Below are positions 1 to 64,000 of a stretch of DNA of 64,000 nt, one piece after another. Both the position numbers and the translations under genes were made by a program. The DNA is taken from contig NZ_JAUSXM010000001.1 of assembly GCF_030815985.1 (NCBI RefSeq), positions 1,736,001 to 1,800,000 of the forward strand, written 5' to 3'. This stretch comes from Paenibacillus sp. W2I17 (GTDB lineage: Bacteria > Bacillota > Bacilli > Paenibacillales > Paenibacillaceae). The notes beneath the pieces were generated by a model that saw nothing but the letters and a program-made list of their open reading frames with translations, was not told the origin of the DNA and did no database searches. The first letter of the stretch is position 1. Every line of letters begins with the position of its first letter.

Positions 1-105
1 GGTCGTCAAGTCATTTAAAGATGCCGCTTCGAACCCTTTGTCCCAAAACGTACGCATCGCTGCATCGAGTGCTTTATCCGTATCAAATTCCCGTTGTCTA
101 ACCAT
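1..105 (-). CDS. TetR-family regulator, N-terminal part only
   Basis: The 35 visible codons run off the left edge. They start [17 protein letters not shown] and continue with [15 protein letters not shown], the usual first helices of a TetR-family DNA-binding domain. The ATG follows an AAAGAGGTGAA ribosome-binding site. The gene is divergent from the MFS transporter at 392-1612. Near-identical palindromic sites lie in front of both genes (121-138 and 352-370), so it probably represses itself and the transporter. The ligand-binding part lies outside the window, so the inducer cannot be guessed. Confidence 0.85.
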
Positions 106-120
106 ACAATTCACCTCTTT

Positions 121-138
121 ATGTATCGATCAGTATGT
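121..138. promoter_or_regulatory. Probable TetR operator, copy 1
   Basis: The site reads ATGTATCGATCAGTATGT, an imperfect palindrome just upstream of the TetR ribosome-binding site. Its sequence recurs inverted at 352-370, with about 15 of 18 positions matching. Two matching sites, one by each divergent gene, are the usual layout for a TetR repressor controlling itself and its neighbour. Binding is inferred. Confidence 0.6.
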
Positions 139-307
139 TTATATATTTTAACCTCACTCTTATTACAAAGTCAAAGCCTAATAACCGGAAAGGAGTTTTT
201 AACTATAAGTGACTCGAAAAATCTGGAATAGAAGCGATCGGATAATTATTTTGTCGTCGTATTCTCTGGGTAAATAATCTTCAGTATAACCCTCACCCAA
301 TTCTCTG

Positions 308-337
308 TTGACAGAATTCACGCAAATAAAGTATGGT
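308..337 (+). promoter_or_regulatory. Candidate sigma-A promoter of the MFS gene
   Basis: A perfect TTGACA (308-313) is followed after 18 bases by TATGGT (332-337). The predicted transcription start lies just before the operator at 352-370, so bound repressor would block initiation or clearance. Confidence 0.5.
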
Positions 338-351
338 TATTCCGAAACATA

Positions 352-370
352 ACATACCGATCAGTACATA
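352..370. promoter_or_regulatory. Probable TetR operator, copy 2
   Basis: ACATACCGATCAGTACATA lies between the candidate promoter and the ribosome-binding site of the MFS gene. Its reverse complement closely matches the site at 121-138. Repression of the transporter by the divergent TetR protein is the simplest reading. Confidence 0.6.
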
Positions 371-391
371 ATAGAAAGGTGACAAAGACTC

Positions 392-1612
392 ATGCAAACT
401 TCTTCTCCAGATGCACAATTATCCAATAAGGATCGTCCTGCCATGTCACGGTTAGTTGCTCTTCTTTTTGCCGTGTGCAGCGGACTTGCGGTCGCCAATA
501 TCTATTATGCTCAGCCTTTGCTGGACTCCATCGCTCAAGAATTCAGCCTCTCTCCATCATCCATAGGGATTGTCATCACAGTGACTCAAATCTGTTATGC
601 CTTGGGGCTGTTCCTTCTTGTTCCGCTTGGTGACCTCTTAAATCGCCGCAAGCTGATCATCATTCAAATGCTCTTATCCGTACTTGCACTGGTTCTCGTA
701 GGAACAGCACAATCTAGTTCCCTGTTGTTCATGGGGATGGCTGTCGTAGGTCTACTCGCAGTCATTACGCAAACGCTCGTTGCCTTTGCTGCACACTTAG
801 CAGCCCCGTCCGAACGTGGTCGCATTGTCGGGTTGGTAACCAGTGGAATCGTCATCGGCATTTTACTTGCACGAACGGTTGCAGGTACGCTGAACGATTG
901 GCTCGGATGGAGATCGGTATATCTGTTCTCTGCCAGCCTTACATTACTCGGAATTGTCGCCTTATATCTTGTTCTCCCAAAGCAGCAGTCCCCGCAAGTG
1001 AAACAAAGCTATACCCAATTACTCGGTTCCGTCTTGCAACTGTACCGTGAGTTGCGTGTGTTACGAGTACGAGGTGTGCTGGCCATGCTGATTTTTACAG
1101 CCTTCAGCATCTTGTGGACTTCCATGGTTCTGCCACTCAGTGCCCCTCCACTGTCCCTGTCTCATACGGCCATAGGTGCATTCGGTCTGGCTGGAGCGGC
1201 TGGAGCACTGGCCGCGGCCCGTGCAGGTAAACTCGCCGATCGGGGCCTTGGGCAGAAAACAACCGGTGTCGCCCTTGTCATTCTGCTCTTGTCCTGGCTG
1301 CCCATCGGTTATGTCCATCATTCTCTCTGGTTCCTGATCCTGGGTGTTATCCTGCTCGATCTCGCCGTGCAGGCCGTACATGTTACCAACCAGAGCCTGA
1401 TCTACGAAGTTCGCCCCGAAGCACAGAGCCGCCTGACGGCAGCCTATATGATCTTTTATTCCATCGGCAGTGCAACCGGCTCCATCGTTTCTACCCAAGT
1501 GTATGCATGGGCGGGCTGGACAGCCGTTTGCTGGTTAGGTGCTGGCGTTAGTGCAGCAGCCCTTATATTCTGGATGATCGATTGTTATATGCATCGGAAT
1601 CTCGATCGTTGA
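392..1612 (+). CDS. MFS efflux transporter (YgaY/CmlA-like)
   Basis: This 406-residue integral membrane protein has about 12 hydrophobic segments. The opening SGLAVANIYYAQPLLD is typical of a drug-export branch of the major facilitator superfamily. The loop motif GDLLNRRKL after the second segment corresponds to MFS motif A. The ATG follows AAAGGTG at 7-11 bases. It faces a TetR gene with shared operators, so it is probably an inducible exporter of a toxic small molecule. The substrate cannot be read from the sequence. Confidence 0.85.
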   Translation: MQTSSPDAQLSNKDRPAMSRLVALLFAVCSGLAVANIYYAQPLLDSIAQEFSLSPSSIGIVITVTQICYALGLFLLVPLGDLLNRRKLIIIQMLLSVLALVLVGTAQSSSLLFMGMAVVGLLAVITQTLVAFAAHLAAPSERGRIVGLVTSGIVIGILLARTVAGTLNDWLGWRSVYLFSASLTLLGIVALYLVLPKQQSPQVKQSYTQLLGSVLQLYRELRVLRVRGVLAMLIFTAFSILWTSMVLPLSAPPLSLSHTAIGAFGLAGAAGALAAARAGKLADRGLGQKTTGVALVILLLSWLPIGYVHHSLWFLILGVILLDLAVQAVHVTNQSLIYEVRPEAQSRLTAAYMIFYSIGSATGSIVSTQVYAWAGWTAVCWLGAGVSAAALIFWMIDCYMHRNLDR

Positions 1613-1613
1613 A

Positions 1614-1772
1614 TTAGTCCAGTTTATTCCACACCACAATAAAAAGAGTTGCCAACGGACCAAATAACAGGGAAATCAGAAACCAGTTCCGACCACTTCT
1701 GTTTTTTCCCTGAGCCAGTCCGGCATTAATCAAGGCAAGTGTGCCCCAACCTACAAAATATTCATTATCCAT
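1614..1772 (-). CDS. Small membrane protein, 52 aa
   Basis: A short ORF encodes 52 residues, starting MDNEYFVGWGTLALINAG. It has a polar middle (QGKNRSGRNW) and one hydrophobic C-terminal stretch, FLISLLFGPLATLFIVVW, that can span the membrane. An AGAGGAGAG ribosome-binding site lies about 10 bases upstream of the ATG. It converges on the MFS gene with one base between the stop codons. The function is unknown; the good ribosome-binding site and membrane-like composition support it as a real gene. Confidence 0.7.
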   Translation of the reverse strand: MDNEYFVGWGTLALINAGLAQGKNRSGRNWFLISLLFGPLATLFIVVWNKLD

Positions 1773-1807
1773 CAAATGTCTTCTCTCCTCTATCCATTCA
1801 ATTCTGG

Positions 1808-2263
1808 CTACTGCTCAAGCATATCTTTGAGCTTACGATTACGATCCTCTAGAAATGCCTGCATGTATCTCTTCAGCACAAGTCGCTCCGTTGCCCATCC
1901 CAGCAATCCAAGTGGAGCTTCGAATCGAAGTGTGTCTCTCATGCAAGTCATCTGATCCCCAATTACGCTGAAATGATGTTCATGTCGCATGCTCTTGAAA
2001 GCCCCTTTCTCCATCTGATCCACAAATAGAAACGGTCGTTCAAACTGCACGATCCGGGACTTCAACTTCTGTCTGACCCCAAAATGAGTAGCCTGAAATG
2101 TAACGGTATCCCCTGCTCCAATTCTTCCTGTGGTTACTCCTGCGACTGCTCGCTCTCTCGTATGTTTCCAGACGGTCTGAGTATGTATATCAATATCCCG
2201 GGCATAGTCGAAGCACCGTTCAATCGAGGCATGTATCGTAATCTCGGTTGTCACTTCAATCAT
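1808..2263 (-). CDS. SRPBCC-fold (START/polyketide cyclase-like) protein
   Basis: This 151-residue protein starts MIEVTTEITIHASIERCFDYARD, the first strand and helix of the SRPBCC lipid-binding fold (VxAPxxxVFD type). It continues with alternating strands such as FERPFLFVDQMEKGAFKSMRHEH and ends in a long helix (ATERLVLKRYMQAFLEDRNRKLKDML). The frame is open for 30 more codons upstream. The ATG at 2263 has AAGGAG 9 bases before it and the upstream codons have none, so the shorter start is chosen. The ligand is unknown. Confidence 0.8.
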   Translation of the reverse strand: MIEVTTEITIHASIERCFDYARDIDIHTQTVWKHTRERAVAGVTTGRIGAGDTVTFQATHFGVRQKLKSRIVQFERPFLFVDQMEKGAFKSMRHEHHFSVIGDQMTCMRDTLRFEAPLGLLGWATERLVLKRYMQAFLEDRNRKLKDMLEQ

Positions 2264-2350
2264 GGCGATCGCTCCTTGGCAGGAAAAATTAGGTCTTTGC
2301 AAAGTATACGCTTGCTTCCTTGGTCGAACAACACATCTAGGATGATATAA

Positions 2351-2388
2351 CAAAAAACGGGTCCCCTGTCTTAGTACAGGAGGCCCGT
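2351..2388 (-). terminator. Rho-independent terminator of the HD-GYP gene
   Basis: An inverted repeat (ACGGGTCCCCTGT at 2357-2369 against ACAGGAGGCCCGT at 2376-2388) is followed on the minus strand by a U-run. It lies downstream of the gene ending at 2425. Confidence 0.8.
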
Positions 2389-2424
2389 TCTCAATATAAG
2401 TAAGGAATACAGATCATATTTAGA

Positions 2425-3510
2425 TTAAATAAGCAATTCATCAATGGCAAGCGTACGCTCTTTGGAGAGATCGCGATATTCTTCAGACTCCACTTTGATG
2501 AGTGGTTTGAAAATATCGGACGTATTGTTCATGACAATAACACCTTTTTCTCCATTGCTGAGCAGAACCTGTTTCCCGATGAAATTAGGAAGCAAATGTT
2601 GCATCAATGCCTGAACCGGTTTTTCATTCAATTTACCAAATCCCATCCCATAGATATCTCTAAGGTTGTTGATCAGGTTTGGATTGCTTCCTCCGTGATT
2701 CCCTGATCTCATGCCTATATAGATATCCGCTACAGATACAATCTGTGTATATGGATGAATTTCACTTTTCTCAAGTTGCATCGGATAACCCGACCCATCT
2801 TCCCGCTCATGATGCTGCAGAGCAACCAATGCTGTCGCTTCATCCGTCATTGAATTTTTGATAATTTCATGACCATATATGGTGTGACGCTGCATTTCAA
2901 GCTGCTCATCAGCTGTCAACGGTTCTGTTTTGTTCCGAATCCGGTGGGATACTTTGCACTTTCCAATGTCATGCAGATAACCACCGCGACTAATCTGATA
3001 ACTCTCCTTCTGAGAATATCCAAGCCAATTCGCAAGGTAGAAGGACAACAACCCTACCTGGATTGAATGTGTATAGTTATTGACGTCATCCCGCTCCAGC
3101 ATCATCAGGAGATGAACGACATCTTTCTGCTCATCCAGTCCCTCAACCATCGGTTGCAGTGCATCATCCACCATGGTGGCGTTGAACTTGCCAACGGTCA
3201 GAGCTTCGAGAAAAGCATTTTGATAATTATGTACAGTCTGAATAAATTGGGACTTCAGCTCTTCTTCAGGCGGTTCTTCCTTCGTAGTTATCCCGGAAGC
3301 ATGCTTTGCCGCTGCAGCAAAAAATTCTGCTTCAGTGATTTCTTCTTCGCGTGATTCAATATCTACATAATCTACACGGTGCTGCATAAGCAAGGTGATA
3401 TCCTCACCTTTGATCACAGTTCCCTTCCCGAGAACGTGTAATCCTGCATCGCTGAATGTATCTGCAGTTAGACGGTCTCCGTCTTGCAGGTTCATAATAT
3501 GGATTCTCAA
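2425..3510 (-). CDS. HD-GYP domain cyclic-di-GMP phosphodiesterase
   Basis: The protein has about 362 residues. The C-terminal half carries HDIGKCKV, then HHEREDGSGYP and VADIYIGM, the metal-binding HD and GYP signatures of c-di-GMP phosphodiesterases. The N-terminal part (MRIHIMNLQDGDRLTADTF) resembles the short domain that often precedes HD-GYP in Paenibacillus. A TTG at 3510 is chosen as start because AGGGGG lies 9 bases upstream; the ATG 15 bases later and the first ATG of the open frame lack one. It probably lowers c-di-GMP, opposing cyclases such as the one at the right edge. Confidence 0.85.
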   Translation of the reverse strand: MRIHIMNLQDGDRLTADTFSDAGLHVLGKGTVIKGEDITLLMQHRVDYVDIESREEEITEAEFFAAAAKHASGITTKEEPPEEELKSQFIQTVHNYQNAFLEALTVGKFNATMVDDALQPMVEGLDEQKDVVHLLMMLERDDVNNYTHSIQVGLLSFYLANWLGYSQKESYQISRGGYLHDIGKCKVSHRIRNKTEPLTADEQLEMQRHTIYGHEIIKNSMTDEATALVALQHHEREDGSGYPMQLEKSEIHPYTQIVSVADIYIGMRSGNHGGSNPNLINNLRDIYGMGFGKLNEKPVQALMQHLLPNFIGKQVLLSNGEKGVIVMNNTSDIFKPLIKVESEEYRDLSKERTLAIDELLI

Positions 3511-3748
3511 ATCGGTATTCCCCCTGAACAATTCATTATAGTAACAGCACCCAACGGAACGGGGCCACAAAAATACCTATACTTCTTTATATCGTTATAA
3601 TTCTTCATTTCATACATAGTTCAAACGACCTTAATCACAATGGTAAATACGAACGCCTAAGACTTTATCCTCACTCCAACATCCAAATTAGTCCCGGTTT
3701 TAAACTTTTACACACTTTTGTGCCTCATTGCCGTATCAGAGTAAGCCA

Positions 3749-3779
3749 AAGAAGTTCAAACGCTCCGTTTGAACTTCTT
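3749..3779 (-). terminator. Hairpin after the UbiD gene
   Basis: A perfect 14-bp stem (AAGAAGTTCAAACG / CGTTTGAACTTCTT) has a 3-base loop. It lies 15 bases beyond the stop of the gene ending at 3794. The U-run on the minus strand is short (three), so termination is likely but not textbook. Confidence 0.65.
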
Positions 3780-3793
3780 CAAGACATCTCAAA

Positions 3794-5629
3794 TTAGATT
3801 TTGATCGAACCCAGACTAGCACCTTTAACAAAAAATCGTTCAATGCTCTTCTCGACCGAAGCATCGGGAATCAGCGGCGGTGCCTGATGGGGTTTGGTAC
3901 GTGCATCAATAATCACCTGATCACAGCCCCAATGCTTGTGGTCATATCCGCTATTAACCCCGTACATGTCATGTGAAGGGTTGCTGCGAGTAAAGGTTGC
4001 CCATAAGAAGTTGCTGAGGTTAGCACTCAGGAACGAACTGTCGTCACATAGAATGATCATCGGACACGAGTCCAGACCTCCCTGTTCTTTCAATAGAGAC
4101 GTGAATGCTTGCATCTCCTGTGCTGTATCTGTATAACTCGTAAAGGCCGATGTCTGGATCGAAACGATACCCGGCATGATGAGCTGTGGATTCTCATAAC
4201 CACGAATGTTTTTCAAAGAGTCTGGCACTTCCGTGCACAACTCTCGAACCTTGTCGCCATAGGCTGCAAAAACAACTTTGCTTCCGCTGTTCAGTCCTGT
4301 ACCCGAATAATCGAGTGTATCAATCGTTGTATGGGTATGGAAATGAATATCCCGCTGCATATCCATACGCTCCAAGATATAGGTCAGGAATTCAACTTCC
4401 TTGTGGGTATCCAGAGGTTGCTGATCCTCAGCAGTAATAAACAGGTACTTCGCCAGACTAAGCTGACCCGTACCCAAAATACGATTGGCAATCGTAAGCA
4501 ACTCTGTCGGCTGCTTCACCGCCTGATACGGGGTGTAACGTTCACTGCCGATGGCAAACAGCAATGGATGGACCCCTGCCGCATCGACCGCATGTACTTC
4601 TTTGACACCTGGAATCTCCTGTTTGATCGCGTCTCCAGTAATCTCATGAATCAAATCACCAAACGCCGTATCCTCTTGCGGCGGACGACCAACAACCGTA
4701 AACGGCCAGATGGCATTAGGTTTGGCATAGACTTTATGCACACGCATTAACGGGAATTCATGTGTCAGACTGTAATAACCCAGATGATCACCGAACGGCC
4801 CTTCGGGTTTTGTCTCACCTGGGTAGATATCACCCGTGATGACAAAATCAGCATCATTACTGATGCAATATCCGTCCTTGTAACTGTACCGGAAGCGACG
4901 TCCAGCGAGCAAACCGGCAAATGTCATCTCACTTAGTCCTTCAGGCAAAGGCATAACCGCTGAAAGTGTATGTGCAGGTGGACCACCAATGAAAATACTA
5001 ACTTTCAGTGGTTCTCCCTTTTTGACAGCTTTGGCTTGATGTATACCGATTCCGCGATGAATCTGATAGTGTAACCCTATTTCCTTGTTCATTTCAAAAT
5101 CATTGCCATCCAGTTGAACCCGGTACATCCCCAGATTGGAATTCATGATGCCTGGCTTATCTGGATCTTCGGAATACACCTGCGGTAGAGTCACAAATGC
5201 CCCACCGTCCATAGGCCAGTGCTTGATGAGAGGCAAGTCCGAGATTTGAATCTCTTGCGCGGACACGGGTAGACTAATAGACTTCTGTTTTGGCAGCGCC
5301 TGCCACGCAGCAAGACCTGTTTGGACATGCTGAAATGGTGTCTTAAGCGCCTTCATGGGATCGTCACGAACTGCCATGACCCGTTGTACGCCTTCCAGCG
5401 TGCCGCGGAACATGAACTTGCTTCGTTCCACCGTGCCGAACAGATTGGATACGGCCTGGAACTTTGAACCTTTTACATTTTCAAATAACAACGCCGGGCC
5501 TTTAGCCTCGTGCACTTTCATGTGGATCGCTGCCATCTCCAGATGAGGATCAACCTCTTCTTTGACCCGAATCAAATGACCATGCTGCTCCAGATCGTTA
5601 ATACAATCTTCCATATTGCGATATTTCAT
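3794..5629 (-). CDS. UbiD-family prenyl-FMN-dependent decarboxylase
   Basis: This 611-residue protein follows UbiD throughout: N-terminal EVDPHLEMAAIHMKV, a central block with IFIGGPPAHTLSAVMPLPEG, and the acidic active-site loop KPEGPFGDHLGYYS. UbiD enzymes decarboxylate unsaturated or aromatic acids using prenylated FMN. At 611 residues it is longer than E. coli UbiD (about 497) and closer to the long forms annotated in menaquinone pathways, so a menaquinone step or an aromatic acid decarboxylase are both possible. GGAG lies 7 bases before the ATG. No UbiX-like prenyltransferase is visible nearby, and the gene appears monocistronic. Confidence 0.85.
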   Translation of the reverse strand: MKYRNMEDCINDLEQHGHLIRVKEEVDPHLEMAAIHMKVHEAKGPALLFENVKGSKFQAVSNLFGTVERSKFMFRGTLEGVQRVMAVRDDPMKALKTPFQHVQTGLAAWQALPKQKSISLPVSAQEIQISDLPLIKHWPMDGGAFVTLPQVYSEDPDKPGIMNSNLGMYRVQLDGNDFEMNKEIGLHYQIHRGIGIHQAKAVKKGEPLKVSIFIGGPPAHTLSAVMPLPEGLSEMTFAGLLAGRRFRYSYKDGYCISNDADFVITGDIYPGETKPEGPFGDHLGYYSLTHEFPLMRVHKVYAKPNAIWPFTVVGRPPQEDTAFGDLIHEITGDAIKQEIPGVKEVHAVDAAGVHPLLFAIGSERYTPYQAVKQPTELLTIANRILGTGQLSLAKYLFITAEDQQPLDTHKEVEFLTYILERMDMQRDIHFHTHTTIDTLDYSGTGLNSGSKVVFAAYGDKVRELCTEVPDSLKNIRGYENPQLIMPGIVSIQTSAFTSYTDTAQEMQAFTSLLKEQGGLDSCPMIILCDDSSFLSANLSNFLWATFTRSNPSHDMYGVNSGYDHKHWGCDQVIIDARTKPHQAPPLIPDASVEKSIERFFVKGASLGSIKI

Positions 5630-5759
5630 TGGATGGCTCCATTCTCTGTATGATTAAATTAATTAAGTTCATAGATTCACATAACGTCTCTTCTATTTTA
5701 TCAAATGATCCACTGCTAAACAAAACTATATGTGAAATTTTGTCGCGAATACAGATATC

Positions 5760-5824
5760 AAAAAAAGCAATATGGCAGCAATCTGAATCCTGAACGTACA
5801 GGGACCGATTGTTTCCATGTTGCT
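5760..5824 (-). terminator. Terminator of the ABC/two-component operon
   Basis: An imperfect long hairpin (AGCAA...ATGG...CAATC paired with GATTG...CCAT...TTGCT) is followed on the minus strand by a run of about seven U. It lies just after the histidine kinase stop. Confidence 0.6.
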
Positions 5825-5843
5825 CTCTCTGTTCTGACTTGCC

Positions 5844-7181
5844 TTAAGGTTTAATGGTCGATCTGGGGATCGTGATAATAAACTGCGTACCTTTTCCTAC
5901 TTCGCTCTCTACATCAATTGTACATTGATGCAATTTCAAAATTTTAATCACAATGGACAAACCCAATCCATTCCCTCGAAGCGAGCTGCTTCGCGCTTTG
6001 TCCACCATGTAGAATCGATCAAAGATATACGGGAGTGCTTCCTCAGGTATACCTTGTCCTGAATCTCTAATCAATACCTTTACATGTGAAGATGACGTCT
6101 CAATTTCCACATGAATGGTACCTTGTGGACCGGTGTATTTGATCGCATTGTTTATTAAATTTTGCCAGACCTGATCAAACAAATCTTTGTCCACTGTGAT
6201 CTCGCAGGGCAACAAATCCAATTCGATCTGTATGTCCTTCTGTGACCACTGCGGCTCCGCCAGTAAGATCGCCCTTCTTAATTGTTCATCCAACTGGAAT
6301 GTGGTGAAATGAACCGGATGATGCTCCGAATCCAGCGAGGCTAGCCGAAGCAGATTATCACTGAGCCTCGATAAGCGCAGCGTTTCTTCATATATAATAT
6401 CCAAATGCTCTTTCTGCTCTTCTAATGGAATAACACCATCTTGTAGTGCTCTGGTGAATCCTCTAATTGATGTGAGTGGAGATTGCATTTCATGAGAGAC
6501 ATTGCTGACAAAGTCATCACGAACCGAATCGATTTTTTGCAACTCACTGGCCATATGATTAAAGCTCTCCATCAGTTCGCCAAACTCATCCTGATTATTA
6601 TGTTTCAAGCGGACCGACAGGTCTCCTGATGACATCTCCTTCGCTGCAATCGTTAATCTCTTAATCGGTTTCACAATGTACCCGGACATGAACAGGATTA
6701 ATAAGCTGCCAATCACCAGAACCGTTAACAGTGAGGTTAAGAGCGTGTTTCGCAGTGTATGAAAAAGAGAGGAGAAATCACTTTGAATCAGAAATGTGCC
6801 AATCCCCTCGTTTGTTCCAGGAACGCCTATGGTCGCGATTCCATCTTTACTTGACAGAAAAATGGCATCCGTTGTACCCGTTTCAAATAACGAATGAACT
6901 TTGTCCTCTGGCAAGGAAGATAACACTTCACTTTGTTCATTCACGGGAGTGATATTTAAGCCGTAGCGAGCAAAAATATCCAAGCTTGATTTCACTTTTT
7001 CTGGATCATCGATCAGGTTAATCAGTGTAGCGAGGTCTTCAGCAAAAGTAACCATAAAACGATTCGGTGTCTTTTCCTGGGACCCGTTATTTATCATAAA
7101 GGAAAGAATTAAACTCACCAGAACAATCCCGATAAACGTAGCTACGATGCGAAGTCGCAGGCTTTTCCTAAACATTTTCAT
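5844..7181 (-). CDS. Membrane sensor histidine kinase with HAMP domain
   Basis: The 445-residue protein has a first membrane segment at about 10-27, an extracellular domain of about 120 residues, a second segment near 145-170, HAMP, then HisKA with the phosphoacceptor in VSHEMQSPLTSIRGF. The ATPase domain has NLINNAIKYT, DSGQGIPEE and GNGLGLSIV. It overlaps the response regulator stop by four bases (ATGA), so the two are translationally coupled. With the upstream ABC exporter it forms a three-gene operon. This arrangement is typical of sensing and exporting antimicrobial peptides or envelope-damaging compounds; the actual signal is unknown. Confidence 0.88.
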   Translation of the reverse strand: MKMFRKSLRLRIVATFIGIVLVSLILSFMINNGSQEKTPNRFMVTFAEDLATLINLIDDPEKVKSSLDIFARYGLNITPVNEQSEVLSSLPEDKVHSLFETGTTDAIFLSSKDGIATIGVPGTNEGIGTFLIQSDFSSLFHTLRNTLLTSLLTVLVIGSLLILFMSGYIVKPIKRLTIAAKEMSSGDLSVRLKHNNQDEFGELMESFNHMASELQKIDSVRDDFVSNVSHEMQSPLTSIRGFTRALQDGVIPLEEQKEHLDIIYEETLRLSRLSDNLLRLASLDSEHHPVHFTTFQLDEQLRRAILLAEPQWSQKDIQIELDLLPCEITVDKDLFDQVWQNLINNAIKYTGPQGTIHVEIETSSSHVKVLIRDSGQGIPEEALPYIFDRFYMVDKARSSSLRGNGLGLSIVIKILKLHQCTIDVESEVGKGTQFIITIPRSTIKP

Positions 7182-7846
7182 GCCCGCTCCAGCCGATAAC
7201 CAAGTCCTCTTATCGTTGAGATCACTAACTCAGGAACATGTTCAAGACGTTCCCTTAACCGTTTGATATGTACATCAACTGTACGCTCATCTCCTTCGTA
7301 ATCGATACCCCATATATCATCTATAAGCTGTGTACGTGTGAATATTTTCCCTGGCGAACTCGCCAGAGAAAATAACAATTCACATTCCTTCTTTTTCAAT
7401 TCGATAGTTTGTCCATCCGAAACAACCATTAGATTGCCCAAATCAATCGTTATACCGCTGATCTGAATTATGTTTGATGAACTTTTGTTATATCGTTTCA
7501 GTAACGATTTTACACGCAGGATTAACTCTACCGGATCAAAAGGTTTAACCAGATAATCGTCTGATCCTGCATTAAATCCTCTGACTTTGTCCTTGGATTC
7601 TCCCTTGGCAGTCACCATCAGGATGGGAATATCCAGATAAGACCGAATATCTTCCGTCAGTTCAATGCCGTCTATTCGCGGCATCATCACATCCACAATC
7701 GCCAGATCAACTTTCGTATGCGAGAGGATATCTAACGCCTCTTGACCGTCTGGTGCTTCCAGCACGGAGAATTGATTCTTTTCAAGATAGATTCGGATTA
7801 ATTTGCGGATATGGGAATCATCGTCCACCACCAGAATTGTATTCAT
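7178..7846 (-). CDS. OmpR/PhoB-family response regulator
   Basis: The 222-residue protein has a receiver domain with acidic residues DDD near position 8-10, Asp52 in AIVDVMMP as phosphorylation site, and Lys in LVKPFDP. A C-terminal winged helix follows (CELLFSLASSPGKIFTRTQLIDDIWG ... VDVHIKRLRERLE). AAAGGA lies 10 bases before the ATG. It lies between the ABC gene and the kinase gene. Two direct ATGAACTG repeats 11 bases apart in front of the operon (9909-9927) are the kind of site this family binds, so autoregulation is likely. Confidence 0.9.
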   Translation of the reverse strand: MNTILVVDDDSHIRKLIRIYLEKNQFSVLEAPDGQEALDILSHTKVDLAIVDVMMPRIDGIELTEDIRSYLDIPILMVTAKGESKDKVRGFNAGSDDYLVKPFDPVELILRVKSLLKRYNKSSSNIIQISGITIDLGNLMVVSDGQTIELKKKECELLFSLASSPGKIFTRTQLIDDIWGIDYEGDERTVDVHIKRLRERLEHVPELVISTIRGLGYRLERA

Positions 7847-7874
7847 GTAACCATTATCCTTTCCGCAATTGGTT

Positions 7875-9839
7875 TTATTCGTATCGTAAGGATTCCATCG
7901 GGTCCAGCTTCGCCGCTTTTGATGATGGCATCAAACCGGCAACGATACTAATTGCTGTACTTACCACGATACCAAACAAGATATAATATCCCGAGAGATT
8001 AATGAGTTTGGCTCCAAACGCATTGTCCAAAAGAATGTTTAATACATAACTAATGATCACTGCAAATATTACCGCAATAATACCACTAAATACGCCTAAT
8101 AAGGCAGATTCGGAGAAGAATATTCGCTTGATATCTTTCTTTCTTGCTCCAATCGCCCGAAGAATGCCGATCTCCTTTGTCCGTTCCACGACACTGATAT
8201 AGAGTACTACCAGTATCATAATACCGGATACGATCAATGAAATACCTGCAATACCCGCGAGTACAATGGAAGCCATACTTACATATGTCGTGATATTCTC
8301 CATGACCTTGGCCATTTGAGAGCCTGCGAAGCCAGCATCCACAGCAGCTTCATTGATATCATTTACATATTTCATATCGGTTGCATAGGCGTTAACCTGA
8401 ATCGGCCCGATTGTTATTCCCTTGTCTGTATACATTTGCTCCAGCGTTTCTGATGAAATGTATCCCGGGGATTGTTGCATTGGAGATTGCGGATCTGCCG
8501 CTTCGTAGATCCCTGAGATGGTTACTTCTTTCTCCAAAGTCACTGGTTTATTATTGCTATCCATCTCATTGATATATAGAAACACGGACTTGCCGATCAT
8601 GGTTTCAGCTTGATCATTTCCGCTTAATTGTTTTGCCGTATCGAGAGGTAACAACATCTCATTTTCTACAGGAAGGACCCCTGTTGTCATCAATGCTGGA
8701 TCAAAAGCATCCGTTAACGTCGTTAACTGTGTAAGTCCTACACTTTGTTTTTCATTCACCATAGTCGATTGCCCTGTAATGGTCGTAATCGTCTCTACAT
8801 GATCTACATTAGGGAAATTTCGGATCGTCTCGATATCCGCTTCGGTGAACGGTTCACCCGTGGCCATCAAAGCCTCTGGGCCTTGCATATCCTTGGCTTC
8901 TTCACTCGGCTTTGTTATATCCACGAGCAAAGGGTCCATACTTGAATTGATTTCGTCATTCATATACGTCGTTATTCCATTCCCCAAGGAGAGCATCAGG
9001 AGTACACTTAATATACCTATAGATCCACCCAAAGCGACCAGTACATTACGCTTGCCGTTGAGTTTCATATTTTTAAGTGCCATCTTGAATGAAGCAAGCA
9101 AGCTCAGGCTCCGGGAAGAATCCTGACCACTCTCGTAAACAGCCGTAGAAGGATCTTTCAGGTGAATATCGTCACTAATGCGCCCCTCTTCAACCTTCAC
9201 AATACGTGTACCGGAGTCAGCAACTTTCTGCGAGTGAGTTACGGCAATCACCAGCATTCCCTTTTTGGCTATACTGTCCAGCAGAGCGAGGATTTGATCT
9301 CCGTTTTCCCTATCCAGAGCACCCGTCGGTTCATCAGCAAGAATAATGTCCGGATTGTTGGATAATGCCCGTGCGATGGAAACCCGTTGCTTCTGACCGC
9401 CAGATAACTGGTTGGGACGTTTGTTCAGATGATCCTTCAGTCCGACCTCTGTCAAAATATCAACGGCACGTTTATTGCGATCCTTCTCATTCGTATCTGT
9501 CATTTGCATCGCAATCGTTACATTTTCGAGGACAGACAGATGCGGGATCAGATTGAAATTTTGAAAGACAAAGCCGATATTATTCTTCCGATAATCATCC
9601 ATTTCTTTCTCGGTCATGGAACTTAAGTTCTTGCCACGAACAACGACGTCCCCTTCATAATCGGAGTCCATGCCACCAATGATATTCATCAGTGTCGACT
9701 TACCGCAGCCAGATTCGCCAAGGATGGAGACAAATTCCCCTGTCTCAAAACTCAGATTCAAACCGTGAAGTACGGGAACTTTTTCTTTTCCATATAAGGT
9801 GTATGATTTCTTCACATTTTTAACTTCTAGTATTTTCAT
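7875..9839 (-). CDS. MacB-like ABC exporter, ATPase fused to FtsX-type permease
   Basis: This 654-residue protein joins two parts. Residues 1-225 are an ABC ATPase with Walker A GESGCGKST, Q-loop FVFQNFNL, signature LSGGQKQR and Walker B IILADEPTGALD. After a linker come a membrane segment (about 262-285), a 230-residue extracellular MacB core domain, and three C-terminal membrane segments of the FtsX family. The fused ATPase-permease form matches MacB in length (about 650). No periplasmic adaptor is expected or seen in this Gram-positive context. AGGAGAGGAAGAG precedes the ATG. It heads the operon with the response regulator and kinase. The substrate is unknown; peptide export or sensing is an inference. 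Confidence 0.88.
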   Translation of the reverse strand: MKILEVKNVKKSYTLYGKEKVPVLHGLNLSFETGEFVSILGESGCGKSTLMNIIGGMDSDYEGDVVVRGKNLSSMTEKEMDDYRKNNIGFVFQNFNLIPHLSVLENVTIAMQMTDTNEKDRNKRAVDILTEVGLKDHLNKRPNQLSGGQKQRVSIARALSNNPDIILADEPTGALDRENGDQILALLDSIAKKGMLVIAVTHSQKVADSGTRIVKVEEGRISDDIHLKDPSTAVYESGQDSSRSLSLLASFKMALKNMKLNGKRNVLVALGGSIGILSVLLMLSLGNGITTYMNDEINSSMDPLLVDITKPSEEAKDMQGPEALMATGEPFTEADIETIRNFPNVDHVETITTITGQSTMVNEKQSVGLTQLTTLTDAFDPALMTTGVLPVENEMLLPLDTAKQLSGNDQAETMIGKSVFLYINEMDSNNKPVTLEKEVTISGIYEAADPQSPMQQSPGYISSETLEQMYTDKGITIGPIQVNAYATDMKYVNDINEAAVDAGFAGSQMAKVMENITTYVSMASIVLAGIAGISLIVSGIMILVVLYISVVERTKEIGILRAIGARKKDIKRIFFSESALLGVFSGIIAVIFAVIISYVLNILLDNAFGAKLINLSGYYILFGIVVSTAISIVAGLMPSSKAAKLDPMESLRYE

Positions 9840-9908
9840 ATGGATCTCTTCCTCTCCTGATCATGCACGATATCTATCTATTTGATGTTCATATCGTAAC
9901 AAATCAGT

Positions 9909-9927
9909 ATGAACTGATAATGAACTG
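9909..9927 (-). promoter_or_regulatory. Direct-repeat site for an OmpR-family regulator
   Basis: ATGAACTG occurs at 9909-9916 and again at 9920-9927, exactly 11 bases apart, about 70-90 bp upstream of the ABC gene. PhoB/OmpR-type regulators bind direct repeats one helical turn apart, and the operon encodes such a regulator. Confidence 0.5.
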
Positions 9928-9967
9928 GACCATTGCACCTTTAAGAGGTTCGAAGAGAACTATATGC

Positions 9968-10022
9968 AAAAAAAACACCTACAGCTTGCTTGAAACAAAT
10001 CATTTCAAGTAAGTGTAGGTGT
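9968..10022 (-). terminator. Terminator of the SLH-gene remnant
   Basis: A 20-bp near-perfect stem (arms 9975-9995 and 10003-10022, one bulge and one mismatch) is followed on the minus strand by a run of U (A at 9968-9974). It sits 13 bases after the stop of the degraded SLH gene. Confidence 0.8.
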
Positions 10023-10034
10023 CCAGAAATTTGA

Positions 10035-10178
10035 TTAGATTAGTCCAGCTTTTGCCAGCAGTCTTTTTACAATCGCCGCCGACTGCGCACGACTAATGTC
10101 TGCATCTGTCATCAGCTTGCCATCATCGCTGATGCAACCGGCTCAGCTGCCCATGCCTGTACTTTAGCGCTATCGCTA
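10035..10178 (-). pseudogene. Remnant of an SLH-domain protein gene (C-terminal end)
   Basis: Downstream of the deaminase stop, the minus strand encodes SAKVQAWAAEPVA and then, after a frame change, ISDDGKLMTDADISRAQSA and AIVKRLLAKAGLI followed by a stop. This is the last S-layer-homology repeat of a surface protein (WA...VA / DGKLMTDADISRAQ). Neither frame alone is complete and there is no room for the rest of the gene. It keeps its stop codon and a strong terminator (9968-10022), so it looks like the tail of a deleted gene. Confidence 0.7.
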
Positions 10179-10188
10179 CCTCTAAAAA

Positions 10189-11481
10189 TTAAATTCCCTC
10201 AACAATCCTTTTGGCTCTAACCTTCACCTCACGGTAAAGTTCATTCTCATCGATTGTGAGCAGCTTTCTGCCTCTCATGAGGATCTGACCATTCACAATC
10301 GTGGTGTCCACGTCCGCCCCATTTACGCTGTACGCCAGTAACGATTCTACCTCATGTACCGGTTGAAGATGTGGTTTCGCCAGATCGATCAGGATCAGAT
10401 CAGCTTTGTACCCCACCTCAAGCATACCCACTTCATCCTGTAGACCAAGCAGACTAGCACTTCCACGTGTAGCCATGCTTAGTACGTCCTTGGCTGGCAA
10501 GCGAGTGGGATCACCATAGTCCAGCTTTTGCAGCCAGGTCGCGGCTTTGATCTCCTCGAACATATCCACGGTTGTGGCACTTCCCGCTCCATCCGTTCCG
10601 ATTCCCACATTAATTCCCTGAGCCAACATCTCGGTAATTGGAGCAATTCCACACCCCAGCTTCAGATTGCTGACTGGATTGTGTGCTACACCGCCGCGCA
10701 TGCCCTTCAATCTGTCGATGTCCCTGCGATTGAGGTGTACACCATGCGCAAGCAACACATGTGCCTGTTCGAACATCCCCGCCTCTTCCAAATACTCTGT
10801 CGGTGTCATGTCATAGCGCTCACGAATCTTCACAACTTCTTCCTTTGTCTCAGCCAGATGAATATGTAGCGGGATATCCTCCGTGACAGCCAGAGCAATG
10901 ACTTCACGTAGCGGCTCCATGGGACATGTATAGGGTGAGTGGGGTCCATACATGGTTGTAATCCGCCCATCGGCCGCTCCAGACCAACGTTGTACAAGAT
11001 CGATCGCCTCCTGCATTCTGCGACCCCTATCATCCTCCATGAATACCATCCCACGTGTAAGTGATGCCCGCATACCCGTTTGCTTAACCGCTTCTGCAAT
11101 CTCGTTCATATGAATGTACATATCCGCAAACGCAGTGGTACCCGAACGGATCATCTCGGCAATGGATAACTTGGCACCCCAATAGATGTCTTCCGGGTTC
11201 ATCCGTGCTTCGGCAGGCAACATTTTGCGTTCGAGCCAGTCCATCAGCTTCAGATCATCCGAGAATCCCCGGAGCAGACTCATCGGTGTATGTTGGTGGG
11301 CATTAATCAGTCCTGGCATGGCAACCTTATTGCGTCCATCGATAATCTCATCTTGCGGGTGAGGCACAATGTGATCAGCAATCTGCGTAATGCGATCACC
11401 CTCAACACGAATATCCCCCGTGAAGGGGGCATCGGCATCTTTCATTGTTAGAATCGTAGCTTGCTGAATCAGTATACTCAT
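10189..11481 (-). CDS. Amidohydrolase, SAH/5'-methylthioadenosine deaminase-like (MtaD family)
   Basis: The product has about 430 residues. It has the metal-binding NAHQHTPMSLLRGFSDDLKL, the second ligand region HIHLAET, and GTDGAGSATTVDMFEE near residue 300, as in the MtaD/TrzN/chlorohydrolase group. Members deaminate S-adenosylhomocysteine, methylthioadenosine or guanine-like substrates. The ATG at 11481 lies 11 bases after AGAGGAG; a GTG nine bases earlier is too close to it. The gene is last in a minus-strand group with a methyltransferase and an oxidoreductase. A link to the by-product of methylation is attractive but unproven. Confidence 0.8.
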   Translation of the reverse strand: MSILIQQATILTMKDADAPFTGDIRVEGDRITQIADHIVPHPQDEIIDGRNKVAMPGLINAHQHTPMSLLRGFSDDLKLMDWLERKMLPAEARMNPEDIYWGAKLSIAEMIRSGTTAFADMYIHMNEIAEAVKQTGMRASLTRGMVFMEDDRGRRMQEAIDLVQRWSGAADGRITTMYGPHSPYTCPMEPLREVIALAVTEDIPLHIHLAETKEEVVKIRERYDMTPTEYLEEAGMFEQAHVLLAHGVHLNRRDIDRLKGMRGGVAHNPVSNLKLGCGIAPITEMLAQGINVGIGTDGAGSATTVDMFEEIKAATWLQKLDYGDPTRLPAKDVLSMATRGSASLLGLQDEVGMLEVGYKADLILIDLAKPHLQPVHEVESLLAYSVNGADVDTTIVNGQILMRGRKLLTIDENELYREVKVRAKRIVEGI

Positions 11482-11559
11482 TACATTCACGGCTCCTCTG
11501 AATTGGTTATGGTTCTTTCCATATCCGAGGGTAAGCCTTCACGTAACGGCAAGGTCAAG

Positions 11560-11853
11560 TCATTTTAATTTTTGGATCGTCATCTTTCTGAAACTTTGTA
11601 TAAACGGTTTGGGGTCGATCTCGACCATATATGGATATACTCCTGTGCTTGTGTGCAAATAGAAAAATCCACCTTCATCACCCATACGGCGAAATGACAT
11701 GTCAAACACTTCCGTGATGTTGAACTCGCGGTATTTGGTCACAATTTTATCTGAATACAGAATCATGGAGCGAGCATTCATCTCAATCTCTTGGGCGAGA
11801 CCCGTCACTTCTCTCTGTACTTTGTAATAAGGTAATACAGCAACGCAGTTCAT
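11560..11853 (-). CDS. Conserved-looking protein of unknown function, 97 aa
   Basis: The 97-residue soluble protein starts MNCVAVLPYYKVQREVTGLAQ and has alternating strands and a C-terminal helix (KPFIQSFRKMTIQKLK). The middle (FDMSFRRMGDEGGFFYLHTS) suggests a small beta-barrel such as a PH-like fold, but no family is recognised with certainty. GGAGGGAG lies just before the ATG. It sits between the oxidoreductase and the deaminase on the same strand. Confidence 0.65.
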   Translation of the reverse strand: MNCVAVLPYYKVQREVTGLAQEIEMNARSMILYSDKIVTKYREFNITEVFDMSFRRMGDEGGFFYLHTSTGVYPYMVEIDPKPFIQSFRKMTIQKLK

Positions 11854-11927
11854 GATCTCCCTCCATTCATGCCATGATTATTGTTCCATCATAGCAGATC
11901 GGAGGTTCTCAGCAAAAGAACATGAAA

Positions 11928-13025
11928 CTAGGTGATCTTGGTCGTCACTTTTAGTGGCGTATGAAGTGCATCCTGAATGTCCTGCAAAGAGAGACACTGT
12001 TCAATATGAAATACACCATGTGGCAATTCTGTTTTATACACGCGTTCTGCCACAGCTGAAGCTACCGCTGCTGTTGCATCTGCTTCCTTTGCGCCGACCA
12101 GTAGTTGTTCGACGCGGATTTGCTCACCATTTTCCCATCCTACGGCATCGACCTTGACCGCATACATCGGCTCTCCCCCAGGAATAAGGCCAAACGCCTT
12201 AACCGTTCCATTCCGAATAGACGGGATACGCAGCAGCGAAAACAACCCTGCACGTTTGGAGATTGCCATGGATCCTGTGATCCAGCGGGAGTCCAGACAG
12301 AGTCTGGTAGATACGGTTGGAATACGTAACGTCCGAGCAACCACATGCTGATCCGAAAAGTTAAATCGATAGGCCTTCCGGTTCCCCAGTTCCGCTCCAA
12401 AATCAATACATTTGCCATCTCCGAAACTTTGTACCTCAGCAGGTTTGCCCTTTTGCATCACTTGGTAAGTGGCATTCATCTGATCAACGGTCCACTCCAC
12501 GGCAGCTTTTCCGTGCTTCTCTCCAAGTCCCAGCATTACGGTAATGTCTGCTTCCTCCACCTGATCCATATGCATGGTCGCTTCGCGTACAAGCAGATTA
12601 GTCACTCCGGGTGATAATCCAACGCTGAGGATCGCGGTCGATTTGGAACGTTGTATTTTGGTGTGCAGTTGTTCCACCTGGGCGAGGAAATCATATTTTG
12701 CAGAAATATCAATATAATCGGTTCCGGCTTGTGCGCAGGCTTCAACAAACCGGGTATCGCTCTGATCCACACACATGATGACCAGCTTCACAAGCCTTAA
12801 CATGGATGGCTCTACAGGTCGTGTTACATCCAGTTGAAGTGGTAGCACAGCACCACCTGTAGACCTACTGAACTCTTCCGCACGGTTCATGCGTGTACCC
12901 GCAGCCCATACTTTACCCGGGAACAATTTCCCCAGTTGAGTACATATCATCTGCCCCACTTGACCATAACCGCCAACCACCCAGATCTGATCTTTCATAG
13001 GCTTCACGTTAATTTCGAATTGCAT
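11928..13025 (-). CDS. Saccharopine dehydrogenase-like NAD(P)-binding protein
   Basis: The protein has 365 residues with a Rossmann nucleotide-binding start (IWVVGGYGQVGQMICTQL) and the block TDYIDISAKYDF followed by SVGLSPGVTNLLVREA. These are characteristic of the saccharopine dehydrogenase NADP-binding family. The substrate in this branch is not predictable. GGAGGGG precedes the ATG, and the start lies inside the last 17 bases of the upstream methyltransferase gene, so translation is probably coupled. Confidence 0.8.
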   Translation of the reverse strand: MQFEINVKPMKDQIWVVGGYGQVGQMICTQLGKLFPGKVWAAGTRMNRAEEFSRSTGGAVLPLQLDVTRPVEPSMLRLVKLVIMCVDQSDTRFVEACAQAGTDYIDISAKYDFLAQVEQLHTKIQRSKSTAILSVGLSPGVTNLLVREATMHMDQVEEADITVMLGLGEKHGKAAVEWTVDQMNATYQVMQKGKPAEVQSFGDGKCIDFGAELGNRKAYRFNFSDQHVVARTLRIPTVSTRLCLDSRWITGSMAISKRAGLFSLLRIPSIRNGTVKAFGLIPGGEPMYAVKVDAVGWENGEQIRVEQLLVGAKEADATAAVASAVAERVYKTELPHGVFHIEQCLSLQDIQDALHTPLKVTTKIT

Positions 13026-13716
13026 AATACCCCTCCACCCAGAACGCCCCGAAGTAACGTGTAATATGTGAAAAACCGCATTCGGTCAGTAGCTGAGTCA
13101 TCTCTTCAGAGCATATTGGATCGGATTCACGGCCCAGGGAAGCAGCAAAGCGCTCCCACTCTTCAGGAAGGACGCCCACACTCAACATGTGATCCTTCCA
13201 AGCTCGCATCATGATTGGATGTGCAGGTGAACGAAGATCGGCATTTACAGCCGCAATGATCAGTGGTGCACCCGGTTTAAGTCTCGCTGCAAGGCTGGTC
13301 AGAAACGTTCTCTTGGCCTCCATCCCCTGAAGGAAATGTAACATGAGCATGCTTGTCGCCCCATCATATACAGTATCCTCCAGCAATTCTTCAACCGTGA
13401 CAGGTTGCATTTTCACTCTGGAACCGATGCCTGCTTCCGCGACTCGTTTCTCAGCAAGTTGCAGCATGGGCTGTGAAGGATCTACTCCAGTCAATGTCCA
13501 ACCGGCATGACGTGATCCGAGCAGAGCAATCTCTTTTCCCCCTCCCGCTCCGGCAACAAGGATATGAATATCGTTGTTATTCGCAAAAGATGCTGCAAGC
13601 AGCCGTTCCATTAGATCATGCATATGAGAATATCCCGGAATTTTCAGGGCTATCGATTGTTCGTAACGATGAACATCTGCTGTTTCCCAGCTCATCGGTG
13701 ATGGATTGTGATTCAT
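13009..13716 (-). CDS. Class I SAM-dependent methyltransferase
   Basis: This protein of about 235 residues has motif I as HILVAGAGGGKEIALLG and the acidic residue LTGVDPSQPMLQLAEKR. A later block, DGATSMLMLHFLQGMEAKRTFLTSLAARLKPGAPLIIA, is typical of class I methyltransferases. The acceptor substrate is unknown. ATG at 13716 (10 bases after AGAGGAG) and GTG at 13722 are both possible starts. It is first in the operon with the oxidoreductase and amidohydrolase, and divergent from the LuxR-type gene, which is a plausible regulator. Confidence 0.85.
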   Translation of the reverse strand: MNHNPSPMSWETADVHRYEQSIALKIPGYSHMHDLMERLLAASFANNNDIHILVAGAGGGKEIALLGSRHAGWTLTGVDPSQPMLQLAEKRVAEAGIGSRVKMQPVTVEELLEDTVYDGATSMLMLHFLQGMEAKRTFLTSLAARLKPGAPLIIAAVNADLRSPAHPIMMRAWKDHMLSVGVLPEEWERFAASLGRESDPICSEEMTQLLTECGFSHITRYFGAFWVEGYYAIRN

Positions 13717-13749
13717 GGACACCGCACTCCTCTTGAATTGAAGTTAGAC

Positions 13750-13818
13750 TTGACTCGTTGTTCGTCTAATTTCATTATAGAAGGATAGGACGAGCCTACA
13801 ATCCCAGAACATTGGGAT
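13750..13818 (+). promoter_or_regulatory. Promoter and palindrome before the LuxR-type gene
   Basis: TTGACT (13750-13755) and CATTAT (13773-13778) are 17 bases apart and form a candidate promoter. Downstream, ATCCCA and TGGGAT (13801-13818) form an inverted repeat with six bases between, a possible operator covering the early transcript. Confidence 0.4.
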
Positions 13819-13845
13819 ATGCGCACAGAGAGAGGAGTAATCTCG

Positions 13846-14955
13846 TTGACATCACGTATTGATCGGAACCACAGACTTATCACTTCTCTTGAAAAAGGAA
13901 CCTGGACCTCACGTACCTATCGGGAAGCTGTTCTCAAGCAGATCCATACGGTTGTACCTTACGACGCATACTGTTTCACTACCGTTGATCCCCTGACTCT
14001 TCTCTCCACAGGAGCCGTGACAGAAGATGGCATTGAGGCCATTCATGATCGGTTATTTATCAATGAATACATGGAAGAAGATATACATAAATACGCTGAA
14101 TTAATTCGCAGCGGTGAGCATACAGTTACACTTCATACGTCCATGAACTCACAGCTTGAACAAAGCCCACGTTATATCAACATTCTTCAGCCAGCGGGGT
14201 TCGGTGATGAACTGCGTGCTGTATTGGTCAGTGGAGACGCTTGCTGGGGATATCTGACCCTATATCGTAAGACAGAAAGTGCTGTCTTTACAGAGGAGGA
14301 GCGGTTGATGATTCAGTCCTGGACCGCTTCTATTGCATCGATGCTGCGGTCCACGAGCCTGACACTGATGGATGAGATCACGAGCAGCAGTCCCGAGGAA
14401 CCGGGCATTCTGATCACCTCGGATACGTTCCAGCTCTTATCCCTGAACGCCCCGGCTGAGTATTGGCTGTCCCAGTTACGTATGCTGGAACATGTAGGGC
14501 CAGACGTCCTGCCCCGTCCGGTACGTGCAGTGAGTTCCCACTTGCAGCGCAAGAATCAGGCAGAACGGGCTGGCGATACTCAGATCACTCCCGACTCACC
14601 ATCCAAAGTCTGCATTCAACTTCCGGATGGGCGTTATCTTATCCTTCATGCCAGTCTCATGCGACAGCTCGCGGGACCGGACCAGATTGCCATCCGCCTG
14701 GAGCAGGCAATGCCGCAGGATTTGCTGCCCTTGCTCGCCGAAAGCCATGGATTGTCCAGTCGAGAGCGAGAACTGCTCGGATATGTGCTCCGCAGTTATT
14801 CGTCCAAGGAAATTGCTGCTGCGATGCATATTTCTGTCTACACCGTTCAGGATCACTTAAAATCCATTTTTGCCAAAACCAAGGTATCCTCACGTCGCGA
14901 GCTCATCTGGTATTTCGTTTCCCGTTTCCAGCTGTCGGATGAACCTGCCATATAA
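13846..14955 (+). CDS. LuxR/NarL-type transcriptional regulator with N-terminal sensory region
   Basis: The protein has about 369 residues. The C-terminal HTH is clear: HGLSSRERELLGYVLRSYSSKEIAAAMHISVYTVQDHLKSIFAKT. The N-terminal 180 residues resemble a GAF-like domain (TVVPYDAYCFTTVDP ... CWGYLTLYRK ... FTEEERLMIQSW). There is no receiver domain, so it should respond to a ligand rather than a kinase. An ATG at 13819 is in frame, but AGGAG lies 8 bases before the TTG at 13846 and none precedes the ATG, so TTG is chosen. It is divergent from the methyltransferase operon. Confidence 0.82.
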   Translation: MTSRIDRNHRLITSLEKGTWTSRTYREAVLKQIHTVVPYDAYCFTTVDPLTLLSTGAVTEDGIEAIHDRLFINEYMEEDIHKYAELIRSGEHTVTLHTSMNSQLEQSPRYINILQPAGFGDELRAVLVSGDACWGYLTLYRKTESAVFTEEERLMIQSWTASIASMLRSTSLTLMDEITSSSPEEPGILITSDTFQLLSLNAPAEYWLSQLRMLEHVGPDVLPRPVRAVSSHLQRKNQAERAGDTQITPDSPSKVCIQLPDGRYLILHASLMRQLAGPDQIAIRLEQAMPQDLLPLLAESHGLSSRERELLGYVLRSYSSKEIAAAMHISVYTVQDHLKSIFAKTKVSSRRELIWYFVSRFQLSDEPAI

Positions 14956-15013
14956 ATCCTGAGTCATTTCCCAGTATCAAATTGACTATTAAATAAATGA
15001 GAAAAGATCAAAA

Positions 15014-15050
15014 GATGCCAATACGATATCTTCGTAATGGCATCCTTTTT
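15014..15050 (+). terminator. Terminator of the LuxR-type gene
   Basis: GATGCCA-ATACGA and TTCGTA-ATGGCATC form a stem with one mismatch and a short loop, followed by TTTTT. A-runs on the left could let it also work on the minus strand for the siderophore permease genes. Confidence 0.8.
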
Positions 15051-15196
15051 ATATGCTATTGATTAAGAAGCATAGCGGTAATACAGTGTAACTTCGATAT
15101 TTGAACTTTTGATATCGTGCATTCTGCTTTAAAATGCAACGCACAGTCCTACCAAGCCGTTTTCCACAAAATATTTAGACTATATCATTGATTGTG

Positions 15197-16210
15197 TTAT
15201 TTGGCTTTTGCTAGTAAATAAAGAAAATATGGAACACTAATGACTGTAATGACGATTCCTGTCGGCACATCTCCTACGAGGCTAACCGTGCGCGTAATCG
15301 TATCAGCCAACACCACGACTAGTCCCCCAGCCAAGCTGGCAGCCGGAATGAGCAATTTGTGATCGGGGCCGACCAATTTTCTCGCCATATGCGGAGCGAT
15401 CAAGCCAACGAAAAAGAAGCTTCCTCCCACGGCTACACTTCCAGAGGATAAAGCAACAGCAGCGATTGACAATCCTAAGAACTGCCGATTTACGGAAACA
15501 CCAAGCCCCTGTGCTGTCTGATTGCCCAGATGGAGGGCATTCAGTATGCGAGCCTTGTAAAAAATATAGCCGAGTAAGATCAAGACCCATGGTGTCAGTA
15601 TGGAAATATAGCCCCAATCATCGCCCCATAGGCTCCCCGCCAGCCAATACAGCATGAAGTTCATCTGCGAATCATCCAGCTTGAGTGTCCAGAAGGTCGT
15701 CAGCGCCCCGTACCCGCTTCCTAGCGCTACCCCGGTCAAGATCAAACCGATTGGCGAGATGTCTCGTCCGCGGCGATACGATAATAAGAAGATCAAACCC
15801 GCTGCCAATAGTCCGCCAACAAAAGCTAACAGGGGCAGAGCAATAAAGGAACTCTTTCCTGTGGATGCAATGAATACAACGAAGAACAGGACAAACAAAC
15901 CCGATCCCGAACTAATTCCCAGTGTTCCCGGACTAGCCATGTCATTACGCAGCAAACTCTGCATCACGACCCCGGCCGCTCCCATTCCCAGACCTACCAA
16001 AATCGAAAGTACAATTCGTGGCAAACGAAAATCAAACACAATCAGATTTTGCTTATCGGTACCGTTTCCTATGAGAACGTTCAGCACTTCTAGCGGTGAA
16101 AGATTCATTTTGCCAGAATTCATGCTAATGATCGCAAACACAAGGATGAGCACCATAAGCACTACATTGATGATAATGCCTCGTTTCATCGTATAACGCC
16201 GCTTGATCAT
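15197..16210 (-). CDS. Iron-siderophore ABC transporter permease (FecCD family)
   Basis: This 337-residue membrane protein has about nine hydrophobic segments. It carries FecCD signatures such as FRLPRIVLSILVGLGMGAAG, GTLGISSGSGLFVL, and GGSFFFVGLIAPHMARKLVGPDH, the loop that contacts the ATPase. Its ATG overlaps the stop of the neighbouring permease (ATGA), so the two are co-translated as a heterodimer. No ATPase gene is present in the window, as in B. subtilis Feu transport, where a separate ATPase serves several systems. Confidence 0.92.
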   Translation of the reverse strand: MIKRRYTMKRGIIINVVLMVLILVFAIISMNSGKMNLSPLEVLNVLIGNGTDKQNLIVFDFRLPRIVLSILVGLGMGAAGVVMQSLLRNDMASPGTLGISSGSGLFVLFFVVFIASTGKSSFIALPLLAFVGGLLAAGLIFLLSYRRGRDISPIGLILTGVALGSGYGALTTFWTLKLDDSQMNFMLYWLAGSLWGDDWGYISILTPWVLILLGYIFYKARILNALHLGNQTAQGLGVSVNRQFLGLSIAAVALSSGSVAVGGSFFFVGLIAPHMARKLVGPDHKLLIPAASLAGGLVVVLADTITRTVSLVGDVPTGIVITVISVPYFLYLLAKAK

Positions 16211-17232
16211 TCATATTCCCTCCTTTGTCTTCGAGCCAAGAAGAGAAAATACGGCACACCAATGATAGAAAATATAATGGCAATCGGCGTTTCGAACGGT
16301 TTATTGATCAAACGTCCAGCCAAATCGGCCGATACGGTCAGCAAAGCACCATATAACGCAGCTGCCGGAATAATGTATCGATAGTCGACACCTACCATAT
16401 ATCGCACAATATGCGGGGTAATCAGACCCACAAAACCAACCGGGCCAACCACAACAACAGCCAATCCAGTCAGTACAAGTACAATAATTGTCGACAAAAT
16501 CTTGACCAGTCCGCTGCGAATTCCGAGTCCACTTGCCACATCATCTCCCAAACTGAGCAATGTAACGGAAGGGGACAGCGCCAGTGCCAGCAGTATACCA
16601 CCAACAAAGAGCGGTGAGATAATCAGCAATTCTCCCCATTTGACCCCCGCTGTGCTACCCGCTGTCCAGAATGTCAATGCTCGGCCCAGGTTATAATTGA
16701 TCGCCAAGTACTGACTGAGTGCGCCAAACAACATTGAAATAGACAGACCTGCCAGTACAAGCCGCTGAGGCGTCATTCCGCGATTGCCCAGTGACGCGGT
16801 AAAGTAAGTCATACCGGTGGCGATCGCTGCTCCCAGACAAGCGAACAACATCATCTGCCAATACGAATAACCCGGCAGAAAGGCCAGGCATAGTGCAATT
16901 GCAAATGCTGCGCCAGAGCTAATCCCCATGAGCCCGGAGTCGGCCAGCGGATTGCGCGTTGTCCCCTGCATGATAGCGCCACATACCGCAAGGCTGCATC
17001 CAACGATCAGATCAGCTACGGTACGCGGGAGACGCATGGTTTGAATAATTTGATGTTCAGTGAGCATTGGATCAAATCGGAAAATAGCCTCCCATACCGT
17101 TGCTAACCTCATATCAGCAGCACCAAACATAATTGATGCCGCCGACATGAGAACCGTTAATCCAAGCCCTATTACCATGTACACGGTGAAGTTCATCGCC
17201 CCACGGCGTTTTTGTTCAGGCTTGCTTTTCAT
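16207..17232 (-). CDS. Iron-siderophore ABC transporter permease (FecCD family)
   Basis: The 341-residue partner permease has MRLPRTVADLIVGCSLAVCGA, DSGLMGISSGAAFAIAL, and GPVGFVGLITPHIVRYMVGVDYR. Ribosome-binding site AAAGGGA lies 6 bases before the ATG. It follows the AraC/lipoprotein gene by 117 bp and overlaps the second permease by four bases. The set corresponds in order to FeuA-FeuB-FeuC with a Btr-like regulator, which suggests catecholate siderophore uptake, though the exact ligand is not readable. Confidence 0.92.
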   Translation of the reverse strand: MKSKPEQKRRGAMNFTVYMVIGLGLTVLMSAASIMFGAADMRLATVWEAIFRFDPMLTEHQIIQTMRLPRTVADLIVGCSLAVCGAIMQGTTRNPLADSGLMGISSGAAFAIALCLAFLPGYSYWQMMLFACLGAAIATGMTYFTASLGNRGMTPQRLVLAGLSISMLFGALSQYLAINYNLGRALTFWTAGSTAGVKWGELLIISPLFVGGILLALALSPSVTLLSLGDDVASGLGIRSGLVKILSTIIVLVLTGLAVVVVGPVGFVGLITPHIVRYMVGVDYRYIIPAAALYGALLTVSADLAGRLINKPFETPIAIIFSIIGVPYFLFLARRQRREYE

Positions 17233-17349
17233 CTCGTTTCCCTTTCATCACCTATTTACAATCCAAACGAATATGGATATTAACGTCCATAAATTCGACT
17301 GGTCATGTTTGAAAATTTGGAGTGTTCAATTAAAATTTCGTTCTAACTC

Positions 17350-19317
17350 TTATTTAGCTAATGCCAGCAATTGACTAACAATATAATCAATCAATGCACT
17401 GGAAGTCATTACGTCGGTGGACCAAGATAGCGAAGAATCTACCTTTACGATCCGATCATGTTGCACAGCAGGTATGGCATTCCACACTGCATTATCAGAA
17501 GCAACGTTTCCATCTCCTAAGAAGATCATATAATCCCCAGAGTAAGCGGGTAATACTTCCATGGAGACATCGCCCCAATATTTATCTGCATCGATAATAT
17601 CCGTTTGGACTTTTGAAGGTGCCTGCAATTGAAGTTCATCGTAAACAAGCTCGCCAACGGCATGCTTGGCTCCAGCTATGTAGTTACTTTTATCACTGAA
17701 TTCTCCAACCGTAATCGTTACATCGGATAGGCCCGCATTCTGAAAAGCTAGCTTTGCTTCTTCGATTTTTCCGGTATAAGCATTCAAAACATCCTTAGCC
17801 TCTTCCTGTTTGTTCAAAACATCGCTAATAAATTGTATCCGCTCTTCTGTAGTCATATCACCATAGGGAACATAAATGGTCGGGGCAATTTTGGATAAAT
17901 CATCATACGACTCATCGCTCCAAGCCAAAATGATCAGATCAGGCTCAAGCGTCATGATATCTTCCGGCTCCATGGCTACTTTTATGGAGTCTGTAATCTG
18001 GTTAGCATAAACCGGCTCTGTCTCTCCCCGTGCAGCTCTAGCCACACCTAAAGGAGTTACACCTAGGGCTACCACATCACCAACCAAATAATCAACTACA
18101 ACTCGCTGAGGGTTGTTAGGTACCTCAACATCACCCTTAACTGTGGATATCGTTCTGGTCTGCGAGACTGCTTCTGAAGCTTTTGTCTCCGACCCTTCCT
18201 GTTGTGCCGTCTGCTGTGTCTGCGCAGGTGTTGTATTTGCCGTTCCCCCATTATTCGCTGGCGTCCCCGACGTACATGCCGTCAATAAGAGCATCATGCT
18301 TATCGCCGCCGCCAAAATCATTTCTTTACTTCTTAATGTTCCAAACATCGTTGATTCCCCATCTCTATAAGACTTGACTAGACTCGCTAGTTCCCTCTCA
18401 TCGTAAGGTAGATGAGAATCATTATCAATACCATCAACCTGCATGGATAGTGCGTTTATTTTCCGATAATCACTTGGCGTCATCTTGTAATGCTTCTTAA
18501 ACATGCGGAACAGGTTTTTCTCATCTGTGAAACCAGCTCCCGTTGCGATTTCTTTAACCGTCGCTTCTGTATGTTTCAAGTCATGACAGGCTGCTTCAAT
18601 CCTTCTCTGAATGAGATACTCCTGTAAGTTCATCCCTTCCCTTTTTTTGAACAACCGCGTCAATTGTCCACCACTGATCCCAAACATATCGGCAATTTGT
18701 TGGAACATAATCGGCTCCCTGTAATGTTTATCGAGATATATCTTGGCAGAACAGGCTGGATCTGGCTGGAGATACCGAATCTCACCACCCTCCAAATCCC
18801 TGTACACCTCATGAATCAATTGATATAGAAAACTTTTGGCCTGTAGCTGATCCATCGCCTTGCCACGTTTCCAGCCATTCATCATCCGTTGGAACCAATC
18901 GCGTAGCAAGATAGGATTACTTGGCGTATAACCAAACTGTTGAACAAATGGATTCACTTGCTCCAGTAATTGTTGCAGATGTTTCTTGAAAAAGAGAGGT
19001 GATTCTGCTCTATAAAACACCATAAAGGTCTTCACCATCTCCTCTTTAGGCGTAATACTGAGCAGGCTCCCCTTCCCGCCGTGAACTAAACCGAAGCGTT
19101 CCATTGCAAATGTGGTTTCATTCAGTTGGATTTGCGCTTCTCCCCCATATGCATAGATAAACATGCTACTAGGTATTTTATATTGCTCCAACGGGTATTG
19201 TGACGCTATATTCTGTAAGCGTACATCTATTAATGTAATGATCGAACGTGTCCAGATACTGGCCATCATATCAATCATCTCTGGTGTAAATCCCTGTCTT
19301 GCTTCTTCCTCTTGCAT
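17350..19317 (-). CDS. AraC-type regulator and siderophore-binding lipoprotein in one open frame
   Basis: One uninterrupted 655-codon frame encodes two proteins' worth of domains. Residues 1-200 are a cupin-like sensory region. Residues about 205-300 are a double AraC HTH (FQQIADMFGISGGQLTRLF ... VKEIATGAGFTDEKNLFRMF). A 30-residue linker leads to MILAAAISMMLLLTAC, a full lipoprotein signal with lipobox Cys348. Residues 390-655 are a FeuA-like periplasmic-binding domain (RVVVDYLVGDVVALGVTPLG). An internal ATG at 18348 (residue 324) has GGGGA about 8 bases upstream, so the lipoprotein may also be made alone. There is no other receptor gene in the locus. A Fur box lies upstream. B. subtilis Btr has the same domain order but no export signal between the halves. 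Confidence 0.85.
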   Translation of the reverse strand: MQEEEARQGFTPEMIDMMASIWTRSIITLIDVRLQNIASQYPLEQYKIPSSMFIYAYGGEAQIQLNETTFAMERFGLVHGGKGSLLSITPKEEMVKTFMVFYRAESPLFFKKHLQQLLEQVNPFVQQFGYTPSNPILLRDWFQRMMNGWKRGKAMDQLQAKSFLYQLIHEVYRDLEGGEIRYLQPDPACSAKIYLDKHYREPIMFQQIADMFGISGGQLTRLFKKREGMNLQEYLIQRRIEAACHDLKHTEATVKEIATGAGFTDEKNLFRMFKKHYKMTPSDYRKINALSMQVDGIDNDSHLPYDERELASLVKSYRDGESTMFGTLRSKEMILAAAISMMLLLTACTSGTPANNGGTANTTPAQTQQTAQQEGSETKASEAVSQTRTISTVKGDVEVPNNPQRVVVDYLVGDVVALGVTPLGVARAARGETEPVYANQITDSIKVAMEPEDIMTLEPDLIILAWSDESYDDLSKIAPTIYVPYGDMTTEERIQFISDVLNKQEEAKDVLNAYTGKIEEAKLAFQNAGLSDVTITVGEFSDKSNYIAGAKHAVGELVYDELQLQAPSKVQTDIIDADKYWGDVSMEVLPAYSGDYMIFLGDGNVASDNAVWNAIPAVQHDRIVKVDSSLSWSTDVMTSSALIDYIVSQLLALAK

Positions 19318-19355
19318 CTACCCGCACTCCTCGTCTCACTTTTTCCAATGTATAC

Positions 19356-19423
19356 ATCACTTAATAATTGATATTGATTATCAATATCACATTTGATCAG
19401 GTAAGTATATATCATTAAGTGAT
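19356..19423. promoter_or_regulatory. Inverted 10-bp half-sites flanking the Fur box
   Basis: ATCACTTAAT at 19356-19365 and its reverse complement ATTAAGTGAT at 19414-19423 enclose the Fur box, 58 bases apart. Their symmetry and position upstream of an AraC gene make them candidate half-sites for that regulator. Confidence 0.4.
19369..19389. promoter_or_regulatory. Fur box
   Basis: A perfect palindrome has arms TGATATTGAT and ATCAATATCA around a single T. It matches the Fur consensus form (GATAATGAT-n-ATCATTATC) and lies 52 bases before the AraC/lipoprotein start. Iron repression of the uptake operon is the expected role. Confidence 0.85.
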
Positions 19424-19495
19424 ATTGGGGAACAGGCAGTGGACGTTATGCTTTCCATCCGCTTTCGTAAAAAACTAAAAAGGAACACCTGATAG

Positions 19496-19534
19496 TACAA
19501 AAAAGAAGCCTGATCCATATGGATCAGGCTTCTT
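19496..19534 (-). terminator. Terminator of yidC
   Basis: A perfect 14-bp stem (AAGAAGCCTGATCC / GGATCAGGCTTCTT) with loop ATAT at 19503-19534 is followed on the minus strand by UUUUUU. Confidence 0.85.
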
Positions 19535-19604
19535 CATTATGTTTTTTGTATTCAACAAGATTACGTAGTCACCATGTTTCTCTTGTCACCTGCGACCAAA
19601 TTTA

Positions 19605-20492
19605 TTAAGACTTTGCAGGTTTCCGAGAAGGTTTGGCGGAGCTGGATTTTTTATTCTTTTTCTTACTTACTTCCACAACCACAGGCTCCTGTAGGTGTTC
19701 CACCGGGTACATTTTACGGAACAATAATGTCTGTAGTACCAGGAACGAACCCCCAACGGTCCAGTAGAGCGGCATCGCTGCCGGAGCTGTAAGAGAAAAG
19801 AATGCCATCATCAATGGGGAGAGATATCCCATGATGGCGAACTGTTTTCGCTGCTCAGGCGCCATGTTGGCTTGTGATACCTTGGCTTGAATCAGATATA
19901 TGACCGCAACCACCACAGCGAGTACGTAGTCCGGCGCTCCCAGTTTGAACCACAGGAACGAGTGGGAGGACAACTCCGGTGTAAGTCGGATGGCTGTGTA
20001 AATACCTGAAAGTATAGGCAACTGAATGAGCATCGGCAAGCAACCAATGTTCAGCGGATTGAACTTATGTTTCTTGTATAGCTCCATCGTTTCCTGAGAC
20101 AGCTTTTGCTTATCAGCAGGATCATTTTTGCCTTCATATTTTTTCTTGAGCGCATCCATCTCGGGTTTCATGGCGTTCATGATGACTCGTGTTCCCTGCT
20201 GGGACTTGGCTTGACGCATCATCAAGGGCAACAGTGCTAAACGAATGACCAGCGTAATAACAATAATCGCGACCCCGTAGCTTCCGTTAAATATCGTGGC
20301 AATATGCTGAATCAGATACGACAGTGGAAATACAATGTAGTGATTAAAAAATCCCGGTGTCGATGAAGTAATCTCAGACACGTTGTTGCTGCATCCGGCA
20401 AGCAGCATGACTGCAAACAAAATGGCAATCAGGCCATAGATCCGTCCCTTGCCCGAAGTAAAAGTGAATCCCTTGTTAGTCTTATGTTCCAT
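19605..20492 (-). CDS. yidC: YidC/Oxa1 membrane protein insertase
   Basis: This lipoprotein-type insertase has 295 residues. It has a signal with lipobox VMLLAGC near residue 35, the first core segment containing the conserved Arg in VITLVIRLALLPL, a charged hairpin (MRQAKSQQ ... NAMKPEMDALKKKYEGK), and the later block NIGCLPMLIQLPILSGIY. The tail is rich in Lys/Ser (KKKNKKSSSAKPSRKPAKS). The ATG at 20492 follows AGGAGG by 6 bases; the frame's earlier codons overlap the leader. The AGGAGG lies inside a hairpin (20501-20536) and within an overlapping upstream ORF, so expression is probably regulated at translation. Confidence 0.92.
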   Translation of the reverse strand: MEHKTNKGFTFTSGKGRIYGLIAILFAVMLLAGCSNNVSEITSSTPGFFNHYIVFPLSYLIQHIATIFNGSYGVAIIVITLVIRLALLPLMMRQAKSQQGTRVIMNAMKPEMDALKKKYEGKNDPADKQKLSQETMELYKKHKFNPLNIGCLPMLIQLPILSGIYTAIRLTPELSSHSFLWFKLGAPDYVLAVVVAVIYLIQAKVSQANMAPEQRKQFAIMGYLSPLMMAFFSLTAPAAMPLYWTVGGSFLVLQTLLFRKMYPVEHLQEPVVVEVSKKKNKKSSSAKPSRKPAKS

Positions 20493-20779
20493 ATATATCC
20501 TCCTCGTTGATTTGTTGACCAATCGTTCAACGAGGAATGACAATCTGGTTCATCTTCATCGGGCGCTTCTCTTCGTCTAATCATGCGACTCCAGTCTTCC
20601 TGTCTATGCTGTCTGTCCAAACACAAGGCGGGAAGTACAGGTTCAAGTCCACCACCGGCGCCACCTTCCATCCAGTACTCTGTCATGCCACAATGAAGAT
20701 GGGCAATATAGGCATAACTGACGGTGAAGATGAGTCCAATCGAGAATAAATATGGTAATAACTCCTGCAGTTCAAACAA
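20429..20779 (-). CDS. Leader ORF overlapping yidC; MifM-like arrest-peptide candidate
   Basis: The ORF has 116 codons from TTG at 20779, which follows AAAGGGGG by about 8 bases. Residues 8-26 are a hydrophobic segment (LPYLFSIGLIFTVSYAYIA). After a glycine-rich stretch (EGGAGGGLEP) come R59-x3-W63, a basic run (MIRRR) and the acidic cluster D74-E75-D76-E77. The frame then crosses the hairpin that hides the yidC ribosome-binding site and stops 63 bases inside yidC. In B. subtilis, MifM is a membrane-anchored leader that stalls ribosomes at an acidic run when YidC activity is low and so opens the yidC2 site. Architecture and position match; sequence homology is untested. Confidence 0.6.
   Translation of the reverse strand: MFELQELLPYLFSIGLIFTVSYAYIAHLHCGMTEYWMEGGAGGGLEPVLPALCLDRQHRQEDWSRMIRRREAPDEDEPDCHSSLNDWSTNQRGGYIWNIRLTRDSLLLRARDGSMA
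20501..20536 (-). promoter_or_regulatory. Hairpin sequestering the yidC ribosome-binding site
   Basis: On the minus strand UCCUCGUUGA (20536-20527) pairs perfectly with UCAACGAGGA (20510-20501) over 10 bp, with a 16-base loop and a further G-U pair. The 3' arm includes most of AGGAGG (20504-20499), the yidC ribosome-binding site. The 5' arm begins about 14-23 bases downstream of the leader's acidic codons (20560-20549). That is where a ribosome paused there would prevent pairing. Confidence 0.7.
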
Positions 20780-20871
20780 GGGATTCACCCCCTTTATAGG
20801 TTAGTTTTTATATTATAACACTTACATATTGTTTTTGCATAAATCCGTACGTGAAAACAACTACTATTCAG

Positions 20872-22491
20872 CTATTCCGTTCTCAATTTGGACAACTCTT
20901 GCTCAGCTCGGTGTCTTGCCACGTTATAAGAAGGCCATGAACGATCTGATGAATCCTCGTCCAAGTAGGCTTGACGTTCCAGCATTTCCTTCTTGAGATC
21001 CGGATACTCCTCCTGAGCAAACTCTCGAAGTAACGGAACTGCATCTGCCGACAGACTTGCCAGATAGGTTGCATCAATATTGCCAGTCTGATGATAACGT
21101 TCTATGTTCAGCTCGGCAATCCGTTTATCCATGCCCACATAGTTGACTGCAACATAAGCTGTGAGCGCCAGCACGATATACCAGCGGATCAGCGGTATTG
21201 ACGTGTACCGTATACGAAGGCCAGCAATCAGCAACAGGAGTGCGAGGAAGATCATGAATGCGTGTACCAGGAAGCGGATGTACGTATATCCATATGCCTG
21301 CTCATACAGATTTAGGCGCATAAACGCGGAATACAACATAATTGCTGAACAACTGACCAGAATCAGGAGAAGTACCTGATGCACGATGGAACCCGCTTTG
21401 CCACTCGCACAAGTATACTGCAAAGCAACAATAAGAATAAAGAAGTTAATACCTGTGACGAGAATTAACTCTGCGAATCCACTTCTCGCATAGTCTGCGT
21501 AAGACAGATCTACCGGAAGATGCCCCTCTCCTGCACCAAACAGATACGAAAACTGTACAAGTACAAACAAAACGTACACACAGTTAATGACAATCAGCAT
21601 CGTCCCCACAATGATGGGGTCCAATCTGAATGGTTCCCGATGAACCGGAGTGCGTTCGGGCTCGGGTGTAATCTTATTGGTAACCTGACCTTCAGTGGCC
21701 GGGCCCACAGGAGAGAATATATAGGTGTGATCACGCTTATCAACCGTGGATGCTACTCCATTTTTCCAATGTGCGTTCGCTCTCTTCTCTGCCTCATATT
21801 GCATTGGCTGTACAAATCCCCATACATAACCGAACAGCAATATACCTGCGATGACAATCCAGATGATTCTCGGTATCCCTGGAGTAAAAGCCAATTGATT
21901 CAGCCACTCCGGAAAACCGGCTAAATACTGATCAAAGACCCCGTCAGCGGAGGACAGTAATGCAACGACTACAATGAGGATAGGCAAGGACGCCACAAGA
22001 CCAATGAGTACTTTGAAAACAACTGTTTTTTGGGATTTGCCCATGCCACGCCCGCCTGCTCTCACAGCAATAGCAGCAACAGTCCCCCAATGACGTATGG
22101 CTTGAGGCAGCAAGTGGTCAATAGCCGTACCAATCAAACCAATCTCCCACCACTGCTTCTGTTTTCTGCCCATCAGATACGTCATATGTAAAATACCTAC
22201 GCCGGGTACAACCAGAAAATTAAGAACATACAGCAGTTCATTGTCGTATAACAGGAAAGTTAGCGACAACAATAGCACTACAGCCGCCACAAAAGCATCA
22301 ATGAACTTGAAAGACCTCATGCGGTCCCGTGCAAACAGATACATGAACACATAAAAGAGAATTACAAAGATAGGATACGATACGCCAATCTCATTACCAT
22401 AGAATAAATACTGGTGAATGATCGCCAGCATCCATGCAGACAGTAGCGTGATTAGAGCGCGTTGCGGTGAAGCCATTATTTTATCAATCAT
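20872..22491 (-). CDS. DUF4173-type multi-pass membrane protein
   Basis: This protein of about 539 residues has roughly a dozen hydrophobic segments. The block SYADYARSGFAELILVTGINFFILIVAL is typical of DUF4173/DUF4153 proteins. The C-terminal 90 residues are soluble and charged (IAELNIERYHQTGNIDATYL ... RHRAEQELSKL). The ATG at 22491 has GGAGG 8 bases upstream; an earlier in-frame ATG does not. The function of the family is unknown. It is divergent from the SgrR-like regulator. Confidence 0.75.
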   Translation of the reverse strand: MIDKIMASPQRALITLLSAWMLAIIHQYLFYGNEIGVSYPIFVILFYVFMYLFARDRMRSFKFIDAFVAAVVLLLSLTFLLYDNELLYVLNFLVVPGVGILHMTYLMGRKQKQWWEIGLIGTAIDHLLPQAIRHWGTVAAIAVRAGGRGMGKSQKTVVFKVLIGLVASLPILIVVVALLSSADGVFDQYLAGFPEWLNQLAFTPGIPRIIWIVIAGILLFGYVWGFVQPMQYEAEKRANAHWKNGVASTVDKRDHTYIFSPVGPATEGQVTNKITPEPERTPVHREPFRLDPIIVGTMLIVINCVYVLFVLVQFSYLFGAGEGHLPVDLSYADYARSGFAELILVTGINFFILIVALQYTCASGKAGSIVHQVLLLILVSCSAIMLYSAFMRLNLYEQAYGYTYIRFLVHAFMIFLALLLLIAGLRIRYTSIPLIRWYIVLALTAYVAVNYVGMDKRIAELNIERYHQTGNIDATYLASLSADAVPLLREFAQEEYPDLKKEMLERQAYLDEDSSDRSWPSYNVARHRAEQELSKLRTE

Positions 22492-22625
22492 GGGAAATAC
22501 CTCCATTAACCTTTCTATGCTATATTCTAGATGATAAAATAGGAATATAAATAGAAATTAAAATCGACAAAACTTCTTATTTTAGATAAATACGTCAGAG
22601 TTCACCTCCAGGAGGGAATCAACAC

Positions 22626-24437
22626 TTGAAATTACATCAGCAATATCTGCTGTTACATCGTCATTACGGTCACCATACAGAACATGAACTTACACTCGCC
22701 GATCTCGCGGAGTTGCTAAATTGTACACACCGCAATACGTTAACGATTGTCAAAAAGATGGTTGCCCATGACTGGATTAGCTGGGTTTCCCAGCGTGGTC
22801 GTGGTCGACGTTCTTCACTGACTTTGCTTGTTCCGGCTGATCAAATCGCCGCAGAATATATGATGCAGGCCATGAATCGCCGGGAGTTACAGGAAGCTGC
22901 CGAGCAGGTGAGCGCATTCTCCAGTTCAACAATCATGCAGGATCATCTAAACCAGTGGTTGCTAGGGTATTCAGGACATCATACGGAAGCCGGCACCAAT
23001 AATGAGCAGATTGATACGCTTCGGTTGCCCCTGCGCCAACAGCTTCATGCGCTTGATCCGCTGTACATTAATCTATTAGCTGAATCCTTTGTTACCAGCC
23101 ATGTCTTTGACGGGTTGGTTCAGCGGGGTGAACAGGGAGAGATCCTCCCATGTCTCGCTCATACCTGGGATGTCAGTGCAGACCGAAAGACCTGGATCTT
23201 CTATTTACGAAAAGGTATTACATTTCACGATGGTCAGTTGTTGACGGCCCATGATATAGTGCATACGTTTGAACGACTGCAATCTACAGATCGCCGAACA
23301 CTGTACCGTGATGTAAGTAAACAGATTCTATCTATTGAAGCGGTCGATTCCTTAACCGTGTGTTTCCAGCTTAAAAATCCTCATGAATTGTTTTTGTCCT
23401 TCCTGACAACAAGTCGTGCGGCGATTGTACCCTCACCAGGAACAAACGAACATAAGATGAAGCATTCGAGTGATTTGCATGGGATGCAAAAACCTGTTGG
23501 GACGGGACCGTTCAAGGTCACCGCCTGGGATGATCACTTGTGCAGACTTGAAGCCTTTTCATCATATTTTCAAGGTAGAGCACACATGGACCGGGTAGAT
23601 ATCCTGCAAATTCCGTGGAGTGCCTCGGCAAAAATGGACGATAGCCAAGATATCGAAACTCCGTTCTTTCATCTTGTTCATAATCCGTCTTCGTCTGCGG
23701 GTGCAGAATGGACACAGATTAGTGCAGGTGTAATGGTTCATAAATTACTCACGTGTAATACACAAAAAACCGGACCGTTAAACGATCCGGAAGTAAGAGC
23801 ACACCTTCAGTCATGCCTTGCTGGAATGTATAGAGATGACGGACATGCAGATGACTCTGAAGTCGTGGAGACTGATTTTAGTGCGGTGAATACCGGGATG
23901 GTTGACCCGGAGGGATTTAGAGATATTACTAAACGACTTACTTCGTCTACTCCCATCTCACTGCAAATTGCGACCATCCCACAGTATCGCAGGGATGCCC
24001 AACATCTGGCGTCCATACTGGAGCAGTGCGGTTTCTCCTGTACCGTCCGAACCGCTACGATGGAGCAGTTCAAAGGAAATCTCCGGCTGGAGTCTGATCT
24101 GATTCTCTTCTCTCTCATTCGGGACAGGGATGAAGAACTGCGAAGGTATGATCTCTACTCTACATTATCTGAGCATCTGGAAGATTCTACTCGTATAACG
24201 ATCCATGAGATCTTGCAAACCATCGTCGCCTCTCCCATCGCAGCAGATCGAACTTCTGATTTAGATCGAATTGAACAATTTTTGGTTGATCAGAATTTAC
24301 TATTCCATTTATCCGAAAAACCAGTAGAAACCGCTTATCTGCCTTCGGTACGTGGTCTATCTTTCAACAGCCAGGGCTGGATTAACCTGCGTCATATCTG
24401 GTTTCCTTCTGACGCACTAGCACGTCAGTTTGATTAG
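22626..24437 (+). CDS. SgrR-like regulator: HTH plus extracellular solute-binding domain
   Basis: The 603-residue protein starts with a winged-helix-like domain (HELTLADLAELLNCTHRNTLTIVKKM ... ISWVSQRGRGRRSSLTL). Residues about 165-600 resemble family 5 (oligopeptide/nickel) binding proteins: LAHTWDVSADRKTWIFYLRKGITFHDGQLLTAHDIVHTFERL. There is no signal peptide, so the binding domain acts in the cytoplasm as in SgrR. The start is TTG, 10 bases after AGGAGG. Such regulators often adjoin an MFS exporter; here the neighbour is a DUF4173 gene on the other strand, a possible target. Confidence 0.85.
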   Translation: MKLHQQYLLLHRHYGHHTEHELTLADLAELLNCTHRNTLTIVKKMVAHDWISWVSQRGRGRRSSLTLLVPADQIAAEYMMQAMNRRELQEAAEQVSAFSSSTIMQDHLNQWLLGYSGHHTEAGTNNEQIDTLRLPLRQQLHALDPLYINLLAESFVTSHVFDGLVQRGEQGEILPCLAHTWDVSADRKTWIFYLRKGITFHDGQLLTAHDIVHTFERLQSTDRRTLYRDVSKQILSIEAVDSLTVCFQLKNPHELFLSFLTTSRAAIVPSPGTNEHKMKHSSDLHGMQKPVGTGPFKVTAWDDHLCRLEAFSSYFQGRAHMDRVDILQIPWSASAKMDDSQDIETPFFHLVHNPSSSAGAEWTQISAGVMVHKLLTCNTQKTGPLNDPEVRAHLQSCLAGMYRDDGHADDSEVVETDFSAVNTGMVDPEGFRDITKRLTSSTPISLQIATIPQYRRDAQHLASILEQCGFSCTVRTATMEQFKGNLRLESDLILFSLIRDRDEELRRYDLYSTLSEHLEDSTRITIHEILQTIVASPIAADRTSDLDRIEQFLVDQNLLFHLSEKPVETAYLPSVRGLSFNSQGWINLRHIWFPSDALARQFD

Positions 24438-24492
24438 ACATCGTATTATATACTTTATATACTGGTACCATCTGATCGCGCGTCTTTTAATT

Positions 24493-25833
24493 TTATTTTG
24501 ACATTGTCGTGATCGGCTCTCCCTGTTTGCTTCTCAATGAAATAGTATCTTTACGTCGATATACTCCAAGCAGTAAACCCATCATGGCGTATTCTAAGAT
24601 CACATGAGAACCAAATCCAATAAAAGGGAAAGTAACGCTGACAATCGGAACCTTTCCCGTAGTCATCGCAAGGGAGTAAAGCATTTGCAAAGAAAACATC
24701 ACCGTAATGCTGAACACGATCATACGACCAAATACATCGAGTACACGAGGTAGCATTCTCAGCATACTAGCAAGAAACCATACGATTCCAAGCAACAGCA
24801 GTATGCCTGCTAACCAACCAAATACATCAATAAGCATTACACCTGGATAGTCCATATAATACCCTTTAAAGTGATGGTCAAAAGAAGTGTCAGAACCGTT
24901 TCCCCACCATCCGGCGGAATGAAGAATATTCATAATTGTTTGGTTATTGTAACCGATTCCTAACGGATCATTCTGGAGATTCAAAACGACTGAGAGTCTC
25001 TCAAACCGCCTAAATTCACCTGTCAAAAACAATTGAAATAAAATGACACTTCCCATTATAGTAGTTCCAATGAAAGTAAAAATCCATTTTCGTGTAATCC
25101 AGGCAAACATGATGACAGTTGCCGTTCCGAATAGAAATAATCGTACCCAATCTGAAGCTTGAAATAAGCTGAATGATGGCAAAGCCACAAGAAGAATATA
25201 CGTTGAGACGGATTGTACGTCGAACTTAGTACGCAGCTTATCCAGCATTATCGAACCTATGGCGAGGGGCAATACCCACATGGATATCGTCGTAAGATCA
25301 ATTGTTAACCCCAATATGCTCCAGAACCGTTGCACGCCATAATTAACCGGGGATACTAGTGGATTAATCCACAACAGGCCCGTGAGTAAAATATATATCC
25401 ACCAAGCATTCCTTTTCCATTTTCGATAATCAAAATACATCAAAAACACCATCAGTACTAAACCAAAAATAGTGTAGATCACATGACTTATATAAAAGAA
25501 CTGAGAGATTTTAACTGCGATATTTGTCGTAAAAATCCACATCAGCAACAGGCTTATGATTAGCAAACTGGCAATTCCCGTTAACAGCGCCCAATGCATA
25601 CGATGGCGATGCAATCGGTGCATACTCTTGCCTACGACAGCGGGATCACCCATCTGTTCAATGGCATATGCAATTGCTTCTTCCTCTGTATAACCTTCTT
25701 GTTCTTTATCCAAAATCATCTCTTCCATGTGGTTTCCCAACTCATCACGCAGGTCGTTATGTACTTCGCGAGCTTTAACCTCAACACACATGTGATCAAG
25801 ATAATGCTGAATTCGCTCATGTCGATTCGTCAT
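24493..25833 (-). CDS. HAAS-domain membrane protein with FtsW/RodA-like region
   Basis: The protein has 446 residues. Residues 1-75 form a soluble helical HAAS/permease-prefix domain (VHNDLRDELGNHMEEMILDKEQEGYTEEEAIAYAIEQMGDP). About ten membrane segments follow. Near the C-terminus TGKVPIVSVTFPFIGFGSHVILEYAMMGLLLGVYR corresponds to the conserved last part of FtsW/RodA/SpoVE proteins. It overlaps the PadR gene by four bases. PadR plus HAAS pairs are common in Firmicutes and usually form a self-regulated unit. Whether this FtsW-like part polymerises glycan is doubtful because its loops are shorter and diverged. Confidence 0.75.
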   Translation of the reverse strand: MTNRHERIQHYLDHMCVEVKAREVHNDLRDELGNHMEEMILDKEQEGYTEEEAIAYAIEQMGDPAVVGKSMHRLHRHRMHWALLTGIASLLIISLLLMWIFTTNIAVKISQFFYISHVIYTIFGLVLMVFLMYFDYRKWKRNAWWIYILLTGLLWINPLVSPVNYGVQRFWSILGLTIDLTTISMWVLPLAIGSIMLDKLRTKFDVQSVSTYILLVALPSFSLFQASDWVRLFLFGTATVIMFAWITRKWIFTFIGTTIMGSVILFQLFLTGEFRRFERLSVVLNLQNDPLGIGYNNQTIMNILHSAGWWGNGSDTSFDHHFKGYYMDYPGVMLIDVFGWLAGILLLLGIVWFLASMLRMLPRVLDVFGRMIVFSITVMFSLQMLYSLAMTTGKVPIVSVTFPFIGFGSHVILEYAMMGLLLGVYRRKDTISLRSKQGEPITTMSK

Positions 25834-26165
25834 GTCAGGCCTCCTTCCCCAAGCACCCGATCCACAGCTCTACGGAACAAATTCCACTCTGCTTTTTTAC
25901 TTTTTAAGGCCTCCATGCCCTTGTCACGAATCGAATAATATTTCCGTTTACGGCCTTCAACCTCCATCCAGTACGACTCTACCCAACCTTCAATCTCCAT
26001 AGCATGCAAAATAGGATATAACGTGCCCTCTTTCAGATTAAACACACCCTCGGATTGACGATGTAGTTCCTTGATTAATTCATATCCGTACAACGGTCGT
26101 TCCTGAAGCAGGGTCAGAATCAATGTTTCGGTACTGCCTTTAATCATTTGTTTGTTAACCTGCAA
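25830..26165 (-). CDS. PadR-family transcriptional repressor
   Basis: A 111-residue winged-helix protein with MIKGSTETLILTLLQERPLYGYELIKEL and GVFNLKEGTLYPILHAMEIEGWVESYWMEVEGRKRKYYSI, the PadR signature. TTG at 26165 lies 8 bases after AAGGAG; a GTG three codons earlier overlaps that site, so TTG is taken. It is the first gene of a pair with the HAAS/FtsW-like protein, coupled through a 4-base overlap. Confidence 0.88.
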   Translation of the reverse strand: MQVNKQMIKGSTETLILTLLQERPLYGYELIKELHRQSEGVFNLKEGTLYPILHAMEIEGWVESYWMEVEGRKRKYYSIRDKGMEALKSKKAEWNLFRRAVDRVLGEGGLT

Positions 26166-26449
26166 CGCGCTCACTCCTTCCTTTTCAATTCATTTAGCAA
26201 GAATTTTTAGATTTTGAAAAATACACTTTTAAATCTCTTCTTTTTATATACATCGGAAACCTATGCATAGAACAACTAGGTATGATATTACCTTATCCTT
26301 CCTTTTCTGTCTAGCCAACAAGCTTCTTTATTTATGTTAAAATAAACAAGTCCTTTCATTCACGAACTCTAATGATAAATCTATATACTCGTGTATTTTT
26401 CAATTACATATCCTATTTTTTGAATCTAATTAAAGGAGGCATTACATTC

Positions 26450-27034
26450 ATGAGCAAACTAATTTTCTTTCTCGGCGGGGCTGGAAGTGGCAAGACTACA
26501 CTTGCCAAAGCCCTTTCCCGTAAACATAAAGCGGCTTTCTTCGATATGGATATTCTGCTTCGTCCCGCGGCTGAGGCGATCATGACCCTTCAGGGACTTG
26601 ATCCATCCGACCGAGATTCGCCTGAATACAAAAGGTTGTGCCGTGATCTTGGGTACCGCATTACGATGGACGCCGCTCTGGATAACGTGCAGTTGGGTAT
26701 CGATACGATGGTTGTCGGGCCGTTCACCAAAGAAATTGGAACTCGCGATTGGATTACTCAGGAACTTGCACAAATTGGACGTTCTCTGGAGGATACGGAT
26801 GTGCGAGTTGCCTATATTTATCTAGAGAATGAAGCGTTGTATCACAAACGGATCTCAGCAAGGAAATCCCCACTAGATGAATGGAAGTTAGCCAACTGGG
26901 ATGCCTTCAGAGCTTCTCTCGTCCGAAAAGAAGTAACCTGGCCGCTCCCTTCTGCATCCGTCGCTTATATTGATAATTCCAGTAATGACTCAGCCATAGC
27001 CTATGCTGAACTTGAACGACGGATGTACGAGTAG
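26450..27034 (+). CDS. P-loop NTPase / small kinase-like protein
   Basis: The 194-residue protein starts MSKLIFFLGGAGSGKTTLAKAL, a Walker A loop. It also has AAFFDMDILLRPAAE and VVGPFTKEIGTRDW, and VAYIYLENEALYHKRISARKSPLDEWK, consistent with an AAA/adenylate-kinase-type small-molecule kinase. The longer frame has 26 extra hydrophobic codons, but AAAGGAGG lies 10-11 bases before this ATG, so the short form is used. The substrate is unknown. Confidence 0.75.
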   Translation: MSKLIFFLGGAGSGKTTLAKALSRKHKAAFFDMDILLRPAAEAIMTLQGLDPSDRDSPEYKRLCRDLGYRITMDAALDNVQLGIDTMVVGPFTKEIGTRDWITQELAQIGRSLEDTDVRVAYIYLENEALYHKRISARKSPLDEWKLANWDAFRASLVRKEVTWPLPSASVAYIDNSSNDSAIAYAELERRMYE

Positions 27035-27346
27035 TTTTATAAAATCTACTTCCCAATTCCTTTGCACTATGTAGGCTTCGCATGGAAAATAAAAAGACGA
27101 AACAAAAAGAGGTATTTGTCGAGATCCCCGTTGGGTCCATCATGACAAATACCTCTTTTCATATATTTAAGATCATTCCAAACTCACTCTTCATCCTCAA
27201 CAATTGCGGGATCACGCAAAAAGGTTTGCGGAAGTCCTGCCGTAATAAGTGCGTACTACGGAATCGCCATTACATTCGAACTGATAGATTATAGATGTAC
27301 TTAAATGTTAGAGAACGAACATATCTCAACTCCAAAGGAGAATTTC
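27035..27346 (+). other. Intergenic region between the kinase and beta-lactamase-like genes
   Basis: It holds one terminator hairpin (27105-27159) and the ribosome-binding region of the next gene. No further gene or recognisable RNA was seen; the short ORF there lacks a ribosome-binding site. Confidence 0.6.
27105..27159 (+). terminator. Terminator after the small kinase
   Basis: A perfect 16-bp stem (AAAAGAGGTATTTGTC / GACAAATACCTCTTTT) has a 23-base loop. The A- and T-rich ends would allow termination in both directions. Confidence 0.7.
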
Positions 27347-29386
27347 ATGAAATCTCACGTAGCAACATGTCCAACTCGACAACAACAACACAGCTACAAA
27401 TCGAATCACAGGTGGAAACGTACTGTAGCCAACATCCTCCTGGTTGCATCTCTAAGTATCACCACGATGACCAGTGTATCGGCAGAGAGCAGTCTCCCTC
27501 TTCCTCAGGTAAGCCCTCAGGAAACTGAATCGTTCATCAATCAATTCTTTGCCCAACCTGAAATGAAGCCTGCTCTGAAAGGTGCGGTAGTCACCGTTGT
27601 TCACGACCAACAGATCGTGTTGAACAAAGGATATGGTTATGCCAATGTGGAAAAACAAATCCCCGTCGATGCCGACTCCACTCTATTCCGTGTAGCCTCC
27701 ATCTCCAAAACGCTGACAGCAACTGCCATTATGCAATTGGCCGAGCAAGGTAACGTAAAGCTTGATCAGGATATCAGCGCATACACAGATGCTTTGCATC
27801 TGACCAACCATACCGGAACAGCGTTAACATTGGAACATCTGATGACCCACACCAGCGGGTTTGATTTCACAGATGCAGCAGCTACACCCAGGGAGTTGAA
27901 TCATTCTTATCCGCTTGAGCAATTCATCCAGGACAACAAACCGTCCGTTGTTCGCAATCCAGGAGAAGTTTTCCGTTACGACAACTACGGTTATGCACTC
28001 TTGGGCTACATCGTTCAGAAACAGTCCAAACTTCCGTTTGAGACTTATGTACAACAGCATATATTCAACCCTCTTGATATGTCGGATAGCCATTTTACAC
28101 TAAGCAAAGACACGCTGAGTAAACTCGCAATTCCTTATGGCGCTGAAGGACAAGAACTTCCGCAATATCCCAATGTACCGGACAGCTCCCCTGAGGGCGG
28201 ATTCATTACAACTGGACGGGATATGGCTCACTTTATGCTTGCGCAGCTCAATCAAGGTTCGTACCAGGGTGCACGTATACTAGAACCGTCATCCGTCCAA
28301 GCAATGCAAACGCTGGATGTCTCCATACACCCGGATATACCTGGAACAGGTTACGGATTCGAATCCACCTATTCGCAGTATAATCATGGACGGAAAGTCG
28401 TGAGTAAAGCAGGCGATCTGGACGGATTCCACTCCAATCTGTGGCTGTTGCCTAACGAGAAGACTGGACTATTTATCGTCTCCAACAGTGATGGACCAGA
28501 TCTGCGAGAAGCGCTTTTTCAAGCATTTATGGATCATTTTTATCCGAGTAATGAAGTCCAAGATGTCAATTATAGCGTACCCGAGTCTTCACTCCATTCC
28601 TACGAGGGACTATATCGAGATATCCGTCTGCCTGCATGGTTATATGATATTTCAGCAACAGAGAAAGGTCTTCAGGTTATAGATGCTTATGGCACTCATA
28701 CTTTAACACCCGTTAAGGACATGTTGTTCATGGATGAGGACGGTAAGCTTGCTGGTTTCAAAAAAAATCAGTCAGGTGAAATCACGTATTTCTATTACAA
28801 CAAGTCAGACAGCTGGTCCGAGAAATTGCCAGAAGCCAGACCTTATGAAGATGTGCCAGAAGACCATCCCTATGCTCCGTACATCTATCGTTTAACACAG
28901 ATTGGCCTGTATCCACAGGATCAAACCCTATTTGAACCAGAGAAGCCTGTTAGTCGTGGGGAGTTTGTAGCACAGGTCGTGGGCATAAGCGGAATGTCCA
29001 TTTCAGCTCAATCACCAAAATTTAAAGATACCCAATCAAGTCCCTATGCCGCCTACATTCAAACAGCCCTTGAACTGGGTATTGTGCAAGGTAATACTCG
29101 TGGATTGTTCCATCCCGAGCAAGCCATAACAAGGCAAGAGGCCGCGGTGATCATATCGAGAACGGCACAACAACTCCTTGGCGCACCTGCCGTAACTGCC
29201 GATCTCATCGGTTCACAGGATCGTTGGGCTGAAGAAGGTGTCCAGTTTGTGGTTGCTCTAGGTCTCTACGGTCCGGAAGTATCCATATCCAGCAGCGGTG
29301 CTGTGGATTATAGATCAAAGCAGCCTATGCTCAGGCAGGAATCATCAGTTTTGATGTACAAAATGTTAGGCACTCTGCTACATTAA
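27347..29386 (+). CDS. Beta-lactamase-fold serine hydrolase with C-terminal SLH repeats
   Basis: This exported protein has about 679 residues. A signal peptide (about 25-50, ANILLVASLSITTMTSVSA) precedes a class C beta-lactamase/esterase domain with active-site Ser in VASISKTLTATA (SxxK) and YDNYGY (YxN). The C-terminal 180 residues are three S-layer-homology repeats (YIYRLTQIGLYPQDQTLFEP, KFKDTQSSPYAAYIQTALEL, WAEEGVQFVVALGLYG). It should be displayed on the cell wall. AAAGGAG fixes the ATG at 27347. Members act as D,D-peptidases, esterases or aminopeptidases; true beta-lactam resistance is not implied. Confidence 0.88.
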   Translation: MKSHVATCPTRQQQHSYKSNHRWKRTVANILLVASLSITTMTSVSAESSLPLPQVSPQETESFINQFFAQPEMKPALKGAVVTVVHDQQIVLNKGYGYANVEKQIPVDADSTLFRVASISKTLTATAIMQLAEQGNVKLDQDISAYTDALHLTNHTGTALTLEHLMTHTSGFDFTDAAATPRELNHSYPLEQFIQDNKPSVVRNPGEVFRYDNYGYALLGYIVQKQSKLPFETYVQQHIFNPLDMSDSHFTLSKDTLSKLAIPYGAEGQELPQYPNVPDSSPEGGFITTGRDMAHFMLAQLNQGSYQGARILEPSSVQAMQTLDVSIHPDIPGTGYGFESTYSQYNHGRKVVSKAGDLDGFHSNLWLLPNEKTGLFIVSNSDGPDLREALFQAFMDHFYPSNEVQDVNYSVPESSLHSYEGLYRDIRLPAWLYDISATEKGLQVIDAYGTHTLTPVKDMLFMDEDGKLAGFKKNQSGEITYFYYNKSDSWSEKLPEARPYEDVPEDHPYAPYIYRLTQIGLYPQDQTLFEPEKPVSRGEFVAQVVGISGMSISAQSPKFKDTQSSPYAAYIQTALELGIVQGNTRGLFHPEQAITRQEAAVIISRTAQQLLGAPAVTADLIGSQDRWAEEGVQFVVALGLYGPEVSISSSGAVDYRSKQPMLRQESSVLMYKMLGTLLH

Positions 29387-29403
29387 CATAGAGTGATGCT
29401 CGG

Positions 29404-29435
29404 CAAGCCATGTCATTGCTACATGGCTTGTTTTT
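29404..29435 (+). terminator. Terminator of the SLH hydrolase gene
   Basis: CAAGCCATGT and ACATGGCTTG form a perfect 10-bp stem, followed by TTTTT. Confidence 0.88.
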
Positions 29436-29473
29436 CCACTTTATTTTACCAATGATGCATTTTATAAGAACGG

Positions 29474-31856
29474 ATGATTACTCGCATGCGACTAAAACTT
29501 TCATTACATAGATTCATGAAAACTAAATTTAATTTCGTGTGGTTTGTAACAATGTTGTGCTTTATACTGACAGCCACGTATATCCATATCTCTTCATTTA
29601 TGAATCCTTATATCGGACTTTCGTTGACCCTTAATGCCTCCAATTCTTGGGCAGTACATGATGTAGATCCGCAAGGTTTAGCTTATACATCCGGGATTAG
29701 ATCAGGTGACACCGTTATCTCCTTGGAACCCGAAAGAGAAGTCCGGTTACTCCATCAAAGAGGTGTATTCTTAGTGACTGAAGCCTACACCATCGGCGTT
29801 GAGAATTCTCACGGTCAGGCATCCGAACATACAATGAAGCCTGGACCACATGAATGGTTCAACATCGGCTTTTCATCCATAGTGGAATTATTGCTATTGT
29901 TGACCGGAACCTATGCCTTGTTTTGCCAACCCGGTTCACGAGTGATGCGCCTGTTCTACCTCCTTAACCTGTCCATGGCCATATGTATACTGACGATATA
30001 CACATCCCAGTTGCCTTTATCCAATTATATTTTGGCCTTTTGTGCAGCATGGTTACCTTACTGTCTAACTGCTTTTTATGTGTCTTTTGTATTCCGTACC
30101 CGTCTGCATCGTTTCCGGTGGTTACTATTTATCAGCAGAGGTATTGCAGTTGCTTATTCTGCAGGCCTGGTATTTCTGTACATCAAGCAGTGGATGATGA
30201 CCGATGTTCAGATCAATCAAGGCATCACTACCGTCAGTACTCCTGTTGCACCGTCTGGTCCAACCAATCTGCTCAACTTTATTCTTTGTGCAACCCTTCT
30301 AATCTTAATCTGGATGACATGGGTTAATCGTAAAAGCTACAATCGCAAGGAGCAGAACCAGCTATTGCTCATGTTAACAGGAATACTTGTTAGCCTGATT
30401 CCCTTCATCATCTGTTTTGCTATTCCAACCCTGCTTCAAGGTGAACCATTATTGCCTGTAGAGTACACATTAATTGGATTTCTGCCTTTATCTATGGATG
30501 TTCACTTATGTACTTGTACAACGGAGTATGCTTGACCTCAAACTGGTTATGCCAAGATTGATGATTCATGGACTATATGCTTTGATCGTATTTTTACTGT
30601 TTCTGGCTGCTTCTCACCTGCATTCGGTAATTCATATCAGCTTACTGTTTGTCTCGTTTTTGCTGATCACTTGGGTATATCAGTACATGCTCACCCGCTC
30701 ACGCAAGAAAAACAAACTTAACAAAGACTGGTTGGAACACCAGCAACTGCGGTTGACTGTGCGAATGGCTGAACAGCAAAACATGCGGGACATGATTCAT
30801 GTATTTGCCGAAATGTTCCACAAGATGCTGGATATTGAAGGCGTAATTGTCATATGGATTGATGATAAGCACAGATATTCTCAGGAAGGCACAGGGATTT
30901 TTGCTTCCATTCAGAATATAGATAATCAGGCGTTGAATATTGAAGTTTTACGGCAGAAATATGATTTGGCACAGGTTTGGGAGCTGTCAGGTGAACCCAC
31001 TACGGAGACGATAGGATTTCTGGGTATTGGTCACAAAGAAAATCGCACCCTTTTTTCAGCGGAAGAACAGGATATCATTGATAAAGGCAGGCTGGAAGCA
31101 ATTCGAATGCTCGTCAATGGGAGACTCTTATCCGATCTGCAGAAGCGATATGAATACCGTGTAGACCAGACAGCTCTTCATGAACACCAGATACGCCGCC
31201 ATCGGCAGTTCAATGATATTATGATGGAAGCCCAACAGGCAGAGCGTATGAAAACCTCTTATTTCCTTCATGATCAACTGCTTCAAAATCTGATTTTCCT
31301 GTCTCGTGATTTGGAGGAATTACACGATACCGGAGAGACGCATAAGGATCAAACGGCTGTTTGGCTGGAGTGCCTGTATGCTTCCCAAAGAGATATACGC
31401 CAATTGTGTGATGATCTCTACCCTCATATTATGGATCGAAGTGATCTTGAGGAAGCGTTGCAATGGCTCATCCGTACACTTCAAATGCAAAGTGGCATCA
31501 GAATGGAACTAAACTACAACGCCCTCTCTGAAGAGTTGAAGCACGAACCTCTGAAGTCCACCGTATTTCGGACGATCCGCGAACTTATCATGAATGTGAT
31601 GAAGCACGCACAGGCGTCGTTTTGCTCTATTCAGGTACATACAAGGGATACTGACTTGATTCTCCAAGTAGAGGATGATGGCTTGGGATTTAATGTTCAT
31701 ACCACATTTGATACTGCAACAGGGCACTTCGGTTTGATATCCATACAAAGCAGCATTCAGCATCTCGGTGGAGAATTCACCATACATTCCAGCCTTGGCA
31801 AAGGAACCTCAATCAACATCCGTTTGCCTTTAACCAAAGGAGCAACTGAACAATGA
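29474..31856 (+). pseudogene. ComP-like sensor histidine kinase, frameshifted
   Basis: Two overlapping frames make one kinase. The first (29474-30535, 353 codons) has a membrane segment, a PDZ-like loop (NSWAVHDVDPQGLAYTSGIRSGDTVISLE) and about six more membrane segments. The second (30474-31856) supplies two more segments, then a HisKA_3 region with FLHDQLLQNLIFLSRDLEEL and an ATPase region (ELIMNVMKHAQASF, VEDDGLGFN). The shift, equal to one extra base, lies near 30490-30510, where LPLSMDV in one frame should continue as TYVLVQRSMLDLKL in the other. The layout matches ComP (about 770 residues). It overlaps the ComA-like regulator by four bases. It may be a true mutation or a sequencing error; there is no homopolymer or slippery site. 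Confidence 0.8.
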
Positions 31857-32488
31857 GCGAACCCATTACAGTCGTACTACTTGATGATCACCCCCTGGTC
31901 ATGGAAGGTCTCAACAACCGCTTAAACCGCGAACCAGACATACAGGTAGTGAAGACATTCAGCGACCCATTGCTTTTTTTATCCGAAGTAGAGGTGTTGC
32001 GACCAGATGTTGTTGTGATGGATATCCGCATGCCCCAGCTTGACGGGTTCGAGGTTGTTAGAAGATTGAAAGTTCAATACGGGTTATCCGTCAAAATTAT
32101 ATCGTTATCCGGATACAACTATCACGAATTCCAGTTAAAAGCTTATGATCTGGGCGTCCATGCCTACTTGTCGAAACAAGCAACGTATGGACAGATTATC
32201 AACGCCATTCACCAAAGTATGTTGGGTCATGTTCTTATTCCAGAGACCATGTTATCCCCTAATCTGGAGGAATCACTCACGGCAACAGAACGGGAAATAC
32301 TTAACCGAATTGCACTGGAGATGACCAACAAGGAGATTGCACAGGATCTGGCAATCAGTCAACGTACAGTGGAGTATCATATAACTTCTATTACGCAGAA
32401 ATTTGGTGTAAAGTCCAGAATTGGTGCTGTAGTCAAAGGCTATCAGGCAGGGATTCTCGGTGACGTAACACTCCCTGAGAAACGTTAA
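31853..32488 (+). CDS. NarL/ComA-type response regulator
   Basis: The 211-residue protein has DDHPLVMEG at the start, phosphorylatable Asp57 in VVVMDIRMPQLDGF, conserved Lys in AYLSKQA, and a C-terminal LuxR HTH (LTATEREILNRIALEMTNKEIAQDLAISQRTVEYHITSI). It begins within the kinase stop (ATGA), so it is the partner of the ComP-like kinase. No ComX or ComQ gene is present upstream, so the signal is not the classic ComX pheromone. If the kinase frameshift is real, this regulator may be uncoupled from its signal. Confidence 0.9.
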   Translation: MSEPITVVLLDDHPLVMEGLNNRLNREPDIQVVKTFSDPLLFLSEVEVLRPDVVVMDIRMPQLDGFEVVRRLKVQYGLSVKIISLSGYNYHEFQLKAYDLGVHAYLSKQATYGQIINAIHQSMLGHVLIPETMLSPNLEESLTATEREILNRIALEMTNKEIAQDLAISQRTVEYHITSITQKFGVKSRIGAVVKGYQAGILGDVTLPEKR

Positions 32489-32510
32489 AGCATGGAACAT
32501 TTTACGAGAA

Positions 32511-32569
32511 CAACAAAAGAGCGGCAGAACACCCTGTAATACAACCTGAGGTTTGTTCTGAACCGCTCT
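32511..32569 (-). terminator. Terminator between convergent genes
   Basis: AGAGCGG/CCGCTCT (32518-32524, 32563-32569) and CAGAACA/TGTTCTG form a two-part stem with a bulge. The A-run on the left gives UUUU on the minus strand, so it mainly ends the isomerase transcript, and could also serve the plus-strand regulator. Confidence 0.7.
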
Positions 32570-32622
32570 ATCTGTTGGTTTACTTTCCTATATGGTGCAT
32601 TCATACTTGATGCGTGTGCTCC

Positions 32623-33591
32623 CTATCCGCGCTGACGCGCCGCATGACGTTCAGCAATACGAGCCGTGATTATTCCATGACTCTCATCGATTTCTTCCGG
32701 TGTACACGCGGCTTTTAATTCATATACTTTCACCGGAGAACGGTCGATAATATCCAAAAACGAATCAAAAAAGGTCATGTCTTTACTATGGATGTATGGA
32801 CACCAATGATCTGATAACCCTACGGTTTCATGAATATGCACGCCAACCACGTGATCAATCAACGCGTTAGCCTCACTTACATTAGCGTACAGCCCCATTC
32901 GATCCATCATCATGCCGTGACCAATATCGTACCAGAGACCAAGGGGCGCGCCCTTCATTTGTCCAATAATCGTTCCCGCTTCATGCAATGTCGGCATCTG
33001 ATAACAGCGTGAACGGGTCTCAATACCGAAATTCACCCCGTATCCCCGCTGCTCCGACAAGTTACATACCTCTTCCAGACTCTCCTGAATCCGGCTCAGA
33101 TAATGTGCGCTGCCATCTTCCCGCTTCTCCAGCATCTCTTGCCATAAAGATTGATATGCTGGTGAATCCGGTCCTTGATCGTGGTATATCTTTTTCAACG
33201 CTTCATCTATATTGTATTCAAACGGAACCTCACCGGGATGTACAACAACAGCCTTGGCCCCATAACGATGTGCGTACTCGGCTGAGCGAAGTAACAGCTC
33301 AATCGCCCGTTTGCGTCGCGGCTCATCATCGAATCCAAGCAGGACGGAATCCGTCCCGTAATCAGGATCAGCCACATGCGGAAATGTATTATGCACACTG
33401 GATACACCGATCTCGCCACGTTCAATCATCGGCTCTATCGTCTGTAGCATCTCTTCCGTAACGTTATAATTCAGTTCAACTTGTTTGAATCCAAGAGACT
33501 TGATCTCCTCGATCATGCCTTGTCCGGTCGTATGACGTTTGATGTTCCAACATGTTGAGAATGAATATTCCTGTTTGTCCGTATACATCAT
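32623..33591 (-). CDS. TIM-barrel sugar isomerase/epimerase-like protein
   Basis: The 322-residue protein has the AP-endonuclease-2/xylose isomerase-like barrel: FSTCWNIKRHTTGQGMIEEIKSLGFKQVELNYN, YGAKAVVVHPGEVPFEY, VNFGIETRSR (metal-binding Glu), LGLWYDIGHGMMMDR and VVGVHIHETVGLSDHWCPYIHS. These give the metal site residues expected for sugar-phosphate isomerases or epimerases. AGGAGG precedes the ATG by 5 bases. It is the last gene of the carbohydrate transport block, 298 bp after the alpha-toroid protein. The sugar is unknown. Confidence 0.8.
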   Translation of the reverse strand: MMYTDKQEYSFSTCWNIKRHTTGQGMIEEIKSLGFKQVELNYNVTEEMLQTIEPMIERGEIGVSSVHNTFPHVADPDYGTDSVLLGFDDEPRRKRAIELLLRSAEYAHRYGAKAVVVHPGEVPFEYNIDEALKKIYHDQGPDSPAYQSLWQEMLEKREDGSAHYLSRIQESLEEVCNLSEQRGYGVNFGIETRSRCYQMPTLHEAGTIIGQMKGAPLGLWYDIGHGMMMDRMGLYANVSEANALIDHVVGVHIHETVGLSDHWCPYIHSKDMTFFDSFLDIIDRSPVKVYELKAACTPEEIDESHGIITARIAERHAARQRG

Positions 33592-33780
33592 TGGTTCCTC
33601 CTGTCTCTCATTCTATCGCCCATTCATATTCCATTTATCTCTATCTATATAAGTTGAACCAATAAACTTTACACTAGATCACTCCAATTGCAGTACCATC
33701 TTCCGATCGCTGTTATCCCCAAATTTTTTGATCCCCTTCTCCAAAGGGAAAAATCGGGTGATAGCTTATGCTTCCGATGC

Positions 33781-33799
33781 AGCTTTCTTGCAGAAAGCT
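33781..33799. repeat. Intergenic perfect palindrome
   Basis: AGCTTTCT and AGAAAGCT are separated by TGC, in the 298-bp space between the isomerase and toroid genes. No U-run follows on the minus strand, so it is not a clear terminator. It could be an operator or an mRNA processing hairpin. Confidence 0.45.
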
Positions 33800-33889
33800 T
33801 TCAGGCGAACGCTCCGCTTCTTCAGATCGGTTCTGCACTCTTCGTTCTCGTGTAAATGTTCAGTTCATCTTATATACCTATTCATCCCT

Positions 33890-35596
33890 CTAACCGTTGT
33901 CTTCACGGAGGGTCAATTCAAATCTCATCCTGTTTGCAGTCTTTCCAGGCACATAACGATAGATGATCTCCGCATGATTCACGTACATTAACACGGATGG
34001 TTCAGGTGCTTCAGCCTTCACGGTACACGTAAGTCCAGGGAACTGCCATAACACTGGTGTAATATCCTGCTGACGAAGGAATGGCCCTCTGATTTCAAAA
34101 TAAACATCGATTTCTTCAGCCGTATCCAGCTCCACATCAATGGTTAACGAATCTGGCGTGAGGTCCGCATCAAACGTTATTCCGCGCAGATGGCTGTTCC
34201 AGCCCTCACCTACCTCACGACGGATCAAGCGTAGATAATAACGTTCACCCGTCTCTGTCTGCCAGTGGATCGTGGCTGGATGCATCTGGCCATTGGTATT
34301 CACACTTCCCGACATGGCCCCGATCATCCGATCTTCACCGATCCAAGCTTTGGCTGTACACAAATTCCGATTGGACGTTGGATCATTGCGCTCACACAGT
34401 TCCATGAACCGTTTCTGCACAAGCCGATCTTCTTGATGAGCCTTGAAATACGGCACGGCTTCAGCGGGCACATCCACCCCAAGGAGCGCAATCAGTGGAT
34501 CATGGCCTGACTCACAGTTGATTCCTGCCAGATATTCATACCCTTCTCCAAGCAAGAGATAGATAAATACACCGATCGAACTATGCTCTCGCATTTCCAT
34601 GTCGTACGCCCGAGAGAATGGGCCGGAGAGATTCTCCAGATTGGCATTGTAATATAGCGCAATATTATTCCACAGCCCATGTTCAATCCGGTGTCCAATT
34701 TCGATCAAACGTTCCGTGAGTCCATACTTTCGATACATGCCAAGCACGGACAGATCCACCCCGTAATACGTTGTCGTATTGAACTCCGCGAATGTACCGT
34801 TGTATTGTTCAAACTCCTTCACCAACCCCTCCGCCTGTTCATCCGAATGCTGAATCCAATCTGTTCGGTTCAAGCGATGGCCGTAGTAGTGGGTGATGAA
34901 AATGTGCATCAACTCAATATTCGTGTTCATGGGGATTACATCGGATAACCTGCGTTCTATTGACCCTTGCACAGCCAACTCCATCGCATGGTCCATCCGT
35001 TTCATGAGTGTCTCCGGCATAAGTTCGGCGAATTCGGCAGTCACAACCACACAGACACAAGCGATAAACTCGCGCCAGTTGGGATCATAGCTGATCCAGA
35101 CCGGTGGCAGAACCTGATTCACTGCCGAATAAAAAAGGTGTTTCAGTTGTTTGGGGTCTGCTGCCTCTGTTAGCAGAGAACCCTCTTCCTGTAGTTTATG
35201 GATAAACTGCGCAGACACCTTCTCAAAGGTGCGTTCCAGGAAATAGGCCGTGCCTGGCGCAAAAGATTTCCAAGCATAGTGACCCGCTGGTGGATGCACA
35301 TCAGTTGGTCGGGTCGCGAAGGTTCCGTGATAGATCTCATCCGGAGCGTCATATTGAACATCGAGCACCTTGTGGAACACCCGTATCGCGCGTTCCACAT
35401 CACCAGGCTCATTTCGAATCAGCAACCCGAGCGCATAATGTGCACTGGCTCGTGTGCTGTGCTGCGATGAATCCTCCTCTTCGAAACTCCGAATCAGATC
35501 CACTTTCTCGTCATAAAAGCTATCCATCATCAACATGGACTGATTTATAAGATACTGCTGCTCTTTCGACATCTTTTCTACCATTCGTTGTGTCAT
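33890..35596 (-). CDS. Unrecognised alpha-toroid protein in the sugar ABC operon
   Basis: This 568-residue cytoplasmic protein has no signal peptide. Residues 1-400 are mostly paired helices (ALGLLIRNEPGDVERAIRVFHKVL, NTNIELMHIFITHYYG, GTFAEFNTTTYYGVDLSVLG, GPFSRAYDMEM). The last 150 residues are beta-rich (HWQTETGERYYLRLIRREVG ... LTIDVELDTAEEIDVYFEI). An (alpha/alpha) toroid followed by a beta domain recalls polysaccharide lyases and related hydrolases, but I do not recognise a family or a catalytic set. The start lies 23 bp after the second permease stop, so it belongs to the transporter operon. It probably acts on the imported oligosaccharide. Confidence 0.7.
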   Translation of the reverse strand: MTQRMVEKMSKEQQYLINQSMLMMDSFYDEKVDLIRSFEEEDSSQHSTRASAHYALGLLIRNEPGDVERAIRVFHKVLDVQYDAPDEIYHGTFATRPTDVHPPAGHYAWKSFAPGTAYFLERTFEKVSAQFIHKLQEEGSLLTEAADPKQLKHLFYSAVNQVLPPVWISYDPNWREFIACVCVVVTAEFAELMPETLMKRMDHAMELAVQGSIERRLSDVIPMNTNIELMHIFITHYYGHRLNRTDWIQHSDEQAEGLVKEFEQYNGTFAEFNTTTYYGVDLSVLGMYRKYGLTERLIEIGHRIEHGLWNNIALYYNANLENLSGPFSRAYDMEMREHSSIGVFIYLLLGEGYEYLAGINCESGHDPLIALLGVDVPAEAVPYFKAHQEDRLVQKRFMELCERNDPTSNRNLCTAKAWIGEDRMIGAMSGSVNTNGQMHPATIHWQTETGERYYLRLIRREVGEGWNSHLRGITFDADLTPDSLTIDVELDTAEEIDVYFEIRGPFLRQQDITPVLWQFPGLTCTVKAEAPEPSVLMYVNHAEIIYRYVPGKTANRMRFELTLREDNG

Positions 35597-35618
35597 GTCA
35601 TGCGCCCCCCCGAGACTG

Positions 35619-36491
35619 TTAACCTTTTACAGCACCTACCATTACGCCACTGATAAAGTACCGCTGCAACCACGGATACACAAGCAGGATCGGTAACGTG
35701 GAGAATATAACGCTGGCTGCTTTCAGACTCTCAGGCAGGACCTGAACAGCACCAATGCCTTCGTTCTGCATCAGTTCTGTAATCTGGTTTTGCTGAATCA
35801 TCTGATACAATTTTAATTGCAAAGGGTATAGCTCAGGCTTGGTAATATACATGAGTGCATCCTGGAAACCATTCCAGCGTCCTACCGCGTAGAATAAGCT
35901 CAGTGTCGCCATAACCGGAAGGGACAGCGGCAAGATAATGCGCATAAGTGTTCCGAAGTGGCTGCTTCCATCAATGCCTGCTGCTTCTTCCAGACTTTCA
36001 GGAATACCTCTGAAGAAGGTAATGAGGATAATCATGTAGAACGGACTAATCAATCCAGGCAGAATAAGTCCCCATGTGCTATCGAGTAAATGTAGATTTT
36101 TGATCAGAATGTACTCTGGGATAATGCCGCCACTGAAGAACATCGTCACCACAATGACAAGCATGAACCACTTGCGCCCTTTTAGATTACTCTTCGCCAG
36201 TGGATACGCTGCTGCGATAGTCATCACCATGCTTAGCACAGTACTAAGGACGGTCAGCCATATTGTATAGATAAGGGAACGAATCATTGATCCATCTGCA
36301 AATACTTTGGTATACGCCTCAAAGGACAACTCTTTGGGGAAAAAGGAAACTTCTCCTGAACCGATCGCCCGGTTTGAGCTGAGCGAGATCGCAATAATAT
36401 GAATGAATGGTGCAAGACACAGCACCATCGTAATGATAATAAGAATGACGTTTACCGTGTTGAATATTCGATTCGCCGTGTTTTCAGACAT
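35619..36491 (-). CDS. Carbohydrate ABC transporter permease (LplC/YtcP-like)
   Basis: This protein of about 290 residues has six membrane segments and the EAA loop as EEAAGIDGSSHFGTLMRIILPLSLPVMATL. The end, QRYFISGVMVGAVKG, is typical of the LplC/YtcP branch. The ATG at 36491 lies 8 bases after AAGGAG; the GTG three codons earlier is too close. It pairs with the LplB-like permease upstream. Confidence 0.92.
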   Translation of the reverse strand: MSENTANRIFNTVNVILIIITMVLCLAPFIHIIAISLSSNRAIGSGEVSFFPKELSFEAYTKVFADGSMIRSLIYTIWLTVLSTVLSMVMTIAAAYPLAKSNLKGRKWFMLVIVVTMFFSGGIIPEYILIKNLHLLDSTWGLILPGLISPFYMIILITFFRGIPESLEEAAGIDGSSHFGTLMRIILPLSLPVMATLSLFYAVGRWNGFQDALMYITKPELYPLQLKLYQMIQQNQITELMQNEGIGAVQVLPESLKAASVIFSTLPILLVYPWLQRYFISGVMVGAVKG

Positions 36492-36529
36492 CTCACTCAC
36501 TCCTTACAGATCATATGTGAATCAATCCA

Positions 36530-37432
36530 CTACATAATGCTCTCATCGGTTAATTTCTTGGACGTATAATTTGCTCCGAGTATGAAGACAAGTCCAACTA
36601 AAGCCTGGAACAAACCTACAGCTGTTGCAAGCGTGACCTGACCAGATTGTAAACCGACACGATAGACAAACGTGATGAGCACATCCGAGTATTCACGTAC
36701 AGCCACGTTACCGATAATAAACGGTCGGTCGAAGCCGATGGAGATCATATTGCCGACATTGATGATCAATAAGGTAACAATCGTTGTTTTGATGCCTGGC
36801 AAGGAGATGTGCCAGATTCTGCGTAGCCGACTTGCTCCATCCACTTCTGCGGCTTCGTAGAGTTCCCGGTTAATGCCCGTGAGAGATGCCAGATACAGAA
36901 TCGTACCCCAGCCTGCACTCTGCCAAACGCCTACCGCAAGATACGTGAAGAGCCAATAGTTTTTGTCTGAAAGGAAAGGTAATGGATCAAATCCCATGCT
37001 CATCAAGATATTGTTAATAAAACCGGATTGTGTACCGAATACCTGAAGTACGATCCCTCCAATAATGACCCACGAAATAAAGTGAGGAATGTACAGTAAA
37101 GTCTGTGCCAACTTTTTGAACCAGGCCTTCTTCAGTTCGAACAATAAGATGGCTAATATAAGTGGTGCCGGGAAGGAGACCAGTAGATCCAGCATGTTAA
37201 GCACTAACGTGTTGCGTAATGCAGTGTAAAATCCCTGATTTTGAAACACTTCTCTGAATGCATCCAAGCCAATCCACTCACTACCGGAGATCCCTTGAAA
37301 GAAGTTAAAATCCTTGAACGCAATCTGCACGCCATACATTGGCCCATACTTGAAAATAATGAAGTAGATCATGGGCAGTAGGAGCAACGCATATAGTTGC
37401 CAGTTTCTGCGGAAATAGATGCTTGTTTTCAT
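36530..37432 (-). CDS. Carbohydrate ABC transporter permease (LplB-like)
   Basis: This protein of about 300 residues starts MKTSIYFRRNWQLYALLLLPMIYFIIFKYGPMYGVQIAFKDF, the characteristic LplB opening. The EAA loop is LYEAAEVDGASRLRRIWHISLPGIKTTIV. The ATG at 37432 follows GGGGGGAAGG closely. It lies between the binding protein and the second permease. As with other LplABC systems, no ATPase is encoded in the block; a shared MsmX-type ATPase elsewhere is expected. Confidence 0.92.
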   Translation of the reverse strand: MKTSIYFRRNWQLYALLLLPMIYFIIFKYGPMYGVQIAFKDFNFFQGISGSEWIGLDAFREVFQNQGFYTALRNTLVLNMLDLLVSFPAPLILAILLFELKKAWFKKLAQTLLYIPHFISWVIIGGIVLQVFGTQSGFINNILMSMGFDPLPFLSDKNYWLFTYLAVGVWQSAGWGTILYLASLTGINRELYEAAEVDGASRLRRIWHISLPGIKTTIVTLLIINVGNMISIGFDRPFIIGNVAVREYSDVLITFVYRVGLQSGQVTLATAVGLFQALVGLVFILGANYTSKKLTDESIM

Positions 37433-37543
37433 ATACCTTCCCCCCATGTCATTCAGGATTCTTCATCAAGGCGATGTTACCATCGCCCTAATGAAATCCC
37501 TGTTCTTTGTTGTCATACACATTAGATGTGATCTCTACTCTAC

Positions 37544-39145
37544 TTATTTCATCGCTTTGTAAGCTTCTGTACGTTCATCCAGGATTGCTTGGCCACCGCT
37601 CGCCATGTAGTCCTTCATCATGCTGTCATACGTGGCTTCAAAATCAGCGGGTTTGGAAATGGTTGTTTTAACGAAAAACTCCATAAACTTGTCTTTTAAG
37701 CCGTTACCGTAACGTGCTTCTGCATCAATCGGTTTGGAGAAACGTACCGGTTGAATGGTGTCCGTGTTAGAGATCGCTACCGACTTGCGCATATCATCCC
37801 GATACTTCGACTCTACCTGAACGACATAGGCCTCTTCATTTTTCTTGTCATCCCCAACGTATTTACCGTTCACGATAATGGCAATGTCACCGGAATTATA
37901 GATGCGGCCTGCGATTTCAGGAGAAGCATCATCTTTGATCAATGGGACCCCATCCACAAGTTCGTAGTTCTCATTTTCAACACCGAATTGCAGGTCGAAC
38001 AGGTTGTTGCCCGAAGCCATCCAATCCAGATACTTCATCGCTGCTTCCGCATTTTTGCTCGATTTCGGAATCATGACATACATTGCATTGGGTGCATATG
38101 CCGGTTTGGCGAATTTGCCTTCCGAGTTTTTGAATGCATCAATTGGTGTGATCACTGCACCCGGTTGATTGGTTTGCAGGTTTTTGTACGTACCGGAGAT
38201 ATAAATCTCCCCCGCATCCTCAGTGTAGAATCCAACTTTGCCGTTAGATACATCTTCCCACAGCTTTTTCTTGTCTTTGTCGAGTCCAAAGTCCTTGCTC
38301 ATTAATCCTTCATTATAAAGTGTGTTCATATATTTCAGGGCGTCCTTGAAACCAGGCAACAACGTTGGATAGTCATTGGAACCCAGTTGCTGCGTTAATG
38401 TATATTTCTGTTCTTCCGTCAGCGGTTCAATGAATGACCAGATCAGTGGCTCATATTGAGCCGAGGCAATCGACATCCCCATTGGGATTAGTCCTGTGCC
38501 AACCTTACCTGGATCTTTTTCCTTAAAGGCCTTCAGTGTTGTATGCAGCTCCTCAGCAGTCTCAGGGGAAGGCAATCCGAGCGCGTCCAGCCAGTCCTGA
38601 CGAACATAGGATGCGTACTTCCCAAGTACAAGACGTTTACCTGGAACCGCAAACTGTTGTCCATCGTATTGACCGTAGGCCAGCGTTTCATCTCCCAGGA
38701 ACTTCTTCAGGTTAGGACCACTTTGATTGATCAGATCCGTAAGTTCGGTCAAACCTCCTTGCTCTGCATACCGGTTGAATGTTCCCGAATCGTAGGTAAA
38801 GACAATATCAGGTACTTCAGAGCCACTCGCCATCAGAACGTTAAGTTTCTGTACTTCCTCCGAGCGTGGTACCGGAACAAACTGAACGTCGATGTTGTTT
38901 GGATCACCAAACTTCTCTTGAATGAAGCGAGTCAGATAACTGTCCGAAATGGTGTAGCCCGCCGGAGTGTTTCCCCGATCGAAGATTTCCACTTTCAAAG
39001 TCGTTTTTTCCCCCGAACCCGACTCTCCAGATGAAGATGTTGATTCGCTTCCTGATGAACATGCAGATAATAATAGAGTGAATGCTGTTACCACTGCGAG
39101 GATTGAACTTGCCTTGCCTGCCTTACGTCTTTGAAATAATCTCAT
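37544..39145 (-). CDS. Extracellular sugar-binding lipoprotein (LplA/YtcQ-like)
   Basis: The 533-residue precursor has a basic N-terminus (MRLFQRRKAGKASS), a hydrophobic stretch and lipobox LLLSAC, so the mature protein is lipid-anchored outside the membrane. The domain is family 1-type solute binding (VDQ-like openings; AAMKYLDWMASGNNLFDLQFGVENENYEL). AAAGGGGAAAGG places the ATG at 39145. It heads the transporter operon (binding protein, two permeases, toroid protein, isomerase). The large size suggests oligosaccharide rather than monosaccharide ligands. Confidence 0.92.
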   Translation of the reverse strand: MRLFQRRKAGKASSILAVVTAFTLLLSACSSGSESTSSSGESGSGEKTTLKVEIFDRGNTPAGYTISDSYLTRFIQEKFGDPNNIDVQFVPVPRSEEVQKLNVLMASGSEVPDIVFTYDSGTFNRYAEQGGLTELTDLINQSGPNLKKFLGDETLAYGQYDGQQFAVPGKRLVLGKYASYVRQDWLDALGLPSPETAEELHTTLKAFKEKDPGKVGTGLIPMGMSIASAQYEPLIWSFIEPLTEEQKYTLTQQLGSNDYPTLLPGFKDALKYMNTLYNEGLMSKDFGLDKDKKKLWEDVSNGKVGFYTEDAGEIYISGTYKNLQTNQPGAVITPIDAFKNSEGKFAKPAYAPNAMYVMIPKSSKNAEAAMKYLDWMASGNNLFDLQFGVENENYELVDGVPLIKDDASPEIAGRIYNSGDIAIIVNGKYVGDDKKNEEAYVVQVESKYRDDMRKSVAISNTDTIQPVRFSKPIDAEARYGNGLKDKFMEFFVKTTISKPADFEATYDSMMKDYMASGGQAILDERTEAYKAMK

Positions 39146-39541
39146 TTGACCTTTCCCCTTTCGCACACTCTCTGAATGAATTCACATGATTGCCACTCCA
39201 CTTTGTTCATCCCATTTCGTTGCACCTGTGAATGTCACTAATCATTACATGTAATCCGATAATCAGACAATAAACTATTTTCAAAATGTAAATTTCACGG
39301 TTTTTAAGTTAAATACCGCGATATATAAACATATTTCCTGCCAATATACAATTTTCACGCCTTTAATGTTAACTATATTAACATATTAAGTTGCGTTAAG
39401 GTCGATTTCTCACACCCAATCTGGCATCGCCCAGCTTGCAATAATCTTTTTTCCATTAAATCTCTCTTCAAAAAAAGAAAAAGAGACCACATCTTATGTG
39501 ATCTCCTTGTTTAAGCAGCACGTGTAGAACGATTCAACGCA
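39146..39541 (-). promoter_or_regulatory. Regulatory region of the sugar ABC operon
   Basis: A 395-bp gap holds no gene. It contains two palindromes: ATTACATGTAAT at 39244-39255, and TGTTAA/TTAACA with five bases between at 39367-39383. A terminator of the next gene is at 39471-39505. The AraC regulator encoded 250 bp further upstream is the likely controller; which site it uses is unknown. Confidence 0.45.
39471..39505 (-). terminator. Terminator of the 124-aa protein gene
   Basis: GAGACCACAT and ATGTGATCTC form a stem with one mismatch and a 3-base loop, followed on the minus strand by a long U-rich run. Confidence 0.8.
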
Positions 39542-39916
39542 CTAATTCCTCGCCGGAAGATTAAACTTCACTTGACCAAACAACGTATCGATGGCATTTC
39601 CCGCAAATTGATCGATAACATGTTCGCTGCTTGTGTCCGTATGTTCCAAAATCAATACATTATACTTCTCATCATAGTGCATTCCACCCAAAATAAATCG
39701 TACAGGAACGTTCTGAGCCGCCCCTGCCTTCGAAATGGCCTGAATAAGTTCGGATTCATGCATTTGTTGACTTGTCGTGTAGGCACCAACAGGTATAGTT
39801 ATCGTATATGACGAGTCATCTACATGAAATGTAAATGTGTTGTTGCTTGCTGTGATGGTAACCTGTTTACTGATATCTACCGATCCCCATACTTGCTGTC
39901 CGTGTTTGTACATCAT
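39542..39916 (-). CDS. Protein of unknown function, 124 aa
   Basis: A soluble protein starting MYKHGQQVWGSVDISKQVTITASNNTFTF. It is largely beta (FHVDDSSYTITIPVGAYTTS) followed by a helix (MHESELIQAISKAG) and further strands (RFILGGMHYDEKYNVLILEH). No signal peptide or family is recognised. Strand-rich, polar segments recall phage or surface structural proteins, but this is only an impression. ATG at 39916 follows AGGAG by 5 bases. It has its own terminator and is a single gene. Confidence 0.65.
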   Translation of the reverse strand: MMYKHGQQVWGSVDISKQVTITASNNTFTFHVDDSSYTITIPVGAYTTSQQMHESELIQAISKAGAAQNVPVRFILGGMHYDEKYNVLILEHTDTSSEHVIDQFAGNAIDTLFGQVKFNLPARN

Positions 39917-40027
39917 TTTCACTCCTGCCCTATTAATCTATGAATTGTCATAATGCTAGTATAGGACATTCGTAAAATTCCTTAACAACATACCAGCCAC
40001 ACTGGCCTAAGATCGTGGTTAAACACC

Positions 40028-40088
40028 AAAAAAATCTCCTGCAAAGGACGATAAGGGACGAAACCTTATTGCCTCATACAGGAGATTT
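40028..40088 (-). terminator. Terminator of the AraC regulator gene
   Basis: AAATCTCCTG (40032-40041) pairs with CAGGAGATTT (40079-40088), with an inner stem ATAAGG/CCTTAT, then a run of about seven U on the minus strand. Confidence 0.8.
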
Positions 40089-40153
40089 CATAGATATCTC
40101 TAGGATTATTGGATTTTACCCGATACTCGGATGTTCTAACACATACAATTCCG

Positions 40154-42397
40154 TTATTGATCCCCTTGTTTTCCACCCTGCTTGCGGTAGTCTCCTGGTG
40201 TCACGCCCATAATCCGTTTAAATACTCTGCCGAAAGAGATGGCATTGGCATAACCCACTTGAAGAGCAATATCCTGAACAGCCATATCGGTTGCAGACAA
40301 CAGACGACAGGCCTTTTCGACCCTCAGTTTCACCAGAAAATCAACAAACTTCATCTCAAACTCTTCCTTGAACAGATAACTTGCATATTTGCCCGAGATT
40401 TGGAACCGATCACTCAGATGTTTCAGCGACAGATCCGGATCATCAAAATGTTCTTCAATATAAATCCGCAGCTCGTTGATCATCGCGCGATGACTTTTCG
40501 TTTCATTCACAGATACATAATTGCGATAAACCTCTTTAAGCCACTCCTGCAAAATCTCTTGAATCCCCTCCAGTGTCTCCACTTGCTGGATATCACTGCG
40601 AAGACGAGTCAGGATTTCCTCGGCAAATTGGCTTTGCAACCGCTCAGACAGCTCCCCGAATTCACGGGACAACATCTGGATTAACGCCTGCAGCAACATG
40701 CGAATATCGTTATCTGTAATCTGATCTTCGCTGAACGCAACAAACATCTGGTCCAGCTGCGTTCGCCAACCATCACCGGTTAGTCTGAATTCACGGACAA
40801 AGTCTGCGAGCATCTGCAAATACTTGTACGATTGCAGCTCAATACGATCCGGCAGTTGCTCACTGAGAACGATGGCATCTTTACCAAGCGTAAGTCTATG
40901 CTGCAATCCAGCATCTGCACTCGCATAGGATCGAGTAACCTCCTCCCAGCCCGATACGGTTCGTCCAATGCCAAAGGTAAACCGGAGTCGGAAGTGTTCC
41001 GCAATCCACATATGCATCTGCTTAGCCAGATCCATAAGCAATTCACGGTCCAGTCCTTCCTGCTCATCCGATGCAATCACCACAATAAGCCTGCGGTTCC
41101 CAAACCATTCAGCCCAACCGCCGAACTGGGTCTCATTCTGCACAAGTTCTTCCACTACGTTCATGAGCGCAATCTTCAGAATATTCTGATTGGTCGAGAG
41201 ATCGTCACCATTCATCTCCGCAATGAGGACAGCAACACTCTTCGGTTCCATGAATCGTTCCTCTAGCGGTTGCAGATGGCGAAGTCGCTGACGGAATGAA
41301 TCCATTCGCTCTCCTTCCATCAGATCAACAAGCAACTGTCTGCGATGAATCAGCAAGTTTTCATGATGTTGTTTCTCATAGTCAACCGTCTGAGCAATCA
41401 GATGTTCCAGCGCACGGTCGATAAGTGCCAGTTCATCTTTGACGGATGGAGTTGCTTCATCCTCTTCGGCACGTGGCTGTAACGCCTGAATTCGATTCAT
41501 GATTAGCTGAATGGGGCGTGTATTTCTGCGAGTAATGTAGATTAGTCCAGCCACCGCACCAACGATTGTTAATAAACCAATACCGATCCACACATAAGAA
41601 ACAAGGGATACCCATGAATACAGCTGTCCGGATTGAATACCACTCTCAAAGACCAGACCAAGCTTGTCCGCAGTCACACGATTAAGTATTTCACCTGCTG
41701 AAGGGTCCATTTGATGCGCGGTATAGATCAGATTGTCGCTCTTATCCCGAACCTGAAGAACAGATAACTTTTCATTGGTCATGTTATCAATCTGCCGTTC
41801 TATTGCATACATGCGGATGGTAATGACGAGTAGTCCTTCCCCGCCCCACGGTAAAGGAAGCCATTTATTCATGCTAATCACCTGTGAAGGTACGTCGAAG
41901 GAACGTTCCTTATAATCACGTGGCAAGTTCCAACCGAGGTTCTCGCGATCTTTCAAGGCTTGCTCAATATAGGCACGATCTTCGAAATCTTCCAAGCGCA
42001 TCATGCCTCTGGGCGTAAGAATCTGGGAATCGGACATGCGATAGAGATAAATGGATTGAATCATATCCTGCTGATCCAGCATACGTCCCAGCCCACTTGC
42101 CGCATCATAGATGAACTGACTTGATAATTGTCCCTGTCCAGCTTCCAGAAAGCGACTATATGTCTTGTTTGCACCAATGTCTTCAAGCAACCGAAGTTCA
42201 ATGTCACTTAGCGAGCGCTCCAGTGTATCCACGATATAGCGGGTGGAGATCATGTCGGCTTTTTGCGTTTCGTTACGTGAGAGTTCGTTGACAATCAGGA
42301 AGGAGAGAAAGATCAGAATGGAAATCGTAAGCAGAAAAATAGGAAAATACGAATACATCAACTTGGTGTGCCAATTCCGCTTCAGATTTACTTTCAT
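40154..42397 (-). CDS. Membrane-bound AraC-type regulator of the sugar operon
   Basis: The protein has 747 residues. A membrane segment at about 15-38, an extracellular sensory domain of about 220 residues (dCache-like position), a second segment near 265-290, a long cytoplasmic linker, and a C-terminal double HTH (LSLKHLSDRFQISGKYASYLF ... DIALQVGYANAISFGRVFKRIMGVTPGDYR). This architecture is common next to LplABC transporters in Paenibacillus. The ATG at 42397 lies 9 bases after AAGGAG. It probably senses an extracellular sugar and activates the transporter operon downstream. Confidence 0.9.
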   Translation of the reverse strand: MKVNLKRNWHTKLMYSYFPIFLLTISILIFLSFLIVNELSRNETQKADMISTRYIVDTLERSLSDIELRLLEDIGANKTYSRFLEAGQGQLSSQFIYDAASGLGRMLDQQDMIQSIYLYRMSDSQILTPRGMMRLEDFEDRAYIEQALKDRENLGWNLPRDYKERSFDVPSQVISMNKWLPLPWGGEGLLVITIRMYAIERQIDNMTNEKLSVLQVRDKSDNLIYTAHQMDPSAGEILNRVTADKLGLVFESGIQSGQLYSWVSLVSYVWIGIGLLTIVGAVAGLIYITRRNTRPIQLIMNRIQALQPRAEEDEATPSVKDELALIDRALEHLIAQTVDYEKQHHENLLIHRRQLLVDLMEGERMDSFRQRLRHLQPLEERFMEPKSVAVLIAEMNGDDLSTNQNILKIALMNVVEELVQNETQFGGWAEWFGNRRLIVVIASDEQEGLDRELLMDLAKQMHMWIAEHFRLRFTFGIGRTVSGWEEVTRSYASADAGLQHRLTLGKDAIVLSEQLPDRIELQSYKYLQMLADFVREFRLTGDGWRTQLDQMFVAFSEDQITDNDIRMLLQALIQMLSREFGELSERLQSQFAEEILTRLRSDIQQVETLEGIQEILQEWLKEVYRNYVSVNETKSHRAMINELRIYIEEHFDDPDLSLKHLSDRFQISGKYASYLFKEEFEMKFVDFLVKLRVEKACRLLSATDMAVQDIALQVGYANAISFGRVFKRIMGVTPGDYRKQGGKQGDQ

Positions 42398-42418
42398 AGG
42401 CTCCAACTCCTTCCATCT

Positions 42419-43642
42419 CTATTCTAATGAGTATGCTCTTCTCTGTTCTTTGGCCTGCCTGCTGACGATATACAGAATCACTGATCCTAGTGCTGCACTG
42501 ATCGTGCAAGCCAGATACATCAGTGATGGACCGCCGGAATCGAGCAAATATCCGTTAAGCATATTACCAACAATTCCGCCCAGGCCAGCAAATACCATGT
42601 TAAATAAACTTTGACCTGTGGCCTGCATCTCCCGTCCCGTAACGGAAGCCACATATTCCACAGCTGCAATATAAAAGAATCCGAAGGATAACCCATGCAG
42701 CACCTGAACGCCAATCATGACCTCAGGTGTCGGCCATAGCCATTGTATTCCCCAACGTAACATATACGCCCCCGCTGCAAGCAGCATCGTCCGTTCATGT
42801 CCCCATTTTCGGAGTATGAATGCCGCTGCCAACATGGATGGAACATTAGTAATTGACGCCAGCAACAGTGCTGTACCTGTCATGGTCACAGAACCGCCAG
42901 CCATCTGAAATGAAATAACAAAAAAGGAGTTAAACGCAGTGAGCGTTTGGTTAACCAGGAAACAACCTGTTAGAAATAGAAGGAATGTCCGGTTTCGGAG
43001 CAATCTTGCCAAACCTACGGAGAAAGTTACCGAGGACGAGGATATGCTCGTCTGCCGGGGAAGTGTACTTGCCAGTATGGCGCTCAGAATGTTAAACAGG
43101 AGAAATGGTAGCCATAACATGTGAATGGAAAACTGGGAGAGGTACATCCCTGCGGCAAATCCACCAACTCCCGTTCCTATGCTGCCGAAGAGTCGGATCA
43201 TGCCATATGAGGTATTGGCTGCTCTCGCGGCGGTAACCGCATAGGAGTCAGCCACGGGTATTTGAGTCACTTGGAATATAGTGCATAAAGTATAAATCAA
43301 TATTAATATAAAGTACACTTGAATATTGTAGAAATACGCTAACGATGCAGGAACAAGCAGGCTTATCACCAGTACGAACCGTGTCTTTTTAAACTTATCT
43401 ACCAGAATTCCCCATATTGGTTGAAGAATAATGGATACAAGTGTGCCAAACGCCATAATAAATCCGGTTTCTTTACTGGAAAACCCTTGTGCTACCAATA
43501 TGGGATTAATGTACGGGTTAAACATCCCACCAGCTAGCCCCATAAACAGATATAGGCCCTGCAATTGGAGTAAAACACGTTTTGCATCCTTGGAATCGGC
43601 TTTTATTTTCTCTGTGTAAGCCTTCATATGTCTACTTCTCAT
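42419..43642 (-). CDS. MFS transporter (LacY/nucleoside-like MFS_1 group)
   Basis: This protein of about 407 residues has 12 hydrophobic segments. It has LQGLYLFMGLAGGMFNPYINPILVAQGFSSKETGFIMAFGTL and, in the second half, GVQVLHGLSFGFFYIAAVEYVASV and GQSLFNMVFAGLGGIVGNMLNGYLLD, which resemble the sugar/phenylpropionate-type MFS branch. The ATG at 43642 has GGAG 6 bases upstream. It lies between the ROK kinase and the AraC regulator, so sugar uptake or efflux within this block is likely. Confidence 0.82.
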   Translation of the reverse strand: MRSRHMKAYTEKIKADSKDAKRVLLQLQGLYLFMGLAGGMFNPYINPILVAQGFSSKETGFIMAFGTLVSIILQPIWGILVDKFKKTRFVLVISLLVPASLAYFYNIQVYFILILIYTLCTIFQVTQIPVADSYAVTAARAANTSYGMIRLFGSIGTGVGGFAAGMYLSQFSIHMLWLPFLLFNILSAILASTLPRQTSISSSSVTFSVGLARLLRNRTFLLFLTGCFLVNQTLTAFNSFFVISFQMAGGSVTMTGTALLLASITNVPSMLAAAFILRKWGHERTMLLAAGAYMLRWGIQWLWPTPEVMIGVQVLHGLSFGFFYIAAVEYVASVTGREMQATGQSLFNMVFAGLGGIVGNMLNGYLLDSGGPSLMYLACTISAALGSVILYIVSRQAKEQRRAYSLE

Positions 43643-43691
43643 CCGGATCTCCATCCTTTATTTCTGTAGTTGCTTCGCCTATTCTCTATTT

Positions 43692-44744
43692 TTAAGTGCG
43701 TGTCAGACTCGACTTGATTGCAGCCAACGCCCCGATTGCTCCTGCTTTGTTCCCCAGTTCAGCTACAGCTAAAAGTGTAGGCAGAACAGTGTAACGTTGG
43801 AGGCGTGTGCGCACTTCATTTAGATAATAGGATGGGTTGGATGCAGCCACGCCACCACCGATCACTATAATGGAAGGATTGAGTAAAGCCGTAATATTCG
43901 CCAGACCTCTCGCCATATAACGCATGGGTAGTTCCAGAATCTCCAGGGCAGCAAGATCACCCGACTCCGCTGCTTTGAATACATGCCTGGCTTCAATCTG
44001 TTCCGCTCCCCCTCCTGCCAGACTCATGATCAGGGATAAGGAACTTCCCTTTCCAGCAGCAAAATAACGCCTCGCCTGTTCGGTAATTCCCGTACCTGAA
44101 GTCACTTGCTCAAATACGCCAAAGGAATCCGCATCAGCAACATAACCGGTATGAAGCCCTTCGTCCCCTGCAATGAAATGCCCAATCTCACCTGCTGCTC
44201 CATTCTGGCCGCTATAGAGCTGTCCATTCAGGATAAGAGCAGATCCAATGCCTGTTCCAACCGTGACCATTACACAGTGTTGATGTCCCTGTGCTGCCCC
44301 TTGATCATATTCTCCCATTGCGGCCATATTCACATCATTATCCAACATGATATTCCCGCTGTAATACTTCGCAATAACAGGGCGAATATCTAGCTCAGGC
44401 CACTGAAAAGCCGGAGCATTTCGCAGTATCCCCTCCTCCTGTAGAACCACACCAGGGAATCCCAAGCCTACACCGTTAAGTTGATCCAGACTGCATCCAA
44501 CTTCGCGGCAGAATATTTCCAATTCAGTGAATAACCATCGGAAGAACTCATCCGGCTGATCACTGGCAAGCGTAGGCAAGATACGTTCATGAACTTCATT
44601 TCCAGCCTGTTGTGATGACAAGAGCATTAATGTTTTGGTGCCTCCAATGTCAATACCTGCAATCCAGCCGGATGGATCACTTTTAACCGTACCATCCTGA
44701 TTGGGCTGATAATTATTACTTACGTTTTTCACGGATTCTGTCAT
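43692..44744 (-). CDS. ROK-family sugar kinase lacking the zinc motif
   Basis: The 350-residue protein has the ATP-binding start AGIDIGGTKTLMLL, the catalytic Asp in IMLDNDVNMAAMGE, VTVGTGIGSALILNGQLYSGQNGAAGEIGH, and the adenosine region IIVIGGGVAAS. The usual ROK zinc site CxCGxxGCxE after GEIGH is absent. Most likely a glucokinase-like hexose or N-acetylhexosamine kinase, though it could have a regulatory role. GAGGAGGG precedes the ATG. It follows the ROK regulator by 37 bp in the same transcript. Confidence 0.82.
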   Translation of the reverse strand: MTESVKNVSNNYQPNQDGTVKSDPSGWIAGIDIGGTKTLMLLSSQQAGNEVHERILPTLASDQPDEFFRWLFTELEIFCREVGCSLDQLNGVGLGFPGVVLQEEGILRNAPAFQWPELDIRPVIAKYYSGNIMLDNDVNMAAMGEYDQGAAQGHQHCVMVTVGTGIGSALILNGQLYSGQNGAAGEIGHFIAGDEGLHTGYVADADSFGVFEQVTSGTGITEQARRYFAAGKGSSLSLIMSLAGGGAEQIEARHVFKAAESGDLAALEILELPMRYMARGLANITALLNPSIIVIGGGVAASNPSYYLNEVRTRLQRYTVLPTLLAVAELGNKAGAIGALAAIKSSLTRT

Positions 44745-44780
44745 GCCTTTTCCCTCCTCACATGTTGTATATCCAATCTC

Positions 44781-45983
44781 TTATTCCATGGCCTGCTGAA
44801 GGTTCAGCATCGTTTGTTGTACGGCTACCTGAACCGCGCCAGTGACAACAGCTTGCTCACCAAGCTTGGAACAGATTAACTGTGGTTGCACAGGGAATTG
44901 CTCAGATATAATCTGCCTCAGTAAAGGCAATAACACATCACCGTTCCCTCCTACACCTCCGCCAAGCACAATGAGATCCGGTGCAAGCACAACGCTAATC
45001 TGACGCAGAGCGGAAGCAATCTTCTTGCTGTATTGTTGTAGAATGTCTAACGCCTCTACTTCTCCACTGCGCGCAGCTTCAAATAACCTCTCGGGAGTCA
45101 GGTGTCTGTGAAGATCATCTGCACCCGAATCAGCAGCCTCCAATAATAGTTCATCATGCTGATCTAGATAATCTTTCGCCAGTTGCATCAGACCATCAGC
45201 GGACAGCACTTCCTCCAGACGTCGGCCATCGTCCACCAGCATCTCCGCGATCTCTCCAGTTAAGCCACCTAAACCTCGAAGCAGTTGGCCATGCACCATG
45301 ATGCCAGCGCCCGTCCCTGTACCGATGGAGAAAAAAACAAACAAGGGATATTCTGCTGCTGCACCACTCCTATACTCCCCAAGCGCTGCAAGATTCACAT
45401 CATTTTCCAGAATTACTTCACAGGGAAAAGCTCCTGACAACGATTCTAGAGAGAAAGCTTCTTCCAGACCCGCTAAAGGGTCCACAATACGATTGATACG
45501 CCCTGATTCAGGCAGCACTACGCCTGGTATACCGAACCCGATGCACTGAATCTGATCCCAGTTCAGATGATTCTCATCAAGCAGTTCGTTCATATGGCTT
45601 CGAAGGAGCTCGAGCATCGTCGCTTCTGCTCGCTCATAAGCTCCTTGAACAACCATGGGATATGTTCGATAGGCAATGATCTCTCCATTCAGATTGGATA
45701 ATGCAATCCGAATACGTGATGCGCCGATATCTATACCACAGACATAATAAGCCGTTTCATTGAAACGAATGAGGGTTGCTTTTCGACCCTGAGCGTTGTC
45801 AGCTGGCCCCATTTCCCTCACCAGATTACGGTCAATCAGATGTTCGACCGCCAAAGACACCGTTGGTTTACTAAGTCCGGTCTGGCGGCTGATATCCGCT
45901 CTCGACATGGTTCCCTGAGTTATGAGGGCATCCATAATGAGATTTTCATTCAGATTGCGGATAAATTGCGGTGTACCAGCCAT
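44781..45983 (-). CDS. ROK-family transcriptional regulator (XylR/NagC type)
   Basis: The 400-residue protein has an N-terminal winged helix (NENLIMDALITQGTMSRADISRQTGLSKPTVSLAVEHLIDRNLVREMG) and a C-terminal ROK domain (CGIDIGASRIRIAL, LENDVNLAALGEYRSGA, FFSIGTGTGAGIMVHGQLLRG, LIVLGGGVGGNG). The zinc-site histidine is replaced (GEIAE) and the cysteine motif is missing. AGAGGA lies about 11 bases before the ATG. It probably represses the downstream kinase and transporter genes until a sugar binds. Confidence 0.88.
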   Translation of the reverse strand: MAGTPQFIRNLNENLIMDALITQGTMSRADISRQTGLSKPTVSLAVEHLIDRNLVREMGPADNAQGRKATLIRFNETAYYVCGIDIGASRIRIALSNLNGEIIAYRTYPMVVQGAYERAEATMLELLRSHMNELLDENHLNWDQIQCIGFGIPGVVLPESGRINRIVDPLAGLEEAFSLESLSGAFPCEVILENDVNLAALGEYRSGAAAEYPLFVFFSIGTGTGAGIMVHGQLLRGLGGLTGEIAEMLVDDGRRLEEVLSADGLMQLAKDYLDQHDELLLEAADSGADDLHRHLTPERLFEAARSGEVEALDILQQYSKKIASALRQISVVLAPDLIVLGGGVGGNGDVLLPLLRQIISEQFPVQPQLICSKLGEQAVVTGAVQVAVQQTMLNLQQAME

Positions 45984-46007
45984 GTTATCGCATCCTCTTA
46001 TAGTTAG

Positions 46008-46028
46008 TTAGGTTTATTAACAAATTAA
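46008..46028 (-). promoter_or_regulatory. Possible ROK/XylR-type operator
   Basis: On the minus strand TTAATTTGTT is followed by AATAAACCTAA, an imperfect inverted repeat. It resembles XylR operators (TTAGTTTGTT with its mirror) and lies 25-45 bp upstream of the ROK regulator gene. Confidence 0.4.
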
Positions 46029-46186
46029 TTAAATTCAATATATCATCGTGCTTGGTAGGTGTACAGCTTTTTGTCATTGCACTCTTTTACTAGAGAGAAC
46101 CAACCTTCAGCTGTAACACAAAAGCCTAATAAAGGAATTATTATACAATAATAGACGTTTATACATTTCCGAAACAGTGCCACGCT

Positions 46187-46195
46187 CATAGAATA
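46187..46195 (+). promoter_or_regulatory. Sigma-K-like -10 element
   Basis: CATAGAATA fits the sigma-K -10 consensus CATAnnnTA exactly and lies 28 bases before the ATG of the 54-aa peptide. No clear -35 AC element is seen at 16-17 bases. Confidence 0.4.
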
Positions 46196-46222
46196 CCTTA
46201 TCACGATCAGGGAGGTTTTAAT

Positions 46223-46387
46223 ATGTATAGAAAGCATCATAAATGTCATCATCCAAGACCAAAGTGTTTTTACAAAAAAATCACGAAAACTTGTGTTACC
46301 AAAGTTAAATATGTCCCTACAAAGTGTAAAAAACACTGTCATGTCACGGTTGAATATTGTGGAATCAAAAAAAGAAGACATTATTAA
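46223..46387 (+). CDS. Small Cys/His/Lys-rich peptide, 54 aa; coat-protein candidate
   Basis: A short gene encodes 54 residues beginning MYRKHHKCHHPRPKCFYKK and ending EYCGIKKRRHY. It has six Cys, eight His and about 14 Lys, with several aromatic residues. GGGAGG lies 7 bases before the ATG and a strong terminator follows the stop by 10 bases. The very basic, Cys- and His-rich composition and a sigma-K-like -10 sequence suggest a small spore coat protein. A metal-binding peptide is an alternative. No named family is recognised. Confidence 0.7.
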   Translation: MYRKHHKCHHPRPKCFYKKITKTCVTKVKYVPTKCKKHCHVTVEYCGIKKRRHY

Positions 46388-46397
46388 TACTCTTTTG

Positions 46398-46427
46398 CCC
46401 TTCTCTATGGAGAAGGGTTCTTTCTTA
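46398..46427 (+). terminator. Terminator of the 54-aa peptide gene
   Basis: CCCTTCTC and GAGAAGGG form a perfect 8-bp stem with a 4-base loop, followed by TTCTTTCTT. Confidence 0.8.
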
Positions 46428-46463
46428 TTGAACTAGATTAATACCGGGTACCATTAACCTATC

Positions 46464-46493
46464 AAAAAAGTTGCGGTGATATTTCACCGCAAC
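46464..46493 (-). terminator. Terminator of the YitT gene
   Basis: GTTGCGGTGA and TCACCGCAAC form a perfect 10-bp stem, followed on the minus strand by UUUUUU. It lies 27 bases after the stop. Confidence 0.88.
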
Positions 46494-46519
46494 TCCTTTC
46501 TTCATTACATACATATTCA

Positions 46520-47359
46520 TCAAGTTTTGGAGAGTTCAATAAATCCTTCACCGAAAACATCACGCACGTCATGAATGGTGATAAAAGCAATCTCATCTTC
46601 TGCTCGTACAATCTTCTTCAGCATAGAAACTTCCTGCTTGCTAATCACAATGTATAGAATTTCTTTCTTATTTTTCGTGTAATAGCCATGACCAGACAGG
46701 ACGGTTACTCCTCGATCCATCTTCTCAATGACTTGCTTCGCGATTTCATCCTGTTTGGAAGAGATAATCATAACTGCTTTTTTCGGATTGAGCCCTTCAA
46801 TAATGAACTCCATTGTTTTGGTTCCAACAAACAGCAAGACAATTGTACACATTAATCCTTGTGGTCCAATGATGAAGTATGAGGAGAAAGCCACAATCAG
46901 ATCGAAGAACAGAAGTCCGTAACTGATATTCCAATCCAGATATTTGTTGGCAAGTCGGGCCAGGATCACTGTTCCCGCCGTTGTGCCTCCCACTCTAACA
47001 ATTAAGCCAATACCAAGACCGGCAAATACTCCGGCAAAAATGGTATTGATCCAGAGTTCATCCGATGCAATCGTCCAACTCTCCGTCAGATGCAGGAAAA
47101 ACGAGTTGAATACCACCGCAATAATCGTATATACCGTAGTCGTTTTATCAAGAAACCGATATCCCACAATTAACAAAATACCGTTCAGGATCAAGTTCAT
47201 CAGTCCAGGGGACCATTCAAACAGGTAATACAAAATAATCGTGATACCCGTGACGCCGCCTTCACCCAAATCGTTCGGGATGACAAACAGGTTCACCGCG
47301 AGTGCAAACAGAAATGCACCTGCCATAATAAATAGGATATCCGTAATTCGTTTCTTCAT
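46520..47359 (-). CDS. YitT-family membrane protein
   Basis: The protein has 279 residues: five hydrophobic segments (ITDILFIMAGAFLFALAVNLFVIPNDLGEGGVTGITIILYYLF is the family opening), and a C-terminal soluble DUF2179 domain (MIISSKQDEIAKQVIEKMDRGVTVLSGHGYYTKNKKEILYIVIS). The biochemical role of YitT proteins is not established. The upstream in-frame ATG at 47380 is also possible; neither has a strong ribosome-binding site. Confidence 0.85.
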   Translation of the reverse strand: MKKRITDILFIMAGAFLFALAVNLFVIPNDLGEGGVTGITIILYYLFEWSPGLMNLILNGILLIVGYRFLDKTTTVYTIIAVVFNSFFLHLTESWTIASDELWINTIFAGVFAGLGIGLIVRVGGTTAGTVILARLANKYLDWNISYGLLFFDLIVAFSSYFIIGPQGLMCTIVLLFVGTKTMEFIIEGLNPKKAVMIISSKQDEIAKQVIEKMDRGVTVLSGHGYYTKNKKEILYIVISKQEVSMLKKIVRAEDEIAFITIHDVRDVFGEGFIELSKT

Positions 47360-47551
47360 TATGCATTCCATCCAATCCATCAGAAATCAACCTAATCGAC
47401 CTGTCTCATAAGTTGTCATAACCACTCAAAGATAGATTTTACCATGCTCTCAACAAAATTTGTATACATAATACAAATTGTTGCGTAATTTGTGCAAAGG
47501 AATTAGTAAAACCTGCTTTTCTGTCTTCGCAGAGCTATTGAGTCATACACC

Positions 47552-47567
47552 CATGACAAATGTCATG
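47552..47567. promoter_or_regulatory. Candidate DesR site 1
   Basis: CATGACA and TGTCATG face each other across two bases, a perfect 7-2-7 palindrome upstream of the desaturase gene, whose regulators DesK and DesR are encoded downstream. Confidence 0.5.
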
Positions 47568-47607
47568 GTCGATCATTGATATTCATCATTACAGAAGGCT
47601 GACGTTT

Positions 47608-47622
47608 ATGACTTACTGTCAT
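47608..47622. promoter_or_regulatory. Candidate DesR site 2
   Basis: ATGAC and GTCAT flank five bases, sharing the half-site of site 1. It overlaps the expected -35 region relative to TACAAT at 47636-47641, as expected for an activator site. Confidence 0.45.
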
Positions 47623-47731
47623 GTTCGGATTGTTTTACAATGATAAAAACGCTTCCTAACAGGAAAGTCTAGCGGGAAACGCCAAGTTGTAGCTGATTAC
47701 AGTTATAACGATTGAAGGAGGACACAATTTT

Positions 47732-48790
47732 ATGAACAGATCAAAAGAAATGGCCTTAAAAAAAGAAGTTACCCCTTACGAAAAAAATGATCTCAGATTA
47801 AGTATCCGTCAGTTAATCAATACATTGCTCCCGCTCTTCTTGTTATGGGCTGCTGCTTACTTTAGCTTATCGGTTTCCTACTGGCTGACCTTCCCGATTG
47901 CCTTGGTGGCATCCGGATTTGTACTACGGACCTTTATTATTTTCCATGACTGCTGTCATGGTTCATTCTTCAAGAGCAAACGCGCCAATGATATTCTCGG
48001 TACCATTACTGGTGTATTGACAGTTACACCCTATCAGCAGTGGAAAAACGAGCATTCTATCCATCACGCAACAAGCAGTAATCTTGACAAACGTGGTGTA
48101 GGTGATATCTGGGTTATGACGGTTGACGAATACAAAGAAGCTTCTCCTTGGGGTCGTCTCTTCTATCGGATTTATCGTAACCCGTTTGTATTGTTTTGTA
48201 TCGGACCCATTTACGTGTTTCTGTTGGCTTACCGTTTTAACCGCAAAGGTGCTAGACGTAAAGAACGTATCAATACACACCTGACTACCGTATTGATCGT
48301 AGTGCTCTATGCATTCATGTCCTGGTTAGTCGGATGGCAGGCTTTTGTAATGGTTCAGGCACCTATCTTCTTCTTCTCCGGTTTCTTTGGTATCTGGCTG
48401 TTCTACGTTCAACATCAGTTCGAAGAGACGTATTTTGAACATGAAGATGAGTGGAGTTATGTAAAAGCAGCTGTTGAAGGCAGTTCTTATTACAAATTGC
48501 CAAAATTATTGCAATGGATCAGTGGTAATATTGGGTTTCACCATGTGCATCACTTGAGCCCACGTGTACCTAACTATTTCTTGGAAGAAGCACATAACGC
48601 AACACCACCCTTGCAAAAAGCAACGACTATTACACTACGTTCCAGTCTGGTTGCCCTGCGCTTCCGTCTGTGGGATGAAGATTCTAAACAGTTTATTAGC
48701 TTCAGACAGCTCAAAAAGCTATCCCGCAAGCCGTATGTTCAACCGCCTATCCGAGTAACCAATCCAGCGGGTCTGACAGAGAAGCCTTAA
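47732..48790 (+). CDS. des: Acyl-lipid fatty acid desaturase
   Basis: This 352-residue membrane di-iron enzyme has three histidine boxes: HDCCHG near residue 72, HSIHH near 108 and HHVHH near 272, with membrane spans between. It introduces double bonds into membrane phospholipid acyl chains, as B. subtilis Des does in the cold. GGAGGAC precedes the ATG by about 9 bases. DesK and DesR homologues follow on the same strand and palindromes lie upstream, so cold-induced, DesR-activated transcription is expected. Confidence 0.92.
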   Translation: MNRSKEMALKKEVTPYEKNDLRLSIRQLINTLLPLFLLWAAAYFSLSVSYWLTFPIALVASGFVLRTFIIFHDCCHGSFFKSKRANDILGTITGVLTVTPYQQWKNEHSIHHATSSNLDKRGVGDIWVMTVDEYKEASPWGRLFYRIYRNPFVLFCIGPIYVFLLAYRFNRKGARRKERINTHLTTVLIVVLYAFMSWLVGWQAFVMVQAPIFFFSGFFGIWLFYVQHQFEETYFEHEDEWSYVKAAVEGSSYYKLPKLLQWISGNIGFHHVHHLSPRVPNYFLEEAHNATPPLQKATTITLRSSLVALRFRLWDEDSKQFISFRQLKKLSRKPYVQPPIRVTNPAGLTEKP

Positions 48791-48894
48791 CTCTGTCGGA
48801 TTCGTTTTCTTGTGTTCAAGCCATAGTCATGCTACAGTCATGCTAAGTTTGAGTACATTGCAAGTTTGAGGAGGAGAATTCCATTCAAAAGTGG

Positions 48895-50031
48895 ATGCAA
48901 AATTTTTATAAAAAGACAGGATTGAATCTTTATGTATGGCTCGCCTTTTTCATCCTGCCCTTCTATTTCATTTCACAATATTCCAAATTATGGACGTTGG
49001 TAACTGGCATTATCATCATCCTCGTTTTCTTCGTCTGTTATCTGCTCGCCTTCATCACCAAGGGCTGGCAGGTATACATGTGGATTGGATTGCTCATTGC
49101 CATATCCATTACGATGACTATCGCTTATGATTATGCCTATTTCTCATTGTTTCTTGCTTTTTTTATTGGGAATATTAAAAATAAAGCCGGTTTCTTCACC
49201 CTCTATTCGGTGAATTTGGGAGCCAGTTTCCTAACCATTAATTATGGTTTCATTAATCAGAGTTCTCTGTTGGTGAGCCAACTCCCGTTTGTATTCATCA
49301 GCTTGATGGCCTCCATTCTGCTTCCCATCAGTACGTATAACAAAAACAAGACTGAACAATTGGAAGGCCAATTGGAGAATGCCAACAAACGACTGGATGA
49401 TCTCGTAAAAATGGAAGAACGACAGCGTATCGCTCGTGACCTGCACGATACCCTCGGGCAGAAGCTCTCACTGATTGGTCTGAAAACCGATCTGGCGAAG
49501 CGTTTGCTCCGCAATAATCCCGATCAGGCCGAGATCGAATTGAACGACCTCAGACAAACGGCAAGCACAGCTCTGAAGGAAGTTCGGGAAATGGTCACCA
49601 CCATGCGTGGTACACAATTAGTTGATGAACTGTTCCGGGCGGAGCAGATTCTGAAGGCCGCTTCGATTGAATTTATGCTGGAAGGCAATCCAAAGCTGCA
49701 AGATACATCGCAATTGAATGAAAATGTAATCGGCATGTGCTTGAAAGAAGCCGTCACCAATGTAGTCAAGCACAGTCAGGCCACGGTATGCACCATCACC
49801 ATTAAAGAAACACAGTCTGATAACATTTTAACGGTTCGAGATAACGGTGTAGGCATAGAACGCACGCGCAACAAGGATCGACGCGGTACCGGCATTTTGG
49901 GTATGAAGGAACGACTTGAATTTGTGAACGGTTGTCTGGATCTTCGCTCTGGAGCAGATAAAACAGGCACACAACTCGTTATTCAAGTGCCTAAGCTGAC
50001 ACGCAAACCAATGAAGGAGGATACAACATGA
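48895..50031 (+). CDS. desK: DesK-like membrane thermosensor histidine kinase
   Basis: The 378-residue protein follows B. subtilis DesK along its length. Four to five membrane segments occupy residues 12-150 (LYVWLAFFILPFYF ... FFIGNIKNKAGFFTLY ... QLPFVFISLMASILLPIS). A linker coiled coil then leads to ERQRIARDLHDTLGQKLSLIGLKTDLAKRLL with the phosphoacceptor His, and an ATPase domain (MCLKEAVTNVVKHSQATVC, GTGILGMKERLEF). The ATG at 48895 lies 18 bases after GGAGGAG; an in-frame ATT at 48883 is at normal spacing. It overlaps desR by four bases. Confidence 0.92.
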   Translation: MQNFYKKTGLNLYVWLAFFILPFYFISQYSKLWTLVTGIIIILVFFVCYLLAFITKGWQVYMWIGLLIAISITMTIAYDYAYFSLFLAFFIGNIKNKAGFFTLYSVNLGASFLTINYGFINQSSLLVSQLPFVFISLMASILLPISTYNKNKTEQLEGQLENANKRLDDLVKMEERQRIARDLHDTLGQKLSLIGLKTDLAKRLLRNNPDQAEIELNDLRQTASTALKEVREMVTTMRGTQLVDELFRAEQILKAASIEFMLEGNPKLQDTSQLNENVIGMCLKEAVTNVVKHSQATVCTITIKETQSDNILTVRDNGVGIERTRNKDRRGTGILGMKERLEFVNGCLDLRSGADKTGTQLVIQVPKLTRKPMKEDTT

Positions 50032-50627
50032 TCAGCATTGTAATCGCCGAGGACCAACGCATGATGCTGGGCGCCTTGTCTTCCCTGCTCAATCTGGAAA
50101 AAGACATGCAGGTGGTAGGACAGGCAAGCAATGGACAGGAAGCTTTGGCACTTGTCAAAGAACTGACCCCGGATATCTGTCTGATGGATATCGAAATGCC
50201 CGTCAAAAGTGGGCTGGAAGCGGCAGAAGAGATGAAAGGTTTGAACTGTAAAGTCATTATTCTGACCACTTTTGCCCGAACCGGCTATTTCGAACGTGCG
50301 CTCAAAGGCGGTGTTCGTGGATACCTGCTCAAGGATAGTCCGATTGAAGAACTGGCTGAAACCATCCGCCAAGTTATGAATGGAAGACGCATATTTGCTC
50401 CCGACCTGGTCGATGAGGCTTATGTAGAAGAGAATCCCCTGACGGAACGGGAGAATGCTGTTCTCGGCCTCATGGCAGATGGGAAGAACACCAAGGAAAT
50501 CGCCGGGCATTTGTTCATCACAACGGGAACGGTGCGTAACTACATCTCCATTATTCTCAACAAGTTAAATGCCAGTAACCGAATTGAGGCCATCACTCGC
50601 TCCAAGGAAAAAGGGTGGTTCAAATGA
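50028..50627 (+). CDS. desR: DesR-like response regulator
   Basis: The 199-residue protein has a receiver domain with Asp9, Asp54 (CLMDIEMP) and Lys in YLLKDSPIEE, then a LuxR-type HTH (LTERENAVLGLMADGKNTKEIAGHLFITTGTVRNYISIIL). It follows desK with an ATGA overlap. Phosphorylated DesR in B. subtilis activates des; the same is expected here through the palindromes at 47552-47622. Confidence 0.93.
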   Translation: MISIVIAEDQRMMLGALSSLLNLEKDMQVVGQASNGQEALALVKELTPDICLMDIEMPVKSGLEAAEEMKGLNCKVIILTTFARTGYFERALKGGVRGYLLKDSPIEELAETIRQVMNGRRIFAPDLVDEAYVEENPLTERENAVLGLMADGKNTKEIAGHLFITTGTVRNYISIILNKLNASNRIEAITRSKEKGWFK

Positions 50628-50703
50628 AAGTACCGCTTTAACCCATTGAAACAAAAATAAGCATGTACCCCCGCTGCATAAGCTGCGATAACATGCTCAC
50701 AAT

Positions 50704-50745
50704 AAAAAGCTTGGCCCAGCAATTTCTTCCTGGGCCAAGCTTTTT
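50704..50745. terminator. Bidirectional terminator between desR and the lipoprotein gene
   Basis: A perfect 16-bp stem (AAAAAGCTTGGCCCAG / CTGGGCCAAGCTTTTT) with a 10-base loop, A-rich on one side and T-rich on the other, lies between convergent genes. Confidence 0.88.
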
Positions 50746-50812
50746 TAGGTCTATCGTAACAATCCCACACTCATCTCTTCTACATTGCAGAATATCCGTA
50801 AACACTCAAGAT

Positions 50813-51721
50813 TTATTTCACAGATACAACCATGCCAAGAGCTTCTAATGGCACTTGATCGGTCTTAAACTGATGAATTTTGTTACCGTCCTGCCATGAG
50901 ATCGTTACATGAACAGACTTTCCACCACTTGGATATTCAACCTTGATATACCCTTTATCTTTGGGTACAGGCAAGGTATGTGACTCCAGGTACTCCACCA
51001 TTTTCTTCGCTATGCCCGGATTATTCATTTCATCTTCGGATACCGAACGAATTTCCAGCGTCCATCTACCTTCTTGCCAAGTCAGATATTGACTGCCTGC
51101 GGCACCTTCACTCATGCCTTTGATGCCATATCCCAGATCCACAGCCATATCTGCTGGAATATCTTTCAGGTCCGTCTCAGGGAAAATTTCTGTCTGATTC
51201 GGGTCCTTGTAGGTCTTCACTTCATAGGAGGCCAGTACAGGTATCTTACTATCGGATGCAGTTAAAGATGGATCGTTAATGGCAACAGACTGAGTGGTAG
51301 CGTAGAACTTTACCTTAAATTCATCAGCAGTATTGGACAGTATTGCCACACCCAAAAATGTACCCTTGTCCAATGTGAATGAAGTGGGTAACGCTACATC
51401 CTTCCTCTTCAACTGGTTGCGAACTTGCTTGATCACATCATTCACAACTGATTGACCAGTGGCAACTTGGTTGTCATTTGCCTTCGATCCTGATGTGTCT
51501 TCATGATCTGTTGTACCCGCATTTTCTTTGGTTCCTGTTTCATTTTCATTAGAGAAATCAGCACCACCGCTGCCGGTCTCGGTCTGCTCTCCCACTGTTG
51601 TCGTTGGTGAAGAACTATTCTCTGATAATGCTGTATTTGAATCCGGTTCGCCACATCCTGCCAGAGCAAGTAAAACCGCTGTCGTTACTGGAATCGTGAT
51701 CCACAATGGTTGTTTCTTCAT
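50813..51721 (-). CDS. Lipoprotein with C-terminal GerM-like region
   Basis: The 302-residue precursor has a signal peptide and lipobox (MKKQPLWITIPVTTAVLLALAGC). A low-complexity Ser/Thr/Glu/Gly linker (residues 25-90) follows, then a folded domain (VALPTSFTLDKGTFLGVAILSN ... VKFYATTQSVAINDP ... VTISWQDGNKIHQF). The folded part may relate to uncharacterised Bacillus lipoproteins, but no family is certain. AAGGAGG lies 7 bases before the ATG at 51721. It is followed by a shared terminator. Confidence 0.75.
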   Translation of the reverse strand: MKKQPLWITIPVTTAVLLALAGCGEPDSNTALSENSSSPTTTVGEQTETGSGGADFSNENETGTKENAGTTDHEDTSGSKANDNQVATGQSVVNDVIKQVRNQLKRKDVALPTSFTLDKGTFLGVAILSNTADEFKVKFYATTQSVAINDPSLTASDSKIPVLASYEVKTYKDPNQTEIFPETDLKDIPADMAVDLGYGIKGMSEGAAGSQYLTWQEGRWTLEIRSVSEDEMNNPGIAKKMVEYLESHTLPVPKDKGYIKVEYPSGGKSVHVTISWQDGNKIHQFKTDQVPLEALGMVVSVK

Positions 51722-51765
51722 GATGTGTACCTCCTTCGTTGTAGCCAATCTAAAAATTCAAAAGA

Positions 51766-52506
51766 TTAACGCTTGTCGTTCCAGAAGTTAACTGGCTGCA
51801 TTTTTTGGCTTAATACTTCAAAACGATACCCTTCTGCCTTCAATGTTTTCAATACTTGCGGTAATACTTTCAGCGTTGCTTCCTGGTCGTGCATTAGCAC
51901 AACAGGCGTTGTTCCGCTCTTTTGCACATTGTGGATCTGTTTCATTACACTGTTATAGACTTTCTGGTGATCTTTCTGGTATTTCCAGTCTTCCGAATCC
52001 ACATTCCAATCCCATAGATGGAATCCACCCTGGCCCAGCAGTACATTACGGAATGCCGGTTTGAGATAGGGTTTACTACCATATGGCGTCCGCACGAGAC
52101 TTGTTTTAACTCCGGCAACCTTGTTCAGACTTGCATTGGCCTGTTGCATCTCTTTTAATCCGCTATATGCAGATTTATAGAATTTGCTTGGAACGTGAGT
52201 CACACCATGCAGACCCAATCCATGCCCGTCAGCTACGATTCGTTTGGTAGCCTTCTGAAATTTCTCCATTTGAGGACCCAGCATGAAAAACGTTGCCTTC
52301 GCATGATGCTGATCCAGAATATCCAGTAACTGACCCGTATGAGCGGTTGGCCCATCATCAAACGTCAGGTATATGATTTTGGAATTTGCTTTGCTTGCAC
52401 CATCCTTGGATGCAGCTGATTTGGCAGATACCGACTGCGGCAATAATAGTGGAATGATTAGTAAAATAGCAAGTGTGACCATGATAGATTTACGAATATG
52501 TAGCAT
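51766..52506 (-). CDS. Exported polysaccharide deacetylase (NodB homology)
   Basis: The 246-residue precursor has a signal peptide (MLHIRKSIMVTLAILLIIPLLLPQSVSA). The domain has motif 1 YLTFDDGPT, the metal-binding histidines in LGLHGVTH, motif 3 RTPYGSKPYL, DWNVDSEDW, and LMHDQEA. Such enzymes deacetylate peptidoglycan N-acetylglucosamine/muramic acid or related glycans. GGGAG lies about 10 bases before the ATG. It ends 45 bp before the lipoprotein start on the same strand and may be co-transcribed with it. Confidence 0.9.
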   Translation of the reverse strand: MLHIRKSIMVTLAILLIIPLLLPQSVSAKSAASKDGASKANSKIIYLTFDDGPTAHTGQLLDILDQHHAKATFFMLGPQMEKFQKATKRIVADGHGLGLHGVTHVPSKFYKSAYSGLKEMQQANASLNKVAGVKTSLVRTPYGSKPYLKPAFRNVLLGQGGFHLWDWNVDSEDWKYQKDHQKVYNSVMKQIHNVQKSGTTPVVLMHDQEATLKVLPQVLKTLKAEGYRFEVLSQKMQPVNFWNDKR

Positions 52507-52978
52507 AATTAAAAGTCTCCCTTATGTGTTATATTTCCCCGGGTGTCCATGTTTTTCTACCTTCATCCCTTGGCGATTAATCCTAATACTATCAAAGATA
52601 GTGGCTCCTGTTCTCGCTCCAAAGGCTACGGTAGAGTTACACTTTTGTCAGATAAACCTAAAATTTAATACGAATTTGATAGATTTGCGCAAAATAAGAT
52701 CCCGTCAGGATAGATCAATTGTGACATATCCTCTATTACCCAGATTCAGAATTTTGATAGACCTTTACTCCGATTCAAGCAAATCAATACAATCATTAAA
52801 TATCGTTGCATGCAAAAAAAACCTGCACAAGTGCAGGCTTCTTTGTCTTCAATCAGCATATGGCATCAAAACATTATCCCTTGCAAGGAGATTGCCCCCA
52901 TTGCTTTCAGGATCATTACCTCATGCTGTATGTAAATGGTGTTTTGACGCTGGAATCTTATCGAGTTCCTACGTGCAT
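52507..52978. other. Intergenic region between ferritin and the deacetylase
   Basis: A 470-bp space with the deacetylase promoter region and the ferritin terminator (52814-52837). A plus-strand ORF at 52806-53033 contains CPHC but has no ribosome-binding site and is not called. Nothing else was recognised. Confidence 0.5.
52814..52837 (-). terminator. Terminator after the ferritin gene
   Basis: CCTGCAC and GTGCAGG form a perfect 7-bp stem with a 2-base gap, followed on the minus strand by a run of eight U. It is 142 bp from the ferritin stop, so the transcript has a long tail. Confidence 0.7.
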
Positions 52979-53482
52979 TTATTCAGCAGGAGCAGTGAAC
53001 GAACGTTTGCCAAACTCGGCATCCAGCATGTAGAAGGCATTGCTGTCTTTTTCAATGCGGCGCAGCTTCTGAATAATGTTGTCAAACAATGCTTCCTCTT
53101 CAACCTGCTCATCAATGAACCACTTCAGGAAATACATCGTTGCATGTTCACGTTCATTCAGAGCGATGTCAGCCAGATTGTAGAATTTTTTCGTGTTTTG
53201 CTGTTCATGAGCATAACCATGCTCAAATACATCCAGCATCGAAGCATATTCATTCTTCGGTTCTGGCAAAGCCGCAAGTGTGGCGCGTTGTCCACGATCA
53301 TTCAAGAATTTGTATATTTTCATGCCATGGAATCGCTCTTCTTCCGCTTGCACGATGAAGAAGTTCGCAAATCCATCCAGACTTTTGCTGGAACAATAGG
53401 CTGCCATAGCCAGATATACATGAGCGGAATAAAACTCAAAATTCATCTGTTCATTTAAAGATTCTGTTAACGTTTGGCTCAT
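52979..53482 (-). CDS. Ferritin
   Basis: This 167-residue four-helix protein has the ferroxidase ligands in NEQMNFEFYSAHVYLAMAAY, FFIVQAEEERFHGMKIYKF and YMFLKWF-like later helices (TMYFLKWFIDEQVEEEALFDNII). It matches non-haem bacterial ferritins (FtnA type) in length. It stores iron as ferric oxide in a 24-mer in the cytosol. AGAGGTG lies 9 bases before the ATG. No Fur-type palindrome was seen in front of it. Confidence 0.93.
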   Translation of the reverse strand: MSQTLTESLNEQMNFEFYSAHVYLAMAAYCSSKSLDGFANFFIVQAEEERFHGMKIYKFLNDRGQRATLAALPEPKNEYASMLDVFEHGYAHEQQNTKKFYNLADIALNEREHATMYFLKWFIDEQVEEEALFDNIIQKLRRIEKDSNAFYMLDAEFGKRSFTAPAE

Positions 53483-53584
53483 AATCTAAACACCTCTTTC
53501 TTTCTCTAGGGATGGTTATATTCTAACATAACGTAAGCAGGACTTACACCGATTTTCTACAAAATTCGCCAAGGACTGAACGAA

Positions 53585-53615
53585 CAAAAAAAGCTCTGCC
53601 GCGATGGCAGAGCTT
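53585..53615 (-). terminator. Terminator of the SscA-like gene
   Basis: AAGCTCTGCC and GGCAGAGCTT form a perfect 10-bp stem, followed on the minus strand by a U-run. Confidence 0.88.
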
Positions 53616-53638
53616 CTTTCATTCTTTAGAGATATGCA

Positions 53639-53758
53639 TTATACCAAGAACGCTTTGGAGATGATAACCAACAGGATGAACAGAACCAGAATGGCACCTA
53701 CAGAAGTGAAACCTCCGTATCCGTAGCCTCTTGTTTCTCCACCTAATACTTCGCTCAT
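53639..53758 (-). CDS. sscA: YjcZ/SscA-family small sporulation protein, 39 aa
   Basis: A 39-residue peptide starts MSEVLGGETRGYGYGGFTSVG and ends with a single hydrophobic stretch (AILVLFILLVIISKAFLV). The Gly/Tyr-rich start and hydrophobic tail are typical of YjcZ/SscA proteins, which take part in spore coat assembly. GGAGG lies 8 bases before the ATG, a strong terminator follows, and CATAAGATA 32 bases upstream fits a sigma-K -10 element. Confidence 0.85.
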   Translation of the reverse strand: MSEVLGGETRGYGYGGFTSVGAILVLFILLVIISKAFLV

Positions 53759-53789
53759 TGACCGTACCTCCTCTGCAACAGGTATGGGA

Positions 53790-53798
53790 TATCTTATG
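53790..53798 (-). promoter_or_regulatory. Sigma-K-like -10 element of the SscA-like gene
   Basis: CATAAGATA on the minus strand matches CATAnnnTA exactly and lies about 32 bases before the ATG. The -35 element is not clear. Confidence 0.45.
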
Positions 53799-53859
53799 CA
53801 GGAAGAACGACTTTGACAGGGCGGATGCCCTAATTATTCAGATTGCTGTTTTTTTTCGT

Positions 53860-54117
53860 TCAGTACCGTGGAGATTGCACACGCATGATATCTAGAAAAG
53901 GCACCTTCGCCGTGAACTCTTCTTCGGTATACTCTACGTGCACAAGTCGTGTACGGGAGTCCATTTTGACGATGACTCCTTGCACCTGATCTTCTTTGCC
54001 CCATACCGTCAACAGTACTTCCGAACGTTCCCGAAAGGCTTCAACCAGCTGGTTTCCCAACTCTTCAAGTTCAAACTCATCCCGTGTAGGTCTTTTTGCT
54101 ACTTTTGCTTTTGCCAA
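53860..54117 (-). CDS. YolD-like protein
   Basis: The 85-residue protein starts at TTG 54117, which has GGAGG 8 bases upstream; the longer frame's ATG and TTG near 54174-54180 have none. It has KRPTRDEFELEELGNQLVEAF, then strands QVQGVIVKMDSRTRLVHVEY and a KVPFLDIMRV end, as in YolD-like proteins. These small beta proteins often accompany Y-family DNA polymerase genes, but none is present here. It lies between the DUF11 genes and the sporulation peptide gene on the same strand. Confidence 0.75.
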   Translation of the reverse strand: MAKAKVAKRPTRDEFELEELGNQLVEAFRERSEVLLTVWGKEDQVQGVIVKMDSRTRLVHVEYTEEEFTAKVPFLDIMRVQSPRY

Positions 54118-54270
54118 TGTGGCTGCCTCCTCTACTCCGACGTCCCGATTCCACGGGTTGATTGCCGAGTTCATATTCAATTAGTATACCATTCATTTAC
54201 GTTCGTGTAATCTCATGGCAACCAGAATGACCAAATTCCTCAGGCAAGTGACCGTTAACCGTGATACCTC

Positions 54271-55962
54271 CTATTCTTCTCCATACTCCACAATGATGCT
54301 GTACTCATTCGATCGGGTTTCGCCAGCCCGTTTTTGTCCATTCCATTCATACGTGTACCGAGCAATCAAGGCTCCTTGCAGCGTCCCCGTCTTCTCAGAA
54401 GCTAACTTCGCTACATAGGAGATGTTCTTTTCCGTTCCAGGCTCAATCACGCCCACATGCAGAACCCGTGGTGTGGAATACTCTGGTAAGCTCAATTGGA
54501 TCTCACCCGTAGCTTGCCCAAGCCATCTGGCACCCTCAGGTAAAATGCTACCAAGTTGAACACGTGCCGGCAAATTACCCGTATTCCCCACACGTACCTG
54601 AAAAGTGACGGTACCTCCCTGCTCGACCAATGTGGGTGTCACTTGAACGTAAGCCTGAATTATCGGCGCTTTCAATTCGACCACAGCTTCATTGGATGTA
54701 ATCATCCGCTGCACTGACCGTGAATCCGGCAATCGAAATGTATACATCAGGCTAGCATGATTCACATACCTGTAGTCATCAGGCATCGATTCATCTCGAT
54801 CTGGAAGTTTCGCTTCGAACTGAATATTCAGAACCGACCGGGCTGTCAACGTCCCCAGATTAAGCCCTTTAGCCAGATTGGTTCCGGGACGTTTAACCCC
54901 ATTCCAGCCCAGACTGCCTTCGACAAATGTCACACCTGTTGGCAGTACATCCAGGAGAGTTCCATCCACTGCATAACTGCTTCCATTGGAGACAGTAATA
55001 TTATATTGGACAGCATCACCCAATGTGGCCGTTACCGGGAGCACACTTTTCAACACAGAGACCTGGGGCTGTATCACTTCCAAGGTAACCTGATTGGAGT
55101 AGACCGTCTCCTGCTGTCCTGCCGAGATATACGCCAGTACAGCTACACTTGATATTCCGTTTGCATCGCTTCCCCCCGTAACCTGAACCCGATATTGTAT
55201 CCTAATTGAGCTTCCGGGCAAAATCTCTCCAAGTTGTATGCCCGTATCAGGCGTTACTTGTGGTGCAAACATTTCATCTACGATGACACTCGCAGGTATA
55301 AAAACAATACCTTGTGGCAAAGAAATCGTTACTTGGGCATTCGTGGCTGTAATAAAACCCGGATTGCTCACGATGACGGTGTACATGACAATATCCCCTG
55401 AGAAGGTATAGATGTGATCCGCCTGCAAGGAGATCTCCAGCCGGGATGAGACCAGATTGACCTCCACGATATTGGATTGTTCCATACCCGTAACCGTTCT
55501 GCCTTCCGGTGTCAAAAACTCATAGTTAACCTGTGCCTGATTCAGCAGCTTCAGTGCCTCAGGTAAACGCAAGATTACAACTTGAAAGTGGTATCGCAAC
55601 GTGGCTCCGGGCGCGATTTCAGCTGGAGGCAATCCTCTCTCCGGTGATGCTCCCGGTAACGGAATACCATCACGCAATACACTGTTGGGAAGCAGTGCCG
55701 TCTCTGCAGATAGCTGATCCAATAGGTGCACTAGGGCCGTAAGATTTCCGGTGTTAACAATTTCAACACGGTAGATAAGAGACTGCCCCAAGGCAGCCTC
55801 TGTGACATTGCAGACTTTTCTGACTTCAAGCCTGGGGCCGATCCACGGTGTTACAACCGTATTCGAATAGGATACCTGTTCCAGTTCAGTCGCACCCGAG
55901 CTGAATCGAACCAGGGACTGATTCTTTAGCCAATGGGACAACGGACCGGAAGATTGGCTCAT
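54271..55962 (-). CDS. DUF11-repeat protein, downstream half
   Basis: This 563-residue protein contains four DUF11/TIGR01451-type beta-sandwich repeats of about 130 residues (ALGQSLIYRVEIVNTGNLTALVHLLD; TLGDAVQYNITVSNGSSYAVDGTLLD; QGGTVTFQVRVGNTGNLPARV). Its first 45 residues (NQSLVRFSSGATELEQVSYSN, TVVTP) are the second half of a repeat whose first half ends the upstream ORF. The start overlaps that ORF by ATGA. There is no signal peptide or anchor. It is either a separate chain made by coupled translation or the tail of a single protein interrupted by a frameshift. Confidence 0.8.
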   Translation of the reverse strand: MSQSSGPLSHWLKNQSLVRFSSGATELEQVSYSNTVVTPWIGPRLEVRKVCNVTEAALGQSLIYRVEIVNTGNLTALVHLLDQLSAETALLPNSVLRDGIPLPGASPERGLPPAEIAPGATLRYHFQVVILRLPEALKLLNQAQVNYEFLTPEGRTVTGMEQSNIVEVNLVSSRLEISLQADHIYTFSGDIVMYTVIVSNPGFITATNAQVTISLPQGIVFIPASVIVDEMFAPQVTPDTGIQLGEILPGSSIRIQYRVQVTGGSDANGISSVAVLAYISAGQQETVYSNQVTLEVIQPQVSVLKSVLPVTATLGDAVQYNITVSNGSSYAVDGTLLDVLPTGVTFVEGSLGWNGVKRPGTNLAKGLNLGTLTARSVLNIQFEAKLPDRDESMPDDYRYVNHASLMYTFRLPDSRSVQRMITSNEAVVELKAPIIQAYVQVTPTLVEQGGTVTFQVRVGNTGNLPARVQLGSILPEGARWLGQATGEIQLSLPEYSTPRVLHVGVIEPGTEKNISYVAKLASEKTGTLQGALIARYTYEWNGQKRAGETRSNEYSIIVEYGEE

Positions 55963-58900
55963 ATCACCACAACCTCTACTCTGAATGTAACCGTAACGGA
56001 AGCACCCGCAGCAATCGAACCAAGCGTGATGCCTGTATTCGGATTCCCCGTTGGTCTTGGCACACCATCCACCGTAACACTTCCTGGCACAAATACTGTA
56101 CCTACAGGTACCGGGTCAACCATGACCACATTATTCACCACTTCAATACCGCTATTGGTTACTACAACCGTATAGGTGATTACATCACCAACAACTGCAT
56201 CAATGGCACTTGTGCTTTTGGCAACAACAACATTTGGTGCAGATACCGGGATAACCAGAACATTCGAAGATACGGTCCCCGTCAACAGACGGCCATCGGG
56301 TGGACTAAATGTATAGTTGGCCACGGCCTGGTTAACCAGTTGCTGATCCTGCGGCAACGAATCTACAGTCACTTCGAGGGTAACCGTTACAGTAACCGTA
56401 CCTCCGGACGGTATGGTACCCACAACGATACCCGTCTCCGGATTCGCACCTGGCTGTGGAACACCATCAATCAGAACACTGTTGGGAAGCAGTACCGCTC
56501 CGTTCGGTATACTGTCGATTAATGTCAAATTAGCAGCAAGATTCCCACTATTGATAATTGCAAAAGAATACGTGATGGTGTCACCAATCGTTGCATTGGA
56601 AGTGCTACCTGTTTTGGTTAAGGCAATAATCGGCTGATAGATTGGTGTTACAACCGTATTGGAATACGCTGCTCCCGAGAAAACACCCGATGTGAAACTT
56701 ACGGAAGACTGACTGCTTACTTCCGGTGGTGTTGGCAGTGTATTGACCCGCACTGCATACGATACCGCGATCGATGCTCCAGGGGCTAAACTACCAAGGG
56801 CTATGCCCAGCGCAGGGTTGGCCAAGGCACGTGGGACGCCGTCCACCAAAACACTGCCTGTAACAAATGTGGTGGCTGGGTTAATCGGATCGGTGATCAC
56901 AATGTTGTTTACCGGGTCAATTCCTTCATTGGTCACAACCATTTCATACACAATCGTATCCCCTACCACGGCATCAACTACCGAAGCCGTCTTGACTACA
57001 CTCACGTTCGGAGCAGATACCTGAATGTTAAGTGCGTTGGATGTAATCGTGCCTCCAAGTGTTCTTCCATCAGGTAATGTATACGAAAATGTCGCAGAAG
57101 CCTGATTGATTATGGACTGGCTCAATGGTAACGTCACAATCACAACGGAGAAGGTAACTAGAGTTGTTGTGGAAACGACACCAAGCGGAATACCCGAAGC
57201 AGGATCTGCACCTGGTGCAGAGGCCCCGTTAATAATAACGCTATTTGGAACAAGCTCTGTTCCTGCCGGAATAGTATCCGTTAACGTGACCGATGCCCCA
57301 TAGTTCCCGGTATTGGAAATGGCGATGCTGTACACAACGGTGTCCCCTACTGTGGCTACCGTCTGATCTCCCGTTTTCACTGCAGCCAGAATAGGTTGAT
57401 AGACCGGAGTTGTAACCGTATTGGAGAATGTGGTCGCTGAGAAAACACCTGATGTAAAGCTGACCGTGGACTGATTATTTAACACTGCACTTGCCGGAAG
57501 CGCCGTAACCTGCACACTAAATACAACGGTTACCGTAACGCCAGGTGCGATGGAACCAAGTGTTATTCCCGTAGAAGGATTGGCTCCAGGGCGCAGAACA
57601 CCATCGACAAACACGCCGGTTGGCGCAAGAACGGTACTTGTCGGCACTGCATCCGTGAAAACCACATTGTTGACCGTTGCAATTCCGTTATTGGTTACAG
57701 CGATGCTATACGTTACGACATCACCAACAGATACCGCCGTTGAAGTTGTGGATTTGACGACATCGACATCCGGTGCCGATACGGTAATGGTCAGCACATT
57801 GGATAGAACAGACTCCGTGATGTTCCGCCCATCCGGCAATGTATATGATAGAGCTACCGTAGCCTGATTCACCAGTTGTTGCGGACTTGGCAGCGTATCA
57901 ACAACTACTGAAAAGGTAATGGTGGTCGTAGCTCCGGGAGCCACATTGCCTGCGGGGATGCCGGTTGCCGGATTTCCTGCTGGCAGCGGTTGACCGTTCA
58001 CAATAACGCTATTTGGAACAAGGATGGTTCCGGCTGGAAGGTTATCTGTCAGATTAATCTGGGCTCCATAGTTTCCCTGATTGCTCACGGTTATCGTGTA
58101 GCTGACCGTATCCCCAACGGTAGCATTTTGTGTACTGGCTGTTTTTTGTGCTGAAAGAATAGGCTGGTACACCGGAGTGACCACGGTATTAGAGAAGGTT
58201 GTGCTTGAGAATGTACCTGAGGTAAAACTGACCGTAGAGCGATTGCTCAACTGATTGCTTGGCGGGATCACGTCGACACGGATACTGAATGTGACCGTTG
58301 CGGACGTTCCGGGACCCAATGTCCCAAGAGATACTCCACCTGCCGGATTGGCTCCGGGTTGCGCAACCCCATTCACTGTGACACTCCCTGTAACAAAGGA
58401 GGCTCCAGCTGGAATCGGGTCCGAGAACTGAATATTGTTCACCGGTGCAATACCGCTGTTAGTCACCAGAATGGAATAGGTCACCGTATCGCCTACCGTA
58501 GCCGCAGTGGAAGCTGTGCTTTTGACAACAGAGACGTTTGGTGAAGAGACTGGAAACGTGAGCGTATTCGAAGTGGCTGAGCCAGTCAACGTCCGCCCAT
58601 CTGGAGGTGTAAATGTAAAGGACGATGTAGCAAAATTGCTAAGCTGCTGCGGAGATGGAAGTGAATCCACAACAACGGCAAACGTGACAACAGCCGTCGC
58701 CCCCGCTGCTACAATGCCTACCGGAATGCCTGCTGCTGGCGTCGCTCCAGGCTGTGGCACACCGGATACCACAACACTGTTAGCTACTAAAGTAGTCGCA
58801 GCAGGAATGGTATCTGTCACGGTAACATTTGCCTCCAGATTGCCTGTGTTGCTGACCGTTACCGTGTATACAACCGTATCACCTACGGTCGCATTTACGG

Positions 58901-61628
58901 TATTTGCCGTTTTGACAAGTGAAATCTGCGGTTGTATGACCGGAGTCTGAGTGGTATTGGACGATGATGACCCTGAAAATGAACCGGATGTGAAGCTGAC
59001 CGTCGACTGATTGTTAATCTGCGAAGGAATCGGCATGGTAATCGTCACCTCAAAAGTTACGGTAACCTCGGCTCCTGGAGCCAACGTACCGATTGGAATG
59101 CCGGCGGTCGGATTGGAGAGCGGGAACGAAGTCCCGTTCACAATGACACTTCCGGGTACAAATGGGGTATTCGAAGGAAGAGGATTGACATATACCACAT
59201 TATTAACGGCTACTGTGCCGTTATTACGAATAACAGATGTGTATCGAATGACATCCCCGACTACGCCGTACTCTACATTGTCACTGTTGACAATCGTAAC
59301 ATTGGGCAGAGACACGGGAATAGTGATGGTGTTGGATGACGAGAGACCGGCAACGGTTCTCCCACTTGGAAGCGTGTAGGCAAATGAAGCAACCGCCTGA
59401 TTAATTAACTGCCTTGCATCTGGCAAACTGGTAACCGTCGCAACAAAGGTGACCGTTGCACCTGAGCCCGCAGCAATCTCTCCTAGACTGATCCCCGACT
59501 CCGGGCTGACCCCAGGTGTAGGTACGCCATTAATAATGACACTATTTGTGCTGAATACTGCTCCTGCTGGAATGGGATCTGTCAAGGTAACCGTTGCAGC
59601 TATATTACCTGTATTGTTAATTTGGATGGTGTAATTAAACGTATCGCCTACCGTCAAACTTGTTGTACTTGCTGACTTCACCACTTGAATCACTGGTAGA
59701 AATATGGGGGTATTTACCGATATGGAAGAAGAAACACCGTTAAAACTGCCTGATGTAAATGCTGCATTGGCCCGGTTACTAACCAAACCCGTGGATGGAA
59801 CAGAATTCACTCTGGTCTGATAGGTCACAGTTACACTGCTTGAGCTATTTAATGTACCCACTGCGATTCCCGCAACGGGACTTGCGCTGGTAACAGCAGA
59901 TCCATTAATCGTGACACTACCCGGGACAAATTCAGAGCCGGACGGTGCATCCGAAATCACCAGATTTTGTACTGCACTAATTCCTGCGTTTGTTGCAACA
60001 ACGGTATACGTAAGCACATCTCCTACTGTCGCATCTGGTGTGTTTACTGTTTTACTGATAGAAACATTGGGAGCCGATGCAGATATACGAACGATATTGG
60101 ATAAGCTGCTGCCGGAGAGATTCCGTCCACTTGGAAGCTGGTACGTATAACTTGCAGTCCCTTGATTCTCCAGTGTCGGGGGAGTCGGAAGTGTGGTGAG
60201 TGTAGCGCGAAACACCACCGTAGCCGTAACTCCCGGCAGGAGGCTGCCCAGTATTATTCCGGTTAACGGGCTGGTTCCAGGACGTGCAGTACCATTCACG
60301 GTTACCGAATCCGGGACAAACGTCAGTCCCGCTGGAATCGTATCGGTCACATTCACTTGAGTCGCTATGTTTCCACTGTTCGTGACCGCAAGTGTGTATG
60401 CAATCTGATCCCCCAGTGTCGCATTGGTTTGGCTTGCCGACTTGTTGATACCGACAACAGCTTGGTATACAGGGGTTGGAATGGAATTAGAGTTGGAAAT
60501 ACCCGTGAACGAACCAGAGCTATAGGACACTACCGCTCGATTGGATAACGAACCTGAAGCAGGCAAAGACTGCACATTCACCTGAAACGTCACCGTTGCA
60601 GAACTTCCGGCCGCCAATGTCCCAATAGAGATACCACTGCTCGGATTCGCAGACGGTACGACAGTTCCCCTTACGGTTGCACTGCCGGGAACAAAAGTTG
60701 TTCCAGCAGGGAGCGCATCTGTAAGTACCACATTGTTAATCACCTGAATACCGCTGTTGGTAGTAACTACGGTGTACGTGAAGGTCTCCCCGACAGCAAC
60801 ATCGGTAACTGATGCTGATTTTACCGTGGTCACATTGGGCAATGTAACCGGGATTGTTAAGGTATTCGAGGCGATGTTTCCCGTGATCGTCCGACCATCA
60901 GGTGAATTGAAGGAATAAGAAGCCGTAGCCTGATCCACAAGAGTCGGCGGTGTCGGCAAGCTTGTTACAAGTACCTGAAAGGTCACGGTATTGGCACTTC
61001 CTGCCGCGAGGCTCCCCAGATTAACGCCGGTAACCGGATTGGCGCCAGCAATCACATTTCCATTTAGACGAAAGCTGCCTGCTACATATGAGCTACCACT
61101 TGGAATGTTATCTCTCAATGTAACGTTGGCAGCAACATTCCCTCCGTTGTTCACTTGGAGTGTATAGGTTACCAGGTCACCCACCGTGGCATTGGTGGTA
61201 CTCGCCGATTTCACAATGGACAGGTTTGGCGAATAAACAGTAAGGGTGGAGTTATTGGACGGAATAACTCCGGTAATGACTGGCCCCCCTGCTACACTTT
61301 GAAATGTAAAGGCTGCATTAGCCGAATTCACCAGTTGCAGGATGCTTGCATCCTGACCGATGAGTGCTCGATAGGTTACAACAACACTGCTGGATAAAGT
61401 TAACGAACCCAGCGGAATGCCTACCGTCACATCAAGTGTTGGACGGGGTATACCTGCAACCGTGACACTGCCTGGAATAAAGGTAAGACCTGCAGGAAGT
61501 GAATCGGATAAAACAACACTGGCCGCACTTGCAGTGCCTGCATTGGTAACGGTAACCGAATATAGAATACTATCCCCGGCAACTGCACCGGCGGCGACCG
61601 TTGCCTTAGCCAATGTGATCTTGGGAGC
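54271..61628 (-). repeat. Tandem DUF11 repeats in alternating A and B types
   Basis: About 19 protein repeats of roughly 128 residues (385 bp) lie across both ORFs. Type A units end in SYTFTLPDGRTLTG and SNxLTIPVSA. Type B units end in STVSFTSGxFSG and SNTVVTPVYQP, and usually contain TNSGIxxVNNVV. They alternate strictly after the first unit, giving a super-repeat near 770 bp. The DNA copies are diverged, so recent amplification is unlikely. Confidence 0.8.
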
Positions 61629-62669
61629 ATTAATATCAACTTGTATTGCATTGGCGTTGACAATGTAGGCATCCCCCGAGGTCGTTAATGTCAACACCGC
61701 AGATGACTGGTTATTGATCAGTCTTGCCGAAACATCCACATTGGTAATATCCCAGCCTTGACGTCCACCGATAATATTGGTGCCTGGAGCCCCGTTGATC
61801 TGATTTCGTGTCCCAAACGTTCCGGTTGTATTAAGCGCTCCGGTATCTCCGTTAATCTGAGAAGCAAAAAAGTTCGCAGCTAGATTATTGGGCCCGGACA
61901 AAGCAACCGATGTAGCTGAGGTTGGCCCGAATAATGCCTGGTCACCGGTCCGGTTCGCGTCACCCTCCTGCGCACTGAATAGTATTCTTCCTCCCAATAC
62001 ACCGGAAAGGGGCGTTGCAAATCCAGTCAGTGTGGTAACGACAGGTGGAGAAGTGGATTGAACGAGTACGCCCCCTGCACGCAAAGACATGTTGCGAAAA
62101 GGCAGATTGGGATTCTGATAAATGACTCCAAGTGTCCATCCCGCATGATTGGCCGTGGAATCATTTGTAATAACGATAGTCCCTACCACTGCTCCGGTGA
62201 TATATGTACCTGCTCCCCCATTTTGTACAAGTGTCGTCACATTAGCAGAACGTACATAGCCAGCAGCACCGCCCCCAAGATCGAATTGATTGTAGGTAAG
62301 TGGATCCGGGGTGACACTGGAAGTCCCTGCGGGTGTAATAAACGTAACCGGATTGTTGATGGCAGCACTCAGATTGACTGTACCATTGATGTAACTGCCG
62401 CCCCAGATCAATTCTGCATACAGAACGGTACTTCCAGCAGGCAGTGTAAGAATGGCTGCTGAACTGTTGCTCTGATACAGGCTTGTAGTTCCCAGGGGAT
62501 AGGTGCCGTACTGGAGGCTGGTGTTGGTTGTGATAAAACCTCCAATACTGTCCTGTGTTCCAGGTACCCCCGCTGTTTCCGAACGACTCAGTCCAAGCGT
62601 ATTTCCTGTAAATGTAATTGCTCCCGTAGCATTAACGGTTGAACGAACGACAAGAGGAATGAAGATCAC
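55959..62669 (-). CDS. Giant DUF11-repeat protein, about 2,236 aa
   Basis: The N-terminal 345 residues form a distinct domain (GAITFTGNTLGLSRSETAG ... ILTLPAGSTVLYAELIWGGSY ... WTLGVIYQNPNLPFRNMSL). About 15 DUF11-type repeats of some 128 residues follow, each with a VGDTVTYTVTVTNxG core, a DPIPAGTxFVPGSVxVNG strand pair and a TVTFxVxVxxLP strand. Two repeat types alternate. The last repeat is cut off after VTVTFRVEVVVI. No signal peptide or cell wall anchor is visible. The listed GTG at 62669 overlaps the GGGGAGG site; an ATT at 62658-62660 is 8 bases from it. A sigma-K-like promoter suggests a mother-cell product placed on the spore surface. Confidence 0.85.
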   Translation of the reverse strand: MIFIPLVVRSTVNATGAITFTGNTLGLSRSETAGVPGTQDSIGGFITTNTSLQYGTYPLGTTSLYQSNSSAAILTLPAGSTVLYAELIWGGSYINGTVNLSAAINNPVTFITPAGTSSVTPDPLTYNQFDLGGGAAGYVRSANVTTLVQNGGAGTYITGAVVGTIVITNDSTANHAGWTLGVIYQNPNLPFRNMSLRAGGVLVQSTSPPVVTTLTGFATPLSGVLGGRILFSAQEGDANRTGDQALFGPTSATSVALSGPNNLAANFFASQINGDTGALNTTGTFGTRNQINGAPGTNIIGGRQGWDITNVDVSARLINNQSSAVLTLTTSGDAYIVNANAIQVDINAPKITLAKATVAAGAVAGDSILYSVTVTNAGTASAASVVLSDSLPAGLTFIPGSVTVAGIPRPTLDVTVGIPLGSLTLSSSVVVTYRALIGQDASILQLVNSANAAFTFQSVAGGPVITGVIPSNNSTLTVYSPNLSIVKSASTTNATVGDLVTYTLQVNNGGNVAANVTLRDNIPSGSSYVAGSFRLNGNVIAGANPVTGVNLGSLAAGSANTVTFQVLVTSLPTPPTLVDQATASYSFNSPDGRTITGNIASNTLTIPVTLPNVTTVKSASVTDVAVGETFTYTVVTTNSGIQVINNVVLTDALPAGTTFVPGSATVRGTVVPSANPSSGISIGTLAAGSSATVTFQVNVQSLPASGSLSNRAVVSYSSGSFTGISNSNSIPTPVYQAVVGINKSASQTNATLGDQIAYTLAVTNSGNIATQVNVTDTIPAGLTFVPDSVTVNGTARPGTSPLTGIILGSLLPGVTATVVFRATLTTLPTPPTLENQGTASYTYQLPSGRNLSGSSLSNIVRISASAPNVSISKTVNTPDATVGDVLTYTVVATNAGISAVQNLVISDAPSGSEFVPGSVTINGSAVTSASPVAGIAVGTLNSSSSVTVTYQTRVNSVPSTGLVSNRANAAFTSGSFNGVSSSISVNTPIFLPVIQVVKSASTTSLTVGDTFNYTIQINNTGNIAATVTLTDPIPAGAVFSTNSVIINGVPTPGVSPESGISLGEIAAGSGATVTFVATVTSLPDARQLINQAVASFAYTLPSGRTVAGLSSSNTITIPVSLPNVTIVNSDNVEYGVVGDVIRYTSVIRNNGTVAVNNVVYVNPLPSNTPFVPGSVIVNGTSFPLSNPTAGIPIGTLAPGAEVTVTFEVTITMPIPSQINNQSTVSFTSGSFSGSSSSNTTQTPVIQPQISLVKTANTVNATVGDTVVYTVTVSNTGNLEANVTVTDTIPAATTLVANSVVVSGVPQPGATPAAGIPVGIVAAGATAVVTFAVVVDSLPSPQQLSNFATSSFTFTPPDGRTLTGSATSNTLTFPVSSPNVSVVKSTASTAATVGDTVTYSILVTNSGIAPVNNIQFSDPIPAGASFVTGSVTVNGVAQPGANPAGGVSLGTLGPGTSATVTFSIRVDVIPPSNQLSNRSTVSFTSGTFSSTTFSNTVVTPVYQPILSAQKTASTQNATVGDTVSYTITVSNQGNYGAQINLTDNLPAGTILVPNSVIVNGQPLPAGNPATGIPAGNVAPGATTTITFSVVVDTLPSPQQLVNQATVALSYTLPDGRNITESVLSNVLTITVSAPDVDVVKSTTSTAVSVGDVVTYSIAVTNNGIATVNNVVFTDAVPTSTVLAPTGVFVDGVLRPGANPSTGITLGSIAPGVTVTVVFSVQVTALPASAVLNNQSTVSFTSGVFSATTFSNTVTTPVYQPILAAVKTGDQTVATVGDTVVYSIAISNTGNYGASVTLTDTIPAGTELVPNSVIINGASAPGADPASGIPLGVVSTTTLVTFSVVIVTLPLSQSIINQASATFSYTLPDGRTLGGTITSNALNIQVSAPNVSVVKTASVVDAVVGDTIVYEMVVTNEGIDPVNNIVITDPINPATTFVTGSVLVDGVPRALANPALGIALGSLAPGASIAVSYAVRVNTLPTPPEVSSQSSVSFTSGVFSGAAYSNTVVTPIYQPIIALTKTGSTSNATIGDTITYSFAIINSGNLAANLTLIDSIPNGAVLLPNSVLIDGVPQPGANPETGIVVGTIPSGGTVTVTVTLEVTVDSLPQDQQLVNQAVANYTFSPPDGRLLTGTVSSNVLVIPVSAPNVVVAKSTSAIDAVVGDVITYTVVVTNSGIEVVNNVVMVDPVPVGTVFVPGSVTVDGVPRPTGNPNTGITLGSIAAGASVTVTFRVEVVVI

Positions 62670-62716
62670 CTCCCCTTCATCAATGATTTCCTACATATGG
62701 AACGGAGCCATGTATA

Positions 62717-62746
62717 TAGTCTATGAGTGTATTGTTGAGTTTTGTT
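62717..62746 (-). promoter_or_regulatory. Sigma-K-like promoter of the giant DUF11 gene
   Basis: On the minus strand AACA (62746-62743) is followed after 17 bases by CATAGACTA (62725-62717). This fits mACm-N16/17-CATAnnnTA. It is 50-60 bases upstream of the ribosome-binding site. Confidence 0.5.
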
Positions 62747-62780
62747 TGTCCTCCATAAAAAGTTTGTGACAACTCGAAAC

Positions 62781-62805
62781 TTATGTGAGTCTTGTTCTCA
62801 CATAA
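62781..62805. promoter_or_regulatory. Palindrome upstream of the giant DUF11 gene
   Basis: TTATGTGAG and CTCACATAA form a perfect 9-bp inverted repeat with 7 bases between. It lies between the DUF11 gene and the divergent cyclase gene and could be an operator for either. Confidence 0.5.
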
Positions 62806-62901
62806 CAGTTAAATACATTTGCGTTTTGTTCATTGTGATTTATAATTATCATATACGAGAGTAATTCTGTCGTACCATTATGATGCAGTCAGCGGTGATA
62901 T

Positions 62902-64000
62902 ATGAAAGGTTTCCATACGTACAATAGACACATTCCAACAGAGTACGAGTTCAAACATTCCAAATGGATTCAAAAAATGCTCCATGCCTACTGGATAGTC
63001 ATCATTGCACATTTCGCCATTCAGATTGGCTGTTTCCTGTTTCTGGAGTATGATCGCACACCAATAGATTTCTTGATGAATGTGCTTTTCTGGCCTACGG
63101 CCGTCAGCAGTTCATGCATTTTGTTCGCAAGTTGGGTTGATCGGCGCTTCAGTTCATATTCCTTTTACACCATGTCTATAGCCAGCACGGTTATCGCCTG
63201 GACGATTATTCATGTCAATTATGACATTCGGATTATATTAGCAATCTGTCTGTTGCCCATCTTTGCTTCGGTGCTGTTCTTCAGTAAAAAGAGAGTCTGG
63301 ATTGTCTTCCTAATGCAGATGATCGGTTACCTTCTCGTTCTGTTCGACCCAGCCTACCGATTGTACCTGTCTTCATTTGACATGGTATCCATTCCTGCTT
63401 TTCTAATCCTAGGTACATATGTAGCACAAGTTATCGTAACTAGCGGCGTTGAGGTGCTCGATGATCTTCAGGCCAGTATGCTTGCCAAGCAGGGACCTTA
63501 TTGTGCGAAATGCCATTATGACCAAACAATCCAAAACAGACGGTTTAACCAACCTTTATAATCAAAGCTCATTCAAGGATTATTATGAAAAAGCATTTGA
63601 GTATGCCAACAGTGGCATGAGTCTGCATCTGGCCCTGATCGATATTGATGACTTCAAATCCATTAATGATACGTATGGTCATCGGGTTGGAGACATCATT
63701 CTGGAGAAAGTGTCCCTGATCATTCAGGAAACCATTACCTCAAGTGATATTGCAGCACGGTACGGGGGCGAAGAGTTCGCCTTATTGATGTTTGAGCAAT
63801 CTTTCAAGCAGGCCTATGCCTTGGTGGAACAGATTCGTCAGAAGATTGCCCTGATGGGCCATCTGGAACTTGAAGGAGCTTCCATCACGGTGAGTATCGG
63901 TCTCAAAAGCTACAGTCCCAATCTAACCAAAGACAAATTGTTCGAGGAAGTGGATGCCTGTCTGTATGCCGCCAAACGAACAGGTAAAAATAAAACCGTA
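62902..64000 (+). pseudogene. Membrane GGDEF diguanylate cyclase, frameshifted and cut by the window edge
   Basis: The first frame (62902-63561) gives about six membrane segments and then ASMLAKQ. From there the next frame reads LIVRNAIMTKQSKTDGLTNLYN and a GGDEF domain with DIDDFKSINDTYGH and the active-site RYGGEEFALL. Leaving out one G of GGG at 63492-63494 joins both parts perfectly. The protein would make c-di-GMP from GTP at the membrane. Either the strain carries a mutation or the base is a sequencing error. The C-terminus continues beyond the window. Confidence 0.85.

Follow-up and report, generated by a model that had tools for sequence, protein, structure and literature searches.

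A probable MifM-type arrest leader, putatively sensing YidC insertion capacity, overlaps yidC in Paenibacillus

Paenibacillus sp. W2I17 has a 7.0 Mb genome in one contig that encodes two YidC proteins, 31% identical to each other. One is flanked by ORFs that read as RnpA and Jag (names judged from the translations), which we take to be the context of B. subtilis SpoIIIJ. The other is encoded in the stretch of 64,000 nucleotides analysed here (the window; positions 1,736,001 to 1,800,000 of contig NZ_JAUSXM010000001.1) and is preceded by an ORF that runs into it. What does this upstream ORF do? Our results argue for a model in which it is the Paenibacillaceae version of MifM, an arrest switch that would sense YidC insertion capacity and induce yidC, and we consider this model very probable. 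The sequence-only reading of the locus had proposed that yidC is preceded by a MifM-like arrest-peptide switch, and tests at the level of sequence (conservation of leader and core, hairpin covariation, co-occurrence, homology and spacing) support that proposal. The locus contains the following features, from the promoter to the end of yidC.

20812..20820, minus strand: probable −10 promoter element of the extended type, TGTTATAAT, of the leader–yidC transcript (pattern only)
20788..20795, minus strand: leader ribosome-binding site, AAAGGGGG (sequence)
20429..20779, minus strand: leader ORF of 116 codons plus stop, starting with TTG; a MifM homologue (sequence reading, conservation, profile and BLASTP homology)
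20696..20761, minus strand: N-terminal membrane segment, about residues 7–28 (hydropathy; dN/dS 0.03 over codons 10–28)
20540..20587, minus strand: putative arrest core, codons 65–80, RMIRRREAPDEDEPDC (P73 and D74 in 112/112 leaders, C80 in 108/112)
20534..20548, minus strand: predicted P-site codons 78–82 of the stalled ribosome (alignment to MifM D89–S92, two registers)
20527..20536, minus strand: hairpin 5′ arm, TCCTCGTTGA (fold, covariation)
20501..20510, minus strand: hairpin 3′ arm, TCAACGAGGA, holding 4 of the 6 Shine–Dalgarno (SD) bases (fold, covariation)
20499..20504, minus strand: yidC SD, AGGAGG (sequence)
20429..20539, minus strand: leader tail from codon 81 to the stop codon, open through the hairpin and extending 64 nt into yidC (dN/dS 1.05 and 1.78)
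19605..20492, minus strand: yidC, a YidC2-type membrane insertase of 295 aa, ATG start at 20492 (PF02096, E 9.5e-45)
19502..19535, minus strand: intrinsic-terminator-like stem-loop after yidC (consensus match, 15 pairs)

The upstream ORF had been described as 116 codons with its own ribosome-binding site and a membrane segment, overlapping yidC, and this description holds: it starts at the TTG at 20779 behind AAAGGGGG, is hydrophobic from residue 7 and ends with a stop codon at 20429–20431, 64 nt inside yidC. An in-frame GTG at 20788, three codons 5′ of the TTG, falls inside the ribosome-binding site. Start codons in related loci were chosen by an SD rule and are putative; purine runs like the one here precede most of them, an observation that is partly circular because the rule picked the starts. 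By these picks TTG is the start in 72 of 73 genus loci (the remaining one, L048, has a mis-set start) and in 29 of 40 others, and this weak start is perhaps deliberately kept. The hydrophobic stretch, assigned by hydropathy only, has a best 19-residue window with a mean Kyte–Doolittle value of 1.69, and 96 of 112 leaders reach a best-window mean of 1.6 or more. Leader and yidC lie 92 nt behind a DUF4153 gene, and the terminator-like stem-loop (19535–19502) comes after yidC. The pair probably forms its own transcript, because an extended −10 element lies upstream, its TATAAT 38 nt 5′ of the leader start, and 77 of 113 loci likewise have TATAAT in the 110 nt before the leader (a pattern match only); a promoter scan of the region did not report this element. 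The leader matched no Pfam or NCBIfam family up to E 1 and gave a single chance match to PDB sequences (E 1.1), and Rfam returned nothing at gathering thresholds on 20380–20860. Elsewhere in the window, translations show a 655-aa ORF (17350–19317, minus strand) resembling an AraC-type regulator fused to a substrate-binding protein, and a 603-aa ORF (22626–24437, plus strand) resembling an SgrR-type regulator with a solute-binding domain.

The leader co-occurs with this type of yidC. Its protein is present in 73 of 75 genomes of the genus (one of them, G043, has an in-frame TGA), and at each of the 73 genus loci its frame immediately precedes and overlaps the same second yidC. The two genus genomes that lack the leader also lack this yidC and have a single YidC match, 32–36% identical. 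Outside the genus, 40 loci from 10 other genera in the same family were read, and all 40 carry a leader with the core [KR]..[AS]PD[DEG][DE] before yidC. A family-wide scan with profile A4, described below, found the leader in 221 of 394 genomes, including every genome with a strong match to this yidC (217/217; both hand-counted), where "strong" means an E-value no worse than 5e-60, a threshold chosen once the table had been seen and falling in its gap from 4.9e-60 to 3.8e-50. Adjacency was read in 113 loci, and a handful opened later, of the 221 leader-positive genomes. Four leader-positive genomes lack a strong yidC match (G181, G201, G210 and G219), and in both of those opened (G201 and G219) yidC2 is frameshifted. 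At least 12 family genomes carry two or three weaker YidC matches and no leader (G184, G208, G218, G262, G264, G269, G273, G274, G285, G286, G287 and G393). A scan of named records kept 80 loci, titled Paenibacillus (72), Saccharibacillus (6) and "Bacillus sp." (2); the closest, 99% over the leader, were from Paenibacillus sp. and P. xylanexedens. All of these loci share descent, and counts across them are not independent. L048, the G043 locus, was excluded from the residue counts and from the dN/dS, hydropathy, spacer and BLASTP sets; its DNA was included in the hairpin-fold, TATAAT, stop-position, start-codon and open-frame counts.

Some loci depart from this arrangement. In L294 (G201), L295 (G219) and L296 (G242), yidC2 is split over two frames behind a readable leader, which could reflect decay or an assembly error. 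In L141 (G485) the leader core joins the yidC body directly, and the usual stretch with SD and start is missing by comparison with L139 (G669); the switch seems to have been lost naturally here.

The leader is under selection as a protein, but only in part. Across 47 close relatives, dN/dS was 0.05 over codons 2–9, 0.03 over 10–28, 0.13 over 29–58, 0.12 over 59–67 and 0.07 over 68–80, against 1.05 over codons 81–95 (hairpin and SD) and 1.78 over 96–116 (yidC overlap). Protein-level selection thus spans residues 2–80 and ends at about Cys80, where the hairpin begins. As had been noted from the sequence, the ORF continues beyond the hairpin into yidC, and its codons from 81 on are not selected as protein; we rejected the tail as a functional peptide, its dN/dS being about 1 or above. 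This boundary bears on the idea that the leader is a small membrane protein with a function of its own, such as a YidC partner, that merely shares the operon. Strong purifying selection on the N-terminus and membrane segment would suit such a protein, as would co-occurrence with this type of yidC, but selection that ends with residue 80, immediately ahead of the hairpin, a free tail and a total length ranging from 82 to about 166 codons (script-read) would not, and the persistence of the leader beside a frameshifted yidC2 in three genomes fits recent decay or assembly error better than a partner role. We regard an independent function as very improbable. For the arrest model, the switch from protein- to RNA-level selection within a few codons leads to a testable prediction of the stall site.

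Conservation within the selected peptide defines a core, RRxxxPD[DEG]D..DC. P73 and D74 are invariant in 112 of 112 leaders, with all four Pro codons used at P73, and are followed by C80 (108 leaders), D76 (107), R69 (104), R65 (103) and D79 (99). The minimum five-residue charge is −0.8, at residues 73–77; the Fujiwara acidic-run criterion for MifM is a minimum below −0.3 between residues 70 and 100 (PMC10987492). The Cys at codon 80 (20542–20540) follows the acidic core, uses both codons across the 108 leaders that have it, and has no counterpart at that position in 11 aligned MifM sequences. R59-x3-W63, a basic run and DEDE had been singled out from the sequence, and all are present in the window leader (the latter two as RRR68–70 and DEDE74–77), but R59-x3-W63 was rejected as an arrest signature, with R59 in 45 and W63 in 22 of the 72 genus leaders scored. 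A large hydrophobic residue occupies position 63 in 69 of the same 72, and over all 112 leaders the position holds L in 80, W in 22, I in 5, F in 2, R in 2 and G in the remaining one; Trp63 is one choice among large hydrophobic residues. This natural variation indicates that an acidic-type arrest core can lose its Trp while keeping P73, D74, D76, D79 and C80.

Directly behind the core, TCCTCGTTGA (20536–20527) pairs with TCAACGAGGA (20510–20501) over a perfect 10 bp, covering 4 of the 6 bases of AGGAGG. On a single sequence this fold beats shuffles only slightly (131 nt: z −1.67, with 10/200 shuffles equally good; 391 nt: z −2.34, with 2/100), which is insufficient alone. Comparative evidence removes the doubt, because the leader is present in 73 of 75 genus genomes and the hairpin covaries in 59 sequences. 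Folding was predicted for 87 distinct sequences. All 87 have 3 or more of the 6 SD bases paired, in a pairing that begins 20–30 nt downstream of the first P73-codon base. All 87 also pair 9 or more bases of a 14-base stretch around the SD, a level that 31% of shuffles attain, and their mean fold energy is −22.6 kcal/mol against −13.4 in shuffles retaining the SD; this second test takes the arms from each sequence's own fold, which favours pairing, a bias from which the covariation test is free. For the latter, 86 distinct sequences were reduced to 59 by removing 27 as near-identical and aligned with MAFFT. The ten hairpin pairs are formed in 90.5% of cases versus 80.2% in shuffles; both sides change in 8 of the 10 pairs (4.3 in shuffles) and in 58 cells (15.1 ± 3.7 in shuffles). 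The covariation score of 0.319 compares with 0.137 ± 0.011 in shuffles (0/500) and at most 0.109 for slid pairings, and RNAalifold unaided predicts nine of the ten pairs. The earlier description of a perfect 10-bp hairpin hiding most of the yidC SD is thus confirmed, with arms that covary.

The leader stop lies inside yidC at +31 to +163 in 111 of 113 loci and at −21 and −36 in the other two. Among 82 distinct loci, 80 keep the leader frame open up to the yidC ATG, where shuffled loops would give 62.9, an excess that is suggestive only, because the loci are related by descent; the two closed loci are the only two in which leader and yidC share a frame. The overlap is usual but not needed, since 8 of 9 leaders in genus g8 of the same family stop soon after the core, before the yidC start (L146 runs on). 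It may be passive, or it may give moving ribosomes a way to influence the yidC start. Because the ORF does not stop near the hairpin, non-arrested ribosomes would also open it, and this leaves room for plain translational coupling without arrest, in which any ribosome translating the leader melts the hairpin and leader translation sets yidC output. Frames that stay open across the hairpin to the ATG in so many loci speak for such coupling. Yet coupling needs no particular residues, and here codons 68–80 evolve at a dN/dS of 0.07, four Pro codons encode an invariant P73 and the core is held at a narrow distance from the hairpin; the leader is also homologous to MifM, a proven arrest peptide. 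Given this homology and the selected core, we find coupling alone improbable. In a version of the MifM model specific to Paenibacillaceae, which strikes us as rather unlikely, the frame is kept open over the hairpin and the yidC start although its amino acids there are free, so that non-arrested ribosomes "sweep" across the yidC SD and start codon and clear or occlude initiation; passing ribosomes and the hairpin would together hold yidC off, and the arrest core would have been re-engineered to RRxxxPD[DEG]D..DC.

The kinship with MifM was assessed with MifM sequences recovered for this purpose. A pattern from the published motif matched 2 of 80 genomes of another Bacilli family, and the MifM recovered (P0002) is a 95-codon ORF with R69, I70, W73, I74, M80, N81 and D86EED89, exactly as published; the first six of these residues are reported to be important for stalling (PMC4423224). 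A relative occurs in 44 of those 80 genomes, and the label "Bacillus" or "B. subtilis-type" for loci L228–L259 rests on the agreement of P0002 with the published residues and length. Profile A2, built from 33 of the 113 leaders, found matches in 35 of 398 genomes of the class, of which 8 belong to other families; 7 of these 8 loci have a YidC-like ORF directly downstream and the eighth (L144) shows only its start. Profile A4 combines 18 A2 rows with two genus g8 leaders and six of the eight outside-family leaders. Aligned by hhalign to 11 MifM sequences, it scored 24.0 (P 3.4e-4) against 9.8 ± 2.0 for shuffled columns, a score that none of 300 column shuffles and none of 300 block shuffles reached. 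When 96 distinct leaders were compared with the 11 MifM sequences by BLASTP, 45 had E<0.01 versus 8 of 960 shuffled leaders, and 19 had E<0.001 versus 1 of 960; the window leader itself reached E 8e-5. Direct comparison of A2 with the MifM profile A3 was weak (P 0.0016, probability 16%), and an A4 search of the class genomes did not recover MifM, for example in G406, which carries it. That search also matched G707 (6e-5), G659 (1.8e-4) and G443 (1.4e-11), and its matches at E 0.0018 and above, many with internal stops, look like chance. On the strength of the A4 and BLASTP comparisons, we conclude that the leader is a diverged homologue of MifM.

Two alignments place the stall. BLASTP puts R59, W63, P73 and D79 of the window leader on R69, W73, P83 and D89 of MifM, and the family profile, one residue off, puts residue 63 on Ile74 and P78 on D89. 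The relatives L101 and L109 carry RIxxWL, like RIxxWI in MifM, which fits the family-profile register. The MifM stalling residues R69, I70, W73, M80 and N81 are not strictly conserved in the leaders. As MifM stalls at residues 89–92 (PMC4423224, PMC6037786), these registers predict a stall at about codons 78–82. A pause at DEDE that would cover the 5′ arm had been suggested; the acidic core does precede the arm, but the predicted stall falls just after DEDE rather than on it, because the best-conserved core residues are R65, R69, P73, D74, D76, D79 and C80. The geometry is close to that of MifM. The SD-pairing arm starts 12 nt after the first base of P78, or 9 nt after that of D79, and in 27 distinct MifM loci it starts 11–12 nt after the first base of D89. 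The spacer between membrane segment and predicted stall has a median of 53 residues (range 49–60), where the same method gives 59 for P0002 and the published MifM median is 54 (PMC10987492).

From the gene order, selection, hairpin, homology and spacing we infer the following course of arrest, YidC-driven release and yidC induction. The leader would be translated from its own ribosome-binding site and, by homology, its N-terminal segment would be inserted into the membrane by YidC. If insertion is slow, the nascent chain, with its basic run followed by PD[DEG]D..DC, would stall the ribosome with about codons 78–82 in the P site. A ribosome there would cover the hairpin 5′ arm, as the geometry indicates, leaving the yidC SD free and allowing yidC to be translated. 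Fast insertion would pull on the chain and end the stall, the hairpin would re-form and yidC expression would stay low. The other YidC, in its RnpA/Jag context, may be the constitutive insertase whose failure is sensed, a role suggested by B. subtilis SpoIIIJ. An arrest leader controlling yidC2 might instead respond to another signal, such as SecDF or membrane state: its core differs from that of B. subtilis MifM in the invariant P73–D74 and near-invariant C80, and the release signal could differ as well. We think this extremely improbable, as a short, narrow spacer (49–60) is a reported trait of leaders that monitor YidC and not Sec (PMC10987492).

Among known systems, the leader most closely resembles B. 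subtilis MifM–YidC2 (YqjG), with which it shares its position upstream of a second yidC, a hydrophobic N-terminus, an SD-sequestering hairpin, an acidic run near codons 74–89, equal spacing from stall codon to arm and detectable sequence homology. They differ in that MifM has 95 codons and stops within the 5′ side of the hairpin, whereas the Paenibacillus leader continues through the hairpin and ends 64 nt inside yidC, and in that R69, I70, W73, M80 and N81 of MifM are not strictly kept here, whereas P73–D74 and C80 are, behind a TTG start. CliM of Clostridia, which we take to be the earlier uC_KYxIW, is likewise a YidC-monitoring yidC2 leader with a transmembrane segment, arrest and an SD stem-loop (PMC13183943, PMC10987492). 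Its conserved K-Y-x-I-W motif is absent from our leader, and identity with CliM was rejected. ApcA of Actinobacteria precedes a presumed secondary yidC and has an N-terminal transmembrane segment (PMC7897499) but arrests through R-A-P-G (PMC10987492). The leader has no R-A-P-G or R-A-P-P-like motif, the closest being REAPD at 70–74 with no Arg before the Ala, and an ApcA/RAPP-type identity was also rejected. SecM–SecA and VemP–SecDF2 follow the same monitoring-substrate logic, with localization-released arrest opening a downstream SD (PMC10987492, PMC7897499), but they monitor Sec with unrelated arrest sequences, and the VemP spacer is much longer, with a median of 133 (PMC10987492).

MifM homologues from 592 Firmicutes genomes are already in a published list, with an MMseqs2 MifM cluster of 572 sequences (PMC10987492); "Paenibacillus" does not appear in that paper's main text, and among the open-licence papers searched no title or abstract opening reports this Paenibacillus leader. 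The present work would extend a well-studied force-sensing switch from Bacillus to a whole neighbouring family, in 221 of 394 genomes, through a leader that Pfam and NCBIfam models do not match. It would be the known MifM switch with an altered arrest core and an overlapping architecture.
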